In this document: positions 1 through 64,000 of the stretch, piece by piece
How positions within the stretch are numbered: the first letter of the stretch is position 1
Layout of the letters: the number at the start of each line of letters is the position of its first letter
Origin: Streptomyces diastaticus subsp. diastaticus
Lineage (GTDB): Bacteria; Actinomycetota; Actinomycetes; Streptomycetales; Streptomycetaceae
Length of the DNA: 64,000 bases
Assembly (NCBI RefSeq): GCF_011170125.1
Contig: NZ_BLLN01000003.1
Coordinates: 1,240,001-1,304,000 of the forward strand
Reading direction: 5' to 3'
Notes under the pieces: model-generated
Databases searched by the model: none
Seen by the model: the letters and a program-made list of their open reading frames with translations, nothing else
What the model was told of the DNA's origin: nothing
Translations under genes and position numbers: made by a program

Positions 1-231
1 CTGGGGGAGCGGTGCATCACGGTCGAGGCGGACCGGCTGCGCCGGATCCCCGAGGTCGTGGCGATCGCCGGGGGTGGGCGGAAGGCGCCGGCCATTGACG
101 CCGTCCTGCGGTCCGGGCTGGTGACCAGTCTGGTCACCGACACCGCTGCGGCCGATCAGCTTCTGGCGGCCGCGCCGCCGCCCCGGCCCGCTCTCGACCG
201 GGCTGATCCGGATGAGCCCGGGGACGCCTGA
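1..231 (+). CDS. Sugar-binding transcriptional regulator (SorC/DeoR type), C-terminal end only
   Basis: Partial gene that enters from the left edge; 76 codons are visible before TGA at 229-231. The reading 'IPEVVAIAGGGRKAPAIDA' followed by 'SGLVTSLVTD' is the typical end of SorC-family effector domains, where a sugar phosphate is sensed and the last strands carry the GG-K-A-I motif. The DNA-binding half lies outside the window. Its target cannot be inferred because the upstream neighbours are not visible. The family call rests on this short tail only. Confidence 0.75.
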   Translation: MGERCITVEADRLRRIPEVVAIAGGGRKAPAIDAVLRSGLVTSLVTDTAAADQLLAAAPPPRPALDRADPDEPGDA

Positions 232-317
232 GCCCCTTTTGGCCTCAAGCGCCGGCCAGGCTGGAAGTTGGCCGGACGGGCTAAGAGCTGGCCGGACGGT
301 CTGGGTGCAGGCCCCGG

Positions 318-776
318 CTAGCTCTTCTGTTGCGTGGTGATGCGGAAGACCGGGTGGTCCGGGCAGGCAGCCAGGAGGTCGGCGTCGGGCGACTGGGCGG
401 TGACGCCCTGGAAGTAGCCGTTCACCTCCCACCCCCAGCGGGCGAGGTAGGTGCGGAGGATCTCGGCCTTGAGGGCGTTGTCGGGCAGCTCCTCGGCGTG
501 GAAGGCGCGGGTGCGGCGGCCCAGTCGTAGTTCGCCGCCGCCCGCCGCGCGCATGTTCCGTACCCACTGGGAGTGGCCGCGGGCCGAGACCAGGTACTCC
601 GCGCCCTCGTGGGTGTGCGGGTTGACCGGGATGCGCTGCGGGGTGCCGCTGCGGCGGCCGACCACCGTCAGTTCGGCGGAGCCGAGGAGGCTGACACCGA
701 GGCGGGCGAGCCGGCCGACGAGGGAGTTGAGGCGGACGGCGAAGGGCGTGGCCTGGCGGTAGTACGGCGTGGACAT
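318..776 (-). CDS. Nitroreductase-family deazaflavin (F420)-dependent oxidoreductase
   Basis: A 152-aa protein of the Ddn/DUF385 type: 'TVVGRRSGTPQRIPVNP' near residue 40 and 'EYLVSARGHSQWVRNM' are the characteristic strand and loop around the F420/FMN site. Such proteins reduce small substrates with F420H2 in the cytoplasm; the substrate here is unknown. I chose ATG at 776 because an in-frame extension back to 1040 would run through the operator region and the divergent regulator. The gene is divergent from the TetR regulator at 904, with repeated dyads between them, so it is probably repressed by that regulator. Confidence 0.85.
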   Translation of the reverse strand: MSTPYYRQATPFAVRLNSLVGRLARLGVSLLGSAELTVVGRRSGTPQRIPVNPHTHEGAEYLVSARGHSQWVRNMRAAGGGELRLGRRTRAFHAEELPDNALKAEILRTYLARWGWEVNGYFQGVTAQSPDADLLAACPDHPVFRITTQQKS

Positions 777-795
777 GGGTTCCCCCTGGGGTTCA

Positions 796-882
796 GAGAG
801 CGGTGCTCTCGCTTGAGAGCAGTGTGCACGTAGGGGGAGCGCTGAAGCAAGAGCGGTGCTCTCTTTGTTGAGCGGTGCACTC
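796..882. promoter_or_regulatory. Array of TetR-type operator dyads in a divergent promoter
   Basis: Two near-identical perfect dyads of the form GAGAGC-GGT-GCTCTC lie at 796-810 and 850-863. Two degenerate copies sit at 815-829 (GAGAGCAGTGTGCAC) and 869-882 (TGAGCGGTGCACTC). They fill the gap between the divergent oxidoreductase (776) and TetR (904) genes. Paired dyads of this size are typical TetR-family sites, so autoregulation plus control of the oxidoreductase is the simple reading. Confidence 0.8.
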
Positions 883-903
883 GATGTCTGGCAGACTCCC
901 GGC

Positions 904-1620
904 ATGAGCACTGTTCGAGGGGCCAGGGAGCGCGCCCGCGCCGAAGTGACCGCCGCCATCAAGGACGAGGCCCGGCGCCGGCTCGTCACCGAGGGGGCCG
1001 CCCGGCTCTCGCTGCGGGCGGTCGCCCGTGAGCTGGGCATGGTCTCCTCCGCCCTGTACCGCTACTTCCCGAGCCGCGACGAACTGCTGACGGCGCTCAT
1101 CGTCGACGCCTACGACGCGGTGGGTGAGGCCGCCGAGCAGGCCGCCGCCAGGGCGGAGGAGGGGACGGAGTGGACCGGCCGCTGGGTCGAGGCCGCCGCC
1201 GCCGTCCGGGCCTGGGCGCTGGCCCACCCGCACGAGTACGCCCTGATCTACGGTTCCCCGGTGCCCGGCTACACCGCCCCCGGCGACACCGTGCCCCCGG
1301 CCGCCCGGGTCGCCTCCGTGCTGATCGGGATCGTCCGCGAGGCGCACCGGGCGGGTGCCGTGACGCCGCCGCCGCTCGGCGACGAGGCGGGGCCGGAGGC
1401 GGAGCGGCTGGCGGGCGACCTGGCCGAGCTGACCGGTGACCTGCCGCCCGCCGTGGTCGCCGCCCTCGTCGCCGCCTGGGCCCAGCTCTTCGGACTGATC
1501 TCCTTCGAACTCTTCGGGCACTTCCATCGCTTGGTGGAGGACCGGGAGCGGTTCTTCACCCACAGTCTGCGCGCGCTGGCCCGCTCCGTCGGGCTGCCGG
1601 ACGGTGCTGCCCCGGTGTGA
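904..1620 (+). CDS. TetR/AcrR-family transcriptional regulator
   Basis: A 238-aa repressor. The N-terminal helix-turn-helix is clear ('LSLRAVARELGMVSSALYRYF' region, about residues 35-56, followed by 'SRDELLTALI'). The C-terminal part with 'PPAVVAALVAAWAQLFGLISFELFG' is the WHG-type ligand domain common in actinobacterial TetR proteins. The start is ATG 904; an earlier in-frame ATG at 856 would lie inside an operator dyad. It probably represses itself and the divergent F420-type oxidoreductase through the dyads at 796-882. The ligand is unknown. Confidence 0.93.
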   Translation: MSTVRGARERARAEVTAAIKDEARRRLVTEGAARLSLRAVARELGMVSSALYRYFPSRDELLTALIVDAYDAVGEAAEQAAARAEEGTEWTGRWVEAAAAVRAWALAHPHEYALIYGSPVPGYTAPGDTVPPAARVASVLIGIVREAHRAGAVTPPPLGDEAGPEAERLAGDLAELTGDLPPAVVAALVAAWAQLFGLISFELFGHFHRLVEDRERFFTHSLRALARSVGLPDGAAPV

Positions 1621-1633
1621 CAGCATCACCGCC

Positions 1634-2059
1634 ATGTCTGTGCGTTCCCGCCACCTCCGGGCTCTTTTCCGCGTTTCCCTGACGGCGCTGCTCTGCGCCC
1701 TTTTGGCCCTCCTGACGGGCTGTTCGGCCGAGCGGGGCGGCACGTCCTCCGGCGGCGGGCCGGTGCCCGCCTGGGCCGAGGGCATGGACACGGTCCGCGA
1801 GGAGCGGCTGCCCGCCGAGGCCCGCGACACCCTGCGGCTCATCGACCAGGGCGGCCCCTTCCCGTACGCCAAGGACGGCTCCGTCTTCGGCAACTACGAG
1901 AAGCTGCTGCCGGAGCGGAAGCGGGGGCACTACCGCGAGTACACCGTGAAGACCCCCGGTTCGCGAGACCGGGGCGCCCGCCGCCTGGTGACCGGGCGCG
2001 AGGACGAGATCTACTGGACCGAGGACCACTACGCCTCCTTCCGCGCGGTGCTGCGATGA
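1634..2059 (+). CDS. Secreted guanyl-specific ribonuclease (barnase/RNase Sa type), lipoprotein-like
   Basis: A 141-aa protein. Residues 10-30 form a hydrophobic signal segment ending in L-T-G-C (27-30), a good lipobox with Cys30 as the lipidation site. The rest matches microbial RNases of the barnase/RNase Sa class: 'GGPFPYAKDGSVFGNYEKLL' at about 73-92, then 'YREYTVKTPG' with the candidate base Glu102, 'RGARRLVTG' with the phosphate-binding Arg, and 'TEDHYASF' with the candidate acid His132. Such enzymes cleave single-stranded RNA after G. The next gene, 43 bp on, encodes a barstar-type inhibitor, which supports the call. The lipobox would tether it outside the cell rather than release it. 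Confidence 0.88.
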   Translation: MSVRSRHLRALFRVSLTALLCALLALLTGCSAERGGTSSGGGPVPAWAEGMDTVREERLPAEARDTLRLIDQGGPFPYAKDGSVFGNYEKLLPERKRGHYREYTVKTPGSRDRGARRLVTGREDEIYWTEDHYASFRAVLR

Positions 2060-2102
2060 GCGCGGCGCGGAAGGGGAGCGGCCGAGAGGGGACCGTACGC
2101 AC

Positions 2103-2501
2103 ATGAGCGACGACGACAGCCGCACCGGCCCGACCGCACGCCCCGCCGACCCGGTGGCCCGAGCCGCGGCGGCCGCCCAGGAGGCCGGGCAGCCCTGTGC
2201 CGTTCTCGACCTGGCCGGGGTGACGGACAAGGCGGGCTTCCTGGACGCCTGCGCCGGACAGCTGGGCCTGCCCGGCTGGTTCGGCCGGAACTGGGACGCC
2301 CTGGCCGACCTGCTCGGCGACCCCGACAGCCTGCCGCTCGCCGACGGGGGCGTGCTGGTCGTGCGCGGGTGGGGGGAGCTGGCTGCCGCGAGTCCGGGGG
2401 AGTGGGAGACGGCCCGCGCCGTTCTCGGTGACAGTGCGGCCGACGCGCGGGAGAGCGGCGTGGGGGTCACCGCGTTGCTGGCACTGGAGGGCGACGGCTG
2501 A
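2103..2501 (+). CDS. Barstar-family ribonuclease inhibitor
   Basis: A 132-aa cytoplasmic protein with the barstar core: 'LPGWFGRNWDALADLLGD' at about residues 55-72 aligns with the barstar helix that plugs the barnase active site (the Trp-Asp-Ala-Leu stretch and the following Asp). There is an extra, likely disordered N-terminus of about 25 residues. It directly follows the RNase gene on the same strand and presumably protects the producer from unexported or re-imported enzyme. ATG start with no obvious alternative. Confidence 0.9.
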   Translation: MSDDDSRTGPTARPADPVARAAAAAQEAGQPCAVLDLAGVTDKAGFLDACAGQLGLPGWFGRNWDALADLLGDPDSLPLADGGVLVVRGWGELAAASPGEWETARAVLGDSAADARESGVGVTALLALEGDG

Positions 2502-2514
2502 GCGGGCCTCGCCG

Positions 2515-3723
2515 TCAGCCGGAGTCCGCCGCCAGTTCCTCCTCCAGCCAGGTCCTGCCCCGGGTCCGTGCTGTCAGCCGGACCGCGCCGAGCCGTGGGG
2601 CGAGCCGTTCCGCCTCGGCGTCGACCGCTGCCCGGGCGTCCGCGCCGACGTCCTCCAGGTAGCGGCAGACCAGCGCGCCGTCCCGGTCCTGCGCCCAGCC
2701 GCCGACGATCCGGCCGCACCACCATACGGAGGGGCCGATGTTGCCCGCCCGGTCGTAGAGGCGGTCCCGGTGCGGGCCCAGGTACCAGGCGCGGGAGTGC
2801 CATCCCATGGGGGTCGGGTCGAGCGCGGGCAGCAGCGCCGCCCAGGGCTCGGGGCCGGGGACCGGGTCGAGGTCGTCGGCCAGGACCAGCCCGGTCGTGC
2901 CGTCGTCCAGCTCCACCTCGGCCGGGGCCACCTCCTTCAGCGCCCGCGTGGTCTGCGTCTTGGTCCACCCCGCCCACCAGCGCAGATCCTCCGCCGTGCC
3001 GGGCCCGTACGCCCGCAGCCAGAGCCGGGCCAGCTCCGCGCGGGCCGCCTCGGTCTCCCAGGGGGCGAGTCCGTCGGGCAGCCAGGCGGAGAGCGGGGAC
3101 CAGCGGTACTGGTGCGAGGTCCACGAGCCGCGCGGCCGGCCGCGTACCGCCTTGCCCTCGGCCGCGAGCAGAAGCAGCAGGCGGGCCGCCACGCTCTGGC
3201 CGCGCGCGTGCGGGGAGGCGCCGCCGATCCGCACCTGCGCGGCGAGCCGGGCGTCGTCGGCGGCCAGCTCGGCGGCGGTGGCCTCGCCCCGGGCGGCCAG
3301 GGAGGCGAGTGCCGCCTCCTCCGCGCCGGCCAGCCACCCGGCGGCGGCGCCGTCGGGGGCCAGCTCCGAGGCGGCGACGAAACCCTCCAGCTTGCGGCGT
3401 TCACGGGCCGCCACCTCGCGGGAGCAGGCGGCCTGGAGGACGGCGGCCGTCTCCGCCGGCGCCACGAAGACGGTTCTGCGCATCGCCAGCAGCCTGACCA
3501 GCGCCCGGTCCTCGTACAGGGCGTGCTCCACCGATGCCGCGTCCGCCTGCTCGTCCCGGGTGCGGGCCCAGGCGGCGACGTGGACCGAGGACGGGTCGGT
3601 GGAGTGCAGCGCGACCACCGCGCGCGCCGCCCCGGCCGGGCCGTCGGCCCGCGCGGACGGCGCGAGCGCGTGCCGCACCCCCAGCCGCGCGCGCCGCTGC
3701 CCGTCCGTCATCCGATACGCCAT
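2515..3723 (-). CDS. Winged-helix DNA-binding protein of the AlkZ-like (HTH_42/YcaQ) family
   Basis: A 402-aa protein of the HTH_42 superfamily that includes AlkZ, the azinomycin-resistance glycosylase, and YcaQ, an interstrand-crosslink glycosylase. The N-terminal region reads 'AVVALHSTDPSSVHVAAWAR', the site where true AlkZ enzymes carry a catalytic Q-x-Q; here it is H-S-T. The C-terminus has the winged-helix signature 'NIGPSVWWCGRIVGGWAQDR'. The ATG at 3723 is preceded by GGAGG at a 5-nt spacing, so longer in-frame starts are unlikely. It is convergent with the barstar gene. The fold is fairly certain; whether it is an active glycosylase is not. Confidence 0.85.
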   Translation of the reverse strand: MAYRMTDGQRRARLGVRHALAPSARADGPAGAARAVVALHSTDPSSVHVAAWARTRDEQADAASVEHALYEDRALVRLLAMRRTVFVAPAETAAVLQAACSREVAARERRKLEGFVAASELAPDGAAAGWLAGAEEAALASLAARGEATAAELAADDARLAAQVRIGGASPHARGQSVAARLLLLLAAEGKAVRGRPRGSWTSHQYRWSPLSAWLPDGLAPWETEAARAELARLWLRAYGPGTAEDLRWWAGWTKTQTTRALKEVAPAEVELDDGTTGLVLADDLDPVPGPEPWAALLPALDPTPMGWHSRAWYLGPHRDRLYDRAGNIGPSVWWCGRIVGGWAQDRDGALVCRYLEDVGADARAAVDAEAERLAPRLGAVRLTARTRGRTWLEEELAADSG

Positions 3724-3790
3724 CCGTGCCTCCGGGGTGAGAACCGCGCGCCGAGTGCCATGGAGCCTAAGCTGTCCGTCCCTCGCATGA

Positions 3791-5473
<1,683 letters not shown>

Positions 5474-5487
5474 CCCGGCCGTACCCC

Positions 5488-5529
5488 CGCCCGCGGGCCG
5501 GGCCCCCACCGGGGCCCGGCCCGCGGGCG
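5488..5529. terminator. Strong hairpin after guaB1
   Basis: A perfect 19-bp stem (5488-5506 with 5511-5529) closes a CACC loop 14 bp after the guaB1 stop. There is no U tract, as is usual for Streptomyces terminators. It ends just upstream of the Lrp gene start at 5567. Confidence 0.85.
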
Positions 5530-5566
5530 TACACCGCCGAGGAGCGGCCGTGTTCTACTGCACGAT

Positions 5567-6025
5567 GTGCGACTGAACGACCTCGACGAACGCATCGTCC
5601 ACGCCCTCGCCGACGACGCCCGCCGTTCCTATGCCGACATCGGTACCCTCGTCGGCCTCTCCGCCCCCGCCGTCAAACGCCGCGTCGACCGGCTCCGCGC
5701 CGAGGGCGCCATCACCGGGTTCACCGTGCGGGTCGACCCCGCCGCGCTCGGCTGGCGCACCGAGGGGTACATCGAGATCTACTGCCGTCCGCACACCTCG
5801 CCCCAGGACATCCGGCGCGGCCTGGAACGCTATCCGGAGGTGGCCGCGGCCTCCACCGTCACCGGCGAGGCCGACGCCCTCGCGCAGATCTTCGCCGCCG
5901 ACATGCGCCACTTCGAGGACGTCCTCGAACGCATCGCGGGCGAGCCCTACGTGGAGCGCACCAAGTCCGTCCTGGTCCTCTCCCCGCTGCTGCGCCGCAC
6001 CCACGTCACCAGCACCACCGGGTGA
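5567..6025 (+). CDS. Lrp/AsnC-family transcriptional regulator
   Basis: A 152-aa regulator with an N-terminal winged helix ('NDLDERIVHALADDARRSYA', then 'VGLSAPAVKRRVDRLRAEG') and a C-terminal RAM domain that binds amino acids. GTG 5567 is the only workable start; no Shine-Dalgarno sits at the normal distance, so it may be leaderless. It precedes the davA/davB-like amino-acid catabolism pair on the same strand, and a 15-bp direct repeat in the 194-bp gap after it (6082-6127) could be its binding site. I infer local, amino-acid-responsive control of the two genes. Confidence 0.9.
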   Translation: MRLNDLDERIVHALADDARRSYADIGTLVGLSAPAVKRRVDRLRAEGAITGFTVRVDPAALGWRTEGYIEIYCRPHTSPQDIRRGLERYPEVAAASTVTGEADALAQIFAADMRHFEDVLERIAGEPYVERTKSVLVLSPLLRRTHVTSTTG

Positions 6026-6081
6026 CCGCGCTCACCCCCTGACCAGTGCGAACGCGCCCTCGGACGGGACCGGGAAGCCGC

Positions 6082-6127
6082 ACGCAACAGATCGCCACAG
6101 ACGCCTGAGCCGACGCAACGAATCGCC
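6082..6127. promoter_or_regulatory. Direct repeat, candidate Lrp operator upstream of davA-like gene
   Basis: ACGCAACAGATCGCC at 6082-6096 recurs as ACGCAACGAATCGCC at 6113-6127: 13 of 15 bases match and the copies are 31 bp apart, about three helical turns. Same-face repeats upstream of the regulated gene suit Lrp octamer binding. The assignment to the adjacent Lrp protein is inference. Confidence 0.5.
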
Positions 6128-6219
6128 GCCGGATGCGCAAGGAACGCGTCTTGTGACCGCTGTGCGCGCCCACGTACGGTCGTTTCCGTTCCCCGCCGCA
6201 CCACCGCCCGAGGTCAGCC

Positions 6220-7002
6220 ATGCCGTCGTTGCGCACCGCCCTGCTCCAGAGTGCCCCGGCTCCCGCCGACGCCCTGGACCGCCTCGACGAAGCGGCCCGC
6301 GCGGCCGCCGCCGACGGGGCCCGGCTGCTGGTCACCTCCGAGCTGTACCTCACCGGCTACGTGCCCGAGGCCGGTTTCGACGCCCTCGCGGAGCCCGCCG
6401 GCGGCCCCTCGGCCCGCGCCGTCGCCGCCCTCGCCGCCCGCCACCACCTCGCCGTCGTCCACAGCTACGCCGAACGCGGCGCCGACGGCCGCCTCTACAA
6501 CGCCGCCGCCCTCACCGGTCCCGACGGCCGCCCGCTCGCCCACTACCGCAAGACCCACCTGTACGGCGACCACGAACACCGCTGGTTCACCCCGGGCGAC
6601 GAGCCCGTCGTCCAGGCCCGCCTCGACGGCCTCACCATCGGCCTGCTGGTCTGCTACGACGTCGAGTTCCCGGAGGCCGTCCGCGCCCACGCGCTGGCCG
6701 GCACCGACCTGCTCTGCGTCCCCACCGCCCTCGCCGAGCCCTTCACCGTCGTCCCCGACACCCTCGTGCCCGCCCGCGCGGTGGAGAGCCAGCTCTACGT
6801 CGCGTACGCCAACCGCACCGGTACCGAGGGCCCGTACACCTTCGCCGGGCGAAGCTGCCTCGCCGCCCCCGACGGCACCGTGCCGGTACGCGGCGGGCGG
6901 GACGAGGCGCTGCTGCTCGCCGACGCCGACCCCGCGCTGCTGGGCGCCTCCCGCGCCGACAGCCCGTACCTGCGCGACCGCCGGCCCGAACTCTACGGCT
7001 GA
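6220..7002 (+). CDS. Carbon-nitrogen hydrolase, DavA-like (omega-amino acid amide hydrolase)
   Basis: A 260-aa nitrilase-superfamily enzyme with the full triad: Glu41 in 'TSELYLTGY', Lys111 in 'YRKTHLYGD' and Cys145 in 'LLVCYDVEFPE'. As I remember Pseudomonas 5-aminopentanamidase (DavA), length and motifs agree closely. The next gene, 52 bp downstream, is a DavB-like amino-acid 2-monooxygenase, whose product would be the amide substrate of this enzyme. Lysine (5-aminopentanamide) or arginine (4-guanidinobutanamide) routes both use this pairing, and Streptomyces are known for the arginine one. Start ATG 6220. Function is well supported; the exact substrate is open. Confidence 0.85.
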   Translation: MPSLRTALLQSAPAPADALDRLDEAARAAAADGARLLVTSELYLTGYVPEAGFDALAEPAGGPSARAVAALAARHHLAVVHSYAERGADGRLYNAAALTGPDGRPLAHYRKTHLYGDHEHRWFTPGDEPVVQARLDGLTIGLLVCYDVEFPEAVRAHALAGTDLLCVPTALAEPFTVVPDTLVPARAVESQLYVAYANRTGTEGPYTFAGRSCLAAPDGTVPVRGGRDEALLLADADPALLGASRADSPYLRDRRPELYG

Positions 7003-7054
7003 GCCCGCGCCCGTCCGCCACCCCTGACGCCCGTCCCCGCAAGGAGCCCGACCC

Positions 7055-8749
7055 ATGACGTCCACGGTGCCCCCCGCAGGCCGCCCGGCCGCCGGACTGC
7101 CGCCGATCACCATGGTCGGCCCCGACTTCCCCTTCCCGTACGACGACTACCTCGGCCACGCCGCCGGGCTCGGGCAGGTCCCGGCCACCGCCCACGGCAC
7201 CGAGGTCGCGGTGATCGGCGGCGGCCTCTCCGGCATCGTCACCGCGTACGAACTGATGAAGATGGGGCTCAAGCCCGTCGTCCACGAGGCCGACCAGATC
7301 GGCGGGCGGCTGCGGACCGTCGGGTTCGACGGCTGCGACCCGGGGCTGCGCGCCGAGATGGGCGCGATGCGCTTCCCGCCCTCCTCGACCTCGCTCCAGC
7401 ACTACATCGACCTGGTCGGTCTGGAGACGCGGCCGTTCCCCAACCCGCTCTCCCCGGCGACGCCGTCCACCGTGGTCGACCTCAAGGGCGAGAGCCACTA
7501 CGCCCGCACCCTGGACGACCTGCCGCAGGTCTACCGCGACGTGGCCGACGCCTGGCAGCGGTGCCTGGACGAGAACGCCGAGTTCGCCGGCATGAACGAG
7601 GCGCTGCGCACCCGCGACATCCCGCGCGTCCGGGAGATCTGGGCCCGGCTGGTCGAACGGCTCGACGACCAGACCTTCTACGGCTTCCTCTGCGGCTCCG
7701 AGGCGTTCCGCTCCTTCAAGCACCGGGAGATCTTCGGCCAGGTCGGTTTCGGCACCGGAGGCTGGGACACCGACTTCCCCAACTCCATCCTGGAGATCCT
7801 GCGGGTCGTCTACACCGAGGCCGACGACCACCACCGCGGCATCGTCGGCGGCAGCCAGCAGTTGCCGCTGCGGCTCTGGGAGCGCGCCCCGGGCAAGCTC
7901 GTCCACTGGGCGCAGGGCACCTCGCTGGCCTCGCTGCACGAGGGTGGCGCCCCGCGCGGCGCGGTCACCCGGCTGCACCGGACGGCGGGCGGCGGCGTCA
8001 CCGTCACGGAGGCGTCCGGCGCGATCCGCACCTACCCGGCGGTGGTCTTCACCGGCCAGTCCTGGCTGCTGCTGTCCAAGATCGCCTGCGACGAGTCGCT
8101 CTTCCCCATGGACCACTGGACAGCCATGGAGCGCACCCACTACATGGAGTCGAGCAAGCTCTTCGTCCCCGTCGACCGGCCCTTCTGGCTCGACCAGGAC
8201 CCGGCCACCGGCCGCGACAGGATGTCGATGACGCTGACCGACCGCATGACCCGCGGCACCTACCTGCTGGACGACGGACCGGACAGGCCCGCCGTCATCT
8301 GCCTCTCCTACACCTGGTGCGACGACAGCCTGAAGTGGCTGCCGCTCTCCCCGACGGAGCGCATGGAGGTCATGCTCGCCTCCCTCGGCGAGATCTACCC
8401 GGACGTCGACATCCGCCGCCACATCATCGGCAGTCCCGTCACCGTCTCCTGGGAGAACGAGCCCTGGTTCATGGGCGCCTTCAAGGCCAACCTGCCGGGC
8501 CACTACCGCTACCAGCGGCGGCTGTTCACCCACTTCATGCAGGACCGGCTGCCCGCCGACCGGCGCGGCATCTTCCTCGCCGGTGACGACATCTCCTGGA
8601 CGGCGGGCTGGGCCGAGGGCGCCGTCCAGACCGCGCTGAACGCCGTCTGGGGCGTCATGCGGCACTTCGGTGGCGCCACCGACCCGTCCAACCCCGGTCC
8701 GGGCGACCGCTTCGACGAGCTCGCGCCGGTGGAACTCCCCGAGGACTGA
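7055..8749 (+). CDS. Flavin amino-acid 2-monooxygenase (DavB / arginine 2-monooxygenase type)
   Basis: A 564-aa FAD enzyme of the amine-oxidase fold. The dinucleotide-binding motif is at residues 51-60 (VAVIGGGLSG), with the ribose-binding Glu78 after 'PVVH' and 'GGRL' at 83-86. 'GQVGFGTGGWDTDFPNSILE', 'MTLTDRMTRGTYLLD' and 'GDDISWTAGWAEGAVQTALN' near the end match what I remember of Pseudomonas L-lysine 2-monooxygenase almost block for block. Such enzymes oxidatively decarboxylate a basic amino acid to the shortened amide, which the neighbouring hydrolase then deamidates. Probably co-transcribed with that gene (52-bp gap). A terminator starts 3 bp after its stop. Confidence 0.88.
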   Translation: MTSTVPPAGRPAAGLPPITMVGPDFPFPYDDYLGHAAGLGQVPATAHGTEVAVIGGGLSGIVTAYELMKMGLKPVVHEADQIGGRLRTVGFDGCDPGLRAEMGAMRFPPSSTSLQHYIDLVGLETRPFPNPLSPATPSTVVDLKGESHYARTLDDLPQVYRDVADAWQRCLDENAEFAGMNEALRTRDIPRVREIWARLVERLDDQTFYGFLCGSEAFRSFKHREIFGQVGFGTGGWDTDFPNSILEILRVVYTEADDHHRGIVGGSQQLPLRLWERAPGKLVHWAQGTSLASLHEGGAPRGAVTRLHRTAGGGVTVTEASGAIRTYPAVVFTGQSWLLLSKIACDESLFPMDHWTAMERTHYMESSKLFVPVDRPFWLDQDPATGRDRMSMTLTDRMTRGTYLLDDGPDRPAVICLSYTWCDDSLKWLPLSPTERMEVMLASLGEIYPDVDIRRHIIGSPVTVSWENEPWFMGAFKANLPGHYRYQRRLFTHFMQDRLPADRRGIFLAGDDISWTAGWAEGAVQTALNAVWGVMRHFGGATDPSNPGPGDRFDELAPVELPED

Positions 8750-8752
8750 GAA

Positions 8753-8774
8753 GCCGCCGGGGCGCCCCGGCGGC
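8753..8774. terminator. Bidirectional terminator between convergent genes
   Basis: A perfect 22-bp palindrome without loop (GCCGCCGGGGC and its complement) fills the 28-bp gap between the davB-like gene (ends 8749) and the DUF5995 gene (ends 8778). It can serve both transcripts. Confidence 0.8.
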
Positions 8775-8777
8775 GTC

Positions 8778-9473
8778 TCAGAACCGCAGCGGCGTCAGCA
8801 TCATGCGCGCCACCAGTCCCACCGAGGTGTCCAGGCGGCGGACGAACTCCTCGCCCAGTTCCTCCACCCCGCGCACCACCCACAGGGTCCGGGCCGTGGC
8901 CCAGGCGGCGTCCCTGGCCCGGTCCAGGCTCCAGGCCCCGGCCAGGTGGGTCAGCGGGTCGGCCAGTTCCAGCAGGTCGGGCCCGGGCATCAGCTCCTCC
9001 CTGACCTGCTCCTCCAGCGACCGCAGCACCTCGCCGACCGCGTCGAACTCGTCCTCCAGGGCCGCCGGACGACAGCCGAGCACCCGGCAGGCGTCCACCA
9101 CCGCCAGCGGCAGGTCGTGCCCGACGTGCGCGTGGACACCGGCCAGCGCGAACTGCATCGGGCGTACGCCGGGATGCCGCCGCTGGGTGAGCAGCGGCCG
9201 CCAGCACGCCGGTACCCGCTCGCCGGCCGCGTCCGCCGCCACCGCGTCCAGATAGCGTCCGGCGAAGAGCGTGACGAGCGTCGAGGCGGCGCGTACGTCG
9301 GGGAACCGGCCGGCGCCGATCCGCCGGGCCAGCTCCTCGGTGACCGTCAGGTAGACCGAGTTGAACACCCCGACACCGTCCCGCGGCGGACAGCCGGCAC
9401 CGACCCCGCGCATCCGCGCCACCGCCGCGTCCACGGTGCTCACGCCGGCCGCCGTCCCACCCGTCCGTCTCAT
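8778..9473 (-). CDS. DUF5995 family protein
   Basis: A 231-aa, mostly helical soluble protein. 'VGVFNSVYLTVTEELARRI', 'MQFALAGVHAHVGHDLPLAV' and 'WSLDRARDAAWATARTLW' are the conserved blocks I associate with DUF5995. The His-rich 'HAHVGHD' block could bind a metal, but no function is established. I chose ATG 9473; an upstream in-frame start at 9572 would add a Pro/Arg-rich, non-conserved stretch. It is convergent with the monooxygenase gene and alone on its strand. Confidence 0.75.
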   Translation of the reverse strand: MRRTGGTAAGVSTVDAAVARMRGVGAGCPPRDGVGVFNSVYLTVTEELARRIGAGRFPDVRAASTLVTLFAGRYLDAVAADAAGERVPACWRPLLTQRRHPGVRPMQFALAGVHAHVGHDLPLAVVDACRVLGCRPAALEDEFDAVGEVLRSLEEQVREELMPGPDLLELADPLTHLAGAWSLDRARDAAWATARTLWVVRGVEELGEEFVRRLDTSVGLVARMMLTPLRF

Positions 9474-9602
9474 GACGGCAGGGTGCCAGCCCCCGCCCGC
9501 GTCACGGGCGGCGCGCCCGGCAACGTCCCCGGAACGAGGGACCGCACGGGCCGGCGGGGGCCCAGGCTGCACCGGCCTGTTCCACCTCGGCCCCCGCCGC
9601 CC

Positions 9603-10553
9603 TCACCGGCACGCGCGTGCGGAGCCCCGGGGGCGTCCCGGAAGACCGTCCCCGGCGGCACCCTGGGGCGAGGCGGCGTCGCGCAGCGCGGTGAGCAGCC
9701 CCGTCAGGGCCGGCGTCCGGGGAGCACCCGAGCGGACGGCCGCCTGGATGGTGCGGGTCGGTTCCGGCCCCCGCACCGGGCGGATCGTCACTCCTGGGTG
9801 GGGGACGGCGAGGCCGAGCCGGGGGATGAGGGCGACGCCGAGGCCGGCCGCCACGAAGCCCTGGGCCGTCGTGTAGTCCTGGCACTCGACCGCCACCTCG
9901 GGGGTGAACCCGGCCGCCGCACAGCCGTGCAGGACCGCGTGCAGGCAGGGGCCGGGCGGCTCGCTGCCGACCCAGGGCTCCTTCGCGAGGTCGGCCAGTT
10001 CCACAACCTGCCGGCCGGCCAGCGGGTGGCCGGGGGCGAGAGCCACGCGGTAGGGGTCGTCGAGCAGGTGGACCAGATCCACGCCCGGCGGCGCGGGGGC
10101 GTCCGGCCGGACGACGAGTCCGAGGCCGGCCCGCCCCTCCGCCACCTCCGCCAGCGGGTCGTCGGGCTCGCTGAGCCGCAACTCCACGCCGATCCCCGGG
10201 TGATCTCGCCGGAAACGGGCCAGCGCGGGCGCCAGTAGTCCTGGTCCGGCGGTCGCGAAGTACCGCACCGCCAGCCGTCCGGTCCGGCCCGCCCGCAGAT
10301 CGGCCAGGGCCGCCTCGGCGACGGCGACCTGACCGCCGATCAGCGCGGCGTGCTCGGCCAGCAGGGTCCCGGCCTCGGTCGGCCGCACGCCCCGGCCGGC
10401 CCGTTCCAGCAGGGGCGTGCCCGCCTGTGCCTCCAGGGCCGCCACCTGCTGGCTCACCGCCGACGGGGTGTAGCCGAGCCGCTCGGCCGCCGCCGTCACC
10501 GAGCCGCTGGTCACCACGGCCCGCAGCACCTGCATTCTCCGCACATCCAGCAT
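9603..10553 (-). CDS. LysR-family transcriptional regulator
   Basis: A 316-aa regulator. The winged helix-turn-helix at about residues 4-62 includes 'SVTAAAERLGYTPSAVSQQV' and 'LEAQAGTPLLER'. A two-lobed effector domain of the periplasmic-binding-protein fold follows, with 'LAPGHPLAGRQVVELADLA' typical. It diverges from an EamA transporter gene (128-bp gap), and LysR proteins commonly control the divergent neighbour. The last 25 residues are Gly/Arg-rich and probably disordered. Ligand unknown. Confidence 0.92.
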   Translation of the reverse strand: MLDVRRMQVLRAVVTSGSVTAAAERLGYTPSAVSQQVAALEAQAGTPLLERAGRGVRPTEAGTLLAEHAALIGGQVAVAEAALADLRAGRTGRLAVRYFATAGPGLLAPALARFRRDHPGIGVELRLSEPDDPLAEVAEGRAGLGLVVRPDAPAPPGVDLVHLLDDPYRVALAPGHPLAGRQVVELADLAKEPWVGSEPPGPCLHAVLHGCAAAGFTPEVAVECQDYTTAQGFVAAGLGVALIPRLGLAVPHPGVTIRPVRGPEPTRTIQAAVRSGAPRTPALTGLLTALRDAASPQGAAGDGLPGRPRGSARACR

Positions 10554-10681
10554 GTAGGGCAGCTTAACGGTGTGTGCAAAACCTTTCGCTTGTCCTGTCG
10601 GGTCGACTGCGGAACCGTGAGGACGACCGGACAGGACGGACCGGGTGCGGCACGGCCCACCCGGCGGAGAAGGGTGGCGTG

Positions 10682-11623
10682 ATGCGGGACACGAGCGGCG
10701 GCGGGGTGCGGGCGACGGGCCGGGTGGTGGTGCTCGCGCTGCTCTGGGGGTCGACCTTCCTCTGGATCGACCTCGCCCTGGACGGGTTCAGCCCCGTCCA
10801 GATCACCTTCGTCCGCTGCGCCCTCGGCGCCGCCCTGCTGCTCGTGCTGGCCCGGCGGGCCGGGGTGCGCCTGCCGCGCGGACGGAGGATGGCCGGGCGG
10901 CTGCTCGTCGCCGCCCTGCTCTGCAACACCCTGCCGTTCGCCCTGTTCAGCCTCGGTCAGCAGTCCGTGGACTCCGGTGTCGCGGGCGTCCTCAACGCCA
11001 CCACCCCGCTCTGGTCCCTGCTGGTCGGCCTGGCGGCGGGGGACCGGCGCGCCCTCGGCGCCCGCCCTCTGGCCGGACTGGCCGCCGGGTTCGCCGGGAC
11101 GGTGGTGATCTTCGCCCCGTGGCAGTCGGGCGCCCTCGCGGGATGGGGTGCCCTCGCCCTGCTCGGGGCGGGTGCGAGTTACGCCCTGGCCTTCGCCTGG
11201 ATGGGGCGGGTGCTCGCCGGGCAGGGGGTGCCGGCCATCGGCCTGTCGGCGGCGCAGCTCTCGGTGGCCACGCTCCTCGCCGCACTGCTGCTGCCGTGGG
11301 GCGGGCCCCCGCCGACGGCGCCCGGCCCGGTGCCCGTCCTGGCACTGGTGGTGCTCGGGCTCTTCGCCACCGGGGTCACCTTCCACCTCACCTTCCGGAC
11401 CATCGTCGCCGAGGGGCCGACCCAGGCGGCGGCTGTCGGCTACCTGCTCCCGGTGGTCTCGGTGCTGCTCGGCGCCGTGGTCCTCGGTGAGCGGGTCGGC
11501 TGGCGGGTGGTCGCCGGGACGGCCGTCGTGCTGGGCGGGGTGGTCCTCACCCGGTGGGGGGCCCGTTCGCGGGTCCCGGCCGGGAAGGCGGGGGAGTGCC
11601 CCGAGCCGCTGCCCGCCCGCTGA
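10682..11623 (+). CDS. EamA/DMT-family transporter
   Basis: A 313-aa integral membrane protein with ten predicted helices in two EamA repeats: the first starts at 'VVLALLWGSTFLWIDLAL' and the second at 'AGWGALALLGAGASYALAFA'. 'NATTPLWSLLVGLAAGDR' and 'AAAVGYLLPVVSVLLGAVVL' are the usual helix-4 and helix-9 signatures. Family members export amino acids, nucleosides or toxic metabolites. I chose ATG 10682 after a GAAGGGTGGC stretch; GTG at 10679 is equally possible. It is probably regulated by the divergent LysR protein. Confidence 0.9.
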   Translation: MRDTSGGGVRATGRVVVLALLWGSTFLWIDLALDGFSPVQITFVRCALGAALLLVLARRAGVRLPRGRRMAGRLLVAALLCNTLPFALFSLGQQSVDSGVAGVLNATTPLWSLLVGLAAGDRRALGARPLAGLAAGFAGTVVIFAPWQSGALAGWGALALLGAGASYALAFAWMGRVLAGQGVPAIGLSAAQLSVATLLAALLLPWGGPPPTAPGPVPVLALVVLGLFATGVTFHLTFRTIVAEGPTQAAAVGYLLPVVSVLLGAVVLGERVGWRVVAGTAVVLGGVVLTRWGARSRVPAGKAGECPEPLPAR

Positions 11624-11625
11624 AC

Positions 11626-11670
11626 GCGCCGGAGCCCGGCACCCGTGGGGGAGGGGCCGGGCTCCGGCGC
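11626..11670. terminator. Terminator between convergent EamA and permease genes
   Basis: A perfect 15-bp stem (11626-11640 with 11656-11670) with a 15-nt loop begins 2 bp after the EamA stop and ends 16 bp before the permease stop codon on the other strand. Confidence 0.82.
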
Positions 11671-11686
11671 GTGCGGGCGGCCGAGG

Positions 11687-13099
11687 TCACCCGCCGTCCG
11701 TCTTTTTGTCCTCGCCGGAGAGCGGGTCCTTCTCGTCGTACGCCGAGGTGCCGGCGTCGAGGAGCGGGGCCTCCCCCTTCAGGTGGGCGGGGGCGAAGGC
11801 CCGCAGGACGTGGTAGCCGGTGATGACCACCAGGGTGCCGAGCGCGATGCCGCCCAGTTCGAAGTTGTCGGTGATCTTCAGGCTGACTCCGCCGACGCCG
11901 ATGATGATGCCCGCGGCGGCCGGGACCAGGTTGAGCGGGTTGCGCAGGTCGACCTTGGCGTTGGTCCAGATCTGCGCGCCGAGCAGGCCGATCATGCCGT
12001 ACAGGATGACGGTGATGCCGCCGAGGACGCCGCCGGGGATGGCGGCGACGACGGCGCCGAACTTGGGGCAGAGGCCGAACAGCAGGGCGAAGCAGGCGGC
12101 GGCCCAGTAGGCGGCGGTGGAGTAGACGCGGGTGGCCGCCATGACGCCGATGTTCTCGGAGTACGTGGTGTTGGGCGGGCCGCCGACGGCGGTGGAGAGC
12201 ACCGAGGCGGCGCCGTCGGCCGCGATGGCGGTGCCCAGCTTGTCGTCGAGGTCGTCGCCGGTCATCTCGCCGACCGCCTTGACGTGCCCGGCGTTCTCCG
12301 CGATGAGCGCGATGACCACGGGGAGCGCCACCAGGATCGCCGACCATTCGAAGCTCGGCGCGTGGAAGGAGGGCAGGCCGATCCAGTCCGCCTTCGCGAC
12401 GCCCGACAGGTCCAGTCGCCAGTGGTCGACCGCCTCGGCTCCGCCGGCCGGGCTGTGGATCCTGCCGAGGACGAGGTCGAGCACCCAGGAGAGCAGGTAG
12501 CCGAAGACCAGACCGAGGAAGATGGCGATACGCGAGAGGAAGCCGCGCAGGCAGACCACGGCCAGGCCGGTGAAGAGCATCACCAGCAGCGCCGTCCACT
12601 GGTCCTGCGGCCAGTAGGTGGTCGCGGTCACCGGGGCGAGGTTGAAACCGATCAGCATGACGACGGCGCCGGTCACCACCGGCGGCATCGCCGCGTGGAT
12701 GACGCGGGCGCCGAATCTGCGGACGACCAGGCCGGCGAGGAAGAGGACCACCGCCACGACCAGCACGGCACCGGTGACGGTGGCGCTGTCGCCGCCGCTC
12801 GCCCGGATCGCCGCCGCCACCCCGACGAACGACAGGGAGCAGCCCAGATAGCTGGGCACCCTCCCGCGCGTGGACAGCAGGAAGATCATGGTGGCGACAC
12901 CCGACATCATGATCGCGAGGTTGGGGTCGAGCCCCATCAGGACGGGTGCCACGAACGAGGCGCCGAACATGGCCACGACGTGCTGGGCGCCGAGCCCCGC
13001 CGTCCGGGGCCAGCTCAGCCGCTCGTCGGGGCGTACCACGGCCCCCGGGGCGGGTGTCCGTCCGTCGCCGTGCAAGGTCCAGCGCACGCCGAGGCCCAT
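11687..13099 (-). CDS. NCS2-family uracil/xanthine permease
   Basis: A 470-aa membrane protein with about 12-14 helices. 'GLGAQHVVAMFGASFVAPVL' at about 35-54 is the hallmark of the nucleobase:cation symporter-2 family, and 'ALIAENAGHVKAVGEMTGDD' contains the family E-N-x-G-H substrate motif. 'GGPPNTTYSENIGVMAATRV' is the helix-10 signature. It imports uracil or a purine base with protons. Start ATG 13099 has AAGGAG at a good distance. The C-terminal tail is acidic and charged. It stands alone on the minus strand. Confidence 0.92.
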   Translation of the reverse strand: MGLGVRWTLHGDGRTPAPGAVVRPDERLSWPRTAGLGAQHVVAMFGASFVAPVLMGLDPNLAIMMSGVATMIFLLSTRGRVPSYLGCSLSFVGVAAAIRASGGDSATVTGAVLVVAVVLFLAGLVVRRFGARVIHAAMPPVVTGAVVMLIGFNLAPVTATTYWPQDQWTALLVMLFTGLAVVCLRGFLSRIAIFLGLVFGYLLSWVLDLVLGRIHSPAGGAEAVDHWRLDLSGVAKADWIGLPSFHAPSFEWSAILVALPVVIALIAENAGHVKAVGEMTGDDLDDKLGTAIAADGAASVLSTAVGGPPNTTYSENIGVMAATRVYSTAAYWAAACFALLFGLCPKFGAVVAAIPGGVLGGITVILYGMIGLLGAQIWTNAKVDLRNPLNLVPAAAGIIIGVGGVSLKITDNFELGGIALGTLVVITGYHVLRAFAPAHLKGEAPLLDAGTSAYDEKDPLSGEDKKTDGG

Positions 13100-13482
13100 G
13101 GTCGCTCCTTGTTGATCGCGAGAAGTCCGCTGAGATGGCCGAAACCCGAGGGAAACGCAGCGGGGGCGTCGCACCGTTCCGGCCCACCGGCGTGGGTGCC
13201 GGAGAAAATATCAGCCACATGGTAATGCCGCCCGGACCTCTCTCCGCGCCAGGACGGGCCGGACCGCCGTGTCACGCGGCCGGGGTGGCCGCTCATGCGC
13301 GCTGAGCGGTTGCTTAGAGTGGTGGGTGCAGACCCCGGCCGGCGGCCGTCCGGAGCCCGGCCCACCCTCGCGGGTGAGTCACTTTTCGGACATCCGTCGG
13401 CGGCCCGGTCCCCGCCCACCGGACAGGACCGCCCGCACCGGGACGCTCCCTCACCTTCCGCGCCCACCTCAGGAGACCGCCC
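13100..13482. other. Intergenic region between divergent permease and thioesterase genes
   Basis: 383 bp without a convincing gene. The permease promoter should lie near 13200-13230, where the sequence is locally AT-rich (GAAAATATCAGCCACATGG). Near 13300, TGAGCGGTTGCTTAGAG resembles half of a TetR-type site followed by a weak -10; it could drive the thioesterase. Neither promoter is certain. Confidence 0.4.
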
Positions 13483-13944
13483 GTGACCGCCGCCCCGCTC
13501 GCCGACGCGCCGACCGCCGCCGAGGCTTCCGGCGTCCTCGTCCCCGTCGAGGTCCACTTCGACGACCTGGACGCCCTCGGCCTCCTCCACAACGCCCGCT
13601 ACCCGCTCCTCGTCGAGCGGGCCTGGGGCGCGCACTGGGCCGAGCGCGGTCACGCCTACGCCGGGGACTGGCACGCCGCGGGCGACGCCTGCAACGCGGT
13701 CAAGGAGTTCCGCATCTCCTACGAACTCCCGGTCACCCGTTCCGGCGGCCACGCCGTGCACCTCTGGCTGGAGCGCCTAGGCCGGACCGGGCTGACCTAC
13801 GGCTTCCGGCTCTGCTCCGCCGACGGCCTCACCACGCACGCGCGCGGCCACCGGGTCCTGGTCCGGCTGGACCCCGACACGATGCGTCCCGCGCCGTGGA
13901 CCGAGGAGTTCAGGAACGCGGCGCGTCCGCTGCTGCGGGGCTGA
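13483..13944 (+). CDS. Acyl-CoA thioesterase, hot-dog fold (4HBT type)
   Basis: A 153-aa single hot-dog protein. 'VHFDDLDALGLLHNARYPLL' at about residues 22-41 is the D-x-x-x-G-x-x-x-N motif of the 4-hydroxybenzoyl-CoA thioesterase class, with the Asp near 28 as candidate catalytic residue. Such enzymes hydrolyse acyl-CoA in the cytoplasm; the chain is unknown. GTG 13483 follows AGGAGA. Its last 35 bp overlap the 3' end of the convergent MFS gene, which means the two transcripts are antisense there. Confidence 0.87.
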   Translation: MTAAPLADAPTAAEASGVLVPVEVHFDDLDALGLLHNARYPLLVERAWGAHWAERGHAYAGDWHAAGDACNAVKEFRISYELPVTRSGGHAVHLWLERLGRTGLTYGFRLCSADGLTTHARGHRVLVRLDPDTMRPAPWTEEFRNAARPLLRG

Positions 13945-15133
13945 CCGCGCCCTCGGCCACCGGAGCCCCACGGCCGGTCCGGAGCACCCCCGCGCCCACC
14001 ACCAGGCCGAAGGCGAGCACCGTCACCAGCCCGAACGACACCACCAGCGAGGAGAGGTCGGCCACCCCGCCGATCGCCGAGGGCGCGATCAGCCCGGAGG
14101 TGTACGTGATGGTGGCGACGCCCGCGATGGCCTGCGCCGGGCGCGGGCCGCTGCGGGCCGCCGCCGCGAAGGCCAGCGGCACCACCACGGCCACGCCGAG
14201 GCCGATCAGCCCGAACCCGGCCAGCGCCGCCACCGTGCCGGTCGAGGCCACCACGAGGACCCCGCCCGCGGTGGCCAGCACGCCGCCCACACGGACCGTC
14301 CCCACCGGTCCGAACCGGTCCACGACGCGGTCGCCGCTGAGCCGCGCCACCGCCATGGTCAGTGCGAACGCCGTGGTGGAGGCGGCCGCGACACCGTGCG
14401 AGCCGCCGAGCACGTCCCGCAGGTAGACGCCGGACCAGTCCATCGCCGCGCCCTCCGCGAAGACCGCGCAGAAGCCGACGGCGCCGATCAGCAGCGCGGA
14501 CCTCGGCGGCAGCGCGAACCGCGGCGGCGGCGTCTCGTCGGGCTCGCTGCGGACGTCCGGCACCCCCTGGCACACCGCGACCGCGAGCGCCGTCAGCACC
14601 AGGGCGGCGCCGGCGTGGTGCAGCCGGGCGTCCACGTGCAGGTGGGCGGCGAGCGTCCCGGCCGCCGAGCCGAGCAGCGCGCCCACGCTCCACATACCGT
14701 GCAGCCCCGACATCACCGACCGGCCGATCCGGTTCTCGACCTCCACGCCCAGCGCGTTCATCGTCACGTCCGACATCCCGGCGCTGGCCCCGTAGACGAA
14801 GAGGGCCAGGCAGAGCGTGAGAAGGCTCGGGGCGAGTGAGGGCAGAGCCAGGGAGAGGGTCCACATGGCGACCAGGGCGCGCAGCGCCGCCCGGGAGCCG
14901 AACCGGTGGCTCACCGACCCGGCCAGCGGCATCGCCAGCGCGGCGCCGACGGCGGGGAAGGCGAGCGCCAGGCCCAGCTGTCCCGCGCTGAGCTGGGCGT
15001 GTTCCTGGATCCACGGCACCCGGGTCGCGAAGCTCCCCGTCACCGCGCCGTGCGCGCAGAAGACGGCGGCGACGGCGTACCGGGCCCGCCGCACACCGCC
15101 GTCCTTCACCGGTGTGTCCGCGTCCGCTGTCAT
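13910..15133 (-). CDS. MFS transporter
   Basis: A 407-aa protein with about 12 transmembrane helices. It starts 'RRARYAVAAVFCAHGAVTGS' and has paired domains of the major facilitator type, related to the fucose/YbjJ-like branch. ATG 15133 has GGAGG in front. It diverges from a ROK regulator with a perfect palindrome between them, so it is probably repressed by that regulator and may carry a sugar or sugar derivative. The C-terminus overlaps the convergent thioesterase gene. Confidence 0.9.
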   Translation of the reverse strand: MTADADTPVKDGGVRRARYAVAAVFCAHGAVTGSFATRVPWIQEHAQLSAGQLGLALAFPAVGAALAMPLAGSVSHRFGSRAALRALVAMWTLSLALPSLAPSLLTLCLALFVYGASAGMSDVTMNALGVEVENRIGRSVMSGLHGMWSVGALLGSAAGTLAAHLHVDARLHHAGAALVLTALAVAVCQGVPDVRSEPDETPPPRFALPPRSALLIGAVGFCAVFAEGAAMDWSGVYLRDVLGGSHGVAAASTTAFALTMAVARLSGDRVVDRFGPVGTVRVGGVLATAGGVLVVASTGTVAALAGFGLIGLGVAVVVPLAFAAAARSGPRPAQAIAGVATITYTSGLIAPSAIGGVADLSSLVVSFGLVTVLAFGLVVGAGVLRTGRGAPVAEGAVSPAAADAPRS

Positions 15134-15203
15134 CGGGTTCCCCTCCTGGATGGAACGGCACGGACCCGCCCCGGACGGACCGGTCGCCCTGCCGGGCGGT
15201 AAA

Positions 15204-15226
15204 CTATCAGGAACCCTGCCTGATAG
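15204..15226. promoter_or_regulatory. Perfect inverted repeat, probable ROK operator
   Basis: CTATCAGG at 15204-15211 and CCTGATAG at 15219-15226, separated by 7 bp, lie midway between the divergent MFS (start 15133) and ROK (start 15254) genes. The dyad sits in a locally AT-rich stretch (about 15200-15240), as expected for an overlapping promoter. ROK repressors bind dyads of this length. Confidence 0.85.
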
Positions 15227-15253
15227 ATAAGTTGTTTCTGGAAGGATCGCGGC

Positions 15254-16453
15254 ATGCCCGCCTCACCGCGCACCGCCCGGGTCATCAACGACCGGCTCGC
15301 CCTGGACCATCTGCTGCGCGAGGGCCCGCTGACCGCGGCCCGCCTCAAGGAACTGACCGGCCTCTCCCGGCCGACCGTCGCGGATCTGGTCGAGCGCCTC
15401 ACCGAGGCCGGGCTGATCCGGGTCGTGGGGGAGAGCGGCGCCGACCGGCGCGGGCCCAACGCCCGCCTCTACGGGCTGGTCGCCGAGCGCGCCCACCTCG
15501 CCGCCCTCGACGTACGGACCAGCGGCCTCGCCCTCGTCGTCACCGACCTCCTCGGCACCCCGCTCGCCGAAGCCCGGCTGCCCATCGACGGCGGCCTCGG
15601 GACGGTGCCCGCCGTGGAACGCGCGGTCGGCCTCCTCGACACAGCGCTCGCCGAGGCCCGCGTCGAGGCGCTGCACAGCGTCTGCGTCGGCGCGCCCGGC
15701 CTGGTCGACCCGGCCACCGGCGAACTGCGCGACTCCACCGGGCTGCCGGGCTGGCACCGGCGCCTGGTCCGCGCCCTCCAGGGCCACCGCTCCGCCCGCG
15801 TCCTGGTCGAGAACGAGACCAACCTCGCCGCCGTCGCCGAACGCCGCCACGGCGCGGCCCAGGACCACGACACCTTCGTGCTGCTCTGGCTCGGCCACGG
15901 CGTGGGCGCCGCCGTGGTCCTCGACGGGGTGCTGCGTCGCGGGGCCGGGGGAGGCGCGGGCGAGATCGGCTTCCTGCCCGTCCCGCTGACCTCCTCGCTG
16001 CCCAGCGCCACCGACTGCGGCGGTGGCTTCCACTCCCTGGCCGGAGCCTCGGCCGTGCACGACCTGGCCCGCCACCACGGTCTGCCCGTCGCCGGGGCGC
16101 GCGAGGACGCCGACGGCCGCGACGAGCCCGTCTCCGCGACAGCCGTCCGCGCCGCACTGGAGGCGGGCGCCGCCGGAGAGCTCTTCCTCGACGCCCTGGC
16201 CGACCGGGTCGCCCTCGGCGTCGCCGCCGTCGCCGCCGTACTGGACCCCGGCTGCGTCGTCCTCGCCGGGGAGACCGGCGAGGCCGGCGGGGAGGCCCTG
16301 GCCGCCCGTGTCGGCAAACGCCTCGCCACCCTCTCCCCGCTGCGCACCGACGTCCGGGCGACCCGTCTCGGCGGCAGGGCCGTCCTGGCCGGCGCCCTCC
16401 TGGCGGCCCAGGAGGAGGCGCGGGAGGCCGTCTTCTCGCCGGAGGCGACGTAG
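15254..16453 (+). CDS. ROK-family transcriptional repressor
   Basis: A 399-aa protein. An N-terminal winged helix-turn-helix ('LTAARLKELTGLSRPTVADL', about 27-46) precedes a ROK actin-like domain ('VCVGAPGLVDPATGELRDST', then 'LLWLGHGVGAAVVLDGVLR'). The zinc motif C-x-C-G-x-x-G-C of typical ROK proteins is reduced to 'DCGGGF', and the E-x-G-H sugar/zinc motif reads E-I-G-F, so it should act as a regulator and not as a kinase, possibly with altered ligand binding. It diverges from the MFS gene across a perfect dyad. Confidence 0.9.
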   Translation: MPASPRTARVINDRLALDHLLREGPLTAARLKELTGLSRPTVADLVERLTEAGLIRVVGESGADRRGPNARLYGLVAERAHLAALDVRTSGLALVVTDLLGTPLAEARLPIDGGLGTVPAVERAVGLLDTALAEARVEALHSVCVGAPGLVDPATGELRDSTGLPGWHRRLVRALQGHRSARVLVENETNLAAVAERRHGAAQDHDTFVLLWLGHGVGAAVVLDGVLRRGAGGGAGEIGFLPVPLTSSLPSATDCGGGFHSLAGASAVHDLARHHGLPVAGAREDADGRDEPVSATAVRAALEAGAAGELFLDALADRVALGVAAVAAVLDPGCVVLAGETGEAGGEALAARVGKRLATLSPLRTDVRATRLGGRAVLAGALLAAQEEAREAVFSPEAT

Positions 16454-16580
16454 GCGGCCGCGTCCGGTCCCCGACCGGACCGTCCCGCACGCCGATCCGC
16501 CGGACAGCCGGTCAGGTGGCTGACCACGCCGGACTCCGCGAGCCCCCCGGACCCCTCCGGCTCAGCCTCTCCCGCCCCGG

Positions 16581-16612
16581 CCGGCGTTCAGCCCGGCCGG
16601 GCTGAACGCCGG
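16581..16612. terminator. 32-bp perfect palindrome, bidirectional terminator
   Basis: A gapless perfect palindrome of 16 bp per arm (arm CCGGCGTTCAGCCCGG) lies about 130 bp after the ROK gene and 250 bp beyond the convergent oxidoreductase gene. It can fold on either strand and most likely ends both transcripts. Confidence 0.75.
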
Positions 16613-16712
16613 GAAGCGGCGCCCGGGCGGCCAGGGCCGCCGAGCGCCGCGGACCACCCCGGCCCGGCACCGGCGTTCGCGGCCGGCCGTGACGGCCACC
16701 GGCACCGAGGCG

Positions 16713-16812
16713 TCGGCCGGCGGCCCCGCCCCCCTCGGCCGGCGGCCCCGCCCCCCTCGGCCGGCGGCCCCGCCCTGGCGTGCGGCCCCGCCCTGGCGTG
16801 CGGCCCCGCCCC
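16713..16812. repeat. Two abutting GC-only minisatellites
   Basis: A 22-bp unit (start TCGGCCGGCGGCC) occurs twice perfectly at 16713-16734 and 16735-16756 with a partial third copy. It runs into an 18-bp unit (CGGCCCCGCCCTGGCGTG) at 16765-16782 and 16783-16800, plus a partial copy to 16812. Both units share the CGGCCCCGCCC core, so one probably arose from the other by slippage. They lie in the 410-bp non-coding gap between convergent genes (16454-16863). Confidence 0.9.
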
Positions 16813-16863
16813 GGCCGGCGGCCCGGCGCCGACCGCCCCGGCCACGCCGGAGAGCCCCAGCCC

Positions 16864-17601
16864 TCAGGCCCCCCGCTCCGACAGGAACTCCTCGAAGGTG
16901 ACCGAGCCCCGCACCCCGCCGGGGGCCAGGTGCTTCCCCGACCGGAACGCCCCGTACGTGCGCCCGGCCAACGGCACCTCCACCATCCGCCGCTCCTTGC
17001 CGGAGGCGGCCACCCATGCCTCGGCCAGTGACCGCAGGTCGCGCACCTCCGGGCCGCCCATGTCGGGCACCCGCCCCGCGGGTGACCCGAGCGCCAGTCC
17101 GGCGAGGCGTCCCGCCACCTCCTCGACGGCCACGGGCTGGTCCTGGAGCCCCTTGGGCAGCAGCATCACCGGCGGCCGCCCCAGTGCCCGCAGCACGGAG
17201 CGCACCAGGTCGTGGAACTGGGTGGCCCGCAGCACGGTCCACCCGATGCCGGACTCCTCGACCATCCGCTCGACCTTGTGCTTGACCCGGTAGTACGGGT
17301 ACGGCACCTGGTCCACCCCCACGATCGAGATGTACACCAGGTGCTCCACACCGGCCCGGCGCGCGGCGGACAGCAGGTTCCCCGCCGCCTCGTCGTCGCC
17401 GCCCATGGGGGAGGAGGCGACGTGCACGACCGTCCCGACCCCGGCCAGGGCCGCGTCCAGGCCCTGCCCCTTGCGCAGGTCGACCGGATGGTGCGGATCG
17501 CGCCGGCTCAGCACCCGTACGTCCTGCCCCTCCTCGCGCAGCCGCGCCACCAGCGGCCGCCCCAGGGTCCCCGTCCCGCCCGTGACCATCATCGTCGTCA
17601 T
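16864..17601 (-). CDS. NAD(P)-binding, NmrA-like oxidoreductase (atypical SDR)
   Basis: A 245-aa protein. 'MMVTGGTGTLGRPLVARL' at residues 4-21 is the Rossmann G-x-x-G-x-x-G motif, and 'VVHVASSPMGGDDEAAGNLL' and 'VEHLVYISIVGVDQVPYPYY' fit atypical short-chain dehydrogenases of the NmrA type. The canonical Y-x-x-x-K is present in altered context as 'YYRVKHK'. Such proteins either sense NADP(H) or reduce small molecules. Start ATG 17601, with a second Met 4 residues on. Its promoter region abuts the FMN riboswitch of the divergent rib operon. Confidence 0.85.
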   Translation of the reverse strand: MTTMMVTGGTGTLGRPLVARLREEGQDVRVLSRRDPHHPVDLRKGQGLDAALAGVGTVVHVASSPMGGDDEAAGNLLSAARRAGVEHLVYISIVGVDQVPYPYYRVKHKVERMVEESGIGWTVLRATQFHDLVRSVLRALGRPPVMLLPKGLQDQPVAVEEVAGRLAGLALGSPAGRVPDMGGPEVRDLRSLAEAWVAASGKERRMVEVPLAGRTYGAFRSGKHLAPGGVRGSVTFEEFLSERGA

Positions 17602-17720
17602 GGCTGCCAGCCTGGCAGCAGCGGGGCGGGGCCGCGCGCCGGCCGGGGCTCCTGTGAGTCGGACCACAGGCGGACGACGGCCCTTGACCGGCGTGGCACA
17701 CTGGCGGGAGTAGTCAAGCA

Positions 17721-17847
17721 GCGCACTCCGGGGTCGGTGTAATTCCGAACCGGCGGTAACAGTCCGCGACCCGTCCGCATCCAGTGGGCGGTTGACCAGG
17801 TGGAATTCCTGGACCGACGGTGAAAGTCCGGATGGGAGGCAGTGCGC
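17721..17847 (+). ncRNA. FMN riboswitch (RFN element) of the rib operon
   Basis: The closing helix P1 is GCGCACT (17721-17727) with AGTGCGC (17841-17847). Between them are the conserved RFN blocks: 'CCGGCGGTAACAGTCCGCGA' near 17750, 'TGGAATTCCTGGACCGACGG' near 17801 and 'TGAAAGTCCGGATGGGAGGC' at 17821. FMN binding normally lowers expression of the downstream genes. It lies about 150 nt before the ribD start; a small hairpin around 17880-17915 and sequestration of the AGGAGG at 17984 are candidate output mechanisms. Confidence 0.96.
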
Positions 17848-17995
17848 GGCGGGCGAGGACGTGCCGCCGTGGTGCCGTTTCCGCGGGAGAGATCCCACGG
17901 GACGGTTCCTTCCGGTGTCGTGCGTGCCGTCGTCCGTCTCGCTGTCCTCGTGACAGGCCCCGGAGTCCGTGCCCGAAAGAGGCAGGAGGACCCGG

Positions 17996-19132
17996 GTGGC
18001 CGGCCCCCAGGTGAACGAGCGGGAGCGCGCCGCGATGAGCCGCGCCCTCCGACTGGCCGCGCGCGGCCTCGGCACCACCAGCCCCAACCCCGTCGTCGGC
18101 TGCGTCGTCCTCGACGCCCGTGGCGAGCGGGCGGGCGAAGGCTGGCACCGCCAGGCGGGTGGCCCGCACGCCGAGGTGCACGCCCTGCGGGAGGCGGGGG
18201 GCCGGGCGCGGGGCGGCACCGCCCTCGTCACCCTGGAGCCCTGCAACCACACCGGCCGCACCGCCCCGTGCGCCCGGGCCCTCGTCGAGGCCGGGGTGCG
18301 CCGTGTCGTGTACGCGGTCGCCGACCCCGACCCGCGGGCCGAGGGAGGCGCCGCCACGCTGCGAGCCGCGGGCGTCGAGACCGCCGCGGGCCTCCTCGGC
18401 GAGGAGGCCGAGCGGGTCAACGCCGCCTGGCTCACCTCGGTGCGGCGCGGCCGCCCGCACATCACCTGGAAGTACGCGGCCACCCTCGACGGCCGCACCG
18501 CCGCCGCCGACGGCACCAGCCGCTGGATCACCTCCGCCGAGGCCCGTGCCGACGTCCACCGGCTGCGCGCCGAGGCCGACGCGGTCCTGGTCGGCTCCGG
18601 CACCGCCCGGGCCGACGACCCGCACCTCGCCGCCCGGCTCCCGGCCCCCGCGCCGGACGCCCCCGCGCCCGTACAACCGCTGCGCGTCGTCCTCGACACC
18701 ACCGCCACCGCCGTACGCCCCGGCGCCCGCGTCCTCGACGGCGCCGCCCCCACCCTGGTCGCGGTGGCCGGGGACGCCGACGCCGGACACCTCGAGGACC
18801 ACCCGCACGCCAAGGTGCTGCGCCTGCCCCGCGCCGGCGGCGGGCTCGACCTCACCGCGCTGCTCGACGCCCTGCACGCCCGCGAGGTCCGTTCCGTGCT
18901 GCTGGAGGGCGGCGCCCGGCTCGCCGGCGCCTTCGTCGCCGCGCGGGCCGTCGACCGGGTCGTCGGCTACCTGGCGCCCGCGCTGCTGGGCGCCGGGCCG
19001 CAGGCACTGACGGACGGCGGAATCTCCACCATCGCCGACGCGTTGCGACTCGACATCACCGACGCCCGCCGCATCGGACCCGACCTGCGGATCACCGCCG
19101 TCCCCGCCACCCCCCTCACGAAGGAGCACTGA
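17996..19132 (+). CDS. ribD: Bifunctional pyrimidine deaminase/reductase
   Basis: A 378-aa enzyme that carries out the deamination and the NADPH reduction after GTP ring opening in riboflavin synthesis. The N-terminal deaminase has the zinc ligands His58 and the proton-shuttle Glu60 ('GGPHAEVHAL'), and Cys83 and Cys92 ('PCNHTGRTAPC'). The reductase domain follows from about 145 ('HITWKYAATLDGRTAAADGT') to the end ('VLLEGGARLAGAFVAA'). I chose GTG 17996 because AGGAGG sits 5 nt before it; a start at 17969 would lack one. First gene of the operon under the FMN riboswitch. Confidence 0.95.
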   Translation: MAGPQVNERERAAMSRALRLAARGLGTTSPNPVVGCVVLDARGERAGEGWHRQAGGPHAEVHALREAGGRARGGTALVTLEPCNHTGRTAPCARALVEAGVRRVVYAVADPDPRAEGGAATLRAAGVETAAGLLGEEAERVNAAWLTSVRRGRPHITWKYAATLDGRTAAADGTSRWITSAEARADVHRLRAEADAVLVGSGTARADDPHLAARLPAPAPDAPAPVQPLRVVLDTTATAVRPGARVLDGAAPTLVAVAGDADAGHLEDHPHAKVLRLPRAGGGLDLTALLDALHAREVRSVLLEGGARLAGAFVAARAVDRVVGYLAPALLGAGPQALTDGGISTIADALRLDITDARRIGPDLRITAVPATPLTKEH

Positions 19133-19765
19133 GTGTTCACCGGAATCGTCGAAGAGCTCGGGGAAGTCACCGCCGTGCGGGATCTCGGTGACGCCGCCCG
19201 TTTCCGGCTGCGCGGCCCGGTCGTCACCGAAGGGGCGCGGCACGGTGACTCCATCGCCGTCAACGGCGTCTGCCTGACCGTGGTCGACCACGACGGTGAC
19301 TCCTTCACCGCCGACGTCATGGCCGAGACACTCGCCCGTTCCAGCCTCGGCGCGCTCGCCCCGGGCTCCCGCGTCAACCTCGAACGCCCCACGGCCGTCG
19401 GCGGCCGCCTCGGCGGTCACCTCGTCCAGGGCCACGTCGACGGCGTCGGCACCCTCACCGCCCGCGAGCCCTCCGAGCACTGGGAACTGGTCACCGTCTC
19501 CCTCCCCGCCCCCCTCGCGCGGTACGTCGTGGAGAAGGGCTCCATCACCGTGGACGGCGTGAGCCTGACCGTGGTCGAGGCGGGCGAGGAGCACTTCACC
19601 ATCAGCCTCATCCCGACCACCCTCGCCCTGACCACCCTCGGGCTCAAGCAGCCCGGCGACCCGGTCAACCTGGAGGTCGACGTGATCGCCAAGTACGTCG
19701 AGCGGTTGCTCGGCGACCGCGCCGCGCCCGCCGCGCCCCCCGCGAGCGCCGAGGAGGCCCGGTGA
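19133..19765 (+). CDS. ribE: Riboflavin synthase, alpha chain
   Basis: A 210-aa protein that dismutates two 6,7-dimethyl-8-ribityllumazines to riboflavin. It begins '[12 protein letters not shown]', the invariant N-terminus, and contains two lumazine-binding repeats (about 1-95 and 96-195), each with a 'DGVSLTV'- or 'NGVCLTV'-like block. GTG 19133 abuts the ribD stop codon with no gap. It overlaps ribM by 4 bp. A short Ala/Pro tail follows the second repeat. Confidence 0.96.
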
Positions 19766-20412
19766 GCGCCTTCGACTGGCTCAACTCCGAGGCGTTCACC
19801 GCCTTCGGCCAGCACGTCATCTGGTCCGACATGGCCGGCAACACGATCGGTCTGGCCGCCCTCGCGCTCGGCTGGCGCCGCTCCATATGGACCTGGCCGG
19901 CCCAGTTCCTCTCCGGCCTGATCCTGGTCGGCGCCTACGCCTCGGCCCAGCTCAGCGGCGGCGTCGGCAAGCAGCTCCTGGTCATCGGCGTCGCCCTGTG
20001 GGGCTGGCGGCAGTGGACCCGGGGCAGGCAGCAGGCCCAGGACGGCTCCATCGCGGTCCGCTTCGCCACCTGGCGCGAGCGCGGCCTGCTGCTCGCCGGG
20101 ACGGCCGCCGGCACCCTCGCCGTCGGCCTCCTCTTCAGCGCCGTGCCGGCCCTCTCCTGGAACCCCTGGCCGGACGCGTACATCTTCGTCGGCACCCTCG
20201 CCGCGATGGTCGCGCAGGCCCGCGGGCTGGTGGAGTTCTGGTTCGCCTGGCTCCTCGTCGACATCGTCGGCGTCCCCCTCGCCTTCAGCAGCGGCCTGGC
20301 CTTCTCCGGCCTGGTCTACGTGATCTACCTCGCCCTCGTCCTGTGGGGCATGCGCGACTGGTGGCAGCGCTCCCGCGCCGCCACCGCCGCGCTGGAAGGA
20401 GCACCGGCATGA
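19762..20412 (+). CDS. ribM: PnuC-like riboflavin transporter
   Basis: A 216-aa membrane protein with about 6-7 helices of the PnuC (nicotinamide mononucleotide transporter) family. Members within actinobacterial rib operons (RibM of Streptomyces davawensis, PnuX of Corynebacterium) take up riboflavin by facilitated diffusion, and this one sits between ribE and ribBA with 4-bp overlaps on both sides. '[20 protein letters not shown]' and '[18 protein letters not shown]' are the family core. GTG start at 19762. The riboflavin assignment rests on operon position. Confidence 0.88.
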
Positions 20413-21713
20413 GTGCTGGCCACGACAGCTACGACCCCGCCGCGCCCGGTGAGGGACGGCTCCTGCTCGACCCGGTGGAGCAGGCCGTCGCCGACATCGC
20501 CGCCGGACGGCCCGTCGTCGTGGTGGACGACGAGGACCGGGAGAACGAGGGCGACCTCGTCCTCGCCGCCGAGAAGGCCACCCCCGAGGTCGTCGCCTTC
20601 ATGATGAGCGAGTGCCGCGGGCTGATCTGCGCCCCCCTGGAGGGCCCCGACCTGGACCGCCTCGACCTGCCCCAGATGGTCGCCACCAACACCGAGTCCA
20701 TGCAGACGGCCTTCACCGTCTCGGTCGACGGCTGTGGCGCCCACGGCGTCACCACCGGTATCTCCGCGGCCGACCGCGCCACCACCCTGCGGCTGCTCGC
20801 CCACACCGCGACCACCCCCGGCGATCTGGTCCGCCCGGGCCACGTCTTCCCGCTGCGCGCCAAGCCCGGCGGTGTCCTGGTCCGGCCCGGCCACACCGAG
20901 GCCGCCGTCGACCTCGCCCGGCTCGCCGGACTGCGACCCGCCGGCGCCATCGTGGAGATCGCGGGCGAGGACGGCACCATGCTGCGCCTGCCCGAGCTGG
21001 TGCCCTTCGCCCGTAAGCACGGACTGTCGATCATCTCCATCGAGGACCTGATCGCCTACCGGCGCAGCAGCGAGCCGACCGTCCGCCGCGAGGCCACCGT
21101 CCACCTGCCGACCGCCTCCGGCGACTTCACCGCCCACGGATACCGCTCCACCGTGGACGGCGTCGAGCACGTCGCGCTCGTCCACGGCGACCTCGGCGAC
21201 GGCGAGGACATCCTGGTGCGGCTCCACTCCGAGTGCCTGACCGGGGACATCTTCCACTCCCAGCGCTGCGACTGCGGCCCCCAGCTCCAGCAGTCCATGG
21301 ACCGTGTCGTCGAGGACGGCCGGGGCGTCGTCGTCTACCTCCGCGGCCACGAGGGACGCGGCATCGGCCTGCTCTCCAAGCTCCGCGCCTACGAACTCCA
21401 GGAGCTGGGCCGCGACACCCTGGACGCCAACACCGAGCTGGGCCTGCCCGCCGACGCCCGCGACTACGCGGCCGGCGCGCAGATCCTCACCGACCTCGGC
21501 GTCCGGAGCCTGCGCCTGCTCACCAACAACCCGGACAAGTCCGACGCGCTGGCCCGGCACGGCCTGCGGATCACCGGCCGCGAACCGCTGCCGGTCCAGG
21601 CGGGCGAGCACAACCTGCGCTACCTGCGTACCAAGCGCGACCGCATGGGCCACGACCTGCCCTGGCTGGAGGGCCGTCCGCCGGCCCCCACCGGCTCCTG
21701 CGGCAGCCAGTAG
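20409..21713 (+). CDS. ribBA: Bifunctional DHBP synthase / GTP cyclohydrolase II
   Basis: A 434-aa fusion that makes both riboflavin precursors. Residues 20-220 are 3,4-dihydroxy-2-butanone 4-phosphate synthase, with the acidic motif [10 protein letters not shown] at 40-49 and '[20 protein letters not shown]'. From about 230 is GTP cyclohydrolase II, with zinc ligands in '[20 protein letters not shown]' and '[20 protein letters not shown]'. ATG 20409 overlaps the ribM stop as ATGA, which excludes the long in-frame extension into ribM. Cytoplasmic. Confidence 0.96.
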
Positions 21714-21802
21714 ACGCACGCGCCTCCCGAACACGTGCACCCGGCGCACGTCACCCAAGACACCCACCACGATCCATCCACTGCGACCGCGAGGAGAAGC
21801 GA

Positions 21803-22288
21803 GTGAGCGGCAAGGGCGCCCCCGAACTGAGTGTGAAGAACTGCCAGGACCTGCGGGTCGCGGTGATCGCCGCGCAGTGGCACGAGCAGGTCATGGACGG
21901 GCTGGTCGACGGCGCCCTGCGCGCCCTGGGCGAACTGGGTATCAGCGAGCCCACCCTGCTGCGCGTCCCCGGCAGCTTCGAACTCCCCGTCGTCGCCAAG
22001 GTGTTGGCCTCCCGGGGGTACGACGCGATCGTCGCCCTCGGCGTCGTCGTCCGCGGCGGCACCCCCCACTTCGAGTACGTGTGCCAGGGCGTCACCCAGG
22101 GCCTCACCCAGGTCTCGGTGGACACCGGCGTCCCCGTCGGCTTCGGCGTGCTCACCTGCGACACCGAGGAGCAGGCGCTCGACCGGGCCGGCATCGAGGG
22201 CTCCCGCGAGGACAAGGGCCACGAGGCGGTCACCGCCGCCGTGGCCACCGCGGCCGCGCTGCGGACCGTCGCCGAACCCTGGCGCTGA
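21803..22288 (+). CDS. ribH: 6,7-dimethyl-8-ribityllumazine synthase
   Basis: A 161-aa protein condensing the RibBA and RibD products to lumazine; the family forms 60-mer or decamer shells. '[13 protein letters not shown]' and '[20 protein letters not shown]' are the phosphate- and ring-binding segments, and '[18 protein letters not shown]' is the conserved C-terminal block. GTG 21803 with GAGGAGA upstream. An 89-bp gap separates it from ribBA; no terminator is visible, so it is probably the last rib gene of the same transcript. Confidence 0.96.
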
Positions 22289-22322
22289 CCGGTCCCAGGA
22301 AGCGCGTAGGGTGGGGGACACC

Positions 22323-22595
22323 ATGTCCAAGAAGACGTTCGAGGAGCTCTTCACCGAGCTCCAGCAGAAGGCCGCGCACGGCGACCCCGGCACCTCCCGC
22401 ACCGCCGAACTGGTGGACAAGGGAGTCCATGCCATCGGCAAGAAGGTCGTCGAAGAGGCCGCCGAGGTGTGGATGGCCGCCGAGTACGAGGGCAAGGAAG
22501 CCGCCGCCGAGGAGATCTCCCAGCTCCTGTACCACGTACAGGTGATGATGGTCGCCCGCGGCATCTCCCTCGACGACGTGTACGCCCATCTCTGA
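22323..22595 (+). CDS. hisE: Phosphoribosyl-ATP diphosphatase
   Basis: A 90-aa all-helical enzyme for the second histidine step, hydrolysing PR-ATP to PR-AMP and pyrophosphate. '[20 protein letters not shown]' and '[20 protein letters not shown]' are the metal-binding MazG-like helices. I chose ATG 22323 behind GGGGGA; a GTG 12 nt earlier is possible. It is only 34 bp after ribH, so histidine and riboflavin genes appear to share a transcript. hisG follows 67 bp later. Confidence 0.95.
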
Positions 22596-22662
22596 GCGCC
22601 CCACCCCGCGCTCCCGCACCACCTCCCCGTACCGCACTCTCCCGCACGAAGGGCCCGACCTC

Positions 22663-23520
22663 ATGCTGCGCATCGCCGTCCCCAACAAGGGTTCCCTCTC
22701 CGGACCTGCGTCGGCGATCCTCCATGAGGCCGGCTACCAGCAGCGCAAGGAGTCCAAGGAACTCGTCCTGGTCGACCCGGTCAACGAGGTCGAGTTCTTC
22801 TACCTGCGCCCGCGCGACATCGCCATCTACGTCTCCACCGGCCGCCTCGACATCGGCATCACCGGCCGCGACCTGCTGGTGGACTCCGGCGCCGACGCGG
22901 AGGAAATCCTTCCGCTCGGCTTCGCCCGGTCCACCTTCCGCTTCGCCGCCCGTCCCGGGACCGCCGAGAGCGCCGAGGACCTCAAGGGCAGCGTCGTCGC
23001 CACCTCCTACGAGGGCATCGTCGCCCGGCACCTGGCCGAGCGCGGCGTCGACGCCTCCGTCGTCCACCTGGACGGAGCCGTGGAGACCGCCATCGAACTG
23101 GGCGTCGCGCAGGTCATCGCCGACGTGGTGGAGACCGGCACCTCGCTGCGCAACGCGGGCCTGGAGGTCTTCGGCGAGCCGATCATGCACTCCGAGGCGG
23201 TCGTCATCCGACGCACCGGCGCCGGCGCCGAGGACGCCGCCGAGCCGAAGGTGCAGCAGTTCCTCCGCCGCCTCCAGGGTGTCCTGGTCGCCCGGGCCTA
23301 CGTGATGATGGACTACGACTGCCGCGCCGAGCACCTGGAGCGGGCCGTCGCCCTCACCCCCGGTCTGGAGTCGCCCACCGTCTCCCCGCTGCACAACGAG
23401 GGCTGGGTCGCGGTCCGCGCGATGGTCCCCGCCAAGGACGCCCAGCGGATCATGGACGACCTCTACGCCCTGGGCGCCCGCGCCATCCTCACCACCGCCA
23501 TCCACGCCTGCCGGCTCTGA
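22663..23520 (+). CDS. hisG: ATP phosphoribosyltransferase, long form
   Basis: A 285-aa enzyme for the first and feedback-controlled histidine step. 'MLRIAVPNKGSLSGPA' begins the bilobal catalytic part; 'DIGITGRDLLVDSGAD' and 'EVFGEPIMHSEAVVIR' are conserved. Residues from about 205 form the HisG_C regulatory domain that binds histidine ('VAVRAMVPAKDAQRIMDDLY'), so this is the self-sufficient long form that does not need HisZ. The order hisE-hisG separated from the main his cluster is common in actinobacteria. Confidence 0.96.
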   Translation: MLRIAVPNKGSLSGPASAILHEAGYQQRKESKELVLVDPVNEVEFFYLRPRDIAIYVSTGRLDIGITGRDLLVDSGADAEEILPLGFARSTFRFAARPGTAESAEDLKGSVVATSYEGIVARHLAERGVDASVVHLDGAVETAIELGVAQVIADVVETGTSLRNAGLEVFGEPIMHSEAVVIRRTGAGAEDAAEPKVQQFLRRLQGVLVARAYVMMDYDCRAEHLERAVALTPGLESPTVSPLHNEGWVAVRAMVPAKDAQRIMDDLYALGARAILTTAIHACRL

Positions 23521-23554
23521 GCAGCCCCGGCACGACGGACCCCCGGAGCCAGCC

Positions 23555-24022
23555 ATGAGCACCGAGCACGGCACCCCCGAACTCCCCGCGCTGCCGGTCG
23601 TCTTCCGGCCCGCGAAGACCAGGGCGGTGCTGATCGTCGCCGCGGTCGCGCTGTTCGTCGTGGTCAGCGCCGTCGCGCTGCTCCTGGACAGTCTCAGCCC
23701 GGCCGAGAAGACCAGCTTCGTCTTCACCGCCGCCCTGCTCGCGGGCATCCTGGTCCTGCTGGCCAGGCCCCGCGTGCGGGCCGACGAGGACGGGCTGACC
23801 GTCGTCAACATCACCCGGGTCCGGCGACTGGCGTGGGCGGAGATCGTCCGGGTCAACCTGCGCTCCGGGGACGCCTGGGTCTTCCTCGACCTGAGCGACG
23901 GCACCAGCATGCCCGCTCTCGGCATCCAGCCGGGCAACGGCCGGGCCGCCGCCGTCCGCGACGCCCGCGTCCTGCGGGCACTGGTCGACCGCCACTCCTC
24001 CGAGCTGCCCTCCGGCGGCTGA
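23555..24022 (+). CDS. PH-domain-containing membrane protein
   Basis: A 155-aa protein with two adjacent membrane helices (about 25-47 and 55-70), followed by a bacterial PH-like domain of about 75 residues ('VRADEDGLTVVNITRVRRLA', then 'WAEIVRVNLR' and 'WVFLDLSDG'). Such proteins sit at the cytoplasmic face of the membrane; function is unknown. It starts 34 bp after hisG, so it may be on the same transcript, and it is convergent with the AAA+ gene across a shared hairpin. Confidence 0.85.
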   Translation: MSTEHGTPELPALPVVFRPAKTRAVLIVAAVALFVVVSAVALLLDSLSPAEKTSFVFTAALLAGILVLLARPRVRADEDGLTVVNITRVRRLAWAEIVRVNLRSGDAWVFLDLSDGTSMPALGIQPGNGRAAAVRDARVLRALVDRHSSELPSGG

Positions 24023-24042
24023 GAGTTTCCCGCCGCCGTCCG

Positions 24043-24071
24043 CCCGCCGCCGCTCTCAGAGCGGCGGCGGG
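24043..24071. terminator. Terminator between convergent PH-domain and AAA+ genes
   Basis: A 14-bp perfect stem (24043-24056 with 24058-24071) around a single base. The AAA+ gene stop codon (24056-24058) lies inside the hairpin, so it acts mainly on the plus-strand his/PH transcript and only partly on the other. Confidence 0.7.
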
Positions 24072-25924
24072 TTCCGCGGACCGCGCCCCGACAGCACCTC
24101 GCCGTACGCCTGCATCAGGTCCGGCAGCCGGAGCGTCGACAGGTCCTCCCGGCCGGGGGACCGCGGGAAGCCGGTCAGCCGCAGGTCCCGGTAGGCGCAG
24201 CTCTTCTCGTACAGGGTGCGCAGGAAGCGGCCGTTGCCCAGCTCGTCGATCCAGCCCTGCTCCACCACGTGCCCGCTGATGGAACGCAGCTCCTCCAGCG
24301 CCTCCTCGTCCCAGCCGTCGCCGTTCTCCGCGGCCAGCACCCCGCCGATGGCGGTCAGTTCGGACGGCCGGTACGAGGGGAAGTCGACGCGGGTGGTGAA
24401 ACGCGAGCCGAGTCCCGGGTTGGCGGTCAGCAACTGGTCCATGCCCTCCGGGTACCCGGCCAGGATCACCACCAGGCGGTCCCGGTTGTCCTCGGCCCGC
24501 TTCAGCAGCACCTGGAGCGCCTCGTCGCCGTAGGCGTCGCCGCGCCCGTAGGCCCCGTTGGAGAGGCTGTACGCCTCGTCGACGAAGAGCACCCCGCCGA
24601 GCGCCGAGTCGATCAGCTCGTTGGCCTTCACGGCGGTCTGGCCCAGGTACTCGCCGACCAGGTCGGAGCGCTGCGCCTCCACCAGGTGGTCCCCGCCGAG
24701 CAGCCCCAGCGCGTAGAAGACCCGGCCCAGGATGCGGGCCACCGTGGTCTTGCCGGTGCCGGAGGGGCCGGAGAAGACGAAATGGCGCTTCGGGGGCCGT
24801 ACCGGCAACCCCTGCCCGGCCCGCAGCCGGGCCATGCTGAGCTGTGCCGACAAGGCTTTGACCTGACGTTTCACCGGCTCCAGCCCCACCATCCGCTCCA
24901 GCTCGGCGAGCGCCTGCTCGAGCGCCACCGGGTCGGCCGAGCCGGTCGGCAGCCACCCGCCGGCAGGCCGGGCGGAGGCCGGCTTCTCCCGCGCGGTCTC
25001 CGGCGGGACCGGGAGGGACACCGGGTCCGGGACGGCCTCCGTCCGCAGCTCGCGGCCGCCCGGCTCCGTGCCGGGGACCGGCTCCGCCTGCTCGGGGGCC
25101 TCCGTGTTCTGCGCCACCGCCACGGTGGAGAGGTCCACCGCGTCGGCCAGGTCGGCGTACCCGTCGCCCTCGGTGATGGCCGCCAGCCGGGCGGCGGTGT
25201 CCATGAAGGCGGGGTCCACCCGGTGCACGGCCCGGTACAGCGGCAGGGCGGCCGCCGACCGCCCGGTGCCCTCGTGGGCGCGGGCCAGCCAGTACCGCAG
25301 CTCCTTGCGCTGCGGCTGCTCGCTGCGGCAGCGCATCAGCGCAGCCGAGAGCAGCGGCTCGGCGTGCCCGAACATCTCCAGCCGGACCCGCGCCATGCCG
25401 CCGAACAGCCCCGCCTCGATGCCCAGCAGCGGATCCTCGCGCAACGGGTCGGTGTGCCGTACCAGTTGCTCCCAGTCCTTGACCAGGTAGGCCCGGCAGG
25501 CGTGCAGGAAGCGCACCTGCGGGTCGGCCTCGACCGGCGTCAGCCCCGCCAGTGCCCGGTCCAGCTCGGGCACGTGGCGCCCGTCGAGCCAGTGCGAGGC
25601 GTGCGCGAGTAGCAGGTCCCGGCCGCTCTCCAGTACGGGCTGTACCCACCAGCCGAGCCAGTACCAGGAGTTGAGGGTGCGGCGGTGGCGGGCGCGCTGC
25701 TCGCCGAAGCGGTCGCGATGCTCGTACATGTGCAGCAGCGCGGTGGTGGTGTCGATGCGCAGGGCGTGCAGCCCCAGCCAGCCGTCCGCCATCCGGGGGT
25801 CCAGCCGGACCGCCTCCCGGAACTCCTCCTCGGCCTGCGGGTACGCGCCCATCGTGTAGGCGTCGACCCCCCGCAGCCAGGCGAGGTCGGCCGGGGCCCG
25901 AGAGCCCTGCGTGCCGAAGTCCAT
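24056..25924 (-). CDS. EccA-like AAA+ ATPase with N-terminal TPR domain
   Basis: A 622-aa protein. Residues 1-270 are TPR-like helices ('WLRGVDAYTMGAYPQAEEEF' at the start), then a Pro/Glu-rich linker to about 330. A CbbX/SpoVK-type AAA+ domain follows, with Walker A at 386-393 (GPSGTGKT) and Walker B ending in Asp449-Glu450 (LFVDEAYSL). The same architecture and length occur in EccA of type VII secretion, which unfolds or recycles secretion components. No Ecc or Esx genes are within the window, so the link to secretion is by family only. ATG 25924 follows GGGGGA. Confidence 0.87.
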   Translation of the reverse strand: MDFGTQGSRAPADLAWLRGVDAYTMGAYPQAEEEFREAVRLDPRMADGWLGLHALRIDTTTALLHMYEHRDRFGEQRARHRRTLNSWYWLGWWVQPVLESGRDLLLAHASHWLDGRHVPELDRALAGLTPVEADPQVRFLHACRAYLVKDWEQLVRHTDPLREDPLLGIEAGLFGGMARVRLEMFGHAEPLLSAALMRCRSEQPQRKELRYWLARAHEGTGRSAAALPLYRAVHRVDPAFMDTAARLAAITEGDGYADLADAVDLSTVAVAQNTEAPEQAEPVPGTEPGGRELRTEAVPDPVSLPVPPETAREKPASARPAGGWLPTGSADPVALEQALAELERMVGLEPVKRQVKALSAQLSMARLRAGQGLPVRPPKRHFVFSGPSGTGKTTVARILGRVFYALGLLGGDHLVEAQRSDLVGEYLGQTAVKANELIDSALGGVLFVDEAYSLSNGAYGRGDAYGDEALQVLLKRAEDNRDRLVVILAGYPEGMDQLLTANPGLGSRFTTRVDFPSYRPSELTAIGGVLAAENGDGWDEEALEELRSISGHVVEQGWIDELGNGRFLRTLYEKSCAYRDLRLTGFPRSPGREDLSTLRLPDLMQAYGEVLSGRGPRNPPPL

Positions 25925-26194
25925 CACGTCCCCCACAAACTGCCCCCTGGTGTCCCGCCGGCCTCGGCGGACGACTGCTGCTCCAGCCAACCACCTTCCC
26001 GCGCACGGTCGTTGTCCGCCGGGCGGCGAGCCGCCCGAGGTCGCACCGAGGGGCATCGTACCCGTGGGAGAGGGGTGGCCGAAGGGGAAGCGGCCGGGCC
26101 CGGGGCGCGGGGCGGCGGGGCCCGGCGGCCTCCGAGGTGACACCGGGTGATCAGGTGCTTGCGCAAAGCGGTACGAAGTGGCGGCGCGGGCAGA

Positions 26195-26234
26195 ACGAAG
26201 CCCCCGGTCACGGGGGAACAACCGGGGGCTTCGT
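26195..26234. terminator. 14-bp hairpin downstream of the uridine-kinase-like gene
   Basis: A perfect stem (ACGAAGCCCCCGGT at 26195-26208 with its complement at 26221-26234) and a 12-nt loop. It follows the minus-strand kinase gene (ends 26361) and lies 270 bp before the AAA+ gene start, so it insulates the two. It is not a tRNA: no cloverleaf or CCA end can be drawn. Confidence 0.75.
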
Positions 26235-26238
26235 GTCG

Positions 26239-26268
26239 GTGGGAGCGGTCGCGCGCGACCGCTCCCAC
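26239..26268. repeat. 30-bp perfect gapless palindrome
   Basis: Arm GTGGGAGCGGTCGCG at 26239-26253 is followed directly by its exact complement at 26254-26268. It sits 4 bp from the neighbouring 14-bp hairpin, in the 436-bp gap at 25925-26360. Part of the arm (GCGGTCGCGCG) recurs near 26300. It could be the second half of a tandem terminator or a strong dimer-binding site. Confidence 0.85.
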
Positions 26269-26360
26269 AGAACGTATGACCTGCACGGGGCCCTGGTCAA
26301 GCGGTCGCGCGCTCTTGCTGACGGCCTCTCAGCCGAGATCGGCGCAGCGCGGACGCGCCG

Positions 26361-27002
26361 TCACCCACGGTCACCGGCACGGCGGTCGAGGTGACCGCGG
26401 CCGGGGCCGGAAAGAAGTGCCGGTTCCGCCGCGCCGTGCCGCACCAGGGTGTCGGCGAAGGGCCGCGAGGGGTCCGAGGCGAAGTGCCGCCGCTCGGCCG
26501 GCATCCACCCGCGCCAGAAGGCTGCCTGCTCCGGCCCGTCCCGCCGCTCACCGCGCAGGTGGGCGGTGAGCGCGGGTACGTCCATCCACAGCAGCCGGGC
26601 CAGCACCGGCCGCACCGCGCGGCGGCCGGCGCCGACCCCCTCGATCAGGACGACCGGGGCCGCGGGCAGGGGCCTGGCCGGACCGAACGCGCGGCGCCGC
26701 CAGTCGTAGGGCCGGTACCGCGCCTCCTCGTCCCGGCTGAACGGCGCGAGGACCTGCGTGCGCAGCCGGGCCGTCCAGGCGAACAGCTCCTCGTGGCTGG
26801 CGAGGTCGTCCAGGTGGAGCACGGGCGCCCCACCGAGCGCCTCGGCCAGCCGTCCGGCGAAGGTGGTCTTCCCGGACCCGGCGTGCCCGTCCACGGCGAC
26901 GAGCCGGACCGGACCGAGGGAGGGCGGCGCGGCCCGCAGCTCGGCGGCGAGGCGGGGGAGCGGGCCGGCCGGGCCGGACTGGTGGGCGGGGTCCTGTCGC
27001 AC
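26361..27002 (-). CDS. Uridine-kinase-like P-loop phosphotransferase
   Basis: A 213-aa protein with Walker A 'VDGHAGSGKTTFAGRLAEAL' at about residues 29-48 and 'VLHLDDL' after it, as in uridine kinase and other phosphoribulokinase-type P-loop kinases. 'APVVLIEGVGAGRRAVRPVL' is the typical strand and turn. Substrate uncertain: shortened family members exist that may not phosphorylate uridine. I chose GTG 27002; the in-frame extension to 27215 is Pro/Arg-rich and overlaps the promoter of the divergent peptidase gene. Confidence 0.8.
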   Translation of the reverse strand: MRQDPAHQSGPAGPLPRLAAELRAAPPSLGPVRLVAVDGHAGSGKTTFAGRLAEALGGAPVLHLDDLASHEELFAWTARLRTQVLAPFSRDEEARYRPYDWRRRAFGPARPLPAAPVVLIEGVGAGRRAVRPVLARLLWMDVPALTAHLRGERRDGPEQAAFWRGWMPAERRHFASDPSRPFADTLVRHGAAEPALLSGPGRGHLDRRAGDRG

Positions 27003-27262
27003 CGCGCCAGCGTACGGGGGCCGGATCCGGCGGGACGGTGCGGGTGGTGCGGTACGGCCGGGCGCCCGCGCCGCCGCCCGGGTGGGGCGCGGGCGCGGGT
27101 CCGCGCGGCGCGGCGCCGACGCCAGTGGTTCAGGCCAATATTGGTCCGTCCCTGGCAGCCGGGAACACTGGCAGAAGGGCTGGGGCACCGGCCATAGTGG
27201 GCACTTGTCGTGCACCTGCCGTGCCTCTCGTGCTGATCCGACGTCGACTGGGGGAACCTCCC

Positions 27263-28624
27263 ATGACCCGATCCGAACTCCCCCGCAGGGCCCTGCTGAC
27301 GGCCGCCGCCGCCGTGGCCGCCACCGCGGCGGCCGGTCCCGCCGCCGCGGGCGGCCCGCTGCCGCGCCCCTCGGCCGCCGGGCGGCAGGAGCCCGCCACC
27401 ATCGACAACCGGTTCTGGAGCACCGCCTCGGACTGGCTCCAGGGCCGCGCCTCCGGCGTCCGCGTCGTCGCCGGGTCCCGCCCCGGTGTCCGCATCGCCG
27501 CGCCCGCCGGGGTCACCGAGTACACCGACCCGCACACCGGCACCACCGCCGCCTGGGAGTACGCCACCTGGACCTCCCCGCTGCACCGCAGCAAGGTCCC
27601 CGCCACGGAGCTGATCGCCTCCTGGAACGCCCGTACGCCGGCCGGGACCTGGCTCCAGACCGAGGTGGAGGGGGTCTACGCGGACGGCGGACGCACCCCC
27701 TGGTACGTGCTGGGCCGGTGGGCCTCGGGCGACCAGGACATCCGGCGGACCTCCGTCGACGGCCAGGGCGACGACCGCAGCAGCGTGTGGACCGACACCG
27801 TCTCGGTGGACGACGCCGCCTCCGGTACCCGGATCGTCGCGTACCGCCTGCGCCTGACGCTCTACCGCACCCCGGGCAGCGGCGCCACGCCCACCGTCTG
27901 GCGCGCCGGGGCGATGACCTCCGACGTCCCCGACCGCTTCACCGCCCCGGCGGCCCGCCCCGGCCGCGCCCGGGAACTGGCGGTGCCCCGCTACTCGCAG
28001 AACACCCACGTCGGTCAGTACCCGGAGTACGACAACGGCGGCGAGGCGTGGTGCAGCCCCACCTCCTCGCAGATGATCATCGAGTACTGGGGCCGTCACC
28101 CCACCGCCGAGGACCTGGCCTGGGTCAACCCCGACTACGAGGATCCCCAGGTCTGCCACGCTGCCCGCTTCACGTACGACCACCAGTACGAGGGTTGCGG
28201 CAACTGGCCCTTCAACGCCGCCTACGCGGCCACCTACGACGATCTGCGCGCCGTCGTCACCCGCCTCGGCTCCCTCACCGACCTGCACCGGCTGGTCACC
28301 GCCGGCATCCCCGTCATCACCTCGCAGTCCTTCCTCGCCGAGGAGCTGACCGGCGCCGGCTACGGCACCTCCGGGCACCTGATGACGGTCGTGGGCTTCA
28401 CCGAGGACGGCGACATCATCGCCAACGACCCCGCCTCCCCGAGCAACGAGGCGGTCCGCCGGGTCTACGACCGGTCGCAATGGTCGGACATCTGGCTGAG
28501 GACCAAGCGGTACGGCGCCGACGGCCGGGTCCTCTCGGGGACCGGCGGCGTCTGCTACCTCTACTTCCCCGCCGACGCGAGCGCCGCCCAGCGCGCCGCA
28601 CTCGCCTCGGTCGGTATCCGCTGA
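27263..28624 (+). CDS. Secreted C39-like peptidase
   Basis: A 453-aa protein with a signal peptide of Tat appearance ('LPRRALLTAAAAVAATAAA'), so probably exported folded. The N-terminal half is a beta-rich region of unknown role; the C-terminal half is a papain-like C39_2 domain with candidate catalytic Cys264 ('GGEAWCSPTSSQM') and His372 ('SGHLMTVVGF'), followed by 'IIANDPAS' with the third residue. Family members are widespread, uncharacterised cell-wall-associated hydrolases in Streptomyces. ATG 27263 was chosen because it begins the signal peptide. Single gene, convergent with the chitinase. Confidence 0.87.
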   Translation: MTRSELPRRALLTAAAAVAATAAAGPAAAGGPLPRPSAAGRQEPATIDNRFWSTASDWLQGRASGVRVVAGSRPGVRIAAPAGVTEYTDPHTGTTAAWEYATWTSPLHRSKVPATELIASWNARTPAGTWLQTEVEGVYADGGRTPWYVLGRWASGDQDIRRTSVDGQGDDRSSVWTDTVSVDDAASGTRIVAYRLRLTLYRTPGSGATPTVWRAGAMTSDVPDRFTAPAARPGRARELAVPRYSQNTHVGQYPEYDNGGEAWCSPTSSQMIIEYWGRHPTAEDLAWVNPDYEDPQVCHAARFTYDHQYEGCGNWPFNAAYAATYDDLRAVVTRLGSLTDLHRLVTAGIPVITSQSFLAEELTGAGYGTSGHLMTVVGFTEDGDIIANDPASPSNEAVRRVYDRSQWSDIWLRTKRYGADGRVLSGTGGVCYLYFPADASAAQRAALASVGIR

Positions 28625-28641
28625 CACCGGACAGGATGCCG

Positions 28642-28675
28642 GAGGGGGCGCGGGCGACCAGGCCCGCGCCCCCTC
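28642..28675. terminator. Bidirectional terminator between peptidase and chitinase genes
   Basis: A perfect 14-bp stem (28642-28655 with 28662-28675) with a 6-nt loop, centred in the 70-bp gap between the two convergent stops. Confidence 0.85.
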
Positions 28676-28694
28676 GGTGCTCGCCGGGCGGCGG

Positions 28695-29954
28695 TCAGTC
28701 GATCGCGTGGATCAGCTCACCGTCGTCGGTGTCCCCGCTCAGCTCCCAGAAGAAGGTGCCGGCCAGGCCCTCGCGCTCCTTGAAGGCCATCTTGCCGGCG
28801 ATGGTCTCGGGCGTGTCGTAGCTCCACCACTCGCCGTCGCAGAGCGCGTAGGCCGTCCCGCCGGCCTCGCCGGTCGCCGGGCACCTCTCCTTGAGCACCT
28901 TGTAGTCCTCGATGCCCTGCTCGTGGACACCGGCGGCGGGTCCGCTCGCGCTGCCGCCCGGCGCCGCCTCGCTGACCCCGGTCCACCCCCGGCCGTAGAA
29001 GCCGAGGCCCAGCAGCAGCTTGGACGCCGGGACGCCGGCCTCCTTCAGCTTGGCGATGGTCGCCTCCGTGGTGAAGGAGGCGTCCGGGATGGCCTCGTAC
29101 GCCGTCAGGGGCGAGTGCGGGGCGGTCGGGCCCTGGGCGTCCCACGCGCCGTAGTAGTCGTAGGTCATCGGGTTGTACCAGTCGACGTACTGGGCGGCTC
29201 CGGCGTAGTCGGTGGCGTCCAGTTTGCCGCCCTCGGAGGCGTCGGCCGGGATCGCGGCGGTGACCAGGTAGTCGTCACCGAACTCGGCGCGCAGCGCGGA
29301 GACCACCTCGCCGAACGCCTCGGGGCCGCTCTCGTCGCAGGTCAGCCCGCAGGCGTTCGGATACTCCCAGTCGACGTCGATGCCGTCGAAGACGTCGGCC
29401 CAACGCGGGTCCTCGACCAGGTCGTGGCAGGACTCGGCGAAGGCGGCCGGGTCCTTGGCCGCCTCGGTGAACCCGCCGGACCAGGTCCAGCCGCCGAACG
29501 ACCAGAGGACCTTGAGGTCCGGGTGCAGCTCCTTGAGCTTCAGCAACTGGTTGAAGTTGCCGCGCAGCGGCTGGTCCCAGGCGTCAGCCTCGCCGTCCAC
29601 CGACTCCTCGGCGGTGTACGCCTTCTCGGTCGCCGCGAAGCCGTCCCCGAGGGCGCACTTGCCGCCCTGGACGTTGCCGAAGGAGTAGTTGATGTGGGTG
29701 AGCTTGTCGGCGGAGCCCGACGTCTCGATGTTCTTGACGTGGTAGTTCCGGTCGTACACCCCCCACTCGGTGAAGTAGCCGATCACCTTGGAGCCGGCCT
29801 GGGCCTCGGCTTCGGCGGATGCCTCGACGGTGGGGGAGGGCGCGGGCTCGGCGGAGGCGGTGGCGGCACCGGCGAGCAGGCCGGCGCCGAGGACGGCGGA
29901 GGTGGCGGCGGCCAGCAGGGCCGTCAGGCGGGAGCGTGGACGGGTTCCGGGCAT
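28695..29954 (-). CDS. Secreted GH18 chitinase
   Basis: A 419-aa exported enzyme that hydrolyses chitin to chitooligosaccharides. A Sec signal peptide spans about 1-35 ('LTALLAAATSAVLGAGLLAG'), then a short Ala/Glu linker and one GH18 barrel. The catalytic motif D-x-x-D-x-D-x-E is at 190-197 (DGIDVDWE) with Glu197 as acid, and S-x-G-G is at 152-155. There is no chitin-binding module. The start ATG 29954 has GAGGAG upstream. The promoter carries a DasR-like operator in its spacer (30042-30070), so N-acetylglucosamine control is likely. Confidence 0.94.
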   Translation of the reverse strand: MPGTRPRSRLTALLAAATSAVLGAGLLAGAATASAEPAPSPTVEASAEAEAQAGSKVIGYFTEWGVYDRNYHVKNIETSGSADKLTHINYSFGNVQGGKCALGDGFAATEKAYTAEESVDGEADAWDQPLRGNFNQLLKLKELHPDLKVLWSFGGWTWSGGFTEAAKDPAAFAESCHDLVEDPRWADVFDGIDVDWEYPNACGLTCDESGPEAFGEVVSALRAEFGDDYLVTAAIPADASEGGKLDATDYAGAAQYVDWYNPMTYDYYGAWDAQGPTAPHSPLTAYEAIPDASFTTEATIAKLKEAGVPASKLLLGLGFYGRGWTGVSEAAPGGSASGPAAGVHEQGIEDYKVLKERCPATGEAGGTAYALCDGEWWSYDTPETIAGKMAFKEREGLAGTFFWELSGDTDDGELIHAID

Positions 29955-30041
29955 CGTGTCTCCTCGTGGGGGAGGCGGACGGGGCGGCGGGCCCGGTGCG
30001 CGGATTGTCATGTTCGCGACGCTTGGCCCGCCGTTGCCGGA

Positions 30042-30070
30042 ACCTTAGGAGGACTAGACCAGTTGGTCAA
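30042..30070 (-). promoter_or_regulatory. Chitinase promoter with DasR-like operator in the spacer
   Basis: On the minus strand, -35 TTGACC (30070-30065) and -10 TAAGGT (30047-30042) are 17 bp apart, a good HrdB-type promoter about 90 nt before the chitinase start. The spacer holds ACTGGTCTAGTCC (30063-30051), close to the DasR element consensus ACTGGTCTAGACCA. A repressor there would block polymerase directly. The rest of the 371-bp gap (29955-30325) shows no gene. Confidence 0.8.
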
Positions 30071-30325
30071 TGGTTCGTACCAATACGCCGCAGTGACCCC
30101 CACGAGCGGTCCTGGCCGCCACCCCGTGACGGCGGGGCCCTGATCGGGCATACTCGACGCGCCACAGCCGCTGGTCAGGCCCGGTGCGCGCCCCTCGGGG
30201 AAGCGGGACAGGGGCCGACGGTCCGCGACCCGGACCGCCGGCCGGCTGCGGCAGCGAGACCGGCGACGGCGCCACACCCCGTGCGCGGACGCCGGCATGC
30301 CCTGACACGGAGGAGAGCGCCCGCC

Positions 30326-31498
30326 ATGAACGACCGCGCCCCGCAGGCGGTGGACCGTCAACTGCCCACCGAGGAGGCCCGGGACCTGATCTCGCTCGTC
30401 CGCGAGCTGGTCCGCCGCGACATCGCCCCTGCCGCCGCCGACGAGGAGGAGGCCGGCCGCTTTCCCCGCTCCGTCTTCACCCGCCTCTCCGAGGCGGGAC
30501 TTCTCGGGCTGCCCTACCCGGTCGAGTACGGCGGCGGGGCCCAGCCCTACGAGGTCTACCTCCAGGTCCTGGAGGAGCTGGCCGCGGCCCGGCTCACCGT
30601 CGGCCTCGGCGTCAGCGTGCACACCCTCGCCTGCCACGGCCTCGCCGCCTTCGGCACCGAGGAACAGCGCGCCGCCCACCTGCCCGCCATGACCGGTGGC
30701 GGCCTCCTCGGCGCCTACGGCCTCTCGGAGCCGGCCGCCGGCTCGGACGCGGCCTCCCTGCGCACCCGGGCCCGCCGCGAGGGGGACGGCTGGGTGCTCG
30801 ACGGCACCAAGGCCTGGATCACCCACGGCGGGATCGCCGACTTCTACACCGTGATGGCCCGCACCGGCGAGGCCGGCCCGCGCGGCATCACCGCCTTCCT
30901 CGTCCCGGGCGACGCCCCGGGACTGAGCGCGGCCGCGCCCGAGCGCAAGATGGGCCTGAAGGGCTCACCCACCGCCCAGATACACCTGGACGGCGTCCGG
31001 GTCGGCGACGACCGCCGCCTCGGCGAGGAGGGGCAGGGTTTCGCCGTCGCGCTGGCCGCTCTGGACTCCGGGCGCCTCGGCATCGCCGCCTGCGCGACCG
31101 GCGTGGCCCAGGCCGCGCTCGACGCCGCGGTGGAGTACGCCTCCGGGCGCCGTCAGTTCGGCCGGCCGATCGCCGACTTCCAGGGCTTGCGGTTCCTCCT
31201 CGCCGACATGGCCACCCAGGTGGAGGCCGGACGGGCGCTCTACCTCGCGGCGGCCCGGCTGCGCGACGCGGGGCTGCCCTTCTCCCGGCAGGCCGCCATG
31301 GCCAAGCTGTTCTGCACGGACACGGCCATGAAGGTCACCACCGACGCGGTCCAGGTGCTCGGCGGGTACGGCTACACGGCCGACTTCCCCGTCGAGCGGC
31401 TGATGCGGGAGGCCAAGGTGCTCCAGATCGTCGAGGGCACCAACCAGATCCAGCGCATGGTCATCGCCCGTCACCTGGCCGGGCCGGAGAGCCGCTGA
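30326..31498 (+). CDS. Acyl-CoA dehydrogenase
   Basis: A 390-aa FAD enzyme that introduces the alpha-beta double bond into acyl-CoA. 'LGAYGLSEPAAGSDAASL' and 'KAWITHGGIADFYTVMARTG' are the FAD and substrate strands; 'AVQVLGGYGYTADFPVERLM' and 'IVEGTNQIQRM' close the C-terminal domain, with the catalytic Glu in the E-G-T motif. Length is normal for short- or medium-chain enzymes. Start ATG 30326 after GGAGGAGAG. No electron-transfer flavoprotein or thiolase genes are adjacent, so the pathway is unknown. Confidence 0.93.
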   Translation: MNDRAPQAVDRQLPTEEARDLISLVRELVRRDIAPAAADEEEAGRFPRSVFTRLSEAGLLGLPYPVEYGGGAQPYEVYLQVLEELAAARLTVGLGVSVHTLACHGLAAFGTEEQRAAHLPAMTGGGLLGAYGLSEPAAGSDAASLRTRARREGDGWVLDGTKAWITHGGIADFYTVMARTGEAGPRGITAFLVPGDAPGLSAAAPERKMGLKGSPTAQIHLDGVRVGDDRRLGEEGQGFAVALAALDSGRLGIAACATGVAQAALDAAVEYASGRRQFGRPIADFQGLRFLLADMATQVEAGRALYLAAARLRDAGLPFSRQAAMAKLFCTDTAMKVTTDAVQVLGGYGYTADFPVERLMREAKVLQIVEGTNQIQRMVIARHLAGPESR

Positions 31499-31700
31499 AC
31501 CGGAAGACCGGGGCCGCCGCCAGCCGGGACCACTCCGGGTCGCGGCGGCCCGGCAGGGTCCGTCCGTGGCGGGCCCACTGCTGGACCACCGCGCGGTAGA
31601 TGGGCGGGTCGGCCGCAGGGGGAATCGGTTCTTCCGGGCTGGGCGGCGGCACGGGGAGCCCGTGCCGGCGCCGTCCGTTCACGGAGGGCGAAGAGGTCAT
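31461..31700 (-). CDS. Small conserved-looking hypothetical protein
   Basis: A 79-aa reading frame. 'DPPIYRAVVQQWARHGRTLP' and 'RRDPEWSRLAAAPV' resemble small Streptomyces proteins I have seen without a known role. Its last 12 codons overlap the end of the convergent acyl-CoA dehydrogenase gene. The N-terminus is Pro-rich. I am not sure it is expressed; conservation in relatives would decide. Confidence 0.45.
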   Translation of the reverse strand: MTSSPSVNGRRRHGLPVPPPSPEEPIPPAADPPIYRAVVQQWARHGRTLPGRRDPEWSRLAAAPVFRFSGSPARPGDGR

Positions 31701-31837
31701 GCCAGGCGAACGCCGTGCCCCGCCAAGGGGTCACGGGTGCGCCGCCGTCCGGGGCCGCCCGCCCCTCGTCGCCGCCCCGCGCGAGTGGTGGGCCCGGCGG
31801 GCGGCGCGTACGCCGCCGCGCGGGAGCGGCCGGTGGG

Positions 31838-32266
31838 TCAGGCGGCCTGGCCGCCCACCCGCTGGAGGCCGATCGGCCGGGAGCCGGGGCCGCCCACGTG
31901 GGAGAACGGCTGCGTCCGCCAGTCCAGTGTCTGCGGCAGCGTCAGCAGTACGGCGGCCTCCTGGGCGTGACGGCCCGTCTCCTCGCCGGCCGGGAGCGCC
32001 TGGCCGGCCGGGCGCCCCGTGCCGGAGCAGACCGTGAGCCCGAACGGATCCCACGGGGTGGCGCACAGGGCGTGCTGGGGCAGCGTCTCCTCGTCGGCGA
32101 GGAGGGCGATGGGCTGCGCGCAGTCGGGGCACACGACGCGGAACATCCCGAAGGTCTCGTACGTGTCGAGCTCCTCCTCGGACTCCTCGACCGGGTCGGG
32201 CACCAGCTCGACGGCGGGCTGCTGCCTGCTGCGGGCAGCACGATGGGAACGCTTGGAACTCTGCAT
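31838..32266 (-). CDS. Hypothetical protein with a Cys-rich (zinc-ribbon-like) core
   Basis: A 142-aa protein with a basic N-terminus (SKRSHRAARSRQQ), an acidic patch (EESEEELDTYE) and 'FRVVCPDCAQPIALLADEET' then 'LPQHALC', which gives a C-x-x-C and a further Cys that could bind zinc. ATG 32266 is preceded by GGGGGAG. The C-terminal third looks poorly conserved. No function is known to me. It is separated from the divergent Lrp gene by 291 bp, in which I see only that gene's promoter. Confidence 0.65.
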   Translation of the reverse strand: MQSSKRSHRAARSRQQPAVELVPDPVEESEEELDTYETFGMFRVVCPDCAQPIALLADEETLPQHALCATPWDPFGLTVCSGTGRPAGQALPAGEETGRHAQEAAVLLTLPQTLDWRTQPFSHVGGPGSRPIGLQRVGGQAA

Positions 32267-32557
32267 GGGTTTCTCCCCCTCGGGTGGGCCGACAAGGCGA
32301 CTGCGGCCTCGACCACAGCAAGCACTTCCCTGGGAGATCGACGGGTAATCACTTCGCAGGCCAGGACACGGCCGCACGGATGTGGCCTTGGTCACATGCC
32401 GGGCGCACTTCGCCGTGAACGGCGTAACGTTCGCGCCCCTGTCCGCGCGCGAGCACCCGTCGCACGCCGGGAAGGCGCGGGCCTCTGCTCCGGGCCGCCG
32501 TCCGCCCACTGGTCCTCGTATGCGGTCCGCCGCCGGCGCCCTGTAGGTTCTTGCGCC

Positions 32558-32998
32558 ATGGAGGACCTGGACCGTCAGATCGTGCAGTTGCTCGTCACTG
32601 ACGGGCGGATGAGCTACACCGACCTGGGCAAGGCCACGGGCCTGTCCACCTCCGCCGTGCACCAGCGGGTGCGCAGGCTGGAGCAGCGCGGGGTGATCCG
32701 GGGCTATGCCGCCGTGGTCGACCCGGAGGCGGTGGGGCTGCCGCTGACCGCCTTCATCTCGGTCAAGCCCTTCGACCCCAGCGCCCCTGACGACATCGCC
32801 GAACGCCTCGCGGGCGTCCCGGAGATCGAGGCGTGCCACAGCGTCGCGGGCGACGAGAACTACATCCTCAAGGTCCGCGTCACCGCCCCCGTCGCCCTGG
32901 AGGACCTCCTCTCCCGGGTCCGCTCCCTGGCCGGCGTCTCGACCCGCACCACCGTCGTCCTCTCCACCCCCTACGAGGCGCGCCCGCCGCAGCTCTGA
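32558..32998 (+). CDS. Lrp/AsnC-family regulator, leaderless
   Basis: A 146-aa regulator: winged helix at residues 1-60 ('MEDLDRQIVQLLVTDGRMSY', 'TGLSTSAVHQRVRRLEQRG') and a RAM ligand domain ('ACHSVAGDENYILKVRV'). The -10 TAGGTT at 32544-32549 lies 8 nt before the ATG, so the mRNA should begin at or next to the start codon. Targets unknown; the following gene is an amidohydrolase on the same strand after a 117-bp gap. Confidence 0.92.
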   Translation: MEDLDRQIVQLLVTDGRMSYTDLGKATGLSTSAVHQRVRRLEQRGVIRGYAAVVDPEAVGLPLTAFISVKPFDPSAPDDIAERLAGVPEIEACHSVAGDENYILKVRVTAPVALEDLLSRVRSLAGVSTRTTVVLSTPYEARPPQL

Positions 32999-33115
32999 CC
33001 GCCCCGCCCGTGGGCGCGCGAAGGAGCGGACCGGACGCACGTCCCGGCGCACCACGGCGCGCGGGAGGCGCCCCCGCGCGCCGTGCCGGCCCCCCGAGGG
33101 GCGAGACTGTCCCCC

Positions 33116-34768
33116 ATGAGTGACAGCACCGCCCCGCCCCGCCCCGGACCCGCCGCCACCCGCACCGTGCTGCTGCGCGGCGGCGAGGTGCACAGCCCCG
33201 CGGACCCGTTCGCCACCGCGATGGTCGTCGAGCGCGGACAGGTCGCCTGGGTCGGTTCGGAGGGCGCCGCCGACGCCTTCGCCGACGGTGTGGACGAGGT
33301 CGTGCACCTGGACGGCGCCCTGGTCACCCCGGCCTTCACCGACGCCCACGTCCACCTCACCAGCACCGGCCTCGCCCGCACCGGCCTCGACCTCTCCGGC
33401 ACCCGCACCGTCGAGCAGGCCCTCGACCTGGTCCGCGCCCACGCCGAGGCCCGCCCCCACGACCGGGTGCTGCTCGGCCACGGCTGGGACGCCGCCCGCT
33501 GGCCCGGCCAGTTCCCGCCCGGCCGCGCCCAGCTCGACGAGGCGACCGGCGGGCGCCCCCTGTACCTCTCCCGGATCGACGTCCACTCGGCGGTCGTCAG
33601 CAGCGCCCTGTTGGACCTGGTGCCCGGTGTCACCGAGCGCGCCGGGTACCGCCCGGACGCGCCCCTCACCGGCGACGCCCACCACGCCGTACGCGCCGCC
33701 GCGCTCGGCGCCGTGACGCCCGCCCAGCGGGCCGAGGCCCAGCGCGCCGCCCTGCGGGAGGCCGCCTCGCTGGGGGTCGGCTCCGTCCACGAGTGCGCGG
33801 GCCCCGAGATCAGCGGTGAGGACGACTTCACCGGCCTGCTGCGGCTCGCCGCCGAGGAGCCGGGGCCGCGCGTCACCGGCTACTGGGGTGAACCGGTCAC
33901 CGGCCCCTTGGGCGCCGCCCGCATCCGCGACCTCGGCGCCCACGGCGCCGCCGGGGACCTCTTCGTGGACGGCGCCCTCGGCTCCCACACCGCCTGCCTG
34001 CACGCCCCCTACGCGGACGCCGGCCACACCGGGACCGCCCACCTCGACGCCGCCGCCGTCGCCGCGCACGTCGTCGCCTGTACCGAGGCCGGTCTTCAGG
34101 CCGGGTTCCACGCCATCGGGGACGCCGCGCTGACCGCCGTCGTCGAGGGCGTCCGCGCCGCCGCCGAGAAGACCGGACTCGCCCGGGTGCGCTCTGCCCG
34201 GCACCGCGTCGAGCACGCGGAGATGCTGACCGGGGAGACCCTGGCCGCCCTCGCGGAACTGGGCATGACCGCCTCCGTGCAGCCCGCCTTCGACGCCCTG
34301 TGGGGCGGCGAGGACGGCATGTACGCCCAGCGGCTCGGCGCCTCACGCGCGCGCACCCTCAACCCGTTCGCCGCGATGCTCCGCGGCGGCATCCCGCTGG
34401 CCTTCGGCTCCGACAGCCCCGTCACCCCCGTCGCCCCCTGGGAGGGCGTCCGGGCCGCCGCCTTCCACCACACCCCCGAGCACCGCGTCTCCGTCCGCGC
34501 CGCCTTCACCGCCCACACCCGGGGCGGCTGGCGGGCGATCGGCCGCGACGACGCGGGCGTCCTCGTCCCCGGCGCCCCCGCCGACTACGCGCTCTGGCGC
34601 ACCGAGGAACTCCTGGTCCAGGCGCCGGACGACCGGGTCGCCCGCTGGTCGACCGACCCGCGCTCCGGCACCCCCGGGCTGCCCGACCTCACCCCCGGCG
34701 CCGACCTGCCGGTCTGCCTGCGGACCGTGGTGGGCGGCGAGACGGTGTACGTGCGCCCACCCGAGTGA
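33116..34768 (+). CDS. YtcJ-like amidohydrolase
   Basis: A 550-aa metal-dependent hydrolase. 'LVTPAFTDAHVHLTSTGLAR' holds the H-x-H metal pair, 'GFHAIGDAALTAVVEG' and 'HRVEHAEMLTGE' give further His ligands, and 'IPLAFGSDSPVTPVAPW' gives the terminal catalytic Asp. The family acts on amides or cyclic ureas of unknown identity. Start ATG 33116; an in-frame start 33 nt upstream lacks support. It is followed by a 525-bp non-coding region. Confidence 0.88.
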   Translation: MSDSTAPPRPGPAATRTVLLRGGEVHSPADPFATAMVVERGQVAWVGSEGAADAFADGVDEVVHLDGALVTPAFTDAHVHLTSTGLARTGLDLSGTRTVEQALDLVRAHAEARPHDRVLLGHGWDAARWPGQFPPGRAQLDEATGGRPLYLSRIDVHSAVVSSALLDLVPGVTERAGYRPDAPLTGDAHHAVRAAALGAVTPAQRAEAQRAALREAASLGVGSVHECAGPEISGEDDFTGLLRLAAEEPGPRVTGYWGEPVTGPLGAARIRDLGAHGAAGDLFVDGALGSHTACLHAPYADAGHTGTAHLDAAAVAAHVVACTEAGLQAGFHAIGDAALTAVVEGVRAAAEKTGLARVRSARHRVEHAEMLTGETLAALAELGMTASVQPAFDALWGGEDGMYAQRLGASRARTLNPFAAMLRGGIPLAFGSDSPVTPVAPWEGVRAAAFHHTPEHRVSVRAAFTAHTRGGWRAIGRDDAGVLVPGAPADYALWRTEELLVQAPDDRVARWSTDPRSGTPGLPDLTPGADLPVCLRTVVGGETVYVRPPE

Positions 34769-35293
34769 TCTGGCGGCGCGGCGCGCTCCCGGCGACTCGC
34801 CGTCCTTGCCCGGGCCCGCCGCGGGCACCCCGGGCCTGACCTGGACCTTCCCGAAGACGCCCCAGGTGACACGGGTGTTGACAGAACCGCGAGGCGGACG
34901 GGTAGGTTCGGCCGGGTCCACCACTGGACGCCCGACCGGGGAACCCCCGAACCGTCGCCGTACGCCACTGGGTCAGGGGCGGTACGCCACCAGGCGCACC
35001 GCCACTGGGAGCCAGGCCCAGCGCTCGCGCCGCGGGGACGAGGGACGTTCCGGCCGGCCGGCGGGTGCGACCCGGGTGGGGCCCGGAGGTTCAGTAGACA
35101 ACGGTTCTCGGTCGACCCGCAGCCAGCGGTTCCCGGGCCGGCCCGAAGGACACCGGGCCCCCATTCCGCGCCGTCACCGGCACCGGAGCGTGTCCGGCCG
35201 CACACGCGGCACACCCGGTGGCCGGTCCGCCTCCGTCCCCGGCACCCTGACCATTAAGGTGGTTCCCTGTGCACGGACAGGTAAGGGGCAAAG
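34769..35293 (+). other. Long non-coding region with two promoter-like sites
   Basis: 525 bp without a believable protein gene. On the plus strand TTGACA (34878-34883) is 19 bp from TAGGTT (34903-34908), a plausible promoter that would give a leader of about 380 nt or a separate small RNA. A second -10, TAAGGT, at 35256-35261 lies 32 bp before ppm. Several short GC-rich repeats (for example TACGCCAC and GCCACTGGG around 34970-35010) occur between them. Confidence 0.5.
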
Positions 35294-36082
35294 GTGAACG
35301 ACGGCGGTGACAGGGCTTCTTCGGCCCCGCGCGAGGAGTACGGTCCGCTCGGAACCACGCTGGTGATCATTCCGACCTACAACGAGGCCGACAACCTCGC
35401 GCCCGTCGTCGCCCGGGTCCGCGAAGCCGTCCCCGAGGCCCACGTCCTCGTCGCGGACGACAACAGCCCCGACGGCACCGGCAAGATCGCCGACGAACTC
35501 GCCGCCGACGACGAGCGGGTCCACGTCCTGCACCGGGCCGGCAAGGAAGGGCTCGGTGCCGCCTACCTCGCCGGGTTCCGCTGGGGCCTGGAGCACGACT
35601 TCGGCGTCCTGGTCGAGATGGACGCCGACGGCTCCCACCAGCCCGAGGAACTGCCGCGCCTGCTCACCGCCCTCAAGGGCGCCGACCTGGTCCTCGGCTC
35701 GCGCTGGGTGCCCGGCGGGCGGGTCGTCAACTGGCCGCGCAGCCGCCAGCTCCTCTCGCGCGGCGGCAGCACCTACTCGCGCCTGCTGCTGGACGTGCCG
35801 CTGCGCGACATCACCGGCGGGTACCGCGCCTTCCGCCGCGAGACCCTGGAGAGGCTCGGCCTGACCGAGGTCGCCTCGCAGGGGTACTGCTTCCAGGTCG
35901 ACCTCGCCCGCCGAGCCGTCCAGGCCGGCTGCTCCGTGGTGGAGGTGCCCATCACCTTCGTGGAGCGCGAACACGGCGACAGCAAGATGAGCCGCGACAT
36001 CGTCGTGGAAGCCCTCTGGCGCGTCACCGCCTGGGGCGTCGGCGGCCGCGTCAACAAGGTTCTCGGGCGTACGCCGGACTGA
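35294..36082 (+). CDS. ppm: Polyprenol-phosphate mannosyltransferase (GT2)
   Basis: A 262-aa glycosyltransferase that moves mannose from GDP-mannose to polyprenyl phosphate, the donor for protein O-mannosylation in Streptomyces. Motifs: 'LVIIPTYNEADNLAPVV', 'HVLVADDNSPDGTG', and 'EMDADGSHQPEELPRL' with the D-x-D metal pair, then 'GSRWVPGGR' and 'VPLRDITGGYRAF'. There is no membrane domain and no fused apolipoprotein N-acyltransferase, as in the stand-alone Streptomyces form. GTG 35294 with AAGGGG upstream. fxsA follows after 97 bp. Confidence 0.94.
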   Translation: MNDGGDRASSAPREEYGPLGTTLVIIPTYNEADNLAPVVARVREAVPEAHVLVADDNSPDGTGKIADELAADDERVHVLHRAGKEGLGAAYLAGFRWGLEHDFGVLVEMDADGSHQPEELPRLLTALKGADLVLGSRWVPGGRVVNWPRSRQLLSRGGSTYSRLLLDVPLRDITGGYRAFRRETLERLGLTEVASQGYCFQVDLARRAVQAGCSVVEVPITFVEREHGDSKMSRDIVVEALWRVTAWGVGGRVNKVLGRTPD

Positions 36083-36179
36083 CCGGCGCGCGCCTGCCGC
36101 GGCCGCGCACCGGGCACGGCCGACAGGTCTTGATCGTCCCGCCGCCACGTCCCTGGCACCGGCCAGGCACACTGGAGTC

Positions 36180-36752
36180 ATGACGACTGGCGCACCGCCT
36201 CCCGCCCCCAACGCTCCGCGCTCCCGCCTGAGAACCTTTTTGCCGCTCGCCCTGGTGGTGTGGCTGGTCCTGGAGGTCTGGCTGCTCACCCGCGTCGCCG
36301 AGGCGACCAGCGGGTTCATCGTGTTCCTGCTGCTCCTGGCCGGTGTCGTGGCCGGCTCCGCGGTGATCAAGAGGGCCGGCCGACGAGCCCTGCGGAAGTT
36401 CCAGGAGACCGTCGCCCAGCAGCAGCGGGGCGTCACGCCCGAGACCGACCGCAGCGGCGGCAACGCCTTCCTGCTGATCGCCGGGCTGCTGCTCATCCTG
36501 CCGGGGCTGGTCTCCGACCTTCTCGGCCTGATCCTGCTGCTGCCCCCGGTCCGCACCGCGCTGGCCCGCCGCGCCGAACGTTCACTGGAACGGCGGATGG
36601 CCGCGGCCGGCCCCGGTTCCTTCGGCGGCGCCTTCCAGCAGGCCAGGATGCGTGCCCCCGACGGCAAGGTCGTCCAGGGTGAGGTCGTCCGCGACGACGA
36701 GCCGCCGCGGCCCGGCCACGACGACGACCCCCGCCCGCCACTCACCCCCTGA
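36180..36752 (+). CDS. fxsA: FxsA-family membrane protein
   Basis: A 190-aa protein with two N-terminal helices ('LPLALVVWLVLEVWLLTRVA' and 'TSGFIVFLLLLAGVVAGSAV') and one further hydrophobic stretch ('FLLIAGLLLILPGLVSDLLG'), the FxsA core. The C-terminal 60 residues are charged and variable. In E. coli FxsA relieves F-exclusion of phage T7; its role in actinobacteria is unknown. ATG 36180. It ends in a GC hairpin (about 36762-36790) and is convergent with rbpA. Confidence 0.9.
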   Translation: MTTGAPPPAPNAPRSRLRTFLPLALVVWLVLEVWLLTRVAEATSGFIVFLLLLAGVVAGSAVIKRAGRRALRKFQETVAQQQRGVTPETDRSGGNAFLLIAGLLLILPGLVSDLLGLILLLPPVRTALARRAERSLERRMAAAGPGSFGGAFQQARMRAPDGKVVQGEVVRDDEPPRPGHDDDPRPPLTP

Positions 36753-36833
36753 GACGCTTCCTGCCCCCGCCCGGGTCCGCCCGGCGGGGGCACCGCACCG
36801 CACGGGCCGGGCCGGTGCTCCGGGCGTGGAGAA

Positions 36834-36880
36834 GCCCGTGGGCCGTGCCACCCGGTGGAGGGGTCGCACGGCCCACGGGC
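36834..36880. terminator. Terminator after rbpA
   Basis: A perfect 15-bp stem (36834-36848 with 36866-36880) and a 17-nt loop, 33 bp past the rbpA stop on the minus strand and about 80 bp after fxsA. It can serve both directions. Confidence 0.83.
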
Positions 36881-36912
36881 CGAAACGGTGCGTCAGGCGC
36901 TCCGGAAGTGCC

Positions 36913-37287
36913 TCAGGCGGACTTCCGGCTGTCCCGCGGGTGCACCGCGATGTTCATGGCGCCGGAACGGAGGACCGCCAGCCGCTCGGCCAGCACCTCT
37001 TCCAGCTCCTCCCGCGTGCGCCGCTCCATCAGCATGTCCCAGTGCGTACGTGCGGGCTTGCCCTTCTTCTCCTCGGGTCCGTCGCCGTCCACCAGAAGTG
37101 CCTGGGCGCCGCAGACCTTGCACTCCCACTCCGGCGGAATCTCGGCCTCAACCGAGAACGGCATCTCGAATCGATGTCCGTTCTGGCATGCGTACTCCAC
37201 GGCCTGGCGCGGGGCCAGGTCGATGCCGCGGTCGGTCTCGTAGCTCGTCACCACGAGGCGCGTGCCGCGAAGAGCTCGCTCACTCAT
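36913..37287 (-). CDS. rbpA: RNA polymerase-binding protein RbpA
   Basis: A 124-aa actinobacterial transcription factor that binds the principal sigma factor and helps open-complex formation. It starts 'MSERALRGTRLVVTSYETDR'; the zinc site is Cys34, His38, Cys56 and Cys59 ('YACQNGH' and 'CKVCG'), and the sigma-interaction domain with 'RTHWDMLMERRTREELEEVL' follows at about 82-101. Length and residues match Streptomyces RbpA exactly as I remember it. A SigmaR-type promoter lies upstream (37349-37375), matching its known induction by disulfide stress. Confidence 0.97.
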   Translation of the reverse strand: MSERALRGTRLVVTSYETDRGIDLAPRQAVEYACQNGHRFEMPFSVEAEIPPEWECKVCGAQALLVDGDGPEEKKGKPARTHWDMLMERRTREELEEVLAERLAVLRSGAMNIAVHPRDSRKSA

Positions 37288-37348
37288 GAATCGTGCCTCC
37301 CGGGCTTGTCGCCCACAGGACAGGTGTCGCTGTCGTCGTCATCCGGTC

Positions 37349-37375
37349 AACGTCCGGTCGGCGGTAAAGATTCCC
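37349..37375 (-). promoter_or_regulatory. SigmaR-type promoter of rbpA
   Basis: Minus strand: GGGAAT (37375-37370), 18-bp spacer, GTT (37351-37349), a perfect fit to the SigmaR consensus GGAAT-N18-GTT. The transcript would begin near 37340 with a leader of about 50 nt. rbpA is a known SigmaR target in S. coelicolor. Confidence 0.88.
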
Positions 37376-37540
37376 GTCAGGGTCATGCGTCGCCGTCGTA
37401 GCCGCCCCTTGTTGTACCCACCATCGCCCGGTTTGTCACGTCTGGCCGGGGATGTGCGACCTCACCGCGCGCACTTCACACGCAGTAACGGTACGCCTGG
37501 CGAGCCAAACGCGTACACTACCGCCGTTTCGCCGTCCGCG

Positions 37541-38893
37541 CTAAATCCGGCCCGGCGCGGCATTGCCCGCGTCCAGGACGGCTCTGCGTACGGGTACCCG
37601 GGCCAGCAGCGCGAAACCGATCACGAAGAAGAGGACCAGCGAGAGGATCGCGTCCCGGTAGCTGCCCGTGAGCTGGTAGGTGAGGCCGAACAGCAGCGGA
37701 CCCAGCCAGCTCATGCCCCGGTCACTCATCTCGAACGCCGCGAAGTACTCGGCCTCCTTTCCCGCGGGCACCAGGTGGGAGAAGAGCGAACGCGACAGCG
37801 CCTGGGTGCCGCCCAGAACCGTGCCGATGAAGGCCGCCAGCACGAAGAACCAGACCGGCGACCCGGCGGGCAGGAAGTACCCGGCGGCCAGGATCAGGGT
37901 CCAGACCACCAGCGAGCCCAGGATCGTGCGCTGCGCGCCGTGCCGGTCGGCCAGTCGCCCCATGCCCAGTGCCCCGGCCACCGCGAGGACCTGCACCAGC
38001 AGCACCGCCACGATCAGCGTGGACTGGTCCAGGCCCAGTTCCTCCGAGCCGAAGACCGACGCCTGGCTGATCACGGTCTGCACGCCGTCGTTGTACATCA
38101 GGTACGCCAGCAGGAACCCCAGGGTCAGCGGATGGCGGCGCATGTCCTTGACGGTCGCCGTGAGCCGGCCCCAGCCGCCGCGCCGGGCCGCCACCGCCCT
38201 GGGGCTCACCCGGCGGTCGCGCAGCCGGCGCAGCGGGACCAGCGTGAACGCGCCCCACCAGACGCCCGCCGAGGCGAGGCAGATCCGCACCGCCGTCCCC
38301 TCGCTCAGCCCGAAGGACTCGTGCGCGGTGTACAGCACCAGGTCGGCCAGCAGGACCAGGGCGCCCGCCGCGTAGCCGAACGCCCATCCCTTCGAGGAGA
38401 CGGCGTCGCGCTCCTCGGGTGCGGCGATCTGGGGCAGATAGGAGTTGTAGAGGACCATCGAGACGGCGAGTGAGGCGTTGGCGACCACCAGCAGCAGGCC
38501 GCCGAGGAGGTACCGGTCGCCGTCGAGGAAGAACATGCCGGCCGTGGCGGCCGCGCCCAGGTAGGCGGAGAGGGCCAGCAGCGGCTTCTTGCGGCCGGTG
38601 CGGTCCGCGGCGGCGCCCGCCACCGGCATCACCGCGATCGCCAGGATCACCGACAGGGAGACCGCGTACGCGAAGAAGGAGCCCGCGGCGACCGGTATGC
38701 CGAGCGGATGGACGTATCCCTCGGCGTCGGCGGCCGTCCTGGCGACCGTGGTGAGGTACGGGCCGAGGAAGACGGTGAGGACGCTGGTGGAGTAGACCGA
38801 GCAGGCCCAGTCGTAGGCGTACCAGCCGCGCTGCTCGCGGCGTCTGGCGTCGGCCCGGCCCGACTCCTCGGCAGGTACGGTCCCGCTGCTCAT
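37541..38893 (-). CDS. MFS transporter of the UMF1 (BtlA-like) family
   Basis: A 450-aa protein with about 12 helices. 'QRGWYAYDWACSVYSTSVLT' at the N-terminus is the UMF1 signature (Y-D-W-A-x-S), and 'NASLAVSMVLYNSYLPQIAA' and 'GGTQALSRSLFSHLVPAGKE' are the two best conserved loops. Function in bacteria is unknown; the fungal relative Atg22 exports vacuolar amino acids. ATG 38893 chosen at the end of GAGGGGG. It may be co-transcribed with the phosphodiesterase gene 43 bp upstream. Confidence 0.9.
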   Translation of the reverse strand: MSSGTVPAEESGRADARRREQRGWYAYDWACSVYSTSVLTVFLGPYLTTVARTAADAEGYVHPLGIPVAAGSFFAYAVSLSVILAIAVMPVAGAAADRTGRKKPLLALSAYLGAAATAGMFFLDGDRYLLGGLLLVVANASLAVSMVLYNSYLPQIAAPEERDAVSSKGWAFGYAAGALVLLADLVLYTAHESFGLSEGTAVRICLASAGVWWGAFTLVPLRRLRDRRVSPRAVAARRGGWGRLTATVKDMRRHPLTLGFLLAYLMYNDGVQTVISQASVFGSEELGLDQSTLIVAVLLVQVLAVAGALGMGRLADRHGAQRTILGSLVVWTLILAAGYFLPAGSPVWFFVLAAFIGTVLGGTQALSRSLFSHLVPAGKEAEYFAAFEMSDRGMSWLGPLLFGLTYQLTGSYRDAILSLVLFFVIGFALLARVPVRRAVLDAGNAAPGRI

Positions 38894-38936
38894 CGTCTTC
38901 CCCCTCGCTCCGGGCCGCCGCGTGGGCCGGACGGGC

Positions 38937-39713
38937 TCAGGCCCACTGCCCCCGGTCGCGCAGCACATCGCGCAGTGTGCCGATGTGATCGGTCATGATG
39001 CCATCGACGCCGAGCTCCAGGAGGGCGGCCATCCGCCCGGGATCGTTGACGGTCCACACGTGCACCTGGAGCCCCCGCGCGTGGGCCGCGCGCACGAAGC
39101 GGCCGTCCACCACCGGGACGCCGTACTGCGCCTCGGGGACCTGCACGCAGACCGCGGAGCCACGCACCGCCGCCGGCAGTCCCCAGGAGCGCAGCCGCAG
39201 GCCGAGCACGCCGCGTACCCCGTAGGAGGTGGCCAGGCGCGGGCCGCCGAGTCGCCGGGCGCGGGCCACCCGGCTCTCCGAGAAGGAGCCGACGCAGACC
39301 CGTTCCCAGGCGTCCGCCCGCTCGATCAGCTCCAGCAGCGGGCGCAGCGCGGGCTCCGCCTTCACGTCGACGTTCCAGCGCGCCCCGGGGAAACGTTCCA
39401 GCAGCTCGTCGAAGCGCGGAACCGGCTCGCGGCCCGCCACCCTGGCCCGCGCCACCTCGCTCCAGGGCAGGTCGGCGATGCGGCCGGCGCGGTCCGTGAC
39501 CCGGTCCAGCGTCGCGTCGTGGAAGGCGGCGAGCACCCCGTCCGCGGTGAGGTGGACGTCGGTCTCCAGGTACCGGTAGCCCGCCGCGACGGCCTCGGAG
39601 AAGGCCGCGGTGGTGTTCTCCCGGCCGCCGGCCGCCCCGCCACGGTGGGCGAAGGGCAGCGGGCCGGGGTGGTCCAGGTACGGATGGCGGGCCGGGGGCC
39701 TCGAAGCGGTCAC
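38937..39713 (-). CDS. Glycerophosphodiester phosphodiesterase
   Basis: A 258-aa TIM-barrel enzyme that splits glycerophosphodiesters to glycerol-3-phosphate and an alcohol. 'LPFAHRGGAAGGRENTTAAF' (H-R-G...E-N-T), 'YLETDVHLTADGVLAAFHDA' (E-x-D metal ligands and the second His) and 'WNVDVKAEPALRPLL' are the family motifs. No signal peptide, so cytoplasmic. GTG 39713 overlaps the yczE stop by 4 bp (GTGA), which implies translational coupling. Confidence 0.92.
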   Translation of the reverse strand: MTASRPPARHPYLDHPGPLPFAHRGGAAGGRENTTAAFSEAVAAGYRYLETDVHLTADGVLAAFHDATLDRVTDRAGRIADLPWSEVARARVAGREPVPRFDELLERFPGARWNVDVKAEPALRPLLELIERADAWERVCVGSFSESRVARARRLGGPRLATSYGVRGVLGLRLRSWGLPAAVRGSAVCVQVPEAQYGVPVVDGRFVRAAHARGLQVHVWTVNDPGRMAALLELGVDGIMTDHIGTLRDVLRDRGQWA

Positions 39714-40369
39714 GGAGGCAGTATCGCCCCGTCGGCCGCGGCGGCCGGGCGCGGGGCCGCGGTGGCCGGGACCGCGAAGAGCCTCAGGAACCACTGGGCC
39801 AGCGGCCCGATGGACAGGGCGTACACCACCGTGCCCACGCCGACGGTGCCGCCGAGGGCGAAGCCGGTCACCACCACCAGCACCTCGATGCCGGTGCGGA
39901 CCAGCCGCACGGAGCCGCCGGTGACCTGGTGCAGGCCGGTCATCAGGCCGTCGCGCGGACCGGGACCGAACCGGGCGGCGATGTACAGGCCGGTCGCTGC
40001 TCCGTTCAGGACGACGCCGGTGACCATCAGCGTCACCCGGACGGCGAGGTGCCCGGTGGAGGGGAGGAGGGCCAGTGTCGCGTCCAGCGCGACACCGACC
40101 ACGAAGACGTTGCAGACCGTGCCGAGGCCGGGCCGCTGGCGCAGGGGTATCCACAGCAGCAGCACCGCCGCGCCGACCACGATCGACACCACCCCCATCG
40201 ACAGCCCGCTCAGCTCCGACAGGCCCTGCTGGAACACCCCCCACGGCTCCAGTCCGAGCCCGCCCCGCACCAGCAGGGCGACGCTCACCCCGTACAGCAC
40301 GAGGCCGGTGGACAACTGGACGAGGCGGCGGGGGAGCCGGCGCTCGTGCAGGCGTGGCGTGAGGAACAC
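39710..40369 (-). CDS. yczE: YczE/YyaS/YitT-type membrane protein
   Basis: A 219-aa protein with about 6 helices. 'LYGVSVALLVRGGLGLEPWG' and 'AARFGPGPRDGLMTGLHQVT' are the YczE signatures. GTG 40369 has AGGAGG at a 5-nt spacing. It diverges from a MocR-type regulator, an arrangement known for YczR/YczE, where the regulator controls the membrane protein. Transport substrate unknown. The downstream phosphodiesterase and UMF1 genes probably belong to the same transcript. Confidence 0.88.
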   Translation of the reverse strand: MFLTPRLHERRLPRRLVQLSTGLVLYGVSVALLVRGGLGLEPWGVFQQGLSELSGLSMGVVSIVVGAAVLLLWIPLRQRPGLGTVCNVFVVGVALDATLALLPSTGHLAVRVTLMVTGVVLNGAATGLYIAARFGPGPRDGLMTGLHQVTGGSVRLVRTGIEVLVVVTGFALGGTVGVGTVVYALSIGPLAQWFLRLFAVPATAAPRPAAAADGAILPP

Positions 40370-40388
40370 CGCGACCTCCTGGCTGGTG

Positions 40389-40413
40389 ACAGTGGACTGA
40401 CACGTGTCACTGT
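40389..40413. promoter_or_regulatory. Nested dyads between yczE and the MocR regulator
   Basis: A perfect 12-bp palindrome TGACACGTGTCA (40398-40409) is overlapped by ACAGTG (40389-40394) and CACTGT (40408-40413). It lies 20-45 bp before the yczE start in the 99-bp divergent gap, the expected place for the MocR/YczR binding site. Confidence 0.65.
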
Positions 40414-40468
40414 GTGGCGTGCGAACAACGGCCGGACAGGGCCAATTCGGGGAAGGTGGACCGACTTC

Positions 40469-41995
40469 ATGACCCAGTGGACCTCGGTGACCGGTGCGGC
40501 ACAACTCGCCCGCCTGCTCGCCTCGCAGTCCTGGCAGACCCGTACCGGCCCCGGCGGACGCCGTCCTCCGGCCTACCGCGCCCTCGCCGACGGCGTCCGG
40601 CTGCTCGTCCTGGAGGGCCGCGTCCCCGTCGCCGCCCGCCTGCCCGCCGAACGCGAGCTGGCTCTCGCCCTCGCTGTCAGCCGCACCACCGTGGCCGCCG
40701 CCTACGAGGCGCTGCGCGGCGAGGGGTTCCTCGCCTCCCGGCGCGGCGCCGGGAGCTGGACGGCCGTCCCGGCGGGCAACCCGCTGCCCGCCCGCGGCCT
40801 CGAACCGCTGCCCCCCGAAGCCCTCGGCGCCCTCATCGACCTCGGCTGCGCCTCGCTGCCCGCCCCCGAACCGTGGCTGACCCGCGCCGTCACCGGTGCG
40901 CTGGAGTCCCTGCCGCCGTACGCCATGACACACGGCGACTACCCGGCCGGCCTGCCCGACCTGCGGGCCACGCTCGCCGAGCGGTACACGCGGCTGGGCA
41001 TCCCGACCATGCCCGAGCAGATCATGGTCACCACCGGGGCGATGGGCGCCATCGACGCCATCTGCCACCTCTTCGCCCCGCAGGGCGAGCGCATCGCGGT
41101 CGAGTCGCCCAGCTACGCCAACATCCTCCAGCTCATGCGGGAGGCCGGCGCCCGGCTGGTCCCGGTCGCCATGGCCGACCGGCTGCGCGGCTGGGACCTG
41201 GACCGCTGGCGCCAGGTGCTGCGGGACGCCGCTCCCCGGCTCGGCTACGTCGTCGCCGACTTCCACAATCCCACCGGTGCCCTCGCCGACGAGGAGCAGC
41301 GCCGCGCCCTGGTGGAGGCCGCCCGGTCGGCGGGGACCGTGCTCGTCGTCGACGAGACCATGACCGAACTCGCCCTCGACCCGGAACTCGCCCCCGCCCC
41401 CGACGGCACCTCCGCCCTGCCCCGCCGGGTCTGCGCCTTCGACCCGGCGGGCTCCACCGTGATCACGGTCGGCTCCGCGAGCAAGGCCTTCTGGGCCGGG
41501 ATGCGGATCGGCTGGGTACGGGCGGCTCCCGACGTGATCCGCCGCCTGGTCTCCGCCCGCGCCTACGCCGACCTCGGCACCCCCGTCCTCGAACAGCTCG
41601 CCGTGCACTGGCTGCTCTCCGGCGGCGGCTGGGAGGAGGCCGTGCGGCTCCGCCGCGATCAGGCGCGCGAGAACCGCGACACCCTGGTCGCCGCCGTCCG
41701 CCGGGAACTGCCCGACTGGAGTTTCGAGGTGCCGCGCGGCGGCCTCACCCTCTGGGTGCGCACCGGGGGCCTCTCCGGTTCCCGCATCGCCGCCCTCGGC
41801 GAACAGGTCGGCATCCGCGTCCCCTCCGGCCCGCGCTTCGGCGTCGACGGGGCCTTCGAGGGGTACGTCCGGCTGCCGTTCACCGTCGGGGGGGCGGTGG
41901 CCGACGAGGCGGCGGTGCGGCTCGCGGCCGCCGCCCAACTGGTCCGCGAGGGGGTGCGCGGCGGCGCTGAGTCCCCGCGCAGCGTGGTCGCCTGA
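40469..41995 (+). CDS. MocR-family regulator (GntR HTH fused to PLP aminotransferase domain)
   Basis: A 508-aa fusion. Residues about 25-95 are a GntR winged helix ('RLPAERELALALAVSRTTVA', then 'AAYEALRGEGFLASRRGAGS'). The rest is a fold-type I aminotransferase domain with 'GYVVADFHNPTGALADEEQR' and the PLP-binding Lys in 'VGSASKAFWAGMRIGWVR'. MocR proteins are PLP- or PLP-adduct-responsive regulators. Its divergent neighbour encodes YczE, so it is the likely YczR counterpart. ATG 40469 selected after GGGGAAGG. Confidence 0.92.
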   Translation: MTQWTSVTGAAQLARLLASQSWQTRTGPGGRRPPAYRALADGVRLLVLEGRVPVAARLPAERELALALAVSRTTVAAAYEALRGEGFLASRRGAGSWTAVPAGNPLPARGLEPLPPEALGALIDLGCASLPAPEPWLTRAVTGALESLPPYAMTHGDYPAGLPDLRATLAERYTRLGIPTMPEQIMVTTGAMGAIDAICHLFAPQGERIAVESPSYANILQLMREAGARLVPVAMADRLRGWDLDRWRQVLRDAAPRLGYVVADFHNPTGALADEEQRRALVEAARSAGTVLVVDETMTELALDPELAPAPDGTSALPRRVCAFDPAGSTVITVGSASKAFWAGMRIGWVRAAPDVIRRLVSARAYADLGTPVLEQLAVHWLLSGGGWEEAVRLRRDQARENRDTLVAAVRRELPDWSFEVPRGGLTLWVRTGGLSGSRIAALGEQVGIRVPSGPRFGVDGAFEGYVRLPFTVGGAVADEAAVRLAAAAQLVREGVRGGAESPRSVVA

Positions 41996-42041
41996 GAAAC
42001 GGCCGCGCCCCGCGGGGCGCGCGGGGCGCGGGGCGCGCGGA

Positions 42042-43616
42042 TCAGCTGTCGGCGCCCGCCGGGACGGCGGGGGGCGCGGCGGGCGCCGGGGGGACCGTGA
42101 GCGGCTGGGGGCGCGGCGGCAGCAGCTCCAGCACGGCACGCCGGTCGGCCTCGGCCGTCCCCTCGTCGTACGGGTCGGGCGCGGCCGGCACCTGGAGGCG
42201 CTGGACGGGGCCGTCGCCGAGCCGGACCCAGCCCCGGCCGGGCGGGGCCGCGGCGGGCGTCGAGGTGTTGGGCGGGGCGCCGAGCACCAGGGCGACCTGG
42301 GCGGCGGAGGCGCGTCCCAGCACGACGCGGGCCCGGGTGTGGCGGCGTACCGGTTCGGCCAGGGCCTCGGTGGAGTCGAACTGCTCGGCCACCACCACGG
42401 TGACCTGGGCGGCGCGGCCGTGCCGCAACGGGACCTGGAGCAGACTCTGCGGGTCGGGCCTGCCCCCGGCCCCGGCCAGGTGCGCGAGGGCGGCGGGGCG
42501 GTCGACCAGGATCCACAGTGGGCGCCGGGTGTCCGGAGGCGGCGGATGGCCTTCCTGGCGGGCCCGGTTGGCGGCGATGAGCCGGCGTTCCGTCTCGTGG
42601 CAGGCCCATTCCAGGCCGGTGAGGGCGCCGTCGAGGTCGCACTCGACGGCGAGGACGCCCTCGCGGCCGGTCAGACAGGCGTACTCGCCGGTGCCGCCGC
42701 CGTCCACCACCAGTACGTCCCCCTGGCGCAGCGCCTGGAGGGCGAGGGAGCGCAGCAGTGAGGTGGTGCCGCTGCCGGGGTGGCCGACCGCCAGCAGATG
42801 CGGCTCGGTGGCGCGGGCACCGGTGCGCCACAGGACGGGGGGCTCGTCCCGGGGCTCGCCGTCGGGACCGGTGACGGGCAGGGTGCGGGCGGTGTCGGCG
42901 GCGTCGGTGAAGCCGAGCAGGTGCTCGCCGGGGGTGGTGGCGAAGGGCTGGGCGGTGAGGTCCGAGGGCAGGGGGGCGACGGCGGCGACGGTGAGTTCGT
43001 TGCCCTGTTCGTTCCAGTCGAAGCGGTACTCGCGGCCGCGGCCGAGCTTGGCGGCGAGGACCTGTTCGACGCGGAGCCGGGACTCGGGCTCGGCGTCGGG
43101 GAAGTAGCCGGGATAGCGCAGTAGCAGCCGGTCCGGGTGGCCGCTCCCGTCGAAGCTGTGCGAGGCGACGGCCTTCTCCCAGTCGCCGCCGTAGCTGTAG
43201 AGGGGCGCGGGGTCCTCCGGGACGGAGAAGTAGGGGACGAGCGACTCGTGGAGCGAGGCGAGCCGCCGCGTCCGCGCGTCGTCCAGGCCGGCGGGCGCGG
43301 CGGGCTTGCGGTCCCGGCCGGTCCAGGCGGCCGTGGCGAGCAGGGCGGCCAGCGCGAGCGGCAGTCCGTACCGGACGAGGGAGAGGACCAGCAGGACCGC
43401 GGCGATCAGGAAGAGCAGCGGGCCGCGCCGGTCCTTCGGGGTGTCGGCCCACTTGCGCCGTCCGGCGGCCGCCAGGCGGCGCAGGCCACGGGTGATCGTG
43501 ATCAGCGGATGGAGGACGTCCGTGGCGTTGTCCGCCGCCGACCGGGCCAGCTCACGGCTCCGGACGATCGGGGCGGTGCCGCCGCGCAGGATGCTGGGGA
43601 GTGGGCGCCGGGCCAC
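42042..43616 (-). CDS. Membrane-anchored FtsK/TraB-like protein with a degenerate P-loop
   Basis: A 524-aa protein. Two membrane helices (about 66-82 and 84-98) precede a soluble domain built like the FtsK/SpoIIIE/TraB translocases. At the Walker A position (278-286) the sequence is G-H-P-G-S-G-T-T-S: the invariant Lys is Thr284. The Walker B-like segment reads 'PLWILVDRPAAL', without the acidic pair. DNA pumping by the standard mechanism therefore seems unlikely. GTG 43616 follows AGGAG. A 64-aa membrane protein gene lies 39 bp upstream in the same operon, as spread-type genes do in conjugative elements. Confidence 0.75.
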   Translation of the reverse strand: MARRPLPSILRGGTAPIVRSRELARSAADNATDVLHPLITITRGLRRLAAAGRRKWADTPKDRRGPLLFLIAAVLLVLSLVRYGLPLALAALLATAAWTGRDRKPAAPAGLDDARTRRLASLHESLVPYFSVPEDPAPLYSYGGDWEKAVASHSFDGSGHPDRLLLRYPGYFPDAEPESRLRVEQVLAAKLGRGREYRFDWNEQGNELTVAAVAPLPSDLTAQPFATTPGEHLLGFTDAADTARTLPVTGPDGEPRDEPPVLWRTGARATEPHLLAVGHPGSGTTSLLRSLALQALRQGDVLVVDGGGTGEYACLTGREGVLAVECDLDGALTGLEWACHETERRLIAANRARQEGHPPPPDTRRPLWILVDRPAALAHLAGAGGRPDPQSLLQVPLRHGRAAQVTVVVAEQFDSTEALAEPVRRHTRARVVLGRASAAQVALVLGAPPNTSTPAAAPPGRGWVRLGDGPVQRLQVPAAPDPYDEGTAEADRRAVLELLPPRPQPLTVPPAPAAPPAVPAGADS

Positions 43617-43655
43617 GTCTTGACTCCTGGGGGTGCGGGTGCGGGGAGCGGACGG

Positions 43656-43850
43656 TCAGAACTTGATCCCGCCCAGCAGCCCGGCGAGGCTCGCGCCGCC
43701 CGCCGTGATGCTGGGGGCGATGGCGGTACCCGCCAGGTAGAAGCCGAAGAGCGCGCAGACCACGGCGTGGGACGCCTTGAGGCCGTCCTTCCGGAAGAAC
43801 AGGAAGACGATGATGCCGAGGAGGACGACGCCGGACATGGACAGGATCAT
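43656..43850 (-). CDS. Small membrane protein, two helices
   Basis: A 64-aa protein: helix 1 'MILSMSGVVLLGIIVFLFF' (1-19), a short basic loop, helix 2 'HAVVCALFGFYLAGTAIA' (27-44), then a Gly/Ser-rich end. ATG 43850 with GGAGA upstream. It resembles the small Spd or mobile-element transfer proteins found beside tra genes in Streptomyces elements. Its only obvious partner here is the FtsK-like gene downstream. The region before it (43851-44180) is partly AT-rich (about 43900-43940) and probably holds the promoter. Confidence 0.75.
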   Translation of the reverse strand: MILSMSGVVLLGIIVFLFFRKDGLKASHAVVCALFGFYLAGTAIAPSITAGGASLAGLLGGIKF

Positions 43851-44180
43851 GAGAGTTCTCCTGGTGGGTGGGGACGATCACCATCAGTTGTTCCAGGCTC
43901 ACAGCATGTATCTGTACGACAAAAGGTGCAAATGGGGTAACCGGGGGTGTTTTCACTCGGCTGGTACGTCCCTGGAGGTGCCCGGCACCGGACGGTGGCA
44001 GCCTCGGCCCGTGCGCCCCTGGCCGTCCGGGCCCTCGCCCCGGGGCGTGCCCTGACGCCCCGGCGGTGGCAGTACCCTGGCGATTCACCCGGACGGCCCC
44101 CCGCCGTCCCGCCGGCCGGGCGCCCGCCCGGCCCGCGCAGCCACCCACCCCCGCACGAGAACGAAAAGGGCGTACCGCCG

Positions 44181-44594
44181 ATGAGTGAGGCACCCGACCC
44201 CGAGGTCGTCGAGCTGGCCACCAAGATCTTCGACCTGGCGCGCGAGGGGCAGCACGCCCGGCTGGCCGCCTACGTCGACGCCGGCGTTCCCGTCAACCTC
44301 ACCAACGACCAGGGCCACACCCTCGTCATGCTCGCCGCCTACCACGGCCACGCGGACGCCGTCCGCGTGCTGCTGGAGCGCGGCGCCGACCCCGACCGGG
44401 CCAACGACCGGGGCCAGACCCCGCTCGCGGGAGCCGTCTTCAAGGGCGAGGACGCGGTCGTCACCGCCCTCCTCGACGGCGGCGCCGATCCGGCCGCCGG
44501 TACCCCCTCCGCGGTGGACACGGCCCGCATGTTCGGCAAGGACGACCTGCTCGCCCGGTTCACCGCCGCCCAGGACGGTCCTGGCGCGGCCTGA
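44181..44594 (+). CDS. Ankyrin-repeat protein
   Basis: A 137-aa soluble protein with three ankyrin repeats: 'LAAYVDAGVPVNLTNDQGHT' plus 'VMLAAYHGHADAVRVLLERG', then 'ADPDRANDRGQTPLAGAVFK', then 'VVTALLDGGADPAA'. It should act through protein contacts; partner unknown. Start ATG 44181. Small ankyrin proteins of this length are common in Streptomyces. Confidence 0.92.
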   Translation: MSEAPDPEVVELATKIFDLAREGQHARLAAYVDAGVPVNLTNDQGHTLVMLAAYHGHADAVRVLLERGADPDRANDRGQTPLAGAVFKGEDAVVTALLDGGADPAAGTPSAVDTARMFGKDDLLARFTAAQDGPGAA

Positions 44595-44896
44595 ACCGCG
44601 CCGACCGGGGACGCCCGTTAAATCTGGTCGCGGCGCCGCGAGCCGCTGAGCCATCATGACGTCGTGATTCACGAACGCGCGAGCTGGGCAGGAGCCGCAT
44701 CATCGCGCGCACCGTGAACCGGCCCTCCCCGCGCCCCGTGGCCCGGGGACACCCTTGGGGCCATGGACGAGAGGCAGAGACGATGGACATCAGCACCCGA
44801 CAGCGGACGAGCGTGAAGAACGTCAAGACCGGTTGCGGCGCGGCCAGGTAGTGCACCGTCCCCGGTTGCGTCGACAGCTTGATGTGAGGCTCATCC
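44595..44896 (+). other. Intergenic region with a palindrome and a 22-codon ORF
   Basis: 302 bp between the ankyrin and HEAT genes. ATCATGACGTCGTGAT at 44653-44668 is a 16-bp palindrome with one mismatched pair. At 44783-44851 there is an ATG-started ORF of 22 codons ending in TAG (peptide starts MDISTRQRTSVKNVK and ends TGCGAAR). It is not clearly a known leader peptide. The repeat CCGGTTGCG occurs in its end and again at about 44863. Confidence 0.4.
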
Positions 44897-46321
44897 ATGT
44901 GTGATTCCGTCGATCCGGTCATAGCGCCCAGCGGCACCCTCCTCGGCCTGCTCCAGCGGGGCAGGGGGGACGGCACGCTGCACGCCCTGACCGCCCCCCG
45001 TTCCGAGGCGCTCGCCGCCCTCGACCAGTGCGTCCTGCGCGACCCCCGCCACGACTGGCGGGTGGAGAACCGCTCCCTCTACTACGCCCGGCTCTACCTC
45101 GACCTGGACGGCTCCCTGGACGCCGTCGAGGCGCACCTCTTCGCGCCCGAGGACCACGCCGCCCCGGGCGAGGAACGCACCGGCCTGGCCGTCAGCGTCC
45201 TCGGCCACCTCGCCTCCTACGGTCGCGAGGACGCCCTGGCGCTCCTGCGCCGGTACGCGGCCCACGGCGCCAACTGGCCCTGGGCCCTGGACGAACTGGC
45301 CGTACGCGACGACGACGCCGCCCTCGCCGCGCTGGCCGCCCCCGTCCTCGCCCGGTTCCCCGCCACCGCCGAGGGCGAGGCGGAACTGGCCGCCGCGGCC
45401 GGCGACAGCTACGAACCGAGGCCCTGGCACCTCTGGGCCGAGGACCCCGACCCGGCGGTCGGCCCGCGCGTCAAGGCGGCCCTGGAGCGGTCCTCCTTCG
45501 GCCTGTGGCAGCGCCAGCTCACCGCCCCCGACCGCCCGCAGTGGAGCGTGGACGGAGTCCTGAGCTGGGCCCAGGAGGGCCACGACCGCGGCAACGACCG
45601 CCACGTGCCCGCCGCCCGGTGCCTGGCCACCGTCGCCACCGCCGCCGACCGGCCGGCGCTGCTGGCCGCCGCCCGCGGCGGACTCGACGGGGCGCGCGCC
45701 GCCGCCCTCAGCCACCTCGCGCGCACCGGCGACCCGGCGGCGCTCGACCTCATCGAGGCCGCCGTCGCCGACGGCTCGCCCGTGGTCCGCGAGGCCGCCG
45801 TCGAGTCGCTGGGGCGGATGGAGGGCGACACGGTCCTCGCCCGTGCCCGTCGCTGGGCCCCGCGCCCCGACGCCCTCGGCTCCGCCGCCGGACGACTCCT
45901 CGCCTGCCGGGGCCGGACCGGCGACGGCCCCCTGGTCCTCGCCGCGCTGCGCGAAGCGGTGCGCGGCCACGGCCCCGACGGGCCCGCCCTGTGGTGCCTG
46001 GTGGACGGCGCCGGGCGCCTCGGCATCGCGCAGGCCGCGCCGGTCCTGCGCCACCTCTACCGCGAGACGGCCTCCTCCCACCTGCGCGGCCGCACCGCCC
46101 AGGCGCTGGCCGCCACCGACGCCTCCTTCGCCAGCGGCTTCGCCGTCGAATGCCTCTGGGACTGCGAGGAGACCACCCGCGAGGTAGGCGCCCGCCACGC
46201 CGCCACCGGCGACCAGCGCGTCGTCGGCCGCCTCCGCCGCCTGGCCGCCGACCCGGCCGAGGAGGCGGAGGTCCAGACCGCGGTCCGCAGCCGCATCGGG
46301 CCGGACACGGCGGCGATCTGA
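44897..46321 (+). CDS. HEAT-repeat protein
   Basis: A 474-aa soluble protein made of helical repeats. The clearest HEAT units are at about 275-310 ('ALSHLARTGDPAALDLIEAA', 'SPVVREAAVESLGRMEGDTV') and again after 370. Such scaffolds bind proteins or nucleic acid; the closest activities in bacteria range from lyases to regulatory subunits, and nothing here decides. ATG 44897, with GTGAGG upstream. It is followed by a 386-bp gap and then the SMC-type operon, which has its own promoter, so a functional link is only a possibility. Confidence 0.8.
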   Translation: MCDSVDPVIAPSGTLLGLLQRGRGDGTLHALTAPRSEALAALDQCVLRDPRHDWRVENRSLYYARLYLDLDGSLDAVEAHLFAPEDHAAPGEERTGLAVSVLGHLASYGREDALALLRRYAAHGANWPWALDELAVRDDDAALAALAAPVLARFPATAEGEAELAAAAGDSYEPRPWHLWAEDPDPAVGPRVKAALERSSFGLWQRQLTAPDRPQWSVDGVLSWAQEGHDRGNDRHVPAARCLATVATAADRPALLAAARGGLDGARAAALSHLARTGDPAALDLIEAAVADGSPVVREAAVESLGRMEGDTVLARARRWAPRPDALGSAAGRLLACRGRTGDGPLVLAALREAVRGHGPDGPALWCLVDGAGRLGIAQAAPVLRHLYRETASSHLRGRTAQALAATDASFASGFAVECLWDCEETTREVGARHAATGDQRVVGRLRRLAADPAEEAEVQTAVRSRIGPDTAAI

Positions 46322-46707
46322 CGAGCCGCCGGGGCAGGGGGACCCCGGCGGTCGCACGGCACCGCGGCCCGGGCCCGCGGAGCACCGTCGCCGGCCGCGT
46401 GGGCCAGAGACGAGGCGGCCCGGCACGGGCGGGGCACGGCGCACCGAGACCCGACGCCGCACCGGCGGCGGCGCGAGCGACGCCGACGCGGCGACAGGCC
46501 ATGTCACGTCCTTTTCTGGCACCTTGAGGACGTGGCCGGACCGGGCGACGAGGGAAGGCGCGGAGAGGGCACGGCCACCGCGCCCCACGGGCCCTTCGGC
46601 CGGCCCGGGCCCCGCGGCACCCCGCCCCCGCCCCGGCGGCCGCCCGCACCCGTCTCCTCGACGGTACGTTTCGCCCGATGTCGGAGCGAGGATCTAGGCT
46701 GTCCCCC
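46322..46707 (+). promoter_or_regulatory. Gap and leaderless promoter of the SMC-type operon
   Basis: 386 bp without a gene. A -10 TAGGCT at 46695-46700 lies 7 nt before GTG 46708, so the operon mRNA probably starts at the start codon. The -35 is poorly defined. Upstream, CACGTCC (46505-46511) and GGACGTG (46528-46534) form a 7-bp inverted repeat that could be a regulatory site. Confidence 0.5.
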
Positions 46708-48243
46708 GTGACTTCGCCCGCCTCCACGGAACCCGCTCCGTCCCAGCTCAGCGCGGGGCCGCGCCCGGCGCCGGGCCCGGCCGCCGACGAGGGCCTGGCG
46801 CGGCGGCTGCGGGCGCTGGCCTGCACGGCGCCGCTGCACGACCTGGACACCCGCAAGGCCAACCTGGCGGGGGAGTACGCGGGGTACGCGATGGCCGAGG
46901 TGGCCCTGGCCGCCATCGACCTGGTCACGCTCCACATGGACTTCGACACCGGCGCCGACCACGAGCAGATAGTGGCCAGGCTGCTGCCCCGCATCGCCGC
47001 CCAGGCCCCGGCCCGCCCCGCCGCCGAGCACGAGCGGGTCGCCCGCTGGGTCCTGGAGAACCTCGTCAACGTCGGCAGCGTCGACCGCGGTTTCCGCGCC
47101 GTGTACGGCACGTTCGCGCCCGACGGGAGCTACGTCCGCCGCGACTACGACTTCAAACTGGTGGAGGAGGTCCCCGGCCGCGGCGGCAGCGTCTACCTCC
47201 GCACCACCGACGAGGCGGTCAACGTCCTGGTCGGCGCCCTCGACACGGACGTCACCAGCGCCCAGATCGCCGCCGAGGTCAAGCTGGAGGTGCTCATCAA
47301 CCGGGGCCGCCTCGCCGACGCCCAACTCGCCGCCGAACAGGCCCGGTACCGCACCGTCCAGTACTCCGAGACGCTCCGCCGCGCCCTCGACGCCACCCGG
47401 CGCAACGTCCGAGCCGTCGACTGGCTCGGCGCCGTCCCCGACATGATCGCCGAGGCGCTCGACCACGTGGCCGACCGCTACCGCCACGAGAACGCCATCC
47501 TCACCAACATCCGCAAGGCCCGTGACGAGTCCGAGGACCCCGAGCAGAAACGGCGCGCCGCCGAACTGGTCGACATCGTCAAGGACTGCATCCGCCGGCA
47601 CACCCAGCTCCAGGCCCGGCTCCTCGAAGCGGGCCCGCTCTTCCGCGCCGAGCAGGACCGCCAGGCGTTCGCCGCCCCCGCCGCCCGGACCGGCGTCGAC
47701 CTCTACGGCCAGCTCCTCGCACCGCTGCTGCCGCTCCCCGTCGAGCAGGCCTCGCGCGCCACCGACGCCTGGTTCGCCCACGGCACCGGCCTGCGCACCC
47801 CCGCCTCGGTCCGCGTCGGCGACCTGGTCGACCTGCTGCTCACCCCGCCGGTCGAACGCGCCCACCTCGGCGCCGAGATGCCCGAGCCGGACCTGATCGC
47901 CACCCCGGACGACAGCCGCTTCAGCGAGGAGCAGCTCGCCACCGCCCGCGACCTCCTCGACCTCGAGTGGGACGCGCCCCGCCGCCTCTCCGGACTGCTG
48001 GCCGAGGCCCGCCGCCGCGACGACGACCCCTACGGCCTGCCGTACCTGGTGGCCCTCATCGCGGTGCACGCGGCCTCCCCGCCGGTCGGCACCGCCTACC
48101 GCCAGGGCGAGCGGCGCCTGCTGTTCGCCGTGGACGACGGCACCGAACTCGACGACCCCCACTTCGGCGGCGCCGACCTGATCGTCGGCAGCGCCCTCCT
48201 CGACGCCGCGGGCATGGCCGCCGACCGCACGGAGTCGGCGTGA
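46708..48243 (+). CDS. Kleisin-like subunit of an SMC-type complex (MukF/MksF/JetA-like)
   Basis: A 511-aa, almost entirely helical protein. A disordered Pro/Ala N-terminus (1-28) is followed by a wHTH-like region ('LARRLRALACTAPLHDLDTR'), 'NVGSVDRGFRAVYGTFAPDG', then 'YLRTTDEAVNVLVGALDTDV' and a long helical middle ('LADAQLAAEQARYRTVQYSE'), as in MukF and JetA (DUF3375-like) proteins. It is the first gene, before a KITE-like and a giant SMC-like gene, the MukF-E-B order. I chose GTG 46708 because a -10 sits 7 nt before it; ATG 46678 would put the -10 inside the gene. The family call rests on architecture and context. Confidence 0.75.
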   Translation: MTSPASTEPAPSQLSAGPRPAPGPAADEGLARRLRALACTAPLHDLDTRKANLAGEYAGYAMAEVALAAIDLVTLHMDFDTGADHEQIVARLLPRIAAQAPARPAAEHERVARWVLENLVNVGSVDRGFRAVYGTFAPDGSYVRRDYDFKLVEEVPGRGGSVYLRTTDEAVNVLVGALDTDVTSAQIAAEVKLEVLINRGRLADAQLAAEQARYRTVQYSETLRRALDATRRNVRAVDWLGAVPDMIAEALDHVADRYRHENAILTNIRKARDESEDPEQKRRAAELVDIVKDCIRRHTQLQARLLEAGPLFRAEQDRQAFAAPAARTGVDLYGQLLAPLLPLPVEQASRATDAWFAHGTGLRTPASVRVGDLVDLLLTPPVERAHLGAEMPEPDLIATPDDSRFSEEQLATARDLLDLEWDAPRRLSGLLAEARRRDDDPYGLPYLVALIAVHAASPPVGTAYRQGERRLLFAVDDGTELDDPHFGGADLIVGSALLDAAGMAADRTESA

Positions 48244-48325
48244 CCGCCGCCCGCCGCGCCCCGTCCCCCCGCCTCCCGGCCCCGTACCGCCGCCCGGGCA
48301 CGTCCCACCACCAGGAGCACCACCC

Positions 48326-49207
48326 GTGACCGAGCAGAGCACCGAGCCCGTCCGGGAGAACGCCGGCGCCCCGGCGCCGCACGCCCCCGCCGTCACCCCC
48401 GCCGACGCCGCCGACGCCGCCCGGCTGGTCTCCTTCGGCCTCCAGCCCCGGCTCCAGCCCGCCCGGGACGCCGAGTACGGAGAACTCCTGCGCCGGTACC
48501 GCGAGGACCCGCCCTTCGCCCGGCTCGCCGACGCCGTCGCCACCGGACTCGGCCTGATCGTCCTGGAGGTCTCCGACCGGGCCGGGATGGCCGTGACCGC
48601 CGCCGAGGACTCCGTCTTCGCGGTCCGCATGGGCGACTACGCCCGGCGCGCCTCCACCGACTCCGCCGACCGTTTCCTGCACGGCCTGGCCCATCTCGCG
48701 CTGGCCGCCATGGCGTTCCCCCGGCCCGAGGACCTCGCCGACGACGGCTACATCGGCCGCGTCACCGTCAACGGCGTGGACGCCTTCGTCCGCCACGCCT
48801 GCCGCAAGCTGGAGGAGCACGCCGAGGAGCGGGGCGACAACACCGACCCGGTCTCCGAAGCCCCCGGCCTGGAGGCGGCCTGGCGCGTCTGGGCCCGGCG
48901 CAGCTCCACCGGCGCCACCAAGGACGCCCGCCGGCTCGCCGGTTCCACCACCGGCATCGTCGGCAAGGCCGCCGCCTTCCTCACCGAGTCCGGCTTCCTC
49001 CAGCGCACCGGCGACGAGGCCGGCGGTACGTACCGCACCACCGCCCGCTACCAGCTCCAGGTCCGCGACCTCGCCGGCGGCGCCGCCATGAGCGAACTGA
49101 TCGCCCTCGGCATCGTCCCCGTCAGCGACGGCACCGCCACCCTGCTCCCGCCCGACGAGGGCGACGACCTCGACCTGGTCGCCGACGCCGGACTGCCCTT
49201 CTCCTGA
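48326..49207 (+). CDS. KITE-like winged-helix subunit (MukE/MksE/JetB-like)
   Basis: A 293-aa protein. After a disordered 30-residue start, 'ARLVSFGLQPRLQPARDAEY' and 'LRRYREDPPFARLADAVATG' lead into a first winged helix, and 'RLAGSTTGIVGKAAAFLTES' with 'GFLQRTGDEAGGTYRTTARY' looks like a second. Tandem winged helices and an acidic tail are features of MukE/MksE/JetB proteins, which clamp the kleisin and DNA. GTG 48326 follows AGGAG. It is 82 bp from each neighbour in the operon. Confidence 0.75.
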   Translation: MTEQSTEPVRENAGAPAPHAPAVTPADAADAARLVSFGLQPRLQPARDAEYGELLRRYREDPPFARLADAVATGLGLIVLEVSDRAGMAVTAAEDSVFAVRMGDYARRASTDSADRFLHGLAHLALAAMAFPRPEDLADDGYIGRVTVNGVDAFVRHACRKLEEHAEERGDNTDPVSEAPGLEAAWRVWARRSSTGATKDARRLAGSTTGIVGKAAAFLTESGFLQRTGDEAGGTYRTTARYQLQVRDLAGGAAMSELIALGIVPVSDGTATLLPPDEGDDLDLVADAGLPFS

Positions 49208-49289
49208 CCGGCCCGGCCGCCCGCCCACCGCCTGCCCCCGCCGTCCGGCCGCCGCCGGACCGTACCGATCGCAACGAGAGTCCGCCGCC

Positions 49290-52200
49290 ATGTACGAGCT
49301 GTCCCGGGTCCGTCTCTACTCCATCGGACCCGCAGGCGCCCGGTACGCCGACACCGTCCTGGACCTGCGCGGAGTCGGCAGGGCCGTACCCGAACCGGCC
49401 CCCGCGCAGGCGGAGTTCTTCGAGGAGGAGCCGGTCGGGCCGCCCCGCAGGCCCGCACCCGCCGGCGTCCTCTTCCTGGAGAACGGCGGTGGGAAGTCGG
49501 TGCTGCTCAAGCTGATCTTCTCGGTGATGCTGCCGGGCCACCGCAACACCCTCGGCGGTGCCAGCTCCGGCGTGCTCCGCAAGTTCCTGCTCGCCGACGA
49601 CTGCGGCCACGTCGCCCTGGAGTGGCAGCACACCCTCACCGGCGAGACCGTCGTCGTCGGCAAGGTCAGCGAATGGCGCGGCCGCCAGGTCTCCCACGAC
49701 CCGCGCAAGTTCGCCGAAGCCTGGTACTCCTTCCGCCCCGGGCCCGGCCTCAGCCTCGACTCGCTGCCCGTCGCCGAGTCCACCACCGTCCCCGCACCCG
49801 TCGAAGGCGCCTCCGGGGCACGCGGCAGGCGCCGCACCATGAAGGGGTTCCGCGACGCCCTCACCGACGCCGGGAAGTTCTACCTCCACCTCGACGTGCA
49901 CTGGGAGGAGACCCACGAGCGCTGGACCGAGCACCTCGGCGAACTCGGCCTCGACCCCGAACTCTTCCGCTACCAGCGGGAGATGAACGCCGACGAGGGC
50001 GAGGCGGCCGGCCTCTTCGCGGTCAAGAAGGACTCCGACTTCACCGACCTGCTGCTGCGCGCCGTCACCGACACCCGCGACACCGACGGCCTGGCCGACC
50101 TCGTCCACGGCTTCGGCCACAAACTCGGCCGCCGCGCCGAGCTCATCGCCGAACGCGACTTCACCGCCGGCTCCGTCGACCTCCTCGGCCGCATCGTGGA
50201 GACCACCGCCGAACGCGACCGCAGCCGCGACATCCACGCCGCCGCCGAACGCCGCACCCGCACCCTCGCCCGGGGTCTCGCTGTCCGCGCCCGTCACGAA
50301 CGCGCCCGCACCGGTGACCTCGCCCAGCAGGTCACCACCGCCGCCCACCGCGTCACCGAGGCCGACGGGGCCCGCTCCCACCGCGCCCTGACCGCCGCCG
50401 AACTCGCCTACCGGCACGCCTCGCTCGCCCTCACCGTCGCCGAGAAGGCCGCCGCCGCCCAGCGCCGCGAACTGGCCGACGCCCGCACCCTGCACGCCGC
50501 CTGGCAGGCCGCCGAGGCCGTACTGCGCCACCGCGCCGCCGCCGACCGGTCCACCCGCGTCGCCGACGCCATCCGCGAGGCCGAACGCGACGCGGCCCCG
50601 GCCCTCGCCGCCCGCTCCCAGGCCGCCACCGCGCTCGTCCGCGCCCTCGACGCCGCCGCCCGCGAGGGCGAGGAGGTCGCCACCGAACTGGAGGAGCGCG
50701 CCGCCCACCTCCAGGAGGAGGGCGAGGCCGCCCACCGCGACGCCACCGCCGCCGCCACCGAGGCCCAGCGCGCCCGCAGCGAGACCGGCCACCTGCGCCA
50801 GCGCCTCGCCGAGGTCGAGCAGGAGACCGAGGAGGCCGTACGCGCCGGCTGGCTGGAGGCCGGCGCGGCCGACGCCGACCCCGCCCGGGCCGCCCTCGCC
50901 GCCACCGACGCCGAGCAGGAGGCGGCCGCAGCCTGGGAGAGCGCCCGTGAACGCGCCCACCGCGCCGCCGACCACGCCAAGGAGTGCGCCGCCGACGAGG
51001 CCCGCGCCGACCTGGCCGCCGCCCGCGCCCACGACGCCGCCGACGCCGCCGTCCGCGCCCACGACGCCGAGCAGCGGACCGCCGCCGTCCTCGCCGCCGA
51101 ACCGCGGCTCGCCGAACTCCTCGGCCTGCCCGCGCCCGACGGCGACGAGGGCCCGCTCACCGCCGGTGAACTCGACCGCTCCGCCGACCGCCTCGCCGCC
51201 CTGCTGGACGAGGGCGTCACCGCCGCCGAACGCCAGCTCTTCGACCTGCGCACCGCCGCCGCCGACGACACCCGCATCCTCGGCGCCCTCGGCGACGGCG
51301 GGCTGCTGCCGCCCGGCCCCGACGTCCTCGCCACCGTCGAGTACCTCGGCGAACAGGGCATCCCGGCCCTGCCCGGCTGGCGCTACCTCGCCCAGGCCGT
51401 CGACCCGGCCGAGCACGCCGCCGTCCTCGCCGCCCGGCCCGAACTGGTCGACGGCGTCGTCATCACCGACCCCGACACCCACAGCCGCGCCCGCGCCGTG
51501 CTCTCCGACGCCGCCCTGCTGCCCCGCTCCGCCGTCGCCGTCGGCACCTCCGCCGCCCTCCTGGCCCCCGCGCGGACGGCCGGCGACGCCGAGGAACAGG
51601 GCGTCTTCCTCGTGCCGCCGAACCCGGCCATGCACGACGAGTACGCCGCCGACGAGGAACGCCAGACCCTGCGCGCCCGCGCCGCCGCCCGCGACGAGGA
51701 GATCCGCGCCCTGGCCGCCCGCCTCGCCAAGGACCGGGAGCTGGCCGCCCGGCTCACCTCCTGGCGGACCGGCTGCCCGGCGGGGCACCTCGCCCAGCTC
51801 CGCGCCACCGCCGACCACGCCCAGGAGCACGCGGACACCGCCGCCCACACCCTCCAGCGGGCCCGGGCCGCCCGCGCCGAGGCCGACGAGGCGGCCACCG
51901 AGGCCGCCCGCGTCCGCGACGACAGCCAGGAACGCGCCCAGCGGGCCCGCCGAGCCGCCGACGCCCTCGCCGGTCTCGCCCACCGCCTGCGCGAACGCCC
52001 CCGCTGGCAGGCCGCCCTGCGTGAACTGGCCGAGACCGCCGCCACCAGCGAGGAGCGCGCCCAGACCTGCCTGGACCGGGCCCGCGCCGCCGACGAGGAC
52101 CGCCGCGCCGCCCAGCGTGCCGCCGACGACGCCCGCCGTACCGCCCGCGCCCTGCGCGCCGAACGCGCCGAGATCGCCGGAGTCCCCGACGACGCCCAAC

Positions 52201-53891
52201 TCCCCGCCGCCCCCGACACCCCGCGCGTCTCACTGCCCGCGCTGCGCGAGGCGTACCGCTCCGCCTCCCAGCTGTACGAGAAGGTCGGCGTCGGCGCCGA
52301 CCTCAGGGCGGAGCAGGCCCGCGCGGAGAGCGACGAGTCGGCGGCCCGCGCCGAACTCGACCGGCTCAGCAACAAGGTCCGCAACCGCGCCGCGCAGCTC
52401 CTGGAGGACCCCGACGGCGCCGACGGGCCCTCCCGGCAGGCCGCAGCCGCCCGCGCCGAGGCCCTCGTCCAGATGCTGGAGACCCGCTCGGCCGCCGCCA
52501 GCGAACAGCTCGGCCGGCTGCGTGGCGAGGCCGAACGGCACGCCCCCGAGGAGGGCGAGGCCCACACCGAGCTGCCGCCTGAGCAGGTGCCGGCCGACGT
52601 CGAGGCCGCCCAGCGGCTGTTGCGCGCCGCCACCGCCGAACTCGCCACGCGCACCGACGAACTGGCCGCCGCCCGCGAGGCACACGGCGAGCTCCTGCAC
52701 GCCCACCGCGCCGCCGAGGAGGCCACCGCCGGCTTCGAGGAGACCGCCGCGCTCCTGCGCGACCTGCTCCGCGACCCGCAGGACGCCCGGGACACCGACG
52801 AGGAGCGCGGTGCCCAGCCCCCGGAGCAGTACCCGGGCAGCCTCGACGAGGCCCGCCGCGTCGCCGCCGAGGCCCGCCGCTCCCTGCGCGGCTGCGCCGC
52901 CGACCTCACCGCCGCCGAATCCGCGCTCCGCGAGACCAGCGACATCCTGGTCCGGCACGCCAACTCCACCCGCTACGAGCAGGTCCGCACCCCTGCCCGG
53001 GCCCAGATCCGCGAACTGCCCGCCGCCGCGCTGCCCGAGCACGCGGCCAAGTGGGCCGAGGCGTTCGCGCCCAGGCTGCGGGTCCTCACCGACGAACTCG
53101 ACCAGCTCGAACGCAACCGCGACTCGATCGTGGACCGCCTCCGCGGACTGGTCGAGTCCTCCCTCGCCACCCTCCGCTCCGCCCAGCGCCTGTCCCGGCT
53201 GCCCGAAGGGCTGGGGGAGTGGTCGGGCCAGGAGTTCCTGCGCGTCCGCTTCGAGGAGCCCGACCAGACCACGCTGGTGGAGCGGCTCGGCGAGGTCATC
53301 GACGAGGCCACCAGCACCGCCGTCCGCAAGAACGCCGACCTGCGCCGCGACGGCATGTCGCTGCTGCTGCGCGGCGTCCACGCCGCCCTCCAGCCGCGCG
53401 GCGTCTCCGTCGAGATCCTCAAGCCCGACGCCGTGCTGCGCGCCGAGCGCGTCCCCGTCGGGCAGATGGGCGACGTCTTCTCCGGCGGCCAGCTCCTCAC
53501 CGCCGCCATCGCGCTCTACTGCACGATGGCCGCCCTCCGCAGCAACGACCGGGGCCGTGACAAGCACCGTCACGCCGGCACGCTCTTCCTCGACAACCCC
53601 ATCGGCCGTGCCAACGCCACCTACCTGCTGGAGCTCCAGCGTGCCGTCGCCGACGCCCTCGGCGTCCAGCTCCTGTACACCACCGGCCTCTTCGACACGA
53701 CCGCGCTCGCCGAGTTCCCGCTCGTCATCCGGCTCCGCAACGACGCCGACCTCCGCGCCGGGCTGAAGTACATCAGCGTCGAGGAGCACCTGCGTCCCGG
53801 TCTGCCCCAGCAGGACCCGCAGGAGGAGACGGTGCACGGGGAGATCACGGCCACCCGGATGTTCCGCAAGCCCCAGTCCGACGAGGAGTGA
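49290..53891 (+). CDS. Giant SMC-like ATPase (MukB/MksB/JetC-like)
   Basis: A 1533-aa protein with ABC half-sites at the two ends and long coiled coils (about 290-590 and 790-1330) around a central hinge-like region at about 600-790. Walker A is at 64-70 (E-N-G-G-G-K-S). The signature S-G-G-Q is at 1398-1401, and the Walker B strand ends Asp1435-Asn1436-Pro, so the usual catalytic Glu after the Asp is Asn. A Pro/Glu-rich insertion (about 30-58) precedes Walker A. ATP binding and head engagement look intact; hydrolysis may be altered or use another residue. Last gene of the operon; no JetD or MksG follows. Confidence 0.85.
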   Translation: MYELSRVRLYSIGPAGARYADTVLDLRGVGRAVPEPAPAQAEFFEEEPVGPPRRPAPAGVLFLENGGGKSVLLKLIFSVMLPGHRNTLGGASSGVLRKFLLADDCGHVALEWQHTLTGETVVVGKVSEWRGRQVSHDPRKFAEAWYSFRPGPGLSLDSLPVAESTTVPAPVEGASGARGRRRTMKGFRDALTDAGKFYLHLDVHWEETHERWTEHLGELGLDPELFRYQREMNADEGEAAGLFAVKKDSDFTDLLLRAVTDTRDTDGLADLVHGFGHKLGRRAELIAERDFTAGSVDLLGRIVETTAERDRSRDIHAAAERRTRTLARGLAVRARHERARTGDLAQQVTTAAHRVTEADGARSHRALTAAELAYRHASLALTVAEKAAAAQRRELADARTLHAAWQAAEAVLRHRAAADRSTRVADAIREAERDAAPALAARSQAATALVRALDAAAREGEEVATELEERAAHLQEEGEAAHRDATAAATEAQRARSETGHLRQRLAEVEQETEEAVRAGWLEAGAADADPARAALAATDAEQEAAAAWESARERAHRAADHAKECAADEARADLAAARAHDAADAAVRAHDAEQRTAAVLAAEPRLAELLGLPAPDGDEGPLTAGELDRSADRLAALLDEGVTAAERQLFDLRTAAADDTRILGALGDGGLLPPGPDVLATVEYLGEQGIPALPGWRYLAQAVDPAEHAAVLAARPELVDGVVITDPDTHSRARAVLSDAALLPRSAVAVGTSAALLAPARTAGDAEEQGVFLVPPNPAMHDEYAADEERQTLRARAAARDEEIRALAARLAKDRELAARLTSWRTGCPAGHLAQLRATADHAQEHADTAAHTLQRARAARAEADEAATEAARVRDDSQERAQRARRAADALAGLAHRLRERPRWQAALRELAETAATSEERAQTCLDRARAADEDRRAAQRAADDARRTARALRAERAEIAGVPDDAQLPAAPDTPRVSLPALREAYRSASQLYEKVGVGADLRAEQARAESDESAARAELDRLSNKVRNRAAQLLEDPDGADGPSRQAAAARAEALVQMLETRSAAASEQLGRLRGEAERHAPEEGEAHTELPPEQVPADVEAAQRLLRAATAELATRTDELAAAREAHGELLHAHRAAEEATAGFEETAALLRDLLRDPQDARDTDEERGAQPPEQYPGSLDEARRVAAEARRSLRGCAADLTAAESALRETSDILVRHANSTRYEQVRTPARAQIRELPAAALPEHAAKWAEAFAPRLRVLTDELDQLERNRDSIVDRLRGLVESSLATLRSAQRLSRLPEGLGEWSGQEFLRVRFEEPDQTTLVERLGEVIDEATSTAVRKNADLRRDGMSLLLRGVHAALQPRGVSVEILKPDAVLRAERVPVGQMGDVFSGGQLLTAAIALYCTMAALRSNDRGRDKHRHAGTLFLDNPIGRANATYLLELQRAVADALGVQLLYTTGLFDTTALAEFPLVIRLRNDADLRAGLKYISVEEHLRPGLPQQDPQEETVHGEITATRMFRKPQSDEE

Positions 53892-54929
53892 GGCGCCGGC
53901 CGGGCCTCACACCACGCCACGCGGGGCGGTGGGCGCGGCGGGGCGGGTGGGCGAAGCGGTTCGCCGGTCCCGCCCTTGCCGCCTCTCCACGCCGACGGGG
54001 CCGCTGGACCGGCGGGGAAGGCCGCGGGCGGTCACCGGGAGGGTGAGGGCCGCGGGCGATCAGGCCGATGCCGGCCCCCGACGGCCGCGGTGGTGTTCGC
54101 GGCGGCCGACCTCGTAGCCGCCTCCCGCCTCGGCCGAGACCGAGGGGGGACCAGACCGGGCCGGACGACGACGAACGTGTTGTCGAGGTGTCCAGGTCGC
54201 CGACCAGCAGAAGCGACGCGTCCTCGGACGGGGCCTCGACGTGGTCGCCGTGCGCGCTCTCGGCGCGGTAGTACGGGAGCCCTCATCGCCCTGTTCCCGT
54301 TCCACCGGCCGGCATGGTGGCGGACACGGGACATCGAGGGCTGACCCGCCCGGCAGGTCAGGCCCCGCCGGGTGCGTGGGCAGAGGCTTCTGACGCTCGC
54401 CCCGTGCCAACCGCGCCCCGCGTCCCCAAGCCAGCACACCGGCCTTGCCCGCGCAGGGCCGTCCCGCCGGGCCGGCGGGCGACGGCCGGCCCGGCGTCGC
54501 CGACCCGGCCACGACACACGACCTCGGCAGGGAGCCGGCGGTTGCCGCCCCCACCGTCGCCGGCGCGCGGGGGAGCGGTGGCGGCCTCGACGGGCCGGCC
54601 GCGATCCGCGCACGTCGCTCCGCCGGCCGCCGGCCGCCGAACGGTCCGGCGCCGGGCCGCGCCAGGCGTTCGGGCACGAGGTTCAGCGGCGCGCCGGGCG
54701 GCACGATCCGGCCGAACCGAGGGGACGACCCACGTGGGGCCCGCACGCTGCCCTCGCTGTCCCCCACGGTGACCACGACCGCCTCATGGACCTCCGCCGG
54801 GCCGCCTCCGGCCGGCCGGTTCCCGGCCTCCCGAGGGTGGCCGGCCGAGCCTCCACGCGTCGCTCGCCGGCACCTCGCGAGGCCGACCGCGGCGGGACAG
54901 GTGGTGATCCGGCCGCCGTGCGGTGCCGC
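53892..54929. other. 1-kb gene-free stretch, possibly decayed coding sequence
   Basis: No frame in these 1038 bp gives a protein with recognisable motifs or the expected codon bias over its length. On the minus strand, short stretches do look protein-like in different frames: around 54300-54180 one frame reads 'YYRAESAHGDHVEAP' and 'EDASLLLVGDLDTSTT', and around 54780-54680 another reads 'VTVGDSEGS' and 'GAPLNLVPERLA'. This pattern suggests one or two dead genes. It is the place where a fourth subunit of the SMC operon would be expected. Confidence 0.5.
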
Positions 54930-55652
54930 TCAGGAAGAGTGGGTCAACTCCCGGCTCCGCTCCGAGCCTTGAGTGCCGGAGCGTTCCGCCGTGCCGATCC
55001 GGCGGGCCGCGGCCCTCACGCCGGAGCCGCCTCCGGACCGGGCACAGGCGCCGCGGTCCACCCCGGGGGCGTCACCCGCCGGCTCGCCCCCGCGCTCTGG
55101 ACCCTTGCCCGCGCGCTCCGGTGCCGGGACCGGGTCACCGCCGTCCCGCCCGCGCCGCTCCCCGTCGGAGGCCGCGGACCGCGTGCCCGCCGACGGGTCG
55201 GGTATCCGGACGCCGGAGCGGGCCGCCCGCCGGGCCGCGCGGCGCTCCCGGCGGCGTTCGCGGCGCAGCTCCCGGGCCGTGCTGCCCGGTGCCGAGACCA
55301 CGCCGTGCCGCTGGTTCCACACCTGGCGGGTGACCCAGACGTCCAGCACCGCCCAGGTCGCCGCGATGGTGCTGGCCACGCCGCTGAGCACCATCGGGAA
55401 GGCCAGCCAGGACTCCGCCAGCGTGGCCAGGAAGGCGACCATCGCCTGTATCAGCGTCAGCGCCACGATGAGCACCGCGCGCACCGCCGCCGTACGCACC
55501 GGATCGGGCATCCGGGGGCGCACCGCGGGCTCCTCCACCCACAGCGGCGGCCGGTCCGGCTGTCCGCTCCCCTCCGCCCGGCGCGGTCCGGGCACCCGCC
55601 CGCCCGGCTCGCCCCGCTCCGCCGAAGTCCTCCGACGCTCCGCCGTCGCCAT
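54930..55652 (-). CDS. Membrane protein with two helices and charged tails
   Basis: A 240-aa protein. Helices at about 55-80 ('AVLIVALTLIQAMVAFLATL') and 84-107 ('WLAFPMVLSGVASTIAATWA') are followed by 'LDVWVTRQVWNQRHGVVSAP' and a very Arg-rich segment (RRERRRERRAARRAARS). The last 90 residues are low-complexity. ATG 55652 was preferred over an in-frame start at 55718. It is divergent from the conservon operon, 502 bp away; a role with it is not evident. Confidence 0.7.
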   Translation of the reverse strand: MATAERRRTSAERGEPGGRVPGPRRAEGSGQPDRPPLWVEEPAVRPRMPDPVRTAAVRAVLIVALTLIQAMVAFLATLAESWLAFPMVLSGVASTIAATWAVLDVWVTRQVWNQRHGVVSAPGSTARELRRERRRERRAARRAARSGVRIPDPSAGTRSAASDGERRGRDGGDPVPAPERAGKGPERGGEPAGDAPGVDRGACARSGGGSGVRAAARRIGTAERSGTQGSERSRELTHSS

Positions 55653-56154
55653 CAGTCCGTCACTCCCCGCCTGCCTTGCCGTCAGCCGACCGGCGTCGGG
55701 CCGAACCCGCGCCGTCATCAGTCTGGCTGCCCGCCTTCGTCCGCTTTACGCCGCCGCCGTCGAGATCCGGCGGCCGCCGGTCCGCGCCGGCGCACCCCTC
55801 CCGTACCAACTCCGCACACCGCGTACACGACTCGTACAGAAGGACGCGCGGAGCACTCCGATGATTCCCGATCCGGCGGGTGAGATGTCGGAAGTGACCA
55901 GGGAGATGCCCGGAATCGGCCGGTCCGGGCGGCGGCCGGCCCGTGTCCGGGGGACTCACCCGACCGTCGGAGAACGGCCCACCGGTCACGCCGACGTCGC
56001 CGAACGGCGGGAACCGGCCGCCGCCGCCCGGTCCCGGGCGGAAAACCTCCCCGACGCCTCTTCGATCACCCCTGTGTCAGTAGTAGGCTCGCGCCGCTTG
56101 TTGACGCACGGATGTGCACCCCGGACACCAGCGGGGGACGGACTGGGGGAGGCC
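55653..56154 (+). promoter_or_regulatory. Divergent region upstream of the conservon
   Basis: 502 bp with no gene. For the conservon, TTCGAT (56061-56066) and TAGGCT (56084-56089) are 17 bp apart, a weak -35 with a good -10; the transcript would have a leader of about 60 nt. The reverse-strand promoter for the membrane protein is not clear. Confidence 0.45.
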
Positions 56155-58776
56155 ATGCGCTTTCGCGGCAGGACGATCCGGCGGAAGATCGTGGCGCTGC
56201 TGCTCGTGCCGCTGGTCTCCCTCACCGCGATCTGGGGATTCGCCACCGTGCTGACCGGGCGGGAGGCCGCCGAGATCCTCGAGATCGGCGAGGCCGACGA
56301 CCGGGTCGGGCGACCCGTCGAGGAAGCCGCCCGGGTACTCCAGGACGAACGGCGCAGAACCCTCGTCCACCTCGCCGACCCGCGCGCCTCGGCCGCCCTC
56401 GGCGATCTGCGCCGCGCCCGGACCGTCACCGACCGGGCACTGGCCCGCGTCCGGGCCGGAGCCGAGGACGCCGACGCGACCGGAGGGCTCAGCGCCGACT
56501 CCCGGCGGCGGCTCACCGCCCTCCTCGAGTCCTTCGAGGGGATCACCACCCTGCGCCGTTCCGTCGAGGACAACACGGTCACCCGCACCGCCGCCCTCGA
56601 CCTCTACAACCGCCTCGTGGACCCCTGCTTCGTCTTCCTGACCCACCTGCCGGCCCTCAAGGACGTCGCACTCGACAAGCAGAACCGCGCCCTGGTCAAC
56701 GTCGCCCGCGCCCGCGACCTGCTCTCCCGCGAGGACGCCCTGGTCGCCTCCGCACTCGTCGGCGAACGCCTCGACAAGGCCGACCTCCGCCAGGTGTCGG
56801 ACCTCCTGGCCCAGCGCACCCTCCTCTACGAGATCAGCCTCCCGCTCCTCCCGGACGACGAACGCGCCCGCTACGAGCGGTACTGGCAGGGCCCCGAGAC
56901 CGCACCCCTGCGCGACCTGGAGACCTCCGTCGCCGCCGCCGCGCCCGGGCCGCCGCACGGCGTGACCGCCAAGAGCTGGGACACGGCCGCGGTGAAGGTC
57001 CTCGACGGCCTCGCCGAGCGCGGCAGCGCAGCGGCCGACCGCTACGAGGAACGCGTGCGGCCCGTCGCCGTCGGCATCCTGGTCCAGGCCGGAGCCACCG
57101 CCGTCCTCGGCTTCGCCGCCCTCCTGCTCTCGCTCTACCTCTCCGTCCGCATCGGCCGCAGCCTCATCCGCGCCCTCTCCCGGCTGCGCCACCAGGCCCA
57201 CGAGGCCTCCGGCGTGCGCCTGCCGTCGGTGCAGCGCCGGCTGGCCGCGGGTGAGCAGGTCGACGTCGACACCGAGGCGCCCCGGCTGGAGTACGACAAG
57301 AACGAGATCGGCCAGGTCGGGCAAGCCCTCAACACCCTCCAGCGCGCCGCCGTCGAAGGCGCCGTCAAGCAGGCCCAGATGCGGCGCGGGGTCTCGGAGG
57401 TCTTCGTCAACCTCGCCCGCCGCAGCCAGGTCCTCCTGCACAAGCAGCTCACCCTGCTGGACACCATGGAGCGGCGCACCGAGGACTCCGAGGAACTGGC
57501 CGACCTCTTCCGCCTGGACCACCTCACCACCCGCATGCGCCGCCACGCCGAGGGCCTGGTGATCCTCTCCGGCGCCGCGCCCTCCCGGCAGTGGCGGCGC
57601 CCGGTCCAGCTCATGGACGTCGTCCGCGCCTCCGTCGCCGAGGTCGAGGACTACGAGCGCATCGAGGTCCGCCGGCTGCCGAAGATCGCGGTGACCGGCC
57701 CCGCCGTCGCCGACCTCACCCACCTCACGGCGGAACTCCTGGAGAACGCCACCGTCTTCTCACCCCCGCACACCGCGGTCCAGGTGCACGGCGAGTCCGT
57801 CGCCAACGGCTTCACCCTGGAGATCCACGACCGGGGTCTCGGTATGGCCCCGGACGTCCTCCTCGACGCCAACCTCCGCCTCGCCGAGACCCCCGACTTC
57901 GAACTCTCCGACACCGACAGGCTGGGCCTGTTCGTGGTGAGCCGCCTCGCGCAGCGCCAGAACATCCGGGTCTCCCTCCAGAAGTCGCCGTACGGGGGCA
58001 CGACCGCCGTCGTCTTCATCCCGGACGCCCTGCTCATCGAGACCGACGGCGAACCGTCCGGCTCCACCGACGGCCGCGGCCTGGCCCTCGACGGCCTCGG
58101 CAACGGTGCGCGGGGCCCCGGCCGCCCCGCCCTGACCCGTATCCCCACCTCCCGTCCGCCCGCGAACCGGCCCTTCCCCGACGGACCGGTCGAGCTGGAG
58201 GCCCCGGCCGGCACTCCGGGCCTGGACGACGAGGACTTCCCCGGCGCCCTCCGCGACGAGGACAGCGAACCGGGCGTCTTCCGGCCCCGGCGTCCGCTGG
58301 CCCCCGCGGCCGACCCCCGCGACCAGCATCAGCAGGCCGACGACGACGGGGCTCGGGACGCCCGGCCGGGCGGACCGTCACCCTCCGGTACGGGCCCCGC
58401 GCCGCTGCCCCGCCGCCGCACCCCGAAGCTGGTCAGCTCGCACGGCCGCACCGTCGCCCACGGCACGCGCGAAGAAGCGGCACAGGACCCGGAGAACCGG
58501 GGCGGCCCGCACGGAGAGGCCGCCTCCCGGGCGCCCGGGGCCGGTCCGGCGGCGCTGCCGCGCAGGGTCCGGCAGGCCAGTCTCGCCCCCCAGCTCAAGG
58601 ACACCCGCGGGAGCGCCGCGGACGACCGCGGCCAGGACGCCGCCCCCGACACCGAACGCGACGCCGAACAGGTCCGCAGCCGCATGGCCTCGCTCCAGCG
58701 GGGCTGGCAGCGCGGCCGCGACGAGAACGCGGGCCCCACAGCACCACGAACGACACCCGAGGGAGACGGTCGATGA
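56155..58776 (+). CDS. cvnA: Conservon sensor histidine kinase-like protein
   Basis: An 873-aa membrane sensor. Helix 1 (13-33) and helix 2 (about 305-333) flank an extracytoplasmic nitrate/nitrite-sensing (NIT-type) helical domain. A HAMP-like linker, a dimerisation segment ('RRGVSEVFVNLARRSQVLLH') and an HATPase domain follow ('AELLENATVFSPPHTAVQVH' N box, 'IHDRGLGMAPDVLL' G box, 'DRLGLFVVSRLAQRQ'). There is no typical H-box His-Glu pair, as in CvnA proteins. The last 200 residues are Pro/Arg-rich and disordered. ATG 56155 after GGGGGA. It overlaps cvnB by 4 bp. Confidence 0.93.
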   Translation: MRFRGRTIRRKIVALLLVPLVSLTAIWGFATVLTGREAAEILEIGEADDRVGRPVEEAARVLQDERRRTLVHLADPRASAALGDLRRARTVTDRALARVRAGAEDADATGGLSADSRRRLTALLESFEGITTLRRSVEDNTVTRTAALDLYNRLVDPCFVFLTHLPALKDVALDKQNRALVNVARARDLLSREDALVASALVGERLDKADLRQVSDLLAQRTLLYEISLPLLPDDERARYERYWQGPETAPLRDLETSVAAAAPGPPHGVTAKSWDTAAVKVLDGLAERGSAAADRYEERVRPVAVGILVQAGATAVLGFAALLLSLYLSVRIGRSLIRALSRLRHQAHEASGVRLPSVQRRLAAGEQVDVDTEAPRLEYDKNEIGQVGQALNTLQRAAVEGAVKQAQMRRGVSEVFVNLARRSQVLLHKQLTLLDTMERRTEDSEELADLFRLDHLTTRMRRHAEGLVILSGAAPSRQWRRPVQLMDVVRASVAEVEDYERIEVRRLPKIAVTGPAVADLTHLTAELLENATVFSPPHTAVQVHGESVANGFTLEIHDRGLGMAPDVLLDANLRLAETPDFELSDTDRLGLFVVSRLAQRQNIRVSLQKSPYGGTTAVVFIPDALLIETDGEPSGSTDGRGLALDGLGNGARGPGRPALTRIPTSRPPANRPFPDGPVELEAPAGTPGLDDEDFPGALRDEDSEPGVFRPRRPLAPAADPRDQHQQADDDGARDARPGGPSPSGTGPAPLPRRRTPKLVSSHGRTVAHGTREEAAQDPENRGGPHGEAASRAPGAGPAALPRRVRQASLAPQLKDTRGSAADDRGQDAAPDTERDAEQVRSRMASLQRGWQRGRDENAGPTAPRTTPEGDGR

Positions 58777-59204
58777 CCGCATCGAAGACCGCCGCGCACA
58801 CCACCGGTTCCGGGGAGCTGAACTGGCTCCTCGACGACCTGGTCAACAGGGTCGCGGGCATCCGCAAGGTCCTGGTCCTGTCCGGCGACGGGCTGCCCAC
58901 CGGGGTCTCCCAGGATCTGACCCGCGAGGACAGCGAACACCTGGCCGCCGTCGCCTCCGGCTTCCACAGCCTGGCCAAGGGCGTCGGCCGGCACTTCGAC
59001 GCGGGCCGGGTCCGGCAGACCGTCGTCGAACTCGACGAGGCGTTCCTCTTCGTCACCGCCGCCGGCGACGGAAGCTGCCTCGCCGTCCTCGCCGACTCCG
59101 ACTCCGACGTGGGCCTCGTCGCGTACGAGATGACGTTGCTGGTCAAGCGGGTCGGCGTGCATCTGGGCAGCGCGCCGCGCACGGATCTGCCCGCGGGCGG
59201 GTAG
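58773..59204 (+). CDS. cvnB: Roadblock/LC7-domain protein of the conservon
   Basis: A 143-aa MglB-like protein: 'LNWLLDDLVNRVAGIRKVLV', 'SGDGLPTGVSQDLTREDSEH' and 'DSDVGLVAYEMTLLVKRVG' make one roadblock domain. In conservons it is thought to act on the CvnD GTPase and link it to the CvnA sensor at the membrane. ATG overlaps the cvnA stop (ATGA), so translation is coupled. cvnC starts 10 bp on. Confidence 0.95.
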   Translation: MTASKTAAHTTGSGELNWLLDDLVNRVAGIRKVLVLSGDGLPTGVSQDLTREDSEHLAAVASGFHSLAKGVGRHFDAGRVRQTVVELDEAFLFVTAAGDGSCLAVLADSDSDVGLVAYEMTLLVKRVGVHLGSAPRTDLPAGG

Positions 59205-59214
59205 TGAACCGGTC

Positions 59215-59610
59215 ATGAGCGAAGACGGGAACGGGGCGCACCGCTGGTTCGACGACGACGCCGGACCGGTGGTCCGCCCGTACGCCATGACCCGGGGCCG
59301 GACCACCGGCGCCGGCCAGCACCGCCTGGACCTCATCGCGCTCGTCGTCGCGGAGCCGCGCGCCGACGACCCGGAGGGGAACCGCACTCTGTCGCCCGAG
59401 CACGTCGACATCGTGGCGCTGTGCCGTACGGCGCCCCAGTCGGTGGCGGAACTCGCCGCCGAGCTGGACCTGCCGGTCGGTGTCGTCCGGGTCCTGATCG
59501 GTGACCTCGTGGAGGAGGAGTTCGTGCACGTGAACCGGCCGGTGCCGCCGGCGGAACTGCCCGACGAAAGCATTCTGCGCGAGGTGATCAGCGGGCTGCG
59601 CGCCCTCTGA
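59215..59610 (+). CDS. cvnC: DUF742 protein of the conservon
   Basis: A 131-aa protein with 'VRPYAMTRGRTTGAGQHRLD' near the start and a winged-helix-like end ('SVAELAAELDLPVGVVRVLI', 'GDLVEEEFVHVNRP'). DUF742 members occur almost only as the third gene of conservons and probably bind partner proteins, not DNA. ATG 59215 lies 10 bp after cvnB. Confidence 0.94.
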   Translation: MSEDGNGAHRWFDDDAGPVVRPYAMTRGRTTGAGQHRLDLIALVVAEPRADDPEGNRTLSPEHVDIVALCRTAPQSVAELAAELDLPVGVVRVLIGDLVEEEFVHVNRPVPPAELPDESILREVISGLRAL

Positions 59611-59648
59611 CCCCCGGTCGGCGGACGACCCTGCCACCGGAGCACGGC

Positions 59649-59686
59649 GCGCCGCCCGCCCCCCTTCCCCGGGGTGCGGGCGGCGC
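59649..59686 (+). terminator. Hairpin inside the conservon, between cvnC and cvnD
   Basis: GCGCCGCCCGC (59649-59659) pairs with GCGGGCGGCGC (59676-59686), with CCCC and GGGG stacking inside. It sits in the 151-bp gap between cvnC and cvnD, unusually wide for this operon type, and could reduce read-through so that CvnD is made at a different level. Confidence 0.65.
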
Positions 59687-59761
59687 CCCCTCCGCCGCCG
59701 GACGCCGGCGCACCGTCGGCCCCACCCCCGAGAGATCAGCGAAAGCAGGAGACGAGACCCC

Positions 59762-60367
59762 ATGAAGTCCGGGCGTTCACCGCGGGAGAAGGCCCCCGTC
59801 GAGCCGGTCACCCTGAAGATCCTGGTGGCCGGGGGGTTCGGCGTCGGCAAGACCACCCTGGTGGCGGCGGTCAGCGAGATCAGGCCGCTGCGGACCGAGG
59901 AGACCCTGAGTGAGGCGGGCCGCCCCGTCGACGACACCGGCGGGGTGGAGGCCAAGCACACCACCACGGTCGCCATGGACTTCGGCCGCATCACGCTCCG
60001 CGAGGACCTCACGCTCTACCTCTTCGGAACCCCCGGGCAGGACCGGTTCTGGTTCCTCTGGGACGAGTTGGCGCAGGGGGCCCTCGGCGCCGTCGTCCTC
60101 GCCGACACCCGCCGCCTCCAGGACAGCTTCGCCGCCGTCGACTACTTCGAGCGCCGCGGCATCCCCTTCGTCGTCGGCGTCAACTGCTTCGACGAGGCCG
60201 ACCCCTACCCGGCCGAGGACATCCGCACCGCTCTCGACCTGGACGCGGGCGTTCCCCTGGTCCTCTGCGACGCCCGCGAGCGTGCTTCCGCCAAGGGCGT
60301 CCTCATCGAGGTCGTCGAACACGCCGTGGCTCGCGCCGCCGCACCCCGGAAGAGCGCGCCGCACTGA
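59762..60367 (+). CDS. cvnD: Conservon Ras-like GTPase
   Basis: A 201-aa small GTPase. The P-loop is 'AGGFGVGKTTLVAAVSEI' (about residues 24-41), 'KHTTTVAMDFGRI' is the switch I Thr, 'LFGTPGQDRFWFLWDELAQG' holds the D/T-P-G-Q switch II and 'VVGVNCFDEADPYP' stands for the N-K-x-D guanine site, here N-C-F-D as usual for CvnD/Rup proteins. It should cycle at the membrane with CvnB. ATG 59762 follows GCAGGAGA. Confidence 0.95.
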   Translation: MKSGRSPREKAPVEPVTLKILVAGGFGVGKTTLVAAVSEIRPLRTEETLSEAGRPVDDTGGVEAKHTTTVAMDFGRITLREDLTLYLFGTPGQDRFWFLWDELAQGALGAVVLADTRRLQDSFAAVDYFERRGIPFVVGVNCFDEADPYPAEDIRTALDLDAGVPLVLCDARERASAKGVLIEVVEHAVARAAAPRKSAPH

Positions 60368-60392
60368 CCGGGCACACCGCCGGCGGACGCGC

Positions 60393-60420
60393 CCCGCACC
60401 CTCGCCGACCGGGGTGCGGG
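60393..60420. terminator. Terminator after cvnD
   Basis: CCCGCACCC (60393-60401) pairs with GGGTGCGGG (60412-60420) around a 10-nt loop, 26 bp after the cvnD stop. The DUF962 gene ends about 70 bp further on the other strand. Confidence 0.7.
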
Positions 60421-60488
60421 CCGCGTGCCGGGGAAGTGTTCTCCCGCCCCGGCGAGCCGTCAGGACGCGGTGCCGTCACCTCCGCCGG

Positions 60489-60836
60489 TCAGCCGTTCTC
60501 CGCGAGCCACTTCCGGGCCGTCTCGGCCAGCTCGTGGTCCCGCCCCGCCAGCATCGTCCGGATCATCTGCGCGTCGCCGCGCAACGACCAGGCGGGGTGC
60601 CCGAAGGTCGCCGGGTTGTTCCCCTCTATGAGGAAGTGCGCGGGCCAGGCCGTGCCGTACCCGATCAGCGGCAGCGCCGCCAGGTACCGCTTGCGCCCGC
60701 GGGCCAGCCCGTAGGCGCTGAGCGCCAGCCCGGTCAGGGTCCCGGTGAGGTGCACCCACCGCGTCGCCGCCTTGGAGTGCATCGCCACGTAGTAGGGCCA
60801 GAATTCCTCGTACGTCTCAAAGGTCCGTCGGTCCAT
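60489..60836 (-). CDS. DUF962 (Mpo1-like) small membrane protein
   Basis: A 115-aa protein. 'EFWPYYVAMHSKAATRWVHL' and 'WPAHFLIEGNNPATFGHPAW' are the conserved His-containing blocks of the Mpo1/DUF962 family, some members of which are Fe-dependent dioxygenases of 2-hydroxy fatty acids in yeast. Two hydrophobic stretches (about 30-45 and 50-68) suggest membrane attachment. ATG 60836. Bacterial function untested. Confidence 0.9.
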   Translation of the reverse strand: MDRRTFETYEEFWPYYVAMHSKAATRWVHLTGTLTGLALSAYGLARGRKRYLAALPLIGYGTAWPAHFLIEGNNPATFGHPAWSLRGDAQMIRTMLAGRDHELAETARKWLAENG

Positions 60837-60906
60837 GCGGGCACCGTAGCCGCCGCTCCGCCGCCCGGACCAGGTCCGCGACCGGCCGGACGGCGGCGAC
60901 GGGCGC

Positions 60907-61791
60907 TCAGTGGCGGTGGCCGCCGGGCAGCGAACGGCGCTCCACCGGGAAGTCGAAGTAGGTGTCGGGGAAGAGCTCCGGCCGGTGGGTGAAGTGCCAC
61001 CACTCCTCGGGGAGGTTGGTGAACCCCTCGCCCGCCAGTGCCGACCTCAGCAGGTCGCGGTGGGCCCGCTGGGCGCCGGTGACCCGGGGATCGTCGGTGT
61101 GCGAGAGCGTGTCGAAGCAGTCGAACCCGGTGCCCATGTCCACCGAGTTGTCCGGGAACCGCTGGTCGCGAGGGGCGAAGCAGGGCCTCAGAGGCTCACC
61201 GGGGAGGTAGGGCCGGGTGGGCTTCGCGGGCAGCTTCACCAGCGTCAGGTCCACCGTGGAGCCCCGGCTGTGGCCGGACTTCTCCGCGATGTAGCCGTCC
61301 TCGAAGAGCCGGGACTTCTCCACCCGCGGGTAGAACTCCGCCTTCATCCGCTCGTCCGCCACGTCCTCGGCCCAGCGGACGAAGTGGTCGACCGCCCGCT
61401 GGGGCCGGTAGCAGTCGTAGACCTTGAGCGAGTAGCCCTCGCGCAGCAGCCCGCGCTGGGCCCGCTTCAGCGCCTCGGCCGTCGGCCTGGTGACGAGGCA
61501 CATCGGCGCGCGGTAGCCGTCGACCGGCTCGCCGACGAAGTTGTGCGGCGTCGTGTAGCGGATCTCCTGGAGGATCGTCGGCGCCACGTCGGAGAGGGCC
61601 ACGAAGCCGCGCGGCGCCTTCGGCCCGCCGGACGGCGGGGCGTCCGCGACCGGCGCGGCGGTCGCGGGCGAGGCCGTCGCGGCGGCGGTCAGGGCGAGCG
61701 CGGCGGCCGCGAGCGCCGCGCCGAACGCGCGCCGGGCACGGGAGGGGCGCCTGCCCGGGGAGGTACGGCCGTAGGAATCGATTCCTGTCAT
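60907..61791 (-). CDS. Secreted VanX-like D-Ala-D-Ala dipeptidase (M15D)
   Basis: A 294-aa protein with a signal peptide (about 18-46, 'FGAALAAAALALTAAATA'). The zinc site is H174-x6-D181 in 'SGHSRGSTVDLTLV' plus the His of 'EEWWHFTH', whose Glu is the catalytic base. 'IRYTTPHNFVGEPVDGYRAP' and 'VYDCYRPQRAVDHFVRWA' are typical VanX blocks. With a signal peptide it acts outside on wall-derived dipeptides and is not a vancomycin-resistance enzyme; no vanHA genes are near. ATG 61791 begins the signal peptide. Confidence 0.93.
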   Translation of the reverse strand: MTGIDSYGRTSPGRRPSRARRAFGAALAAAALALTAAATASPATAAPVADAPPSGGPKAPRGFVALSDVAPTILQEIRYTTPHNFVGEPVDGYRAPMCLVTRPTAEALKRAQRGLLREGYSLKVYDCYRPQRAVDHFVRWAEDVADERMKAEFYPRVEKSRLFEDGYIAEKSGHSRGSTVDLTLVKLPAKPTRPYLPGEPLRPCFAPRDQRFPDNSVDMGTGFDCFDTLSHTDDPRVTGAQRAHRDLLRSALAGEGFTNLPEEWWHFTHRPELFPDTYFDFPVERRSLPGGHRH

Positions 61792-61951
61792 GCGCCTTTC
61801 ATCTATCAGCTCCTCCCGTCGTGAGGGAAGAGCGACCCGCCGCCCCCGCGCACCGCCACCCCGCCCGCACGCCGCCGGGGGAAGGGCGCCCGCCGCCACC
61901 CCGCACCCGGATCGGCCCGTCGGCGCCCGGCCGCTCCGCTACAGTCCCCGC

Positions 61952-62509
61952 GTGCCTCCCACCACGCCCAGCCCCACACCCACGCCCGTCCCCACCTCAC
62001 AGCCGCCCGTGCCCGGCTCGCACTGCTCGGCCTGCGGCGCGCCCTGCCCGGACCCCCGGGCCGACCGCCGGGTCTGCCCGGCCTGCGGGACGACCGCCTA
62101 CCGCAACCCCCTGCCGGTCGCCGTCGCCCTTCTGCCCGTACGCGACGGCGAGGGCCCGGCGCTGCTCACCGTCGTCCGAGCCATCGCACCGGCGCGCGGC
62201 ACCACGGTCCTGCCCGGCGGCTTCATCGACGGCGACGAGGACTGGCGCCACGCCGTCGTCCGCGAACTGCGCGAGGAGACCGGCGTCCTCGCCGGCCCCG
62301 CCGACGTCACCCTGGCCGACGCGATGAGCTCCGGCGACGGCCACCTCCTCCTCTTCGGCCTCCTCCCCGAGCGCCCCGCCGCGAGCCTGCCCGCCTTCAC
62401 GCCCACCACCGAGACCACCGCCACCCGCCTCCTGCGCGCCCCCGCCGAACTCGGCTTCCCCCTGCACACCCGGGCCGCGGCGGCCTGGTTCGCCGGACGG
62501 TACGGGTGA
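61952..62509 (+). CDS. Nudix hydrolase with N-terminal zinc ribbon
   Basis: A 185-aa protein. 'CSACGAPC' and 'CPACGTT' in the first 60 residues form a zinc ribbon as in NudC-like enzymes. The Nudix box G-x5-E-x7-R-E-L-R-E-E-T-G-V is complete near residue 92-114. It hydrolyses a nucleoside diphosphate derivative; substrate unknown. GTG 61952 is only 6 nt after a -10-like TACAGT (61940-61945), so the message may be leaderless. Confidence 0.85.
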   Translation: MPPTTPSPTPTPVPTSQPPVPGSHCSACGAPCPDPRADRRVCPACGTTAYRNPLPVAVALLPVRDGEGPALLTVVRAIAPARGTTVLPGGFIDGDEDWRHAVVRELREETGVLAGPADVTLADAMSSGDGHLLLFGLLPERPAASLPAFTPTTETTATRLLRAPAELGFPLHTRAAAAWFAGRYG

Positions 62510-62569
62510 GGCCCGCCGCCCGGCCGGAACCCGCTTGCCGCAGCCGCCCCCGCTGCCGGCGGTGAGCCC

Positions 62570-62923
62570 ATGACACACCCGTTCCCGGCCTTCCTCCCCG
62601 GCCTGGAACTCTCCCGTCTCCTCCACGAGGAGGCCGTCCGCCCACTGCGCGACGAGGTCCACCCGGGCCTGCGGCACACGGCCTCCGGGGGTCGGCGACG
62701 GCCCGGAGGCGCTGGGCCCCGACACGCCCCGCTCCGCCGATCACCAGTGGGGTCCACGGCTCCAGCTCTTCCGCACCCCGAGGACGCCGCCCGCCACACC
62801 GCCGCCCTCCACGAGCTGCCGCGAAAGCGGCTGCCGAAGGAGGTGGAGGCCGGCCGGCCCACCGCGCCCTCCCCCACCGGCAGCACGGACCTCCTGACGC
62901 GGCCGGGCGCCCGTACCCACTGA
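62570..62923 (+). pseudogene. Decayed DUF4037 nucleotidyltransferase-like gene
   Basis: The first frame reads 'MTHPFPAFLPGLELSRLLHE' and 'EAVRPLRDEVHPGLRHTA', as at the start of DUF4037 proteins. The expected continuation then appears in another frame at about 62690-62780 ('GPEALGPDTPRSADHQWGP', then 'RLQLF'), and the original frame resumes with 'HPEDAARHTAALHELP'. So at least two frameshifts break it, and the remaining two thirds of a normal 350-aa protein are missing before 63017. I take it as a dead, truncated gene; sequencing error could explain the frameshifts but not the truncation. Confidence 0.8.
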
Positions 62924-63016
62924 ACCGGTGGCGCGCGTTCCCGGCCCGACCGGCGCTCGTGGCGTCGGTGACGCCCGCTCAGGGAGCACCCGGCCTCCCC
63001 GGCGCGAGACGCCGCC

Positions 63017-64000
63017 TCACCCGACTCCCCGCACCCGGGCCGTACCCCTCACCTCCTCCCCACGCCCCTCCTCCCGCACCACGACCCGCCCCTCCTCCCA
63101 CCGGGAGACCATTCGTTCCAGCACCCCGGACTCCCGCACCACCATCCCGGCGCCGCCACGCCCGGGCGCGGGCGCCCACACCTCCCACTCGACCTCCCCG
63201 TCCGCCCCGCGCACCGGCACCACCGCCCCGGCCCGCGCGAACACCGGCAAGCGGTCCGCCGCGACCTCCACCGGCACGGCGGCACCCCCCTGGTACGCCC
63301 GCCCGGTGGCCGTGTCGTACCACCGCCCGGCCGGCAACCGCACCGCCGACGGCCCGCCCCCGGGCTCCAGCACCGGTACGACCAGGAACGCGTCCCCCAG
63401 CAGGAAGGCGTCCCCGCCCTCCCGCAGCTCCCGGTCCTCCGGGGTGTCCCACCACACCGGCCTCACCGCGGGCACTCCGGTCAGCCCGGCGGACGCGCCG
63501 AGCGCCGCGTGGTACGGCAGCAACCGCCGCCGCTCGGCCAGCGCCACCCGGGCCGGCTCCGCCAGACCGGGCCGCGCCCCGCACCCGTCGGGCCCCGCCC
63601 CCGCACGGAACACCGGGAGATACGCCCCCCGTTGCCACCACCGCGCCCACACCGCCGCCGGCGCCCTCTCCCCCGGGCCGTCGCTCCCGGCCCCGGCCGG
63701 CGCCGCCCCGCACACCCCGAGCGCCGTCACCCGGGCCAGCGCCGCACGCATCGCCGTCCAGCCGTCAGTGGCGGCCGCCCCCTGCCGGGGGCACCCGCGT
63801 ACGCGGCCGGGCGGGCCGGCCGCCGCTCCCGCCCACCCCGGTCACGGAGACCGGCGCGACCTCGGGCGTCCCCGCCACCGCCGTCCACGAGGCGAGCGCC
63901 CGCGCGGGTGTGCCCACCGCCATCCAGTGGCGCGGCGGCCCGCCCGCGTCCCGCAACTCGGCCCGGCCCGGCCGGTCGTGCCCCGACCCGGCGCCCTCGG
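63017..64000 (-). pseudogene. GH31 glycosidase gene with the catalytic core deleted
   Basis: The gene runs off the right edge. From 64000 to about 63840 one minus-strand frame reads 'HWMAVGTPARALASWTAVAG' and 'TPEVAP', the segment just before the GH31 barrel. It then stops at 63765, and the C-terminal part continues in another frame from about 63770 to the stop at 63017 ('GWTAMRAALARVTALGVCG', 'AFLLGDAFLVVPVLEPGG', 'LPAGRWYDTATGRAYQGG'). The roughly 300 residues between these segments, which hold the nucleophile and acid/base Asp, are absent. Two lesions (deletion plus frame change) make an active enzyme impossible. Confidence 0.82.

Follow-up and report, generated by a model that had tools for sequence, protein, structure and literature searches.

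The window, the whole stretch of 64,000 nucleotides of Streptomyces diastaticus subsp. diastaticus DNA that was analyzed, contained three consecutive forward-strand open reading frames (ORFs) separated by two gaps of 82 bp and predicted to encode a kleisin (JetA), a KITE protein (JetB), and an SMC ATPase (JetC) (Table 1). The three same-strand genes, protein lengths, and gaps described in an earlier sequence-only reading were recovered, and the Walker A and S-G-G-Q motifs of the third protein were located at exactly the residues named there. GC content by codon position was coding-like and, together with orthologs in 59 of 60 other Streptomyces genomes, indicated that these are genes and not chance ORFs. 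In most of 38 Streptomycetaceae loci, both the block directly upstream of jetA and the GTGACTTC start were conserved, and the GTG start was therefore favored over an ATG at position 46678. The -10-like TAGGCT shortly before this GTG suggests that transcripts of the jetA-like gene are leaderless.

Table 1. Predicted features of the jetABC operon, in window positions
Feature	Position	Strand	Description
Promoter-like block	46668..46707	+	-10-like TAGGCT at 46695-46700; directly 5' of the GTG start
jetA-like kleisin gene	46708..48243	+	511 aa; PADLOC JetA3 (PDLC00567); predicted model tentatively MukF-like
jetB-like KITE gene	48326..49207	+	293 aa; profile common to JetB of JetD-bearing loci
jetC-like SMC ATPase gene	49290..53891	+	1533 aa; PADLOC JetC3 (PDLC00588)
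JetC Walker A	49470..49514	+	Residues 61-75; ENGGGKS at 64-70
JetC signature motif	53469..53510	+	Residues 1394-1407; SGGQ at 1398-1401
JetC Walker B	53574..53618	+	Residues 1429-1443; reads LDNP

The PADLOC models JetA3 and JetC3 matched the first and third proteins over their full lengths (E = 1e-185, residues 24 to 508, and E = 0, residues 1 to 1532, respectively). The eight best VIA matches of the predicted JetA model were all MukBEF, MukEF, or MukF entries, and the two top Foldseek matches of the predicted JetB model, both weak (E = 0.097 and 0.21), lay in JetABC structures. JetB had no match in the Pfam, NCBIfam, or PADLOC libraries; PADLOC likewise gave no match for three of four JetB proteins from JetD-bearing loci and a marginal one for the fourth, and a single JetB profile found JetB both of complete systems and of the S. 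diastaticus operon. In Pfam and NCBIfam, nothing beyond chance-level matches to MukF/MukE/MukB, Mks, DUF3375, or DUF4194 was found for the three proteins, and JetC had no Pfam match up to an E value of 1, the SMC_N family included. The full-length JetA3 and JetC3 matches, the Muk-type VIA matches of the JetA model, and the weak JetB fold matches support the earlier proposal of a MukFEB/JetABC-type SMC operon without a nuclease; profile searches were positive for the PADLOC JetA3 and JetC3 models and negative for the MukF/MksF/DUF3375 and MukE/MksE/DUF4194 families. As judged by these family assignments, the operon is a nuclease-free relative of Wadjet type III. The genome also encodes a separate canonical SMC, in which Walker B reads DE.

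GGGKS and SGGQ were invariant in all 57 aligned JetD-less loci, and Walker B read LDNP in 63 of 63 aligned loci, JetD-bearing ones included. SMC proteins usually have glutamate where JetC has the asparagine of this motif. Since LDNP occurred in all 63 loci, with or without JetD, the asparagine is a trait of the group, and the same replacement makes ATP hydrolysis and loop extrusion by JetC uncertain. Two Frankiaceae JetC sequences deviated, one being short (L131) and one split (L135). Residues covarying with the absence of JetD gave no signal (11 of 589 columns versus 72 of 1213 in the control), and JetB N termini showed no obvious difference between JetD-bearing and JetD-less groups.

The operon was flanked upstream by genes for a HEAT-repeat protein and an ankyrin protein and downstream by a conservon-like set encoding a NIT/HATPase sensor kinase, a DUF742 protein, and a small GTPase. 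The sensor kinase, whose longest ORF begins at position 54973 and whose domains start about 1.4 kb further in, followed jetABC in 26 of 33 core loci. The set was presumed to be cvn9, from which S. coelicolor locus tags SCO1631 to SCO1634 were derived; this guess failed, and the tags were rejected (SCO1631 is described as a helicase and SCO1633 as a Tat-dependent secreted protein).

No JetD/MksG-like gene was present among the scanned neighbors on either side of jetABC, as the sequence-only reading had held. JetD was likewise absent from all 79 Streptomycetaceae loci, which come from genome sets that may share strains (downstream side visible in 72, with the other 7 ending at a contig edge), and no trace of JetD was detected at an E value of 0.01 within 6 kb downstream of 125 JetD-less loci, two of which had less than 200 bp to search. 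The S. diastaticus genome contained no match to JetD3 (PDLC00594), none to JetD_C (PF09983), for which a positive control matched, and none to PF09664, but control genomes gave none for the last model either. PDLC00594 is the better test, because PF09983 passed its cutoff in only three of five JetD3 proteins. Of the two fates proposed earlier for the nuclease, encoded elsewhere or lost, the first was thus not borne out for JetD in this genome. A JetD gene conserved in close relatives and recently deleted here, raised as a possible refutation, did not appear in any of the 79 loci.

Complete type III systems, with jetA, jetB, and jetC followed by a PADLOC JetD3 gene, were found in five divergent Streptomyces loci (L031, L032, L034, L036, and L037), in one of which (L034) jetC lies in two frames. 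These are separate, divergent copies, found in 5 of the 60 other Streptomyces genomes. Strong JetD3 matches (E < 1e-49) occurred in 6 of 100 genomes, namely, the five JetD-bearing Streptomyces genomes and G075, where JetD and JetA lie on different contigs. The six serve as a positive control for PDLC00594, since 14 named control genomes gave no match; nine more of the 100 genomes had weak matches (E = 2e-7 to 7e-4).

These 100 genomes (S. diastaticus, 60 other Streptomyces, and 39 others) formed the first sample, in which JetA matched 62: S. diastaticus, 59 other Streptomyces, and two genomes of another family (G071 and G075, at 34 to 46% identity). The Streptomyces orthologs were 82 to 91% identical, and the sole miss was an 82% complete assembly. 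JetA of Streptomyces sp. CZ24 was 99% identical to that of S. diastaticus. Among 394 Streptomycetaceae genomes, 391, including S. diastaticus, had a JetA match; the orthologs number 390 once the divergent copy of G108 (E = 1.2e-16), whose locus has JetD, is set aside. G172, G235 (a 71% complete assembly), and G308 had no match. In a class-level sample, 61 of 394 genomes matched, comprising 40 Streptomyces (S. diastaticus included), 19 Frankiaceae, one Prauserella isguenensis, and one weak match; among Frankiaceae (Frankia and Pseudofrankia), 19 of 35 genomes matched. The nuclease-free jetABC operon is not a quirk of the S. diastaticus strain. In contrast to the Lamassu and Wadjet systems detected in Streptomyces, of which over 43% are in the terminal 10% of the chromosome (excerpt of PMC10482375), 11 core copies in 13 single-contig Streptomyces genomes lay outside that zone.

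All three genes were intact in 66 of 79 Streptomycetaceae loci; of the other 13, 7 were cut by contig ends, 3 (L044, L056, and L216) contained assembly gaps, and 3 (L058, L083, and L097) were broken without such gaps. Because these three broken loci and the three genomes lacking a JetA match represent a few lineages that do without it, jetABC is not essential. Median dN/dS values (Nei-Gojobori) were 0.197 for jetA, 0.229 for jetB, and 0.312 for jetC (2140, 2137, and 2143 nonindependent pairs, respectively), and the three genes are under purifying selection.

A scan of genome contigs by JetA alignment was evaluated for the best 80 of 568 confirmed stretches, in which JetD adjoined JetC in 9 loci and the JetC end was not visible in 8. 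The operon of Amycolatopsis, Prauserella, and relatives lay between uvrC-rapZ-CofD-family-whiA and gap-pgk-tpi (families verified in the Tamaricihabitans locus, L198). At this place, JetD was present in 1 of 19 loci with both sides visible (L198); where the view was limited to the gap side, it was present in 0 of 11, and where it was limited to the upstream side, in 1 of 7 (A. rifamycinica, L173). Among related Pseudonocardiaceae, versions with and without JetD share one chromosomal position. Given its nesting among JetD-less relatives on very short branches, the A. rifamycinica locus may have regained JetD. Nine of the 13 JetD-less Frankiaceae loci showed the downstream side and had a third context in common; JetD-bearing copies (L137, L138, and L141) were also found in this family.

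The JetABC sequences of Streptomycetaceae and of Frankiaceae each formed a clade with support of 1.0. The Frankiaceae clade joined JetD-bearing loci in one tree (support, 0.949) and Streptomycetaceae in a denser one (support, 0.52). Since the trees differ in how the two clades join JetD-bearing loci, JetD may have been lost once or several times. The deepest branches carry JetD under midpoint or assumed rooting, and with that rooting we infer loss of JetD rather than gain elsewhere.

That jetABC is nearly universal, fixed in position, under purifying selection, and free of a nuclease points to a cellular role. The somewhat favored reading, drawn from sequence comparison, is that the Wadjet III core persists as a second SMC complex that acts on the chromosome alongside the canonical one. 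ATP-dependent entrapment or extrusion of DNA loops is the activity ascribed to MukBEF and to nuclease-free MksBEF. JetD would have been lost from a type III Wadjet, as opposed to never having been present, in or before the streptomycetaceal ancestor, and selection would have kept the kleisin-KITE-SMC core of JetA, JetB, and JetC as a chromosomally fixed complex. By analogy with MukBEF and MksBEF, JetA and JetB would then bridge JetC dimers, which would use an ATP-dependent cycle to entrap the cell's own DNA or extrude it as loops, alongside canonical SMC; without JetD, no cut would follow, and the putative complex might contribute to segregation or to spores. Nuclease-free MksBEF of Pseudomonas aeruginosa contributes to chromosome organization (excerpt of PMC10586767); the related MksBEFG of Corynebacterium glutamicum, which acts on plasmids only (excerpt of PMC7083940), counts against the chromosome reading, as do the Walker B asparagine, the few lineages that lack or have broken the genes, and the match in only 19 of 35 Frankiaceae genomes. 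More tentatively, anti-plasmid Wadjet III may have given rise, perhaps more than once, to a nuclease-free chromosome-organizing condensin, with the core present in nearly all Streptomycetaceae and fixed at other places in Frankiaceae and in Amycolatopsis and Prauserella relatives.

A nuclease-free defense, in which JetABC would still recognize small circular DNA and compact or silence it instead of cutting it, is unlikely. Such a role would fit descent from, or a sister relationship to, an anti-plasmid system, and silencing of circular viral DNA by Smc5/6 has been described (excerpt of PMC10586767). The near-universal, fixed position in one family speaks against it, although a fixed defense would still be compatible, as does the lack of spread on plasmids (JetA matches in only 4 of 72,556 records, at 30 to 53% identity) or phages (0 of 50,697), whereas JetD-bearing copies are patchy. 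It is quite improbable that JetABC instead recruits an unrelated, non-JetD effector nuclease encoded elsewhere. A PIN gene does follow jetC in one JetD-less locus (L164), and a gene that PADLOC calls PDC-S01 follows it in another (L191), but a shared replacement effector was rejected: the ten adjoining genes of nine JetD-less loci (of GAPDH, Rieske, PIN, HupE, luciferase-like [two], MarR, hydrolase, DUF4143/AAA, and MFS types) included no common gene, and the gene next to jetC is commonly antisense in Streptomycetaceae. A decaying, functionless Wadjet remnant, to which the absence of JetD and the three broken loci would point, is very improbable and was already disfavored, given that most loci are intact, dN/dS is far below 1, the Walker A and SGGQ motifs do not vary, and the upstream block is conserved.

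The operon resembles Wadjet type III (JetABCD) in its full-length JetA3 and JetC3 matches, gene order, and putatively homologous JetB and differs in the absence of JetD and in its fixed core locus in Streptomycetaceae, JetD-bearing copies being patchy. Like P. aeruginosa MksBEF without MksG, it is a nuclease-free kleisin-KITE-SMC operon beside canonical SMC, and for MksBEF, too, an origin by JetD loss has been proposed (excerpt of PMC10586767); unlike it, the Streptomyces operon belongs to the type III lineage and has no Pfam Muk, Mks, DUF3375, or DUF4194 match. It shares with MukBEF the kleisin-KITE-SMC order and the lack of a nuclease, and its predicted JetA model is tentatively MukF-like, but its proteins have no Pfam or NCBIfam match to MukB, MukE, or MukF, and the genome encodes canonical SMC as well. 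The MksBEFG/EptABCD systems of C. glutamicum and Mycobacterium smegmatis are, similarly, actinobacterial second SMC complexes beside canonical SMC, but plasmids are restricted by these, which include the nuclease MksG (excerpts of PMC10123090 and PMC7083940). Unlike SMC-ScpAB, JetC has no SMC_N match, and the canonical SMC is encoded separately.

Work on chromosome folding in Streptomyces has treated it as the task of a single condensin, SMC, and the available part of PMC13121528 (2026) names no second; deletion of smc in S. coelicolor is listed as causing no growth defect (excerpt of PMC4255302). No title or abstract opening among the listed matches from the open-licence literature describes the jetABC complex, which may still have been published. 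If the chromosome reading is true, the best-studied sporulating bacteria have an overlooked second condensin, and smc deletion phenotypes would need to be reinterpreted in the light of a second near-universal SMC complex. MukBEF and MksBEF have been proposed to arise from Wadjet by nuclease loss (excerpt of PMC10586767), and the JetD-bearing and JetD-less pairs at one place in Pseudonocardiaceae offer a direct test of that proposal.

The HEAT-repeat protein encoded upstream gave strong matches in 40 Streptomyces genomes (S. diastaticus included) among the matches listed for the class sample of 394 and weak matches in 12 genomes outside Streptomyces. The weak matches did not track JetABC, and a HAWK-like partner was retained only as a lead, by which this protein might be an extra HAWK-like subunit in Streptomycetaceae.

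The whiA-gap locus, a conserved place for JetABC in Amycolatopsis and Prauserella relatives, carries JetABC alone in most relatives, and a gene for the Wadjet nuclease JetD3 was found there in A. rifamycinica (L173) and Tamaricihabitans (L198). L173 and L198 versus their JetD-less relatives are thus natural pairs with and without JetD3. In two divergent JetD-bearing Streptomyces loci (L031 and L032), JetD3 is followed by a large gene; the products (657 and 621 amino acids, respectively) are related to each other, and the 621-aa protein had no match in PADLOC. The Walker B motif of type III JetC, LDNP, was the same in JetD-less and JetD-bearing loci. In L058 (genome G012), jetA is truncated and unrelated genes occupy the place of the missing jetB and jetC; this is a lineage from which the JetABC complex was lost.

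Because a conserved promoter-like block ends at the GTG start of jetA, the sequence suggests that jetA may be transcribed as a leaderless mRNA. A gene encoding a HEAT-repeat protein lies 386 bp upstream of jetA; such a gene is immediately 5' of jetA in basal loci L078, L080, and L208 and more distant in many others. Kleisin-binding HEAT proteins (HAWKs) are described in PMC10512200 as known to date from eukaryotes only.

Positions of features in the window and in compared loci
Feature	Sequence	Position	Strand
JetD3 gene	L173	16707-17783	
JetD3 gene	L198	16651-17853	
Post-JetD3 gene	L031	16796-18769	
Post-JetD3 gene	L032	1400-3265	
HEAT-repeat protein gene	Window	44897-46321	+ (as jetA)
Promoter-like block	Window	46668-46707	
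JetC Walker B	Window	53574-53618	
tRNA-Leu (anticodon aag), left end	Window	248-327	+
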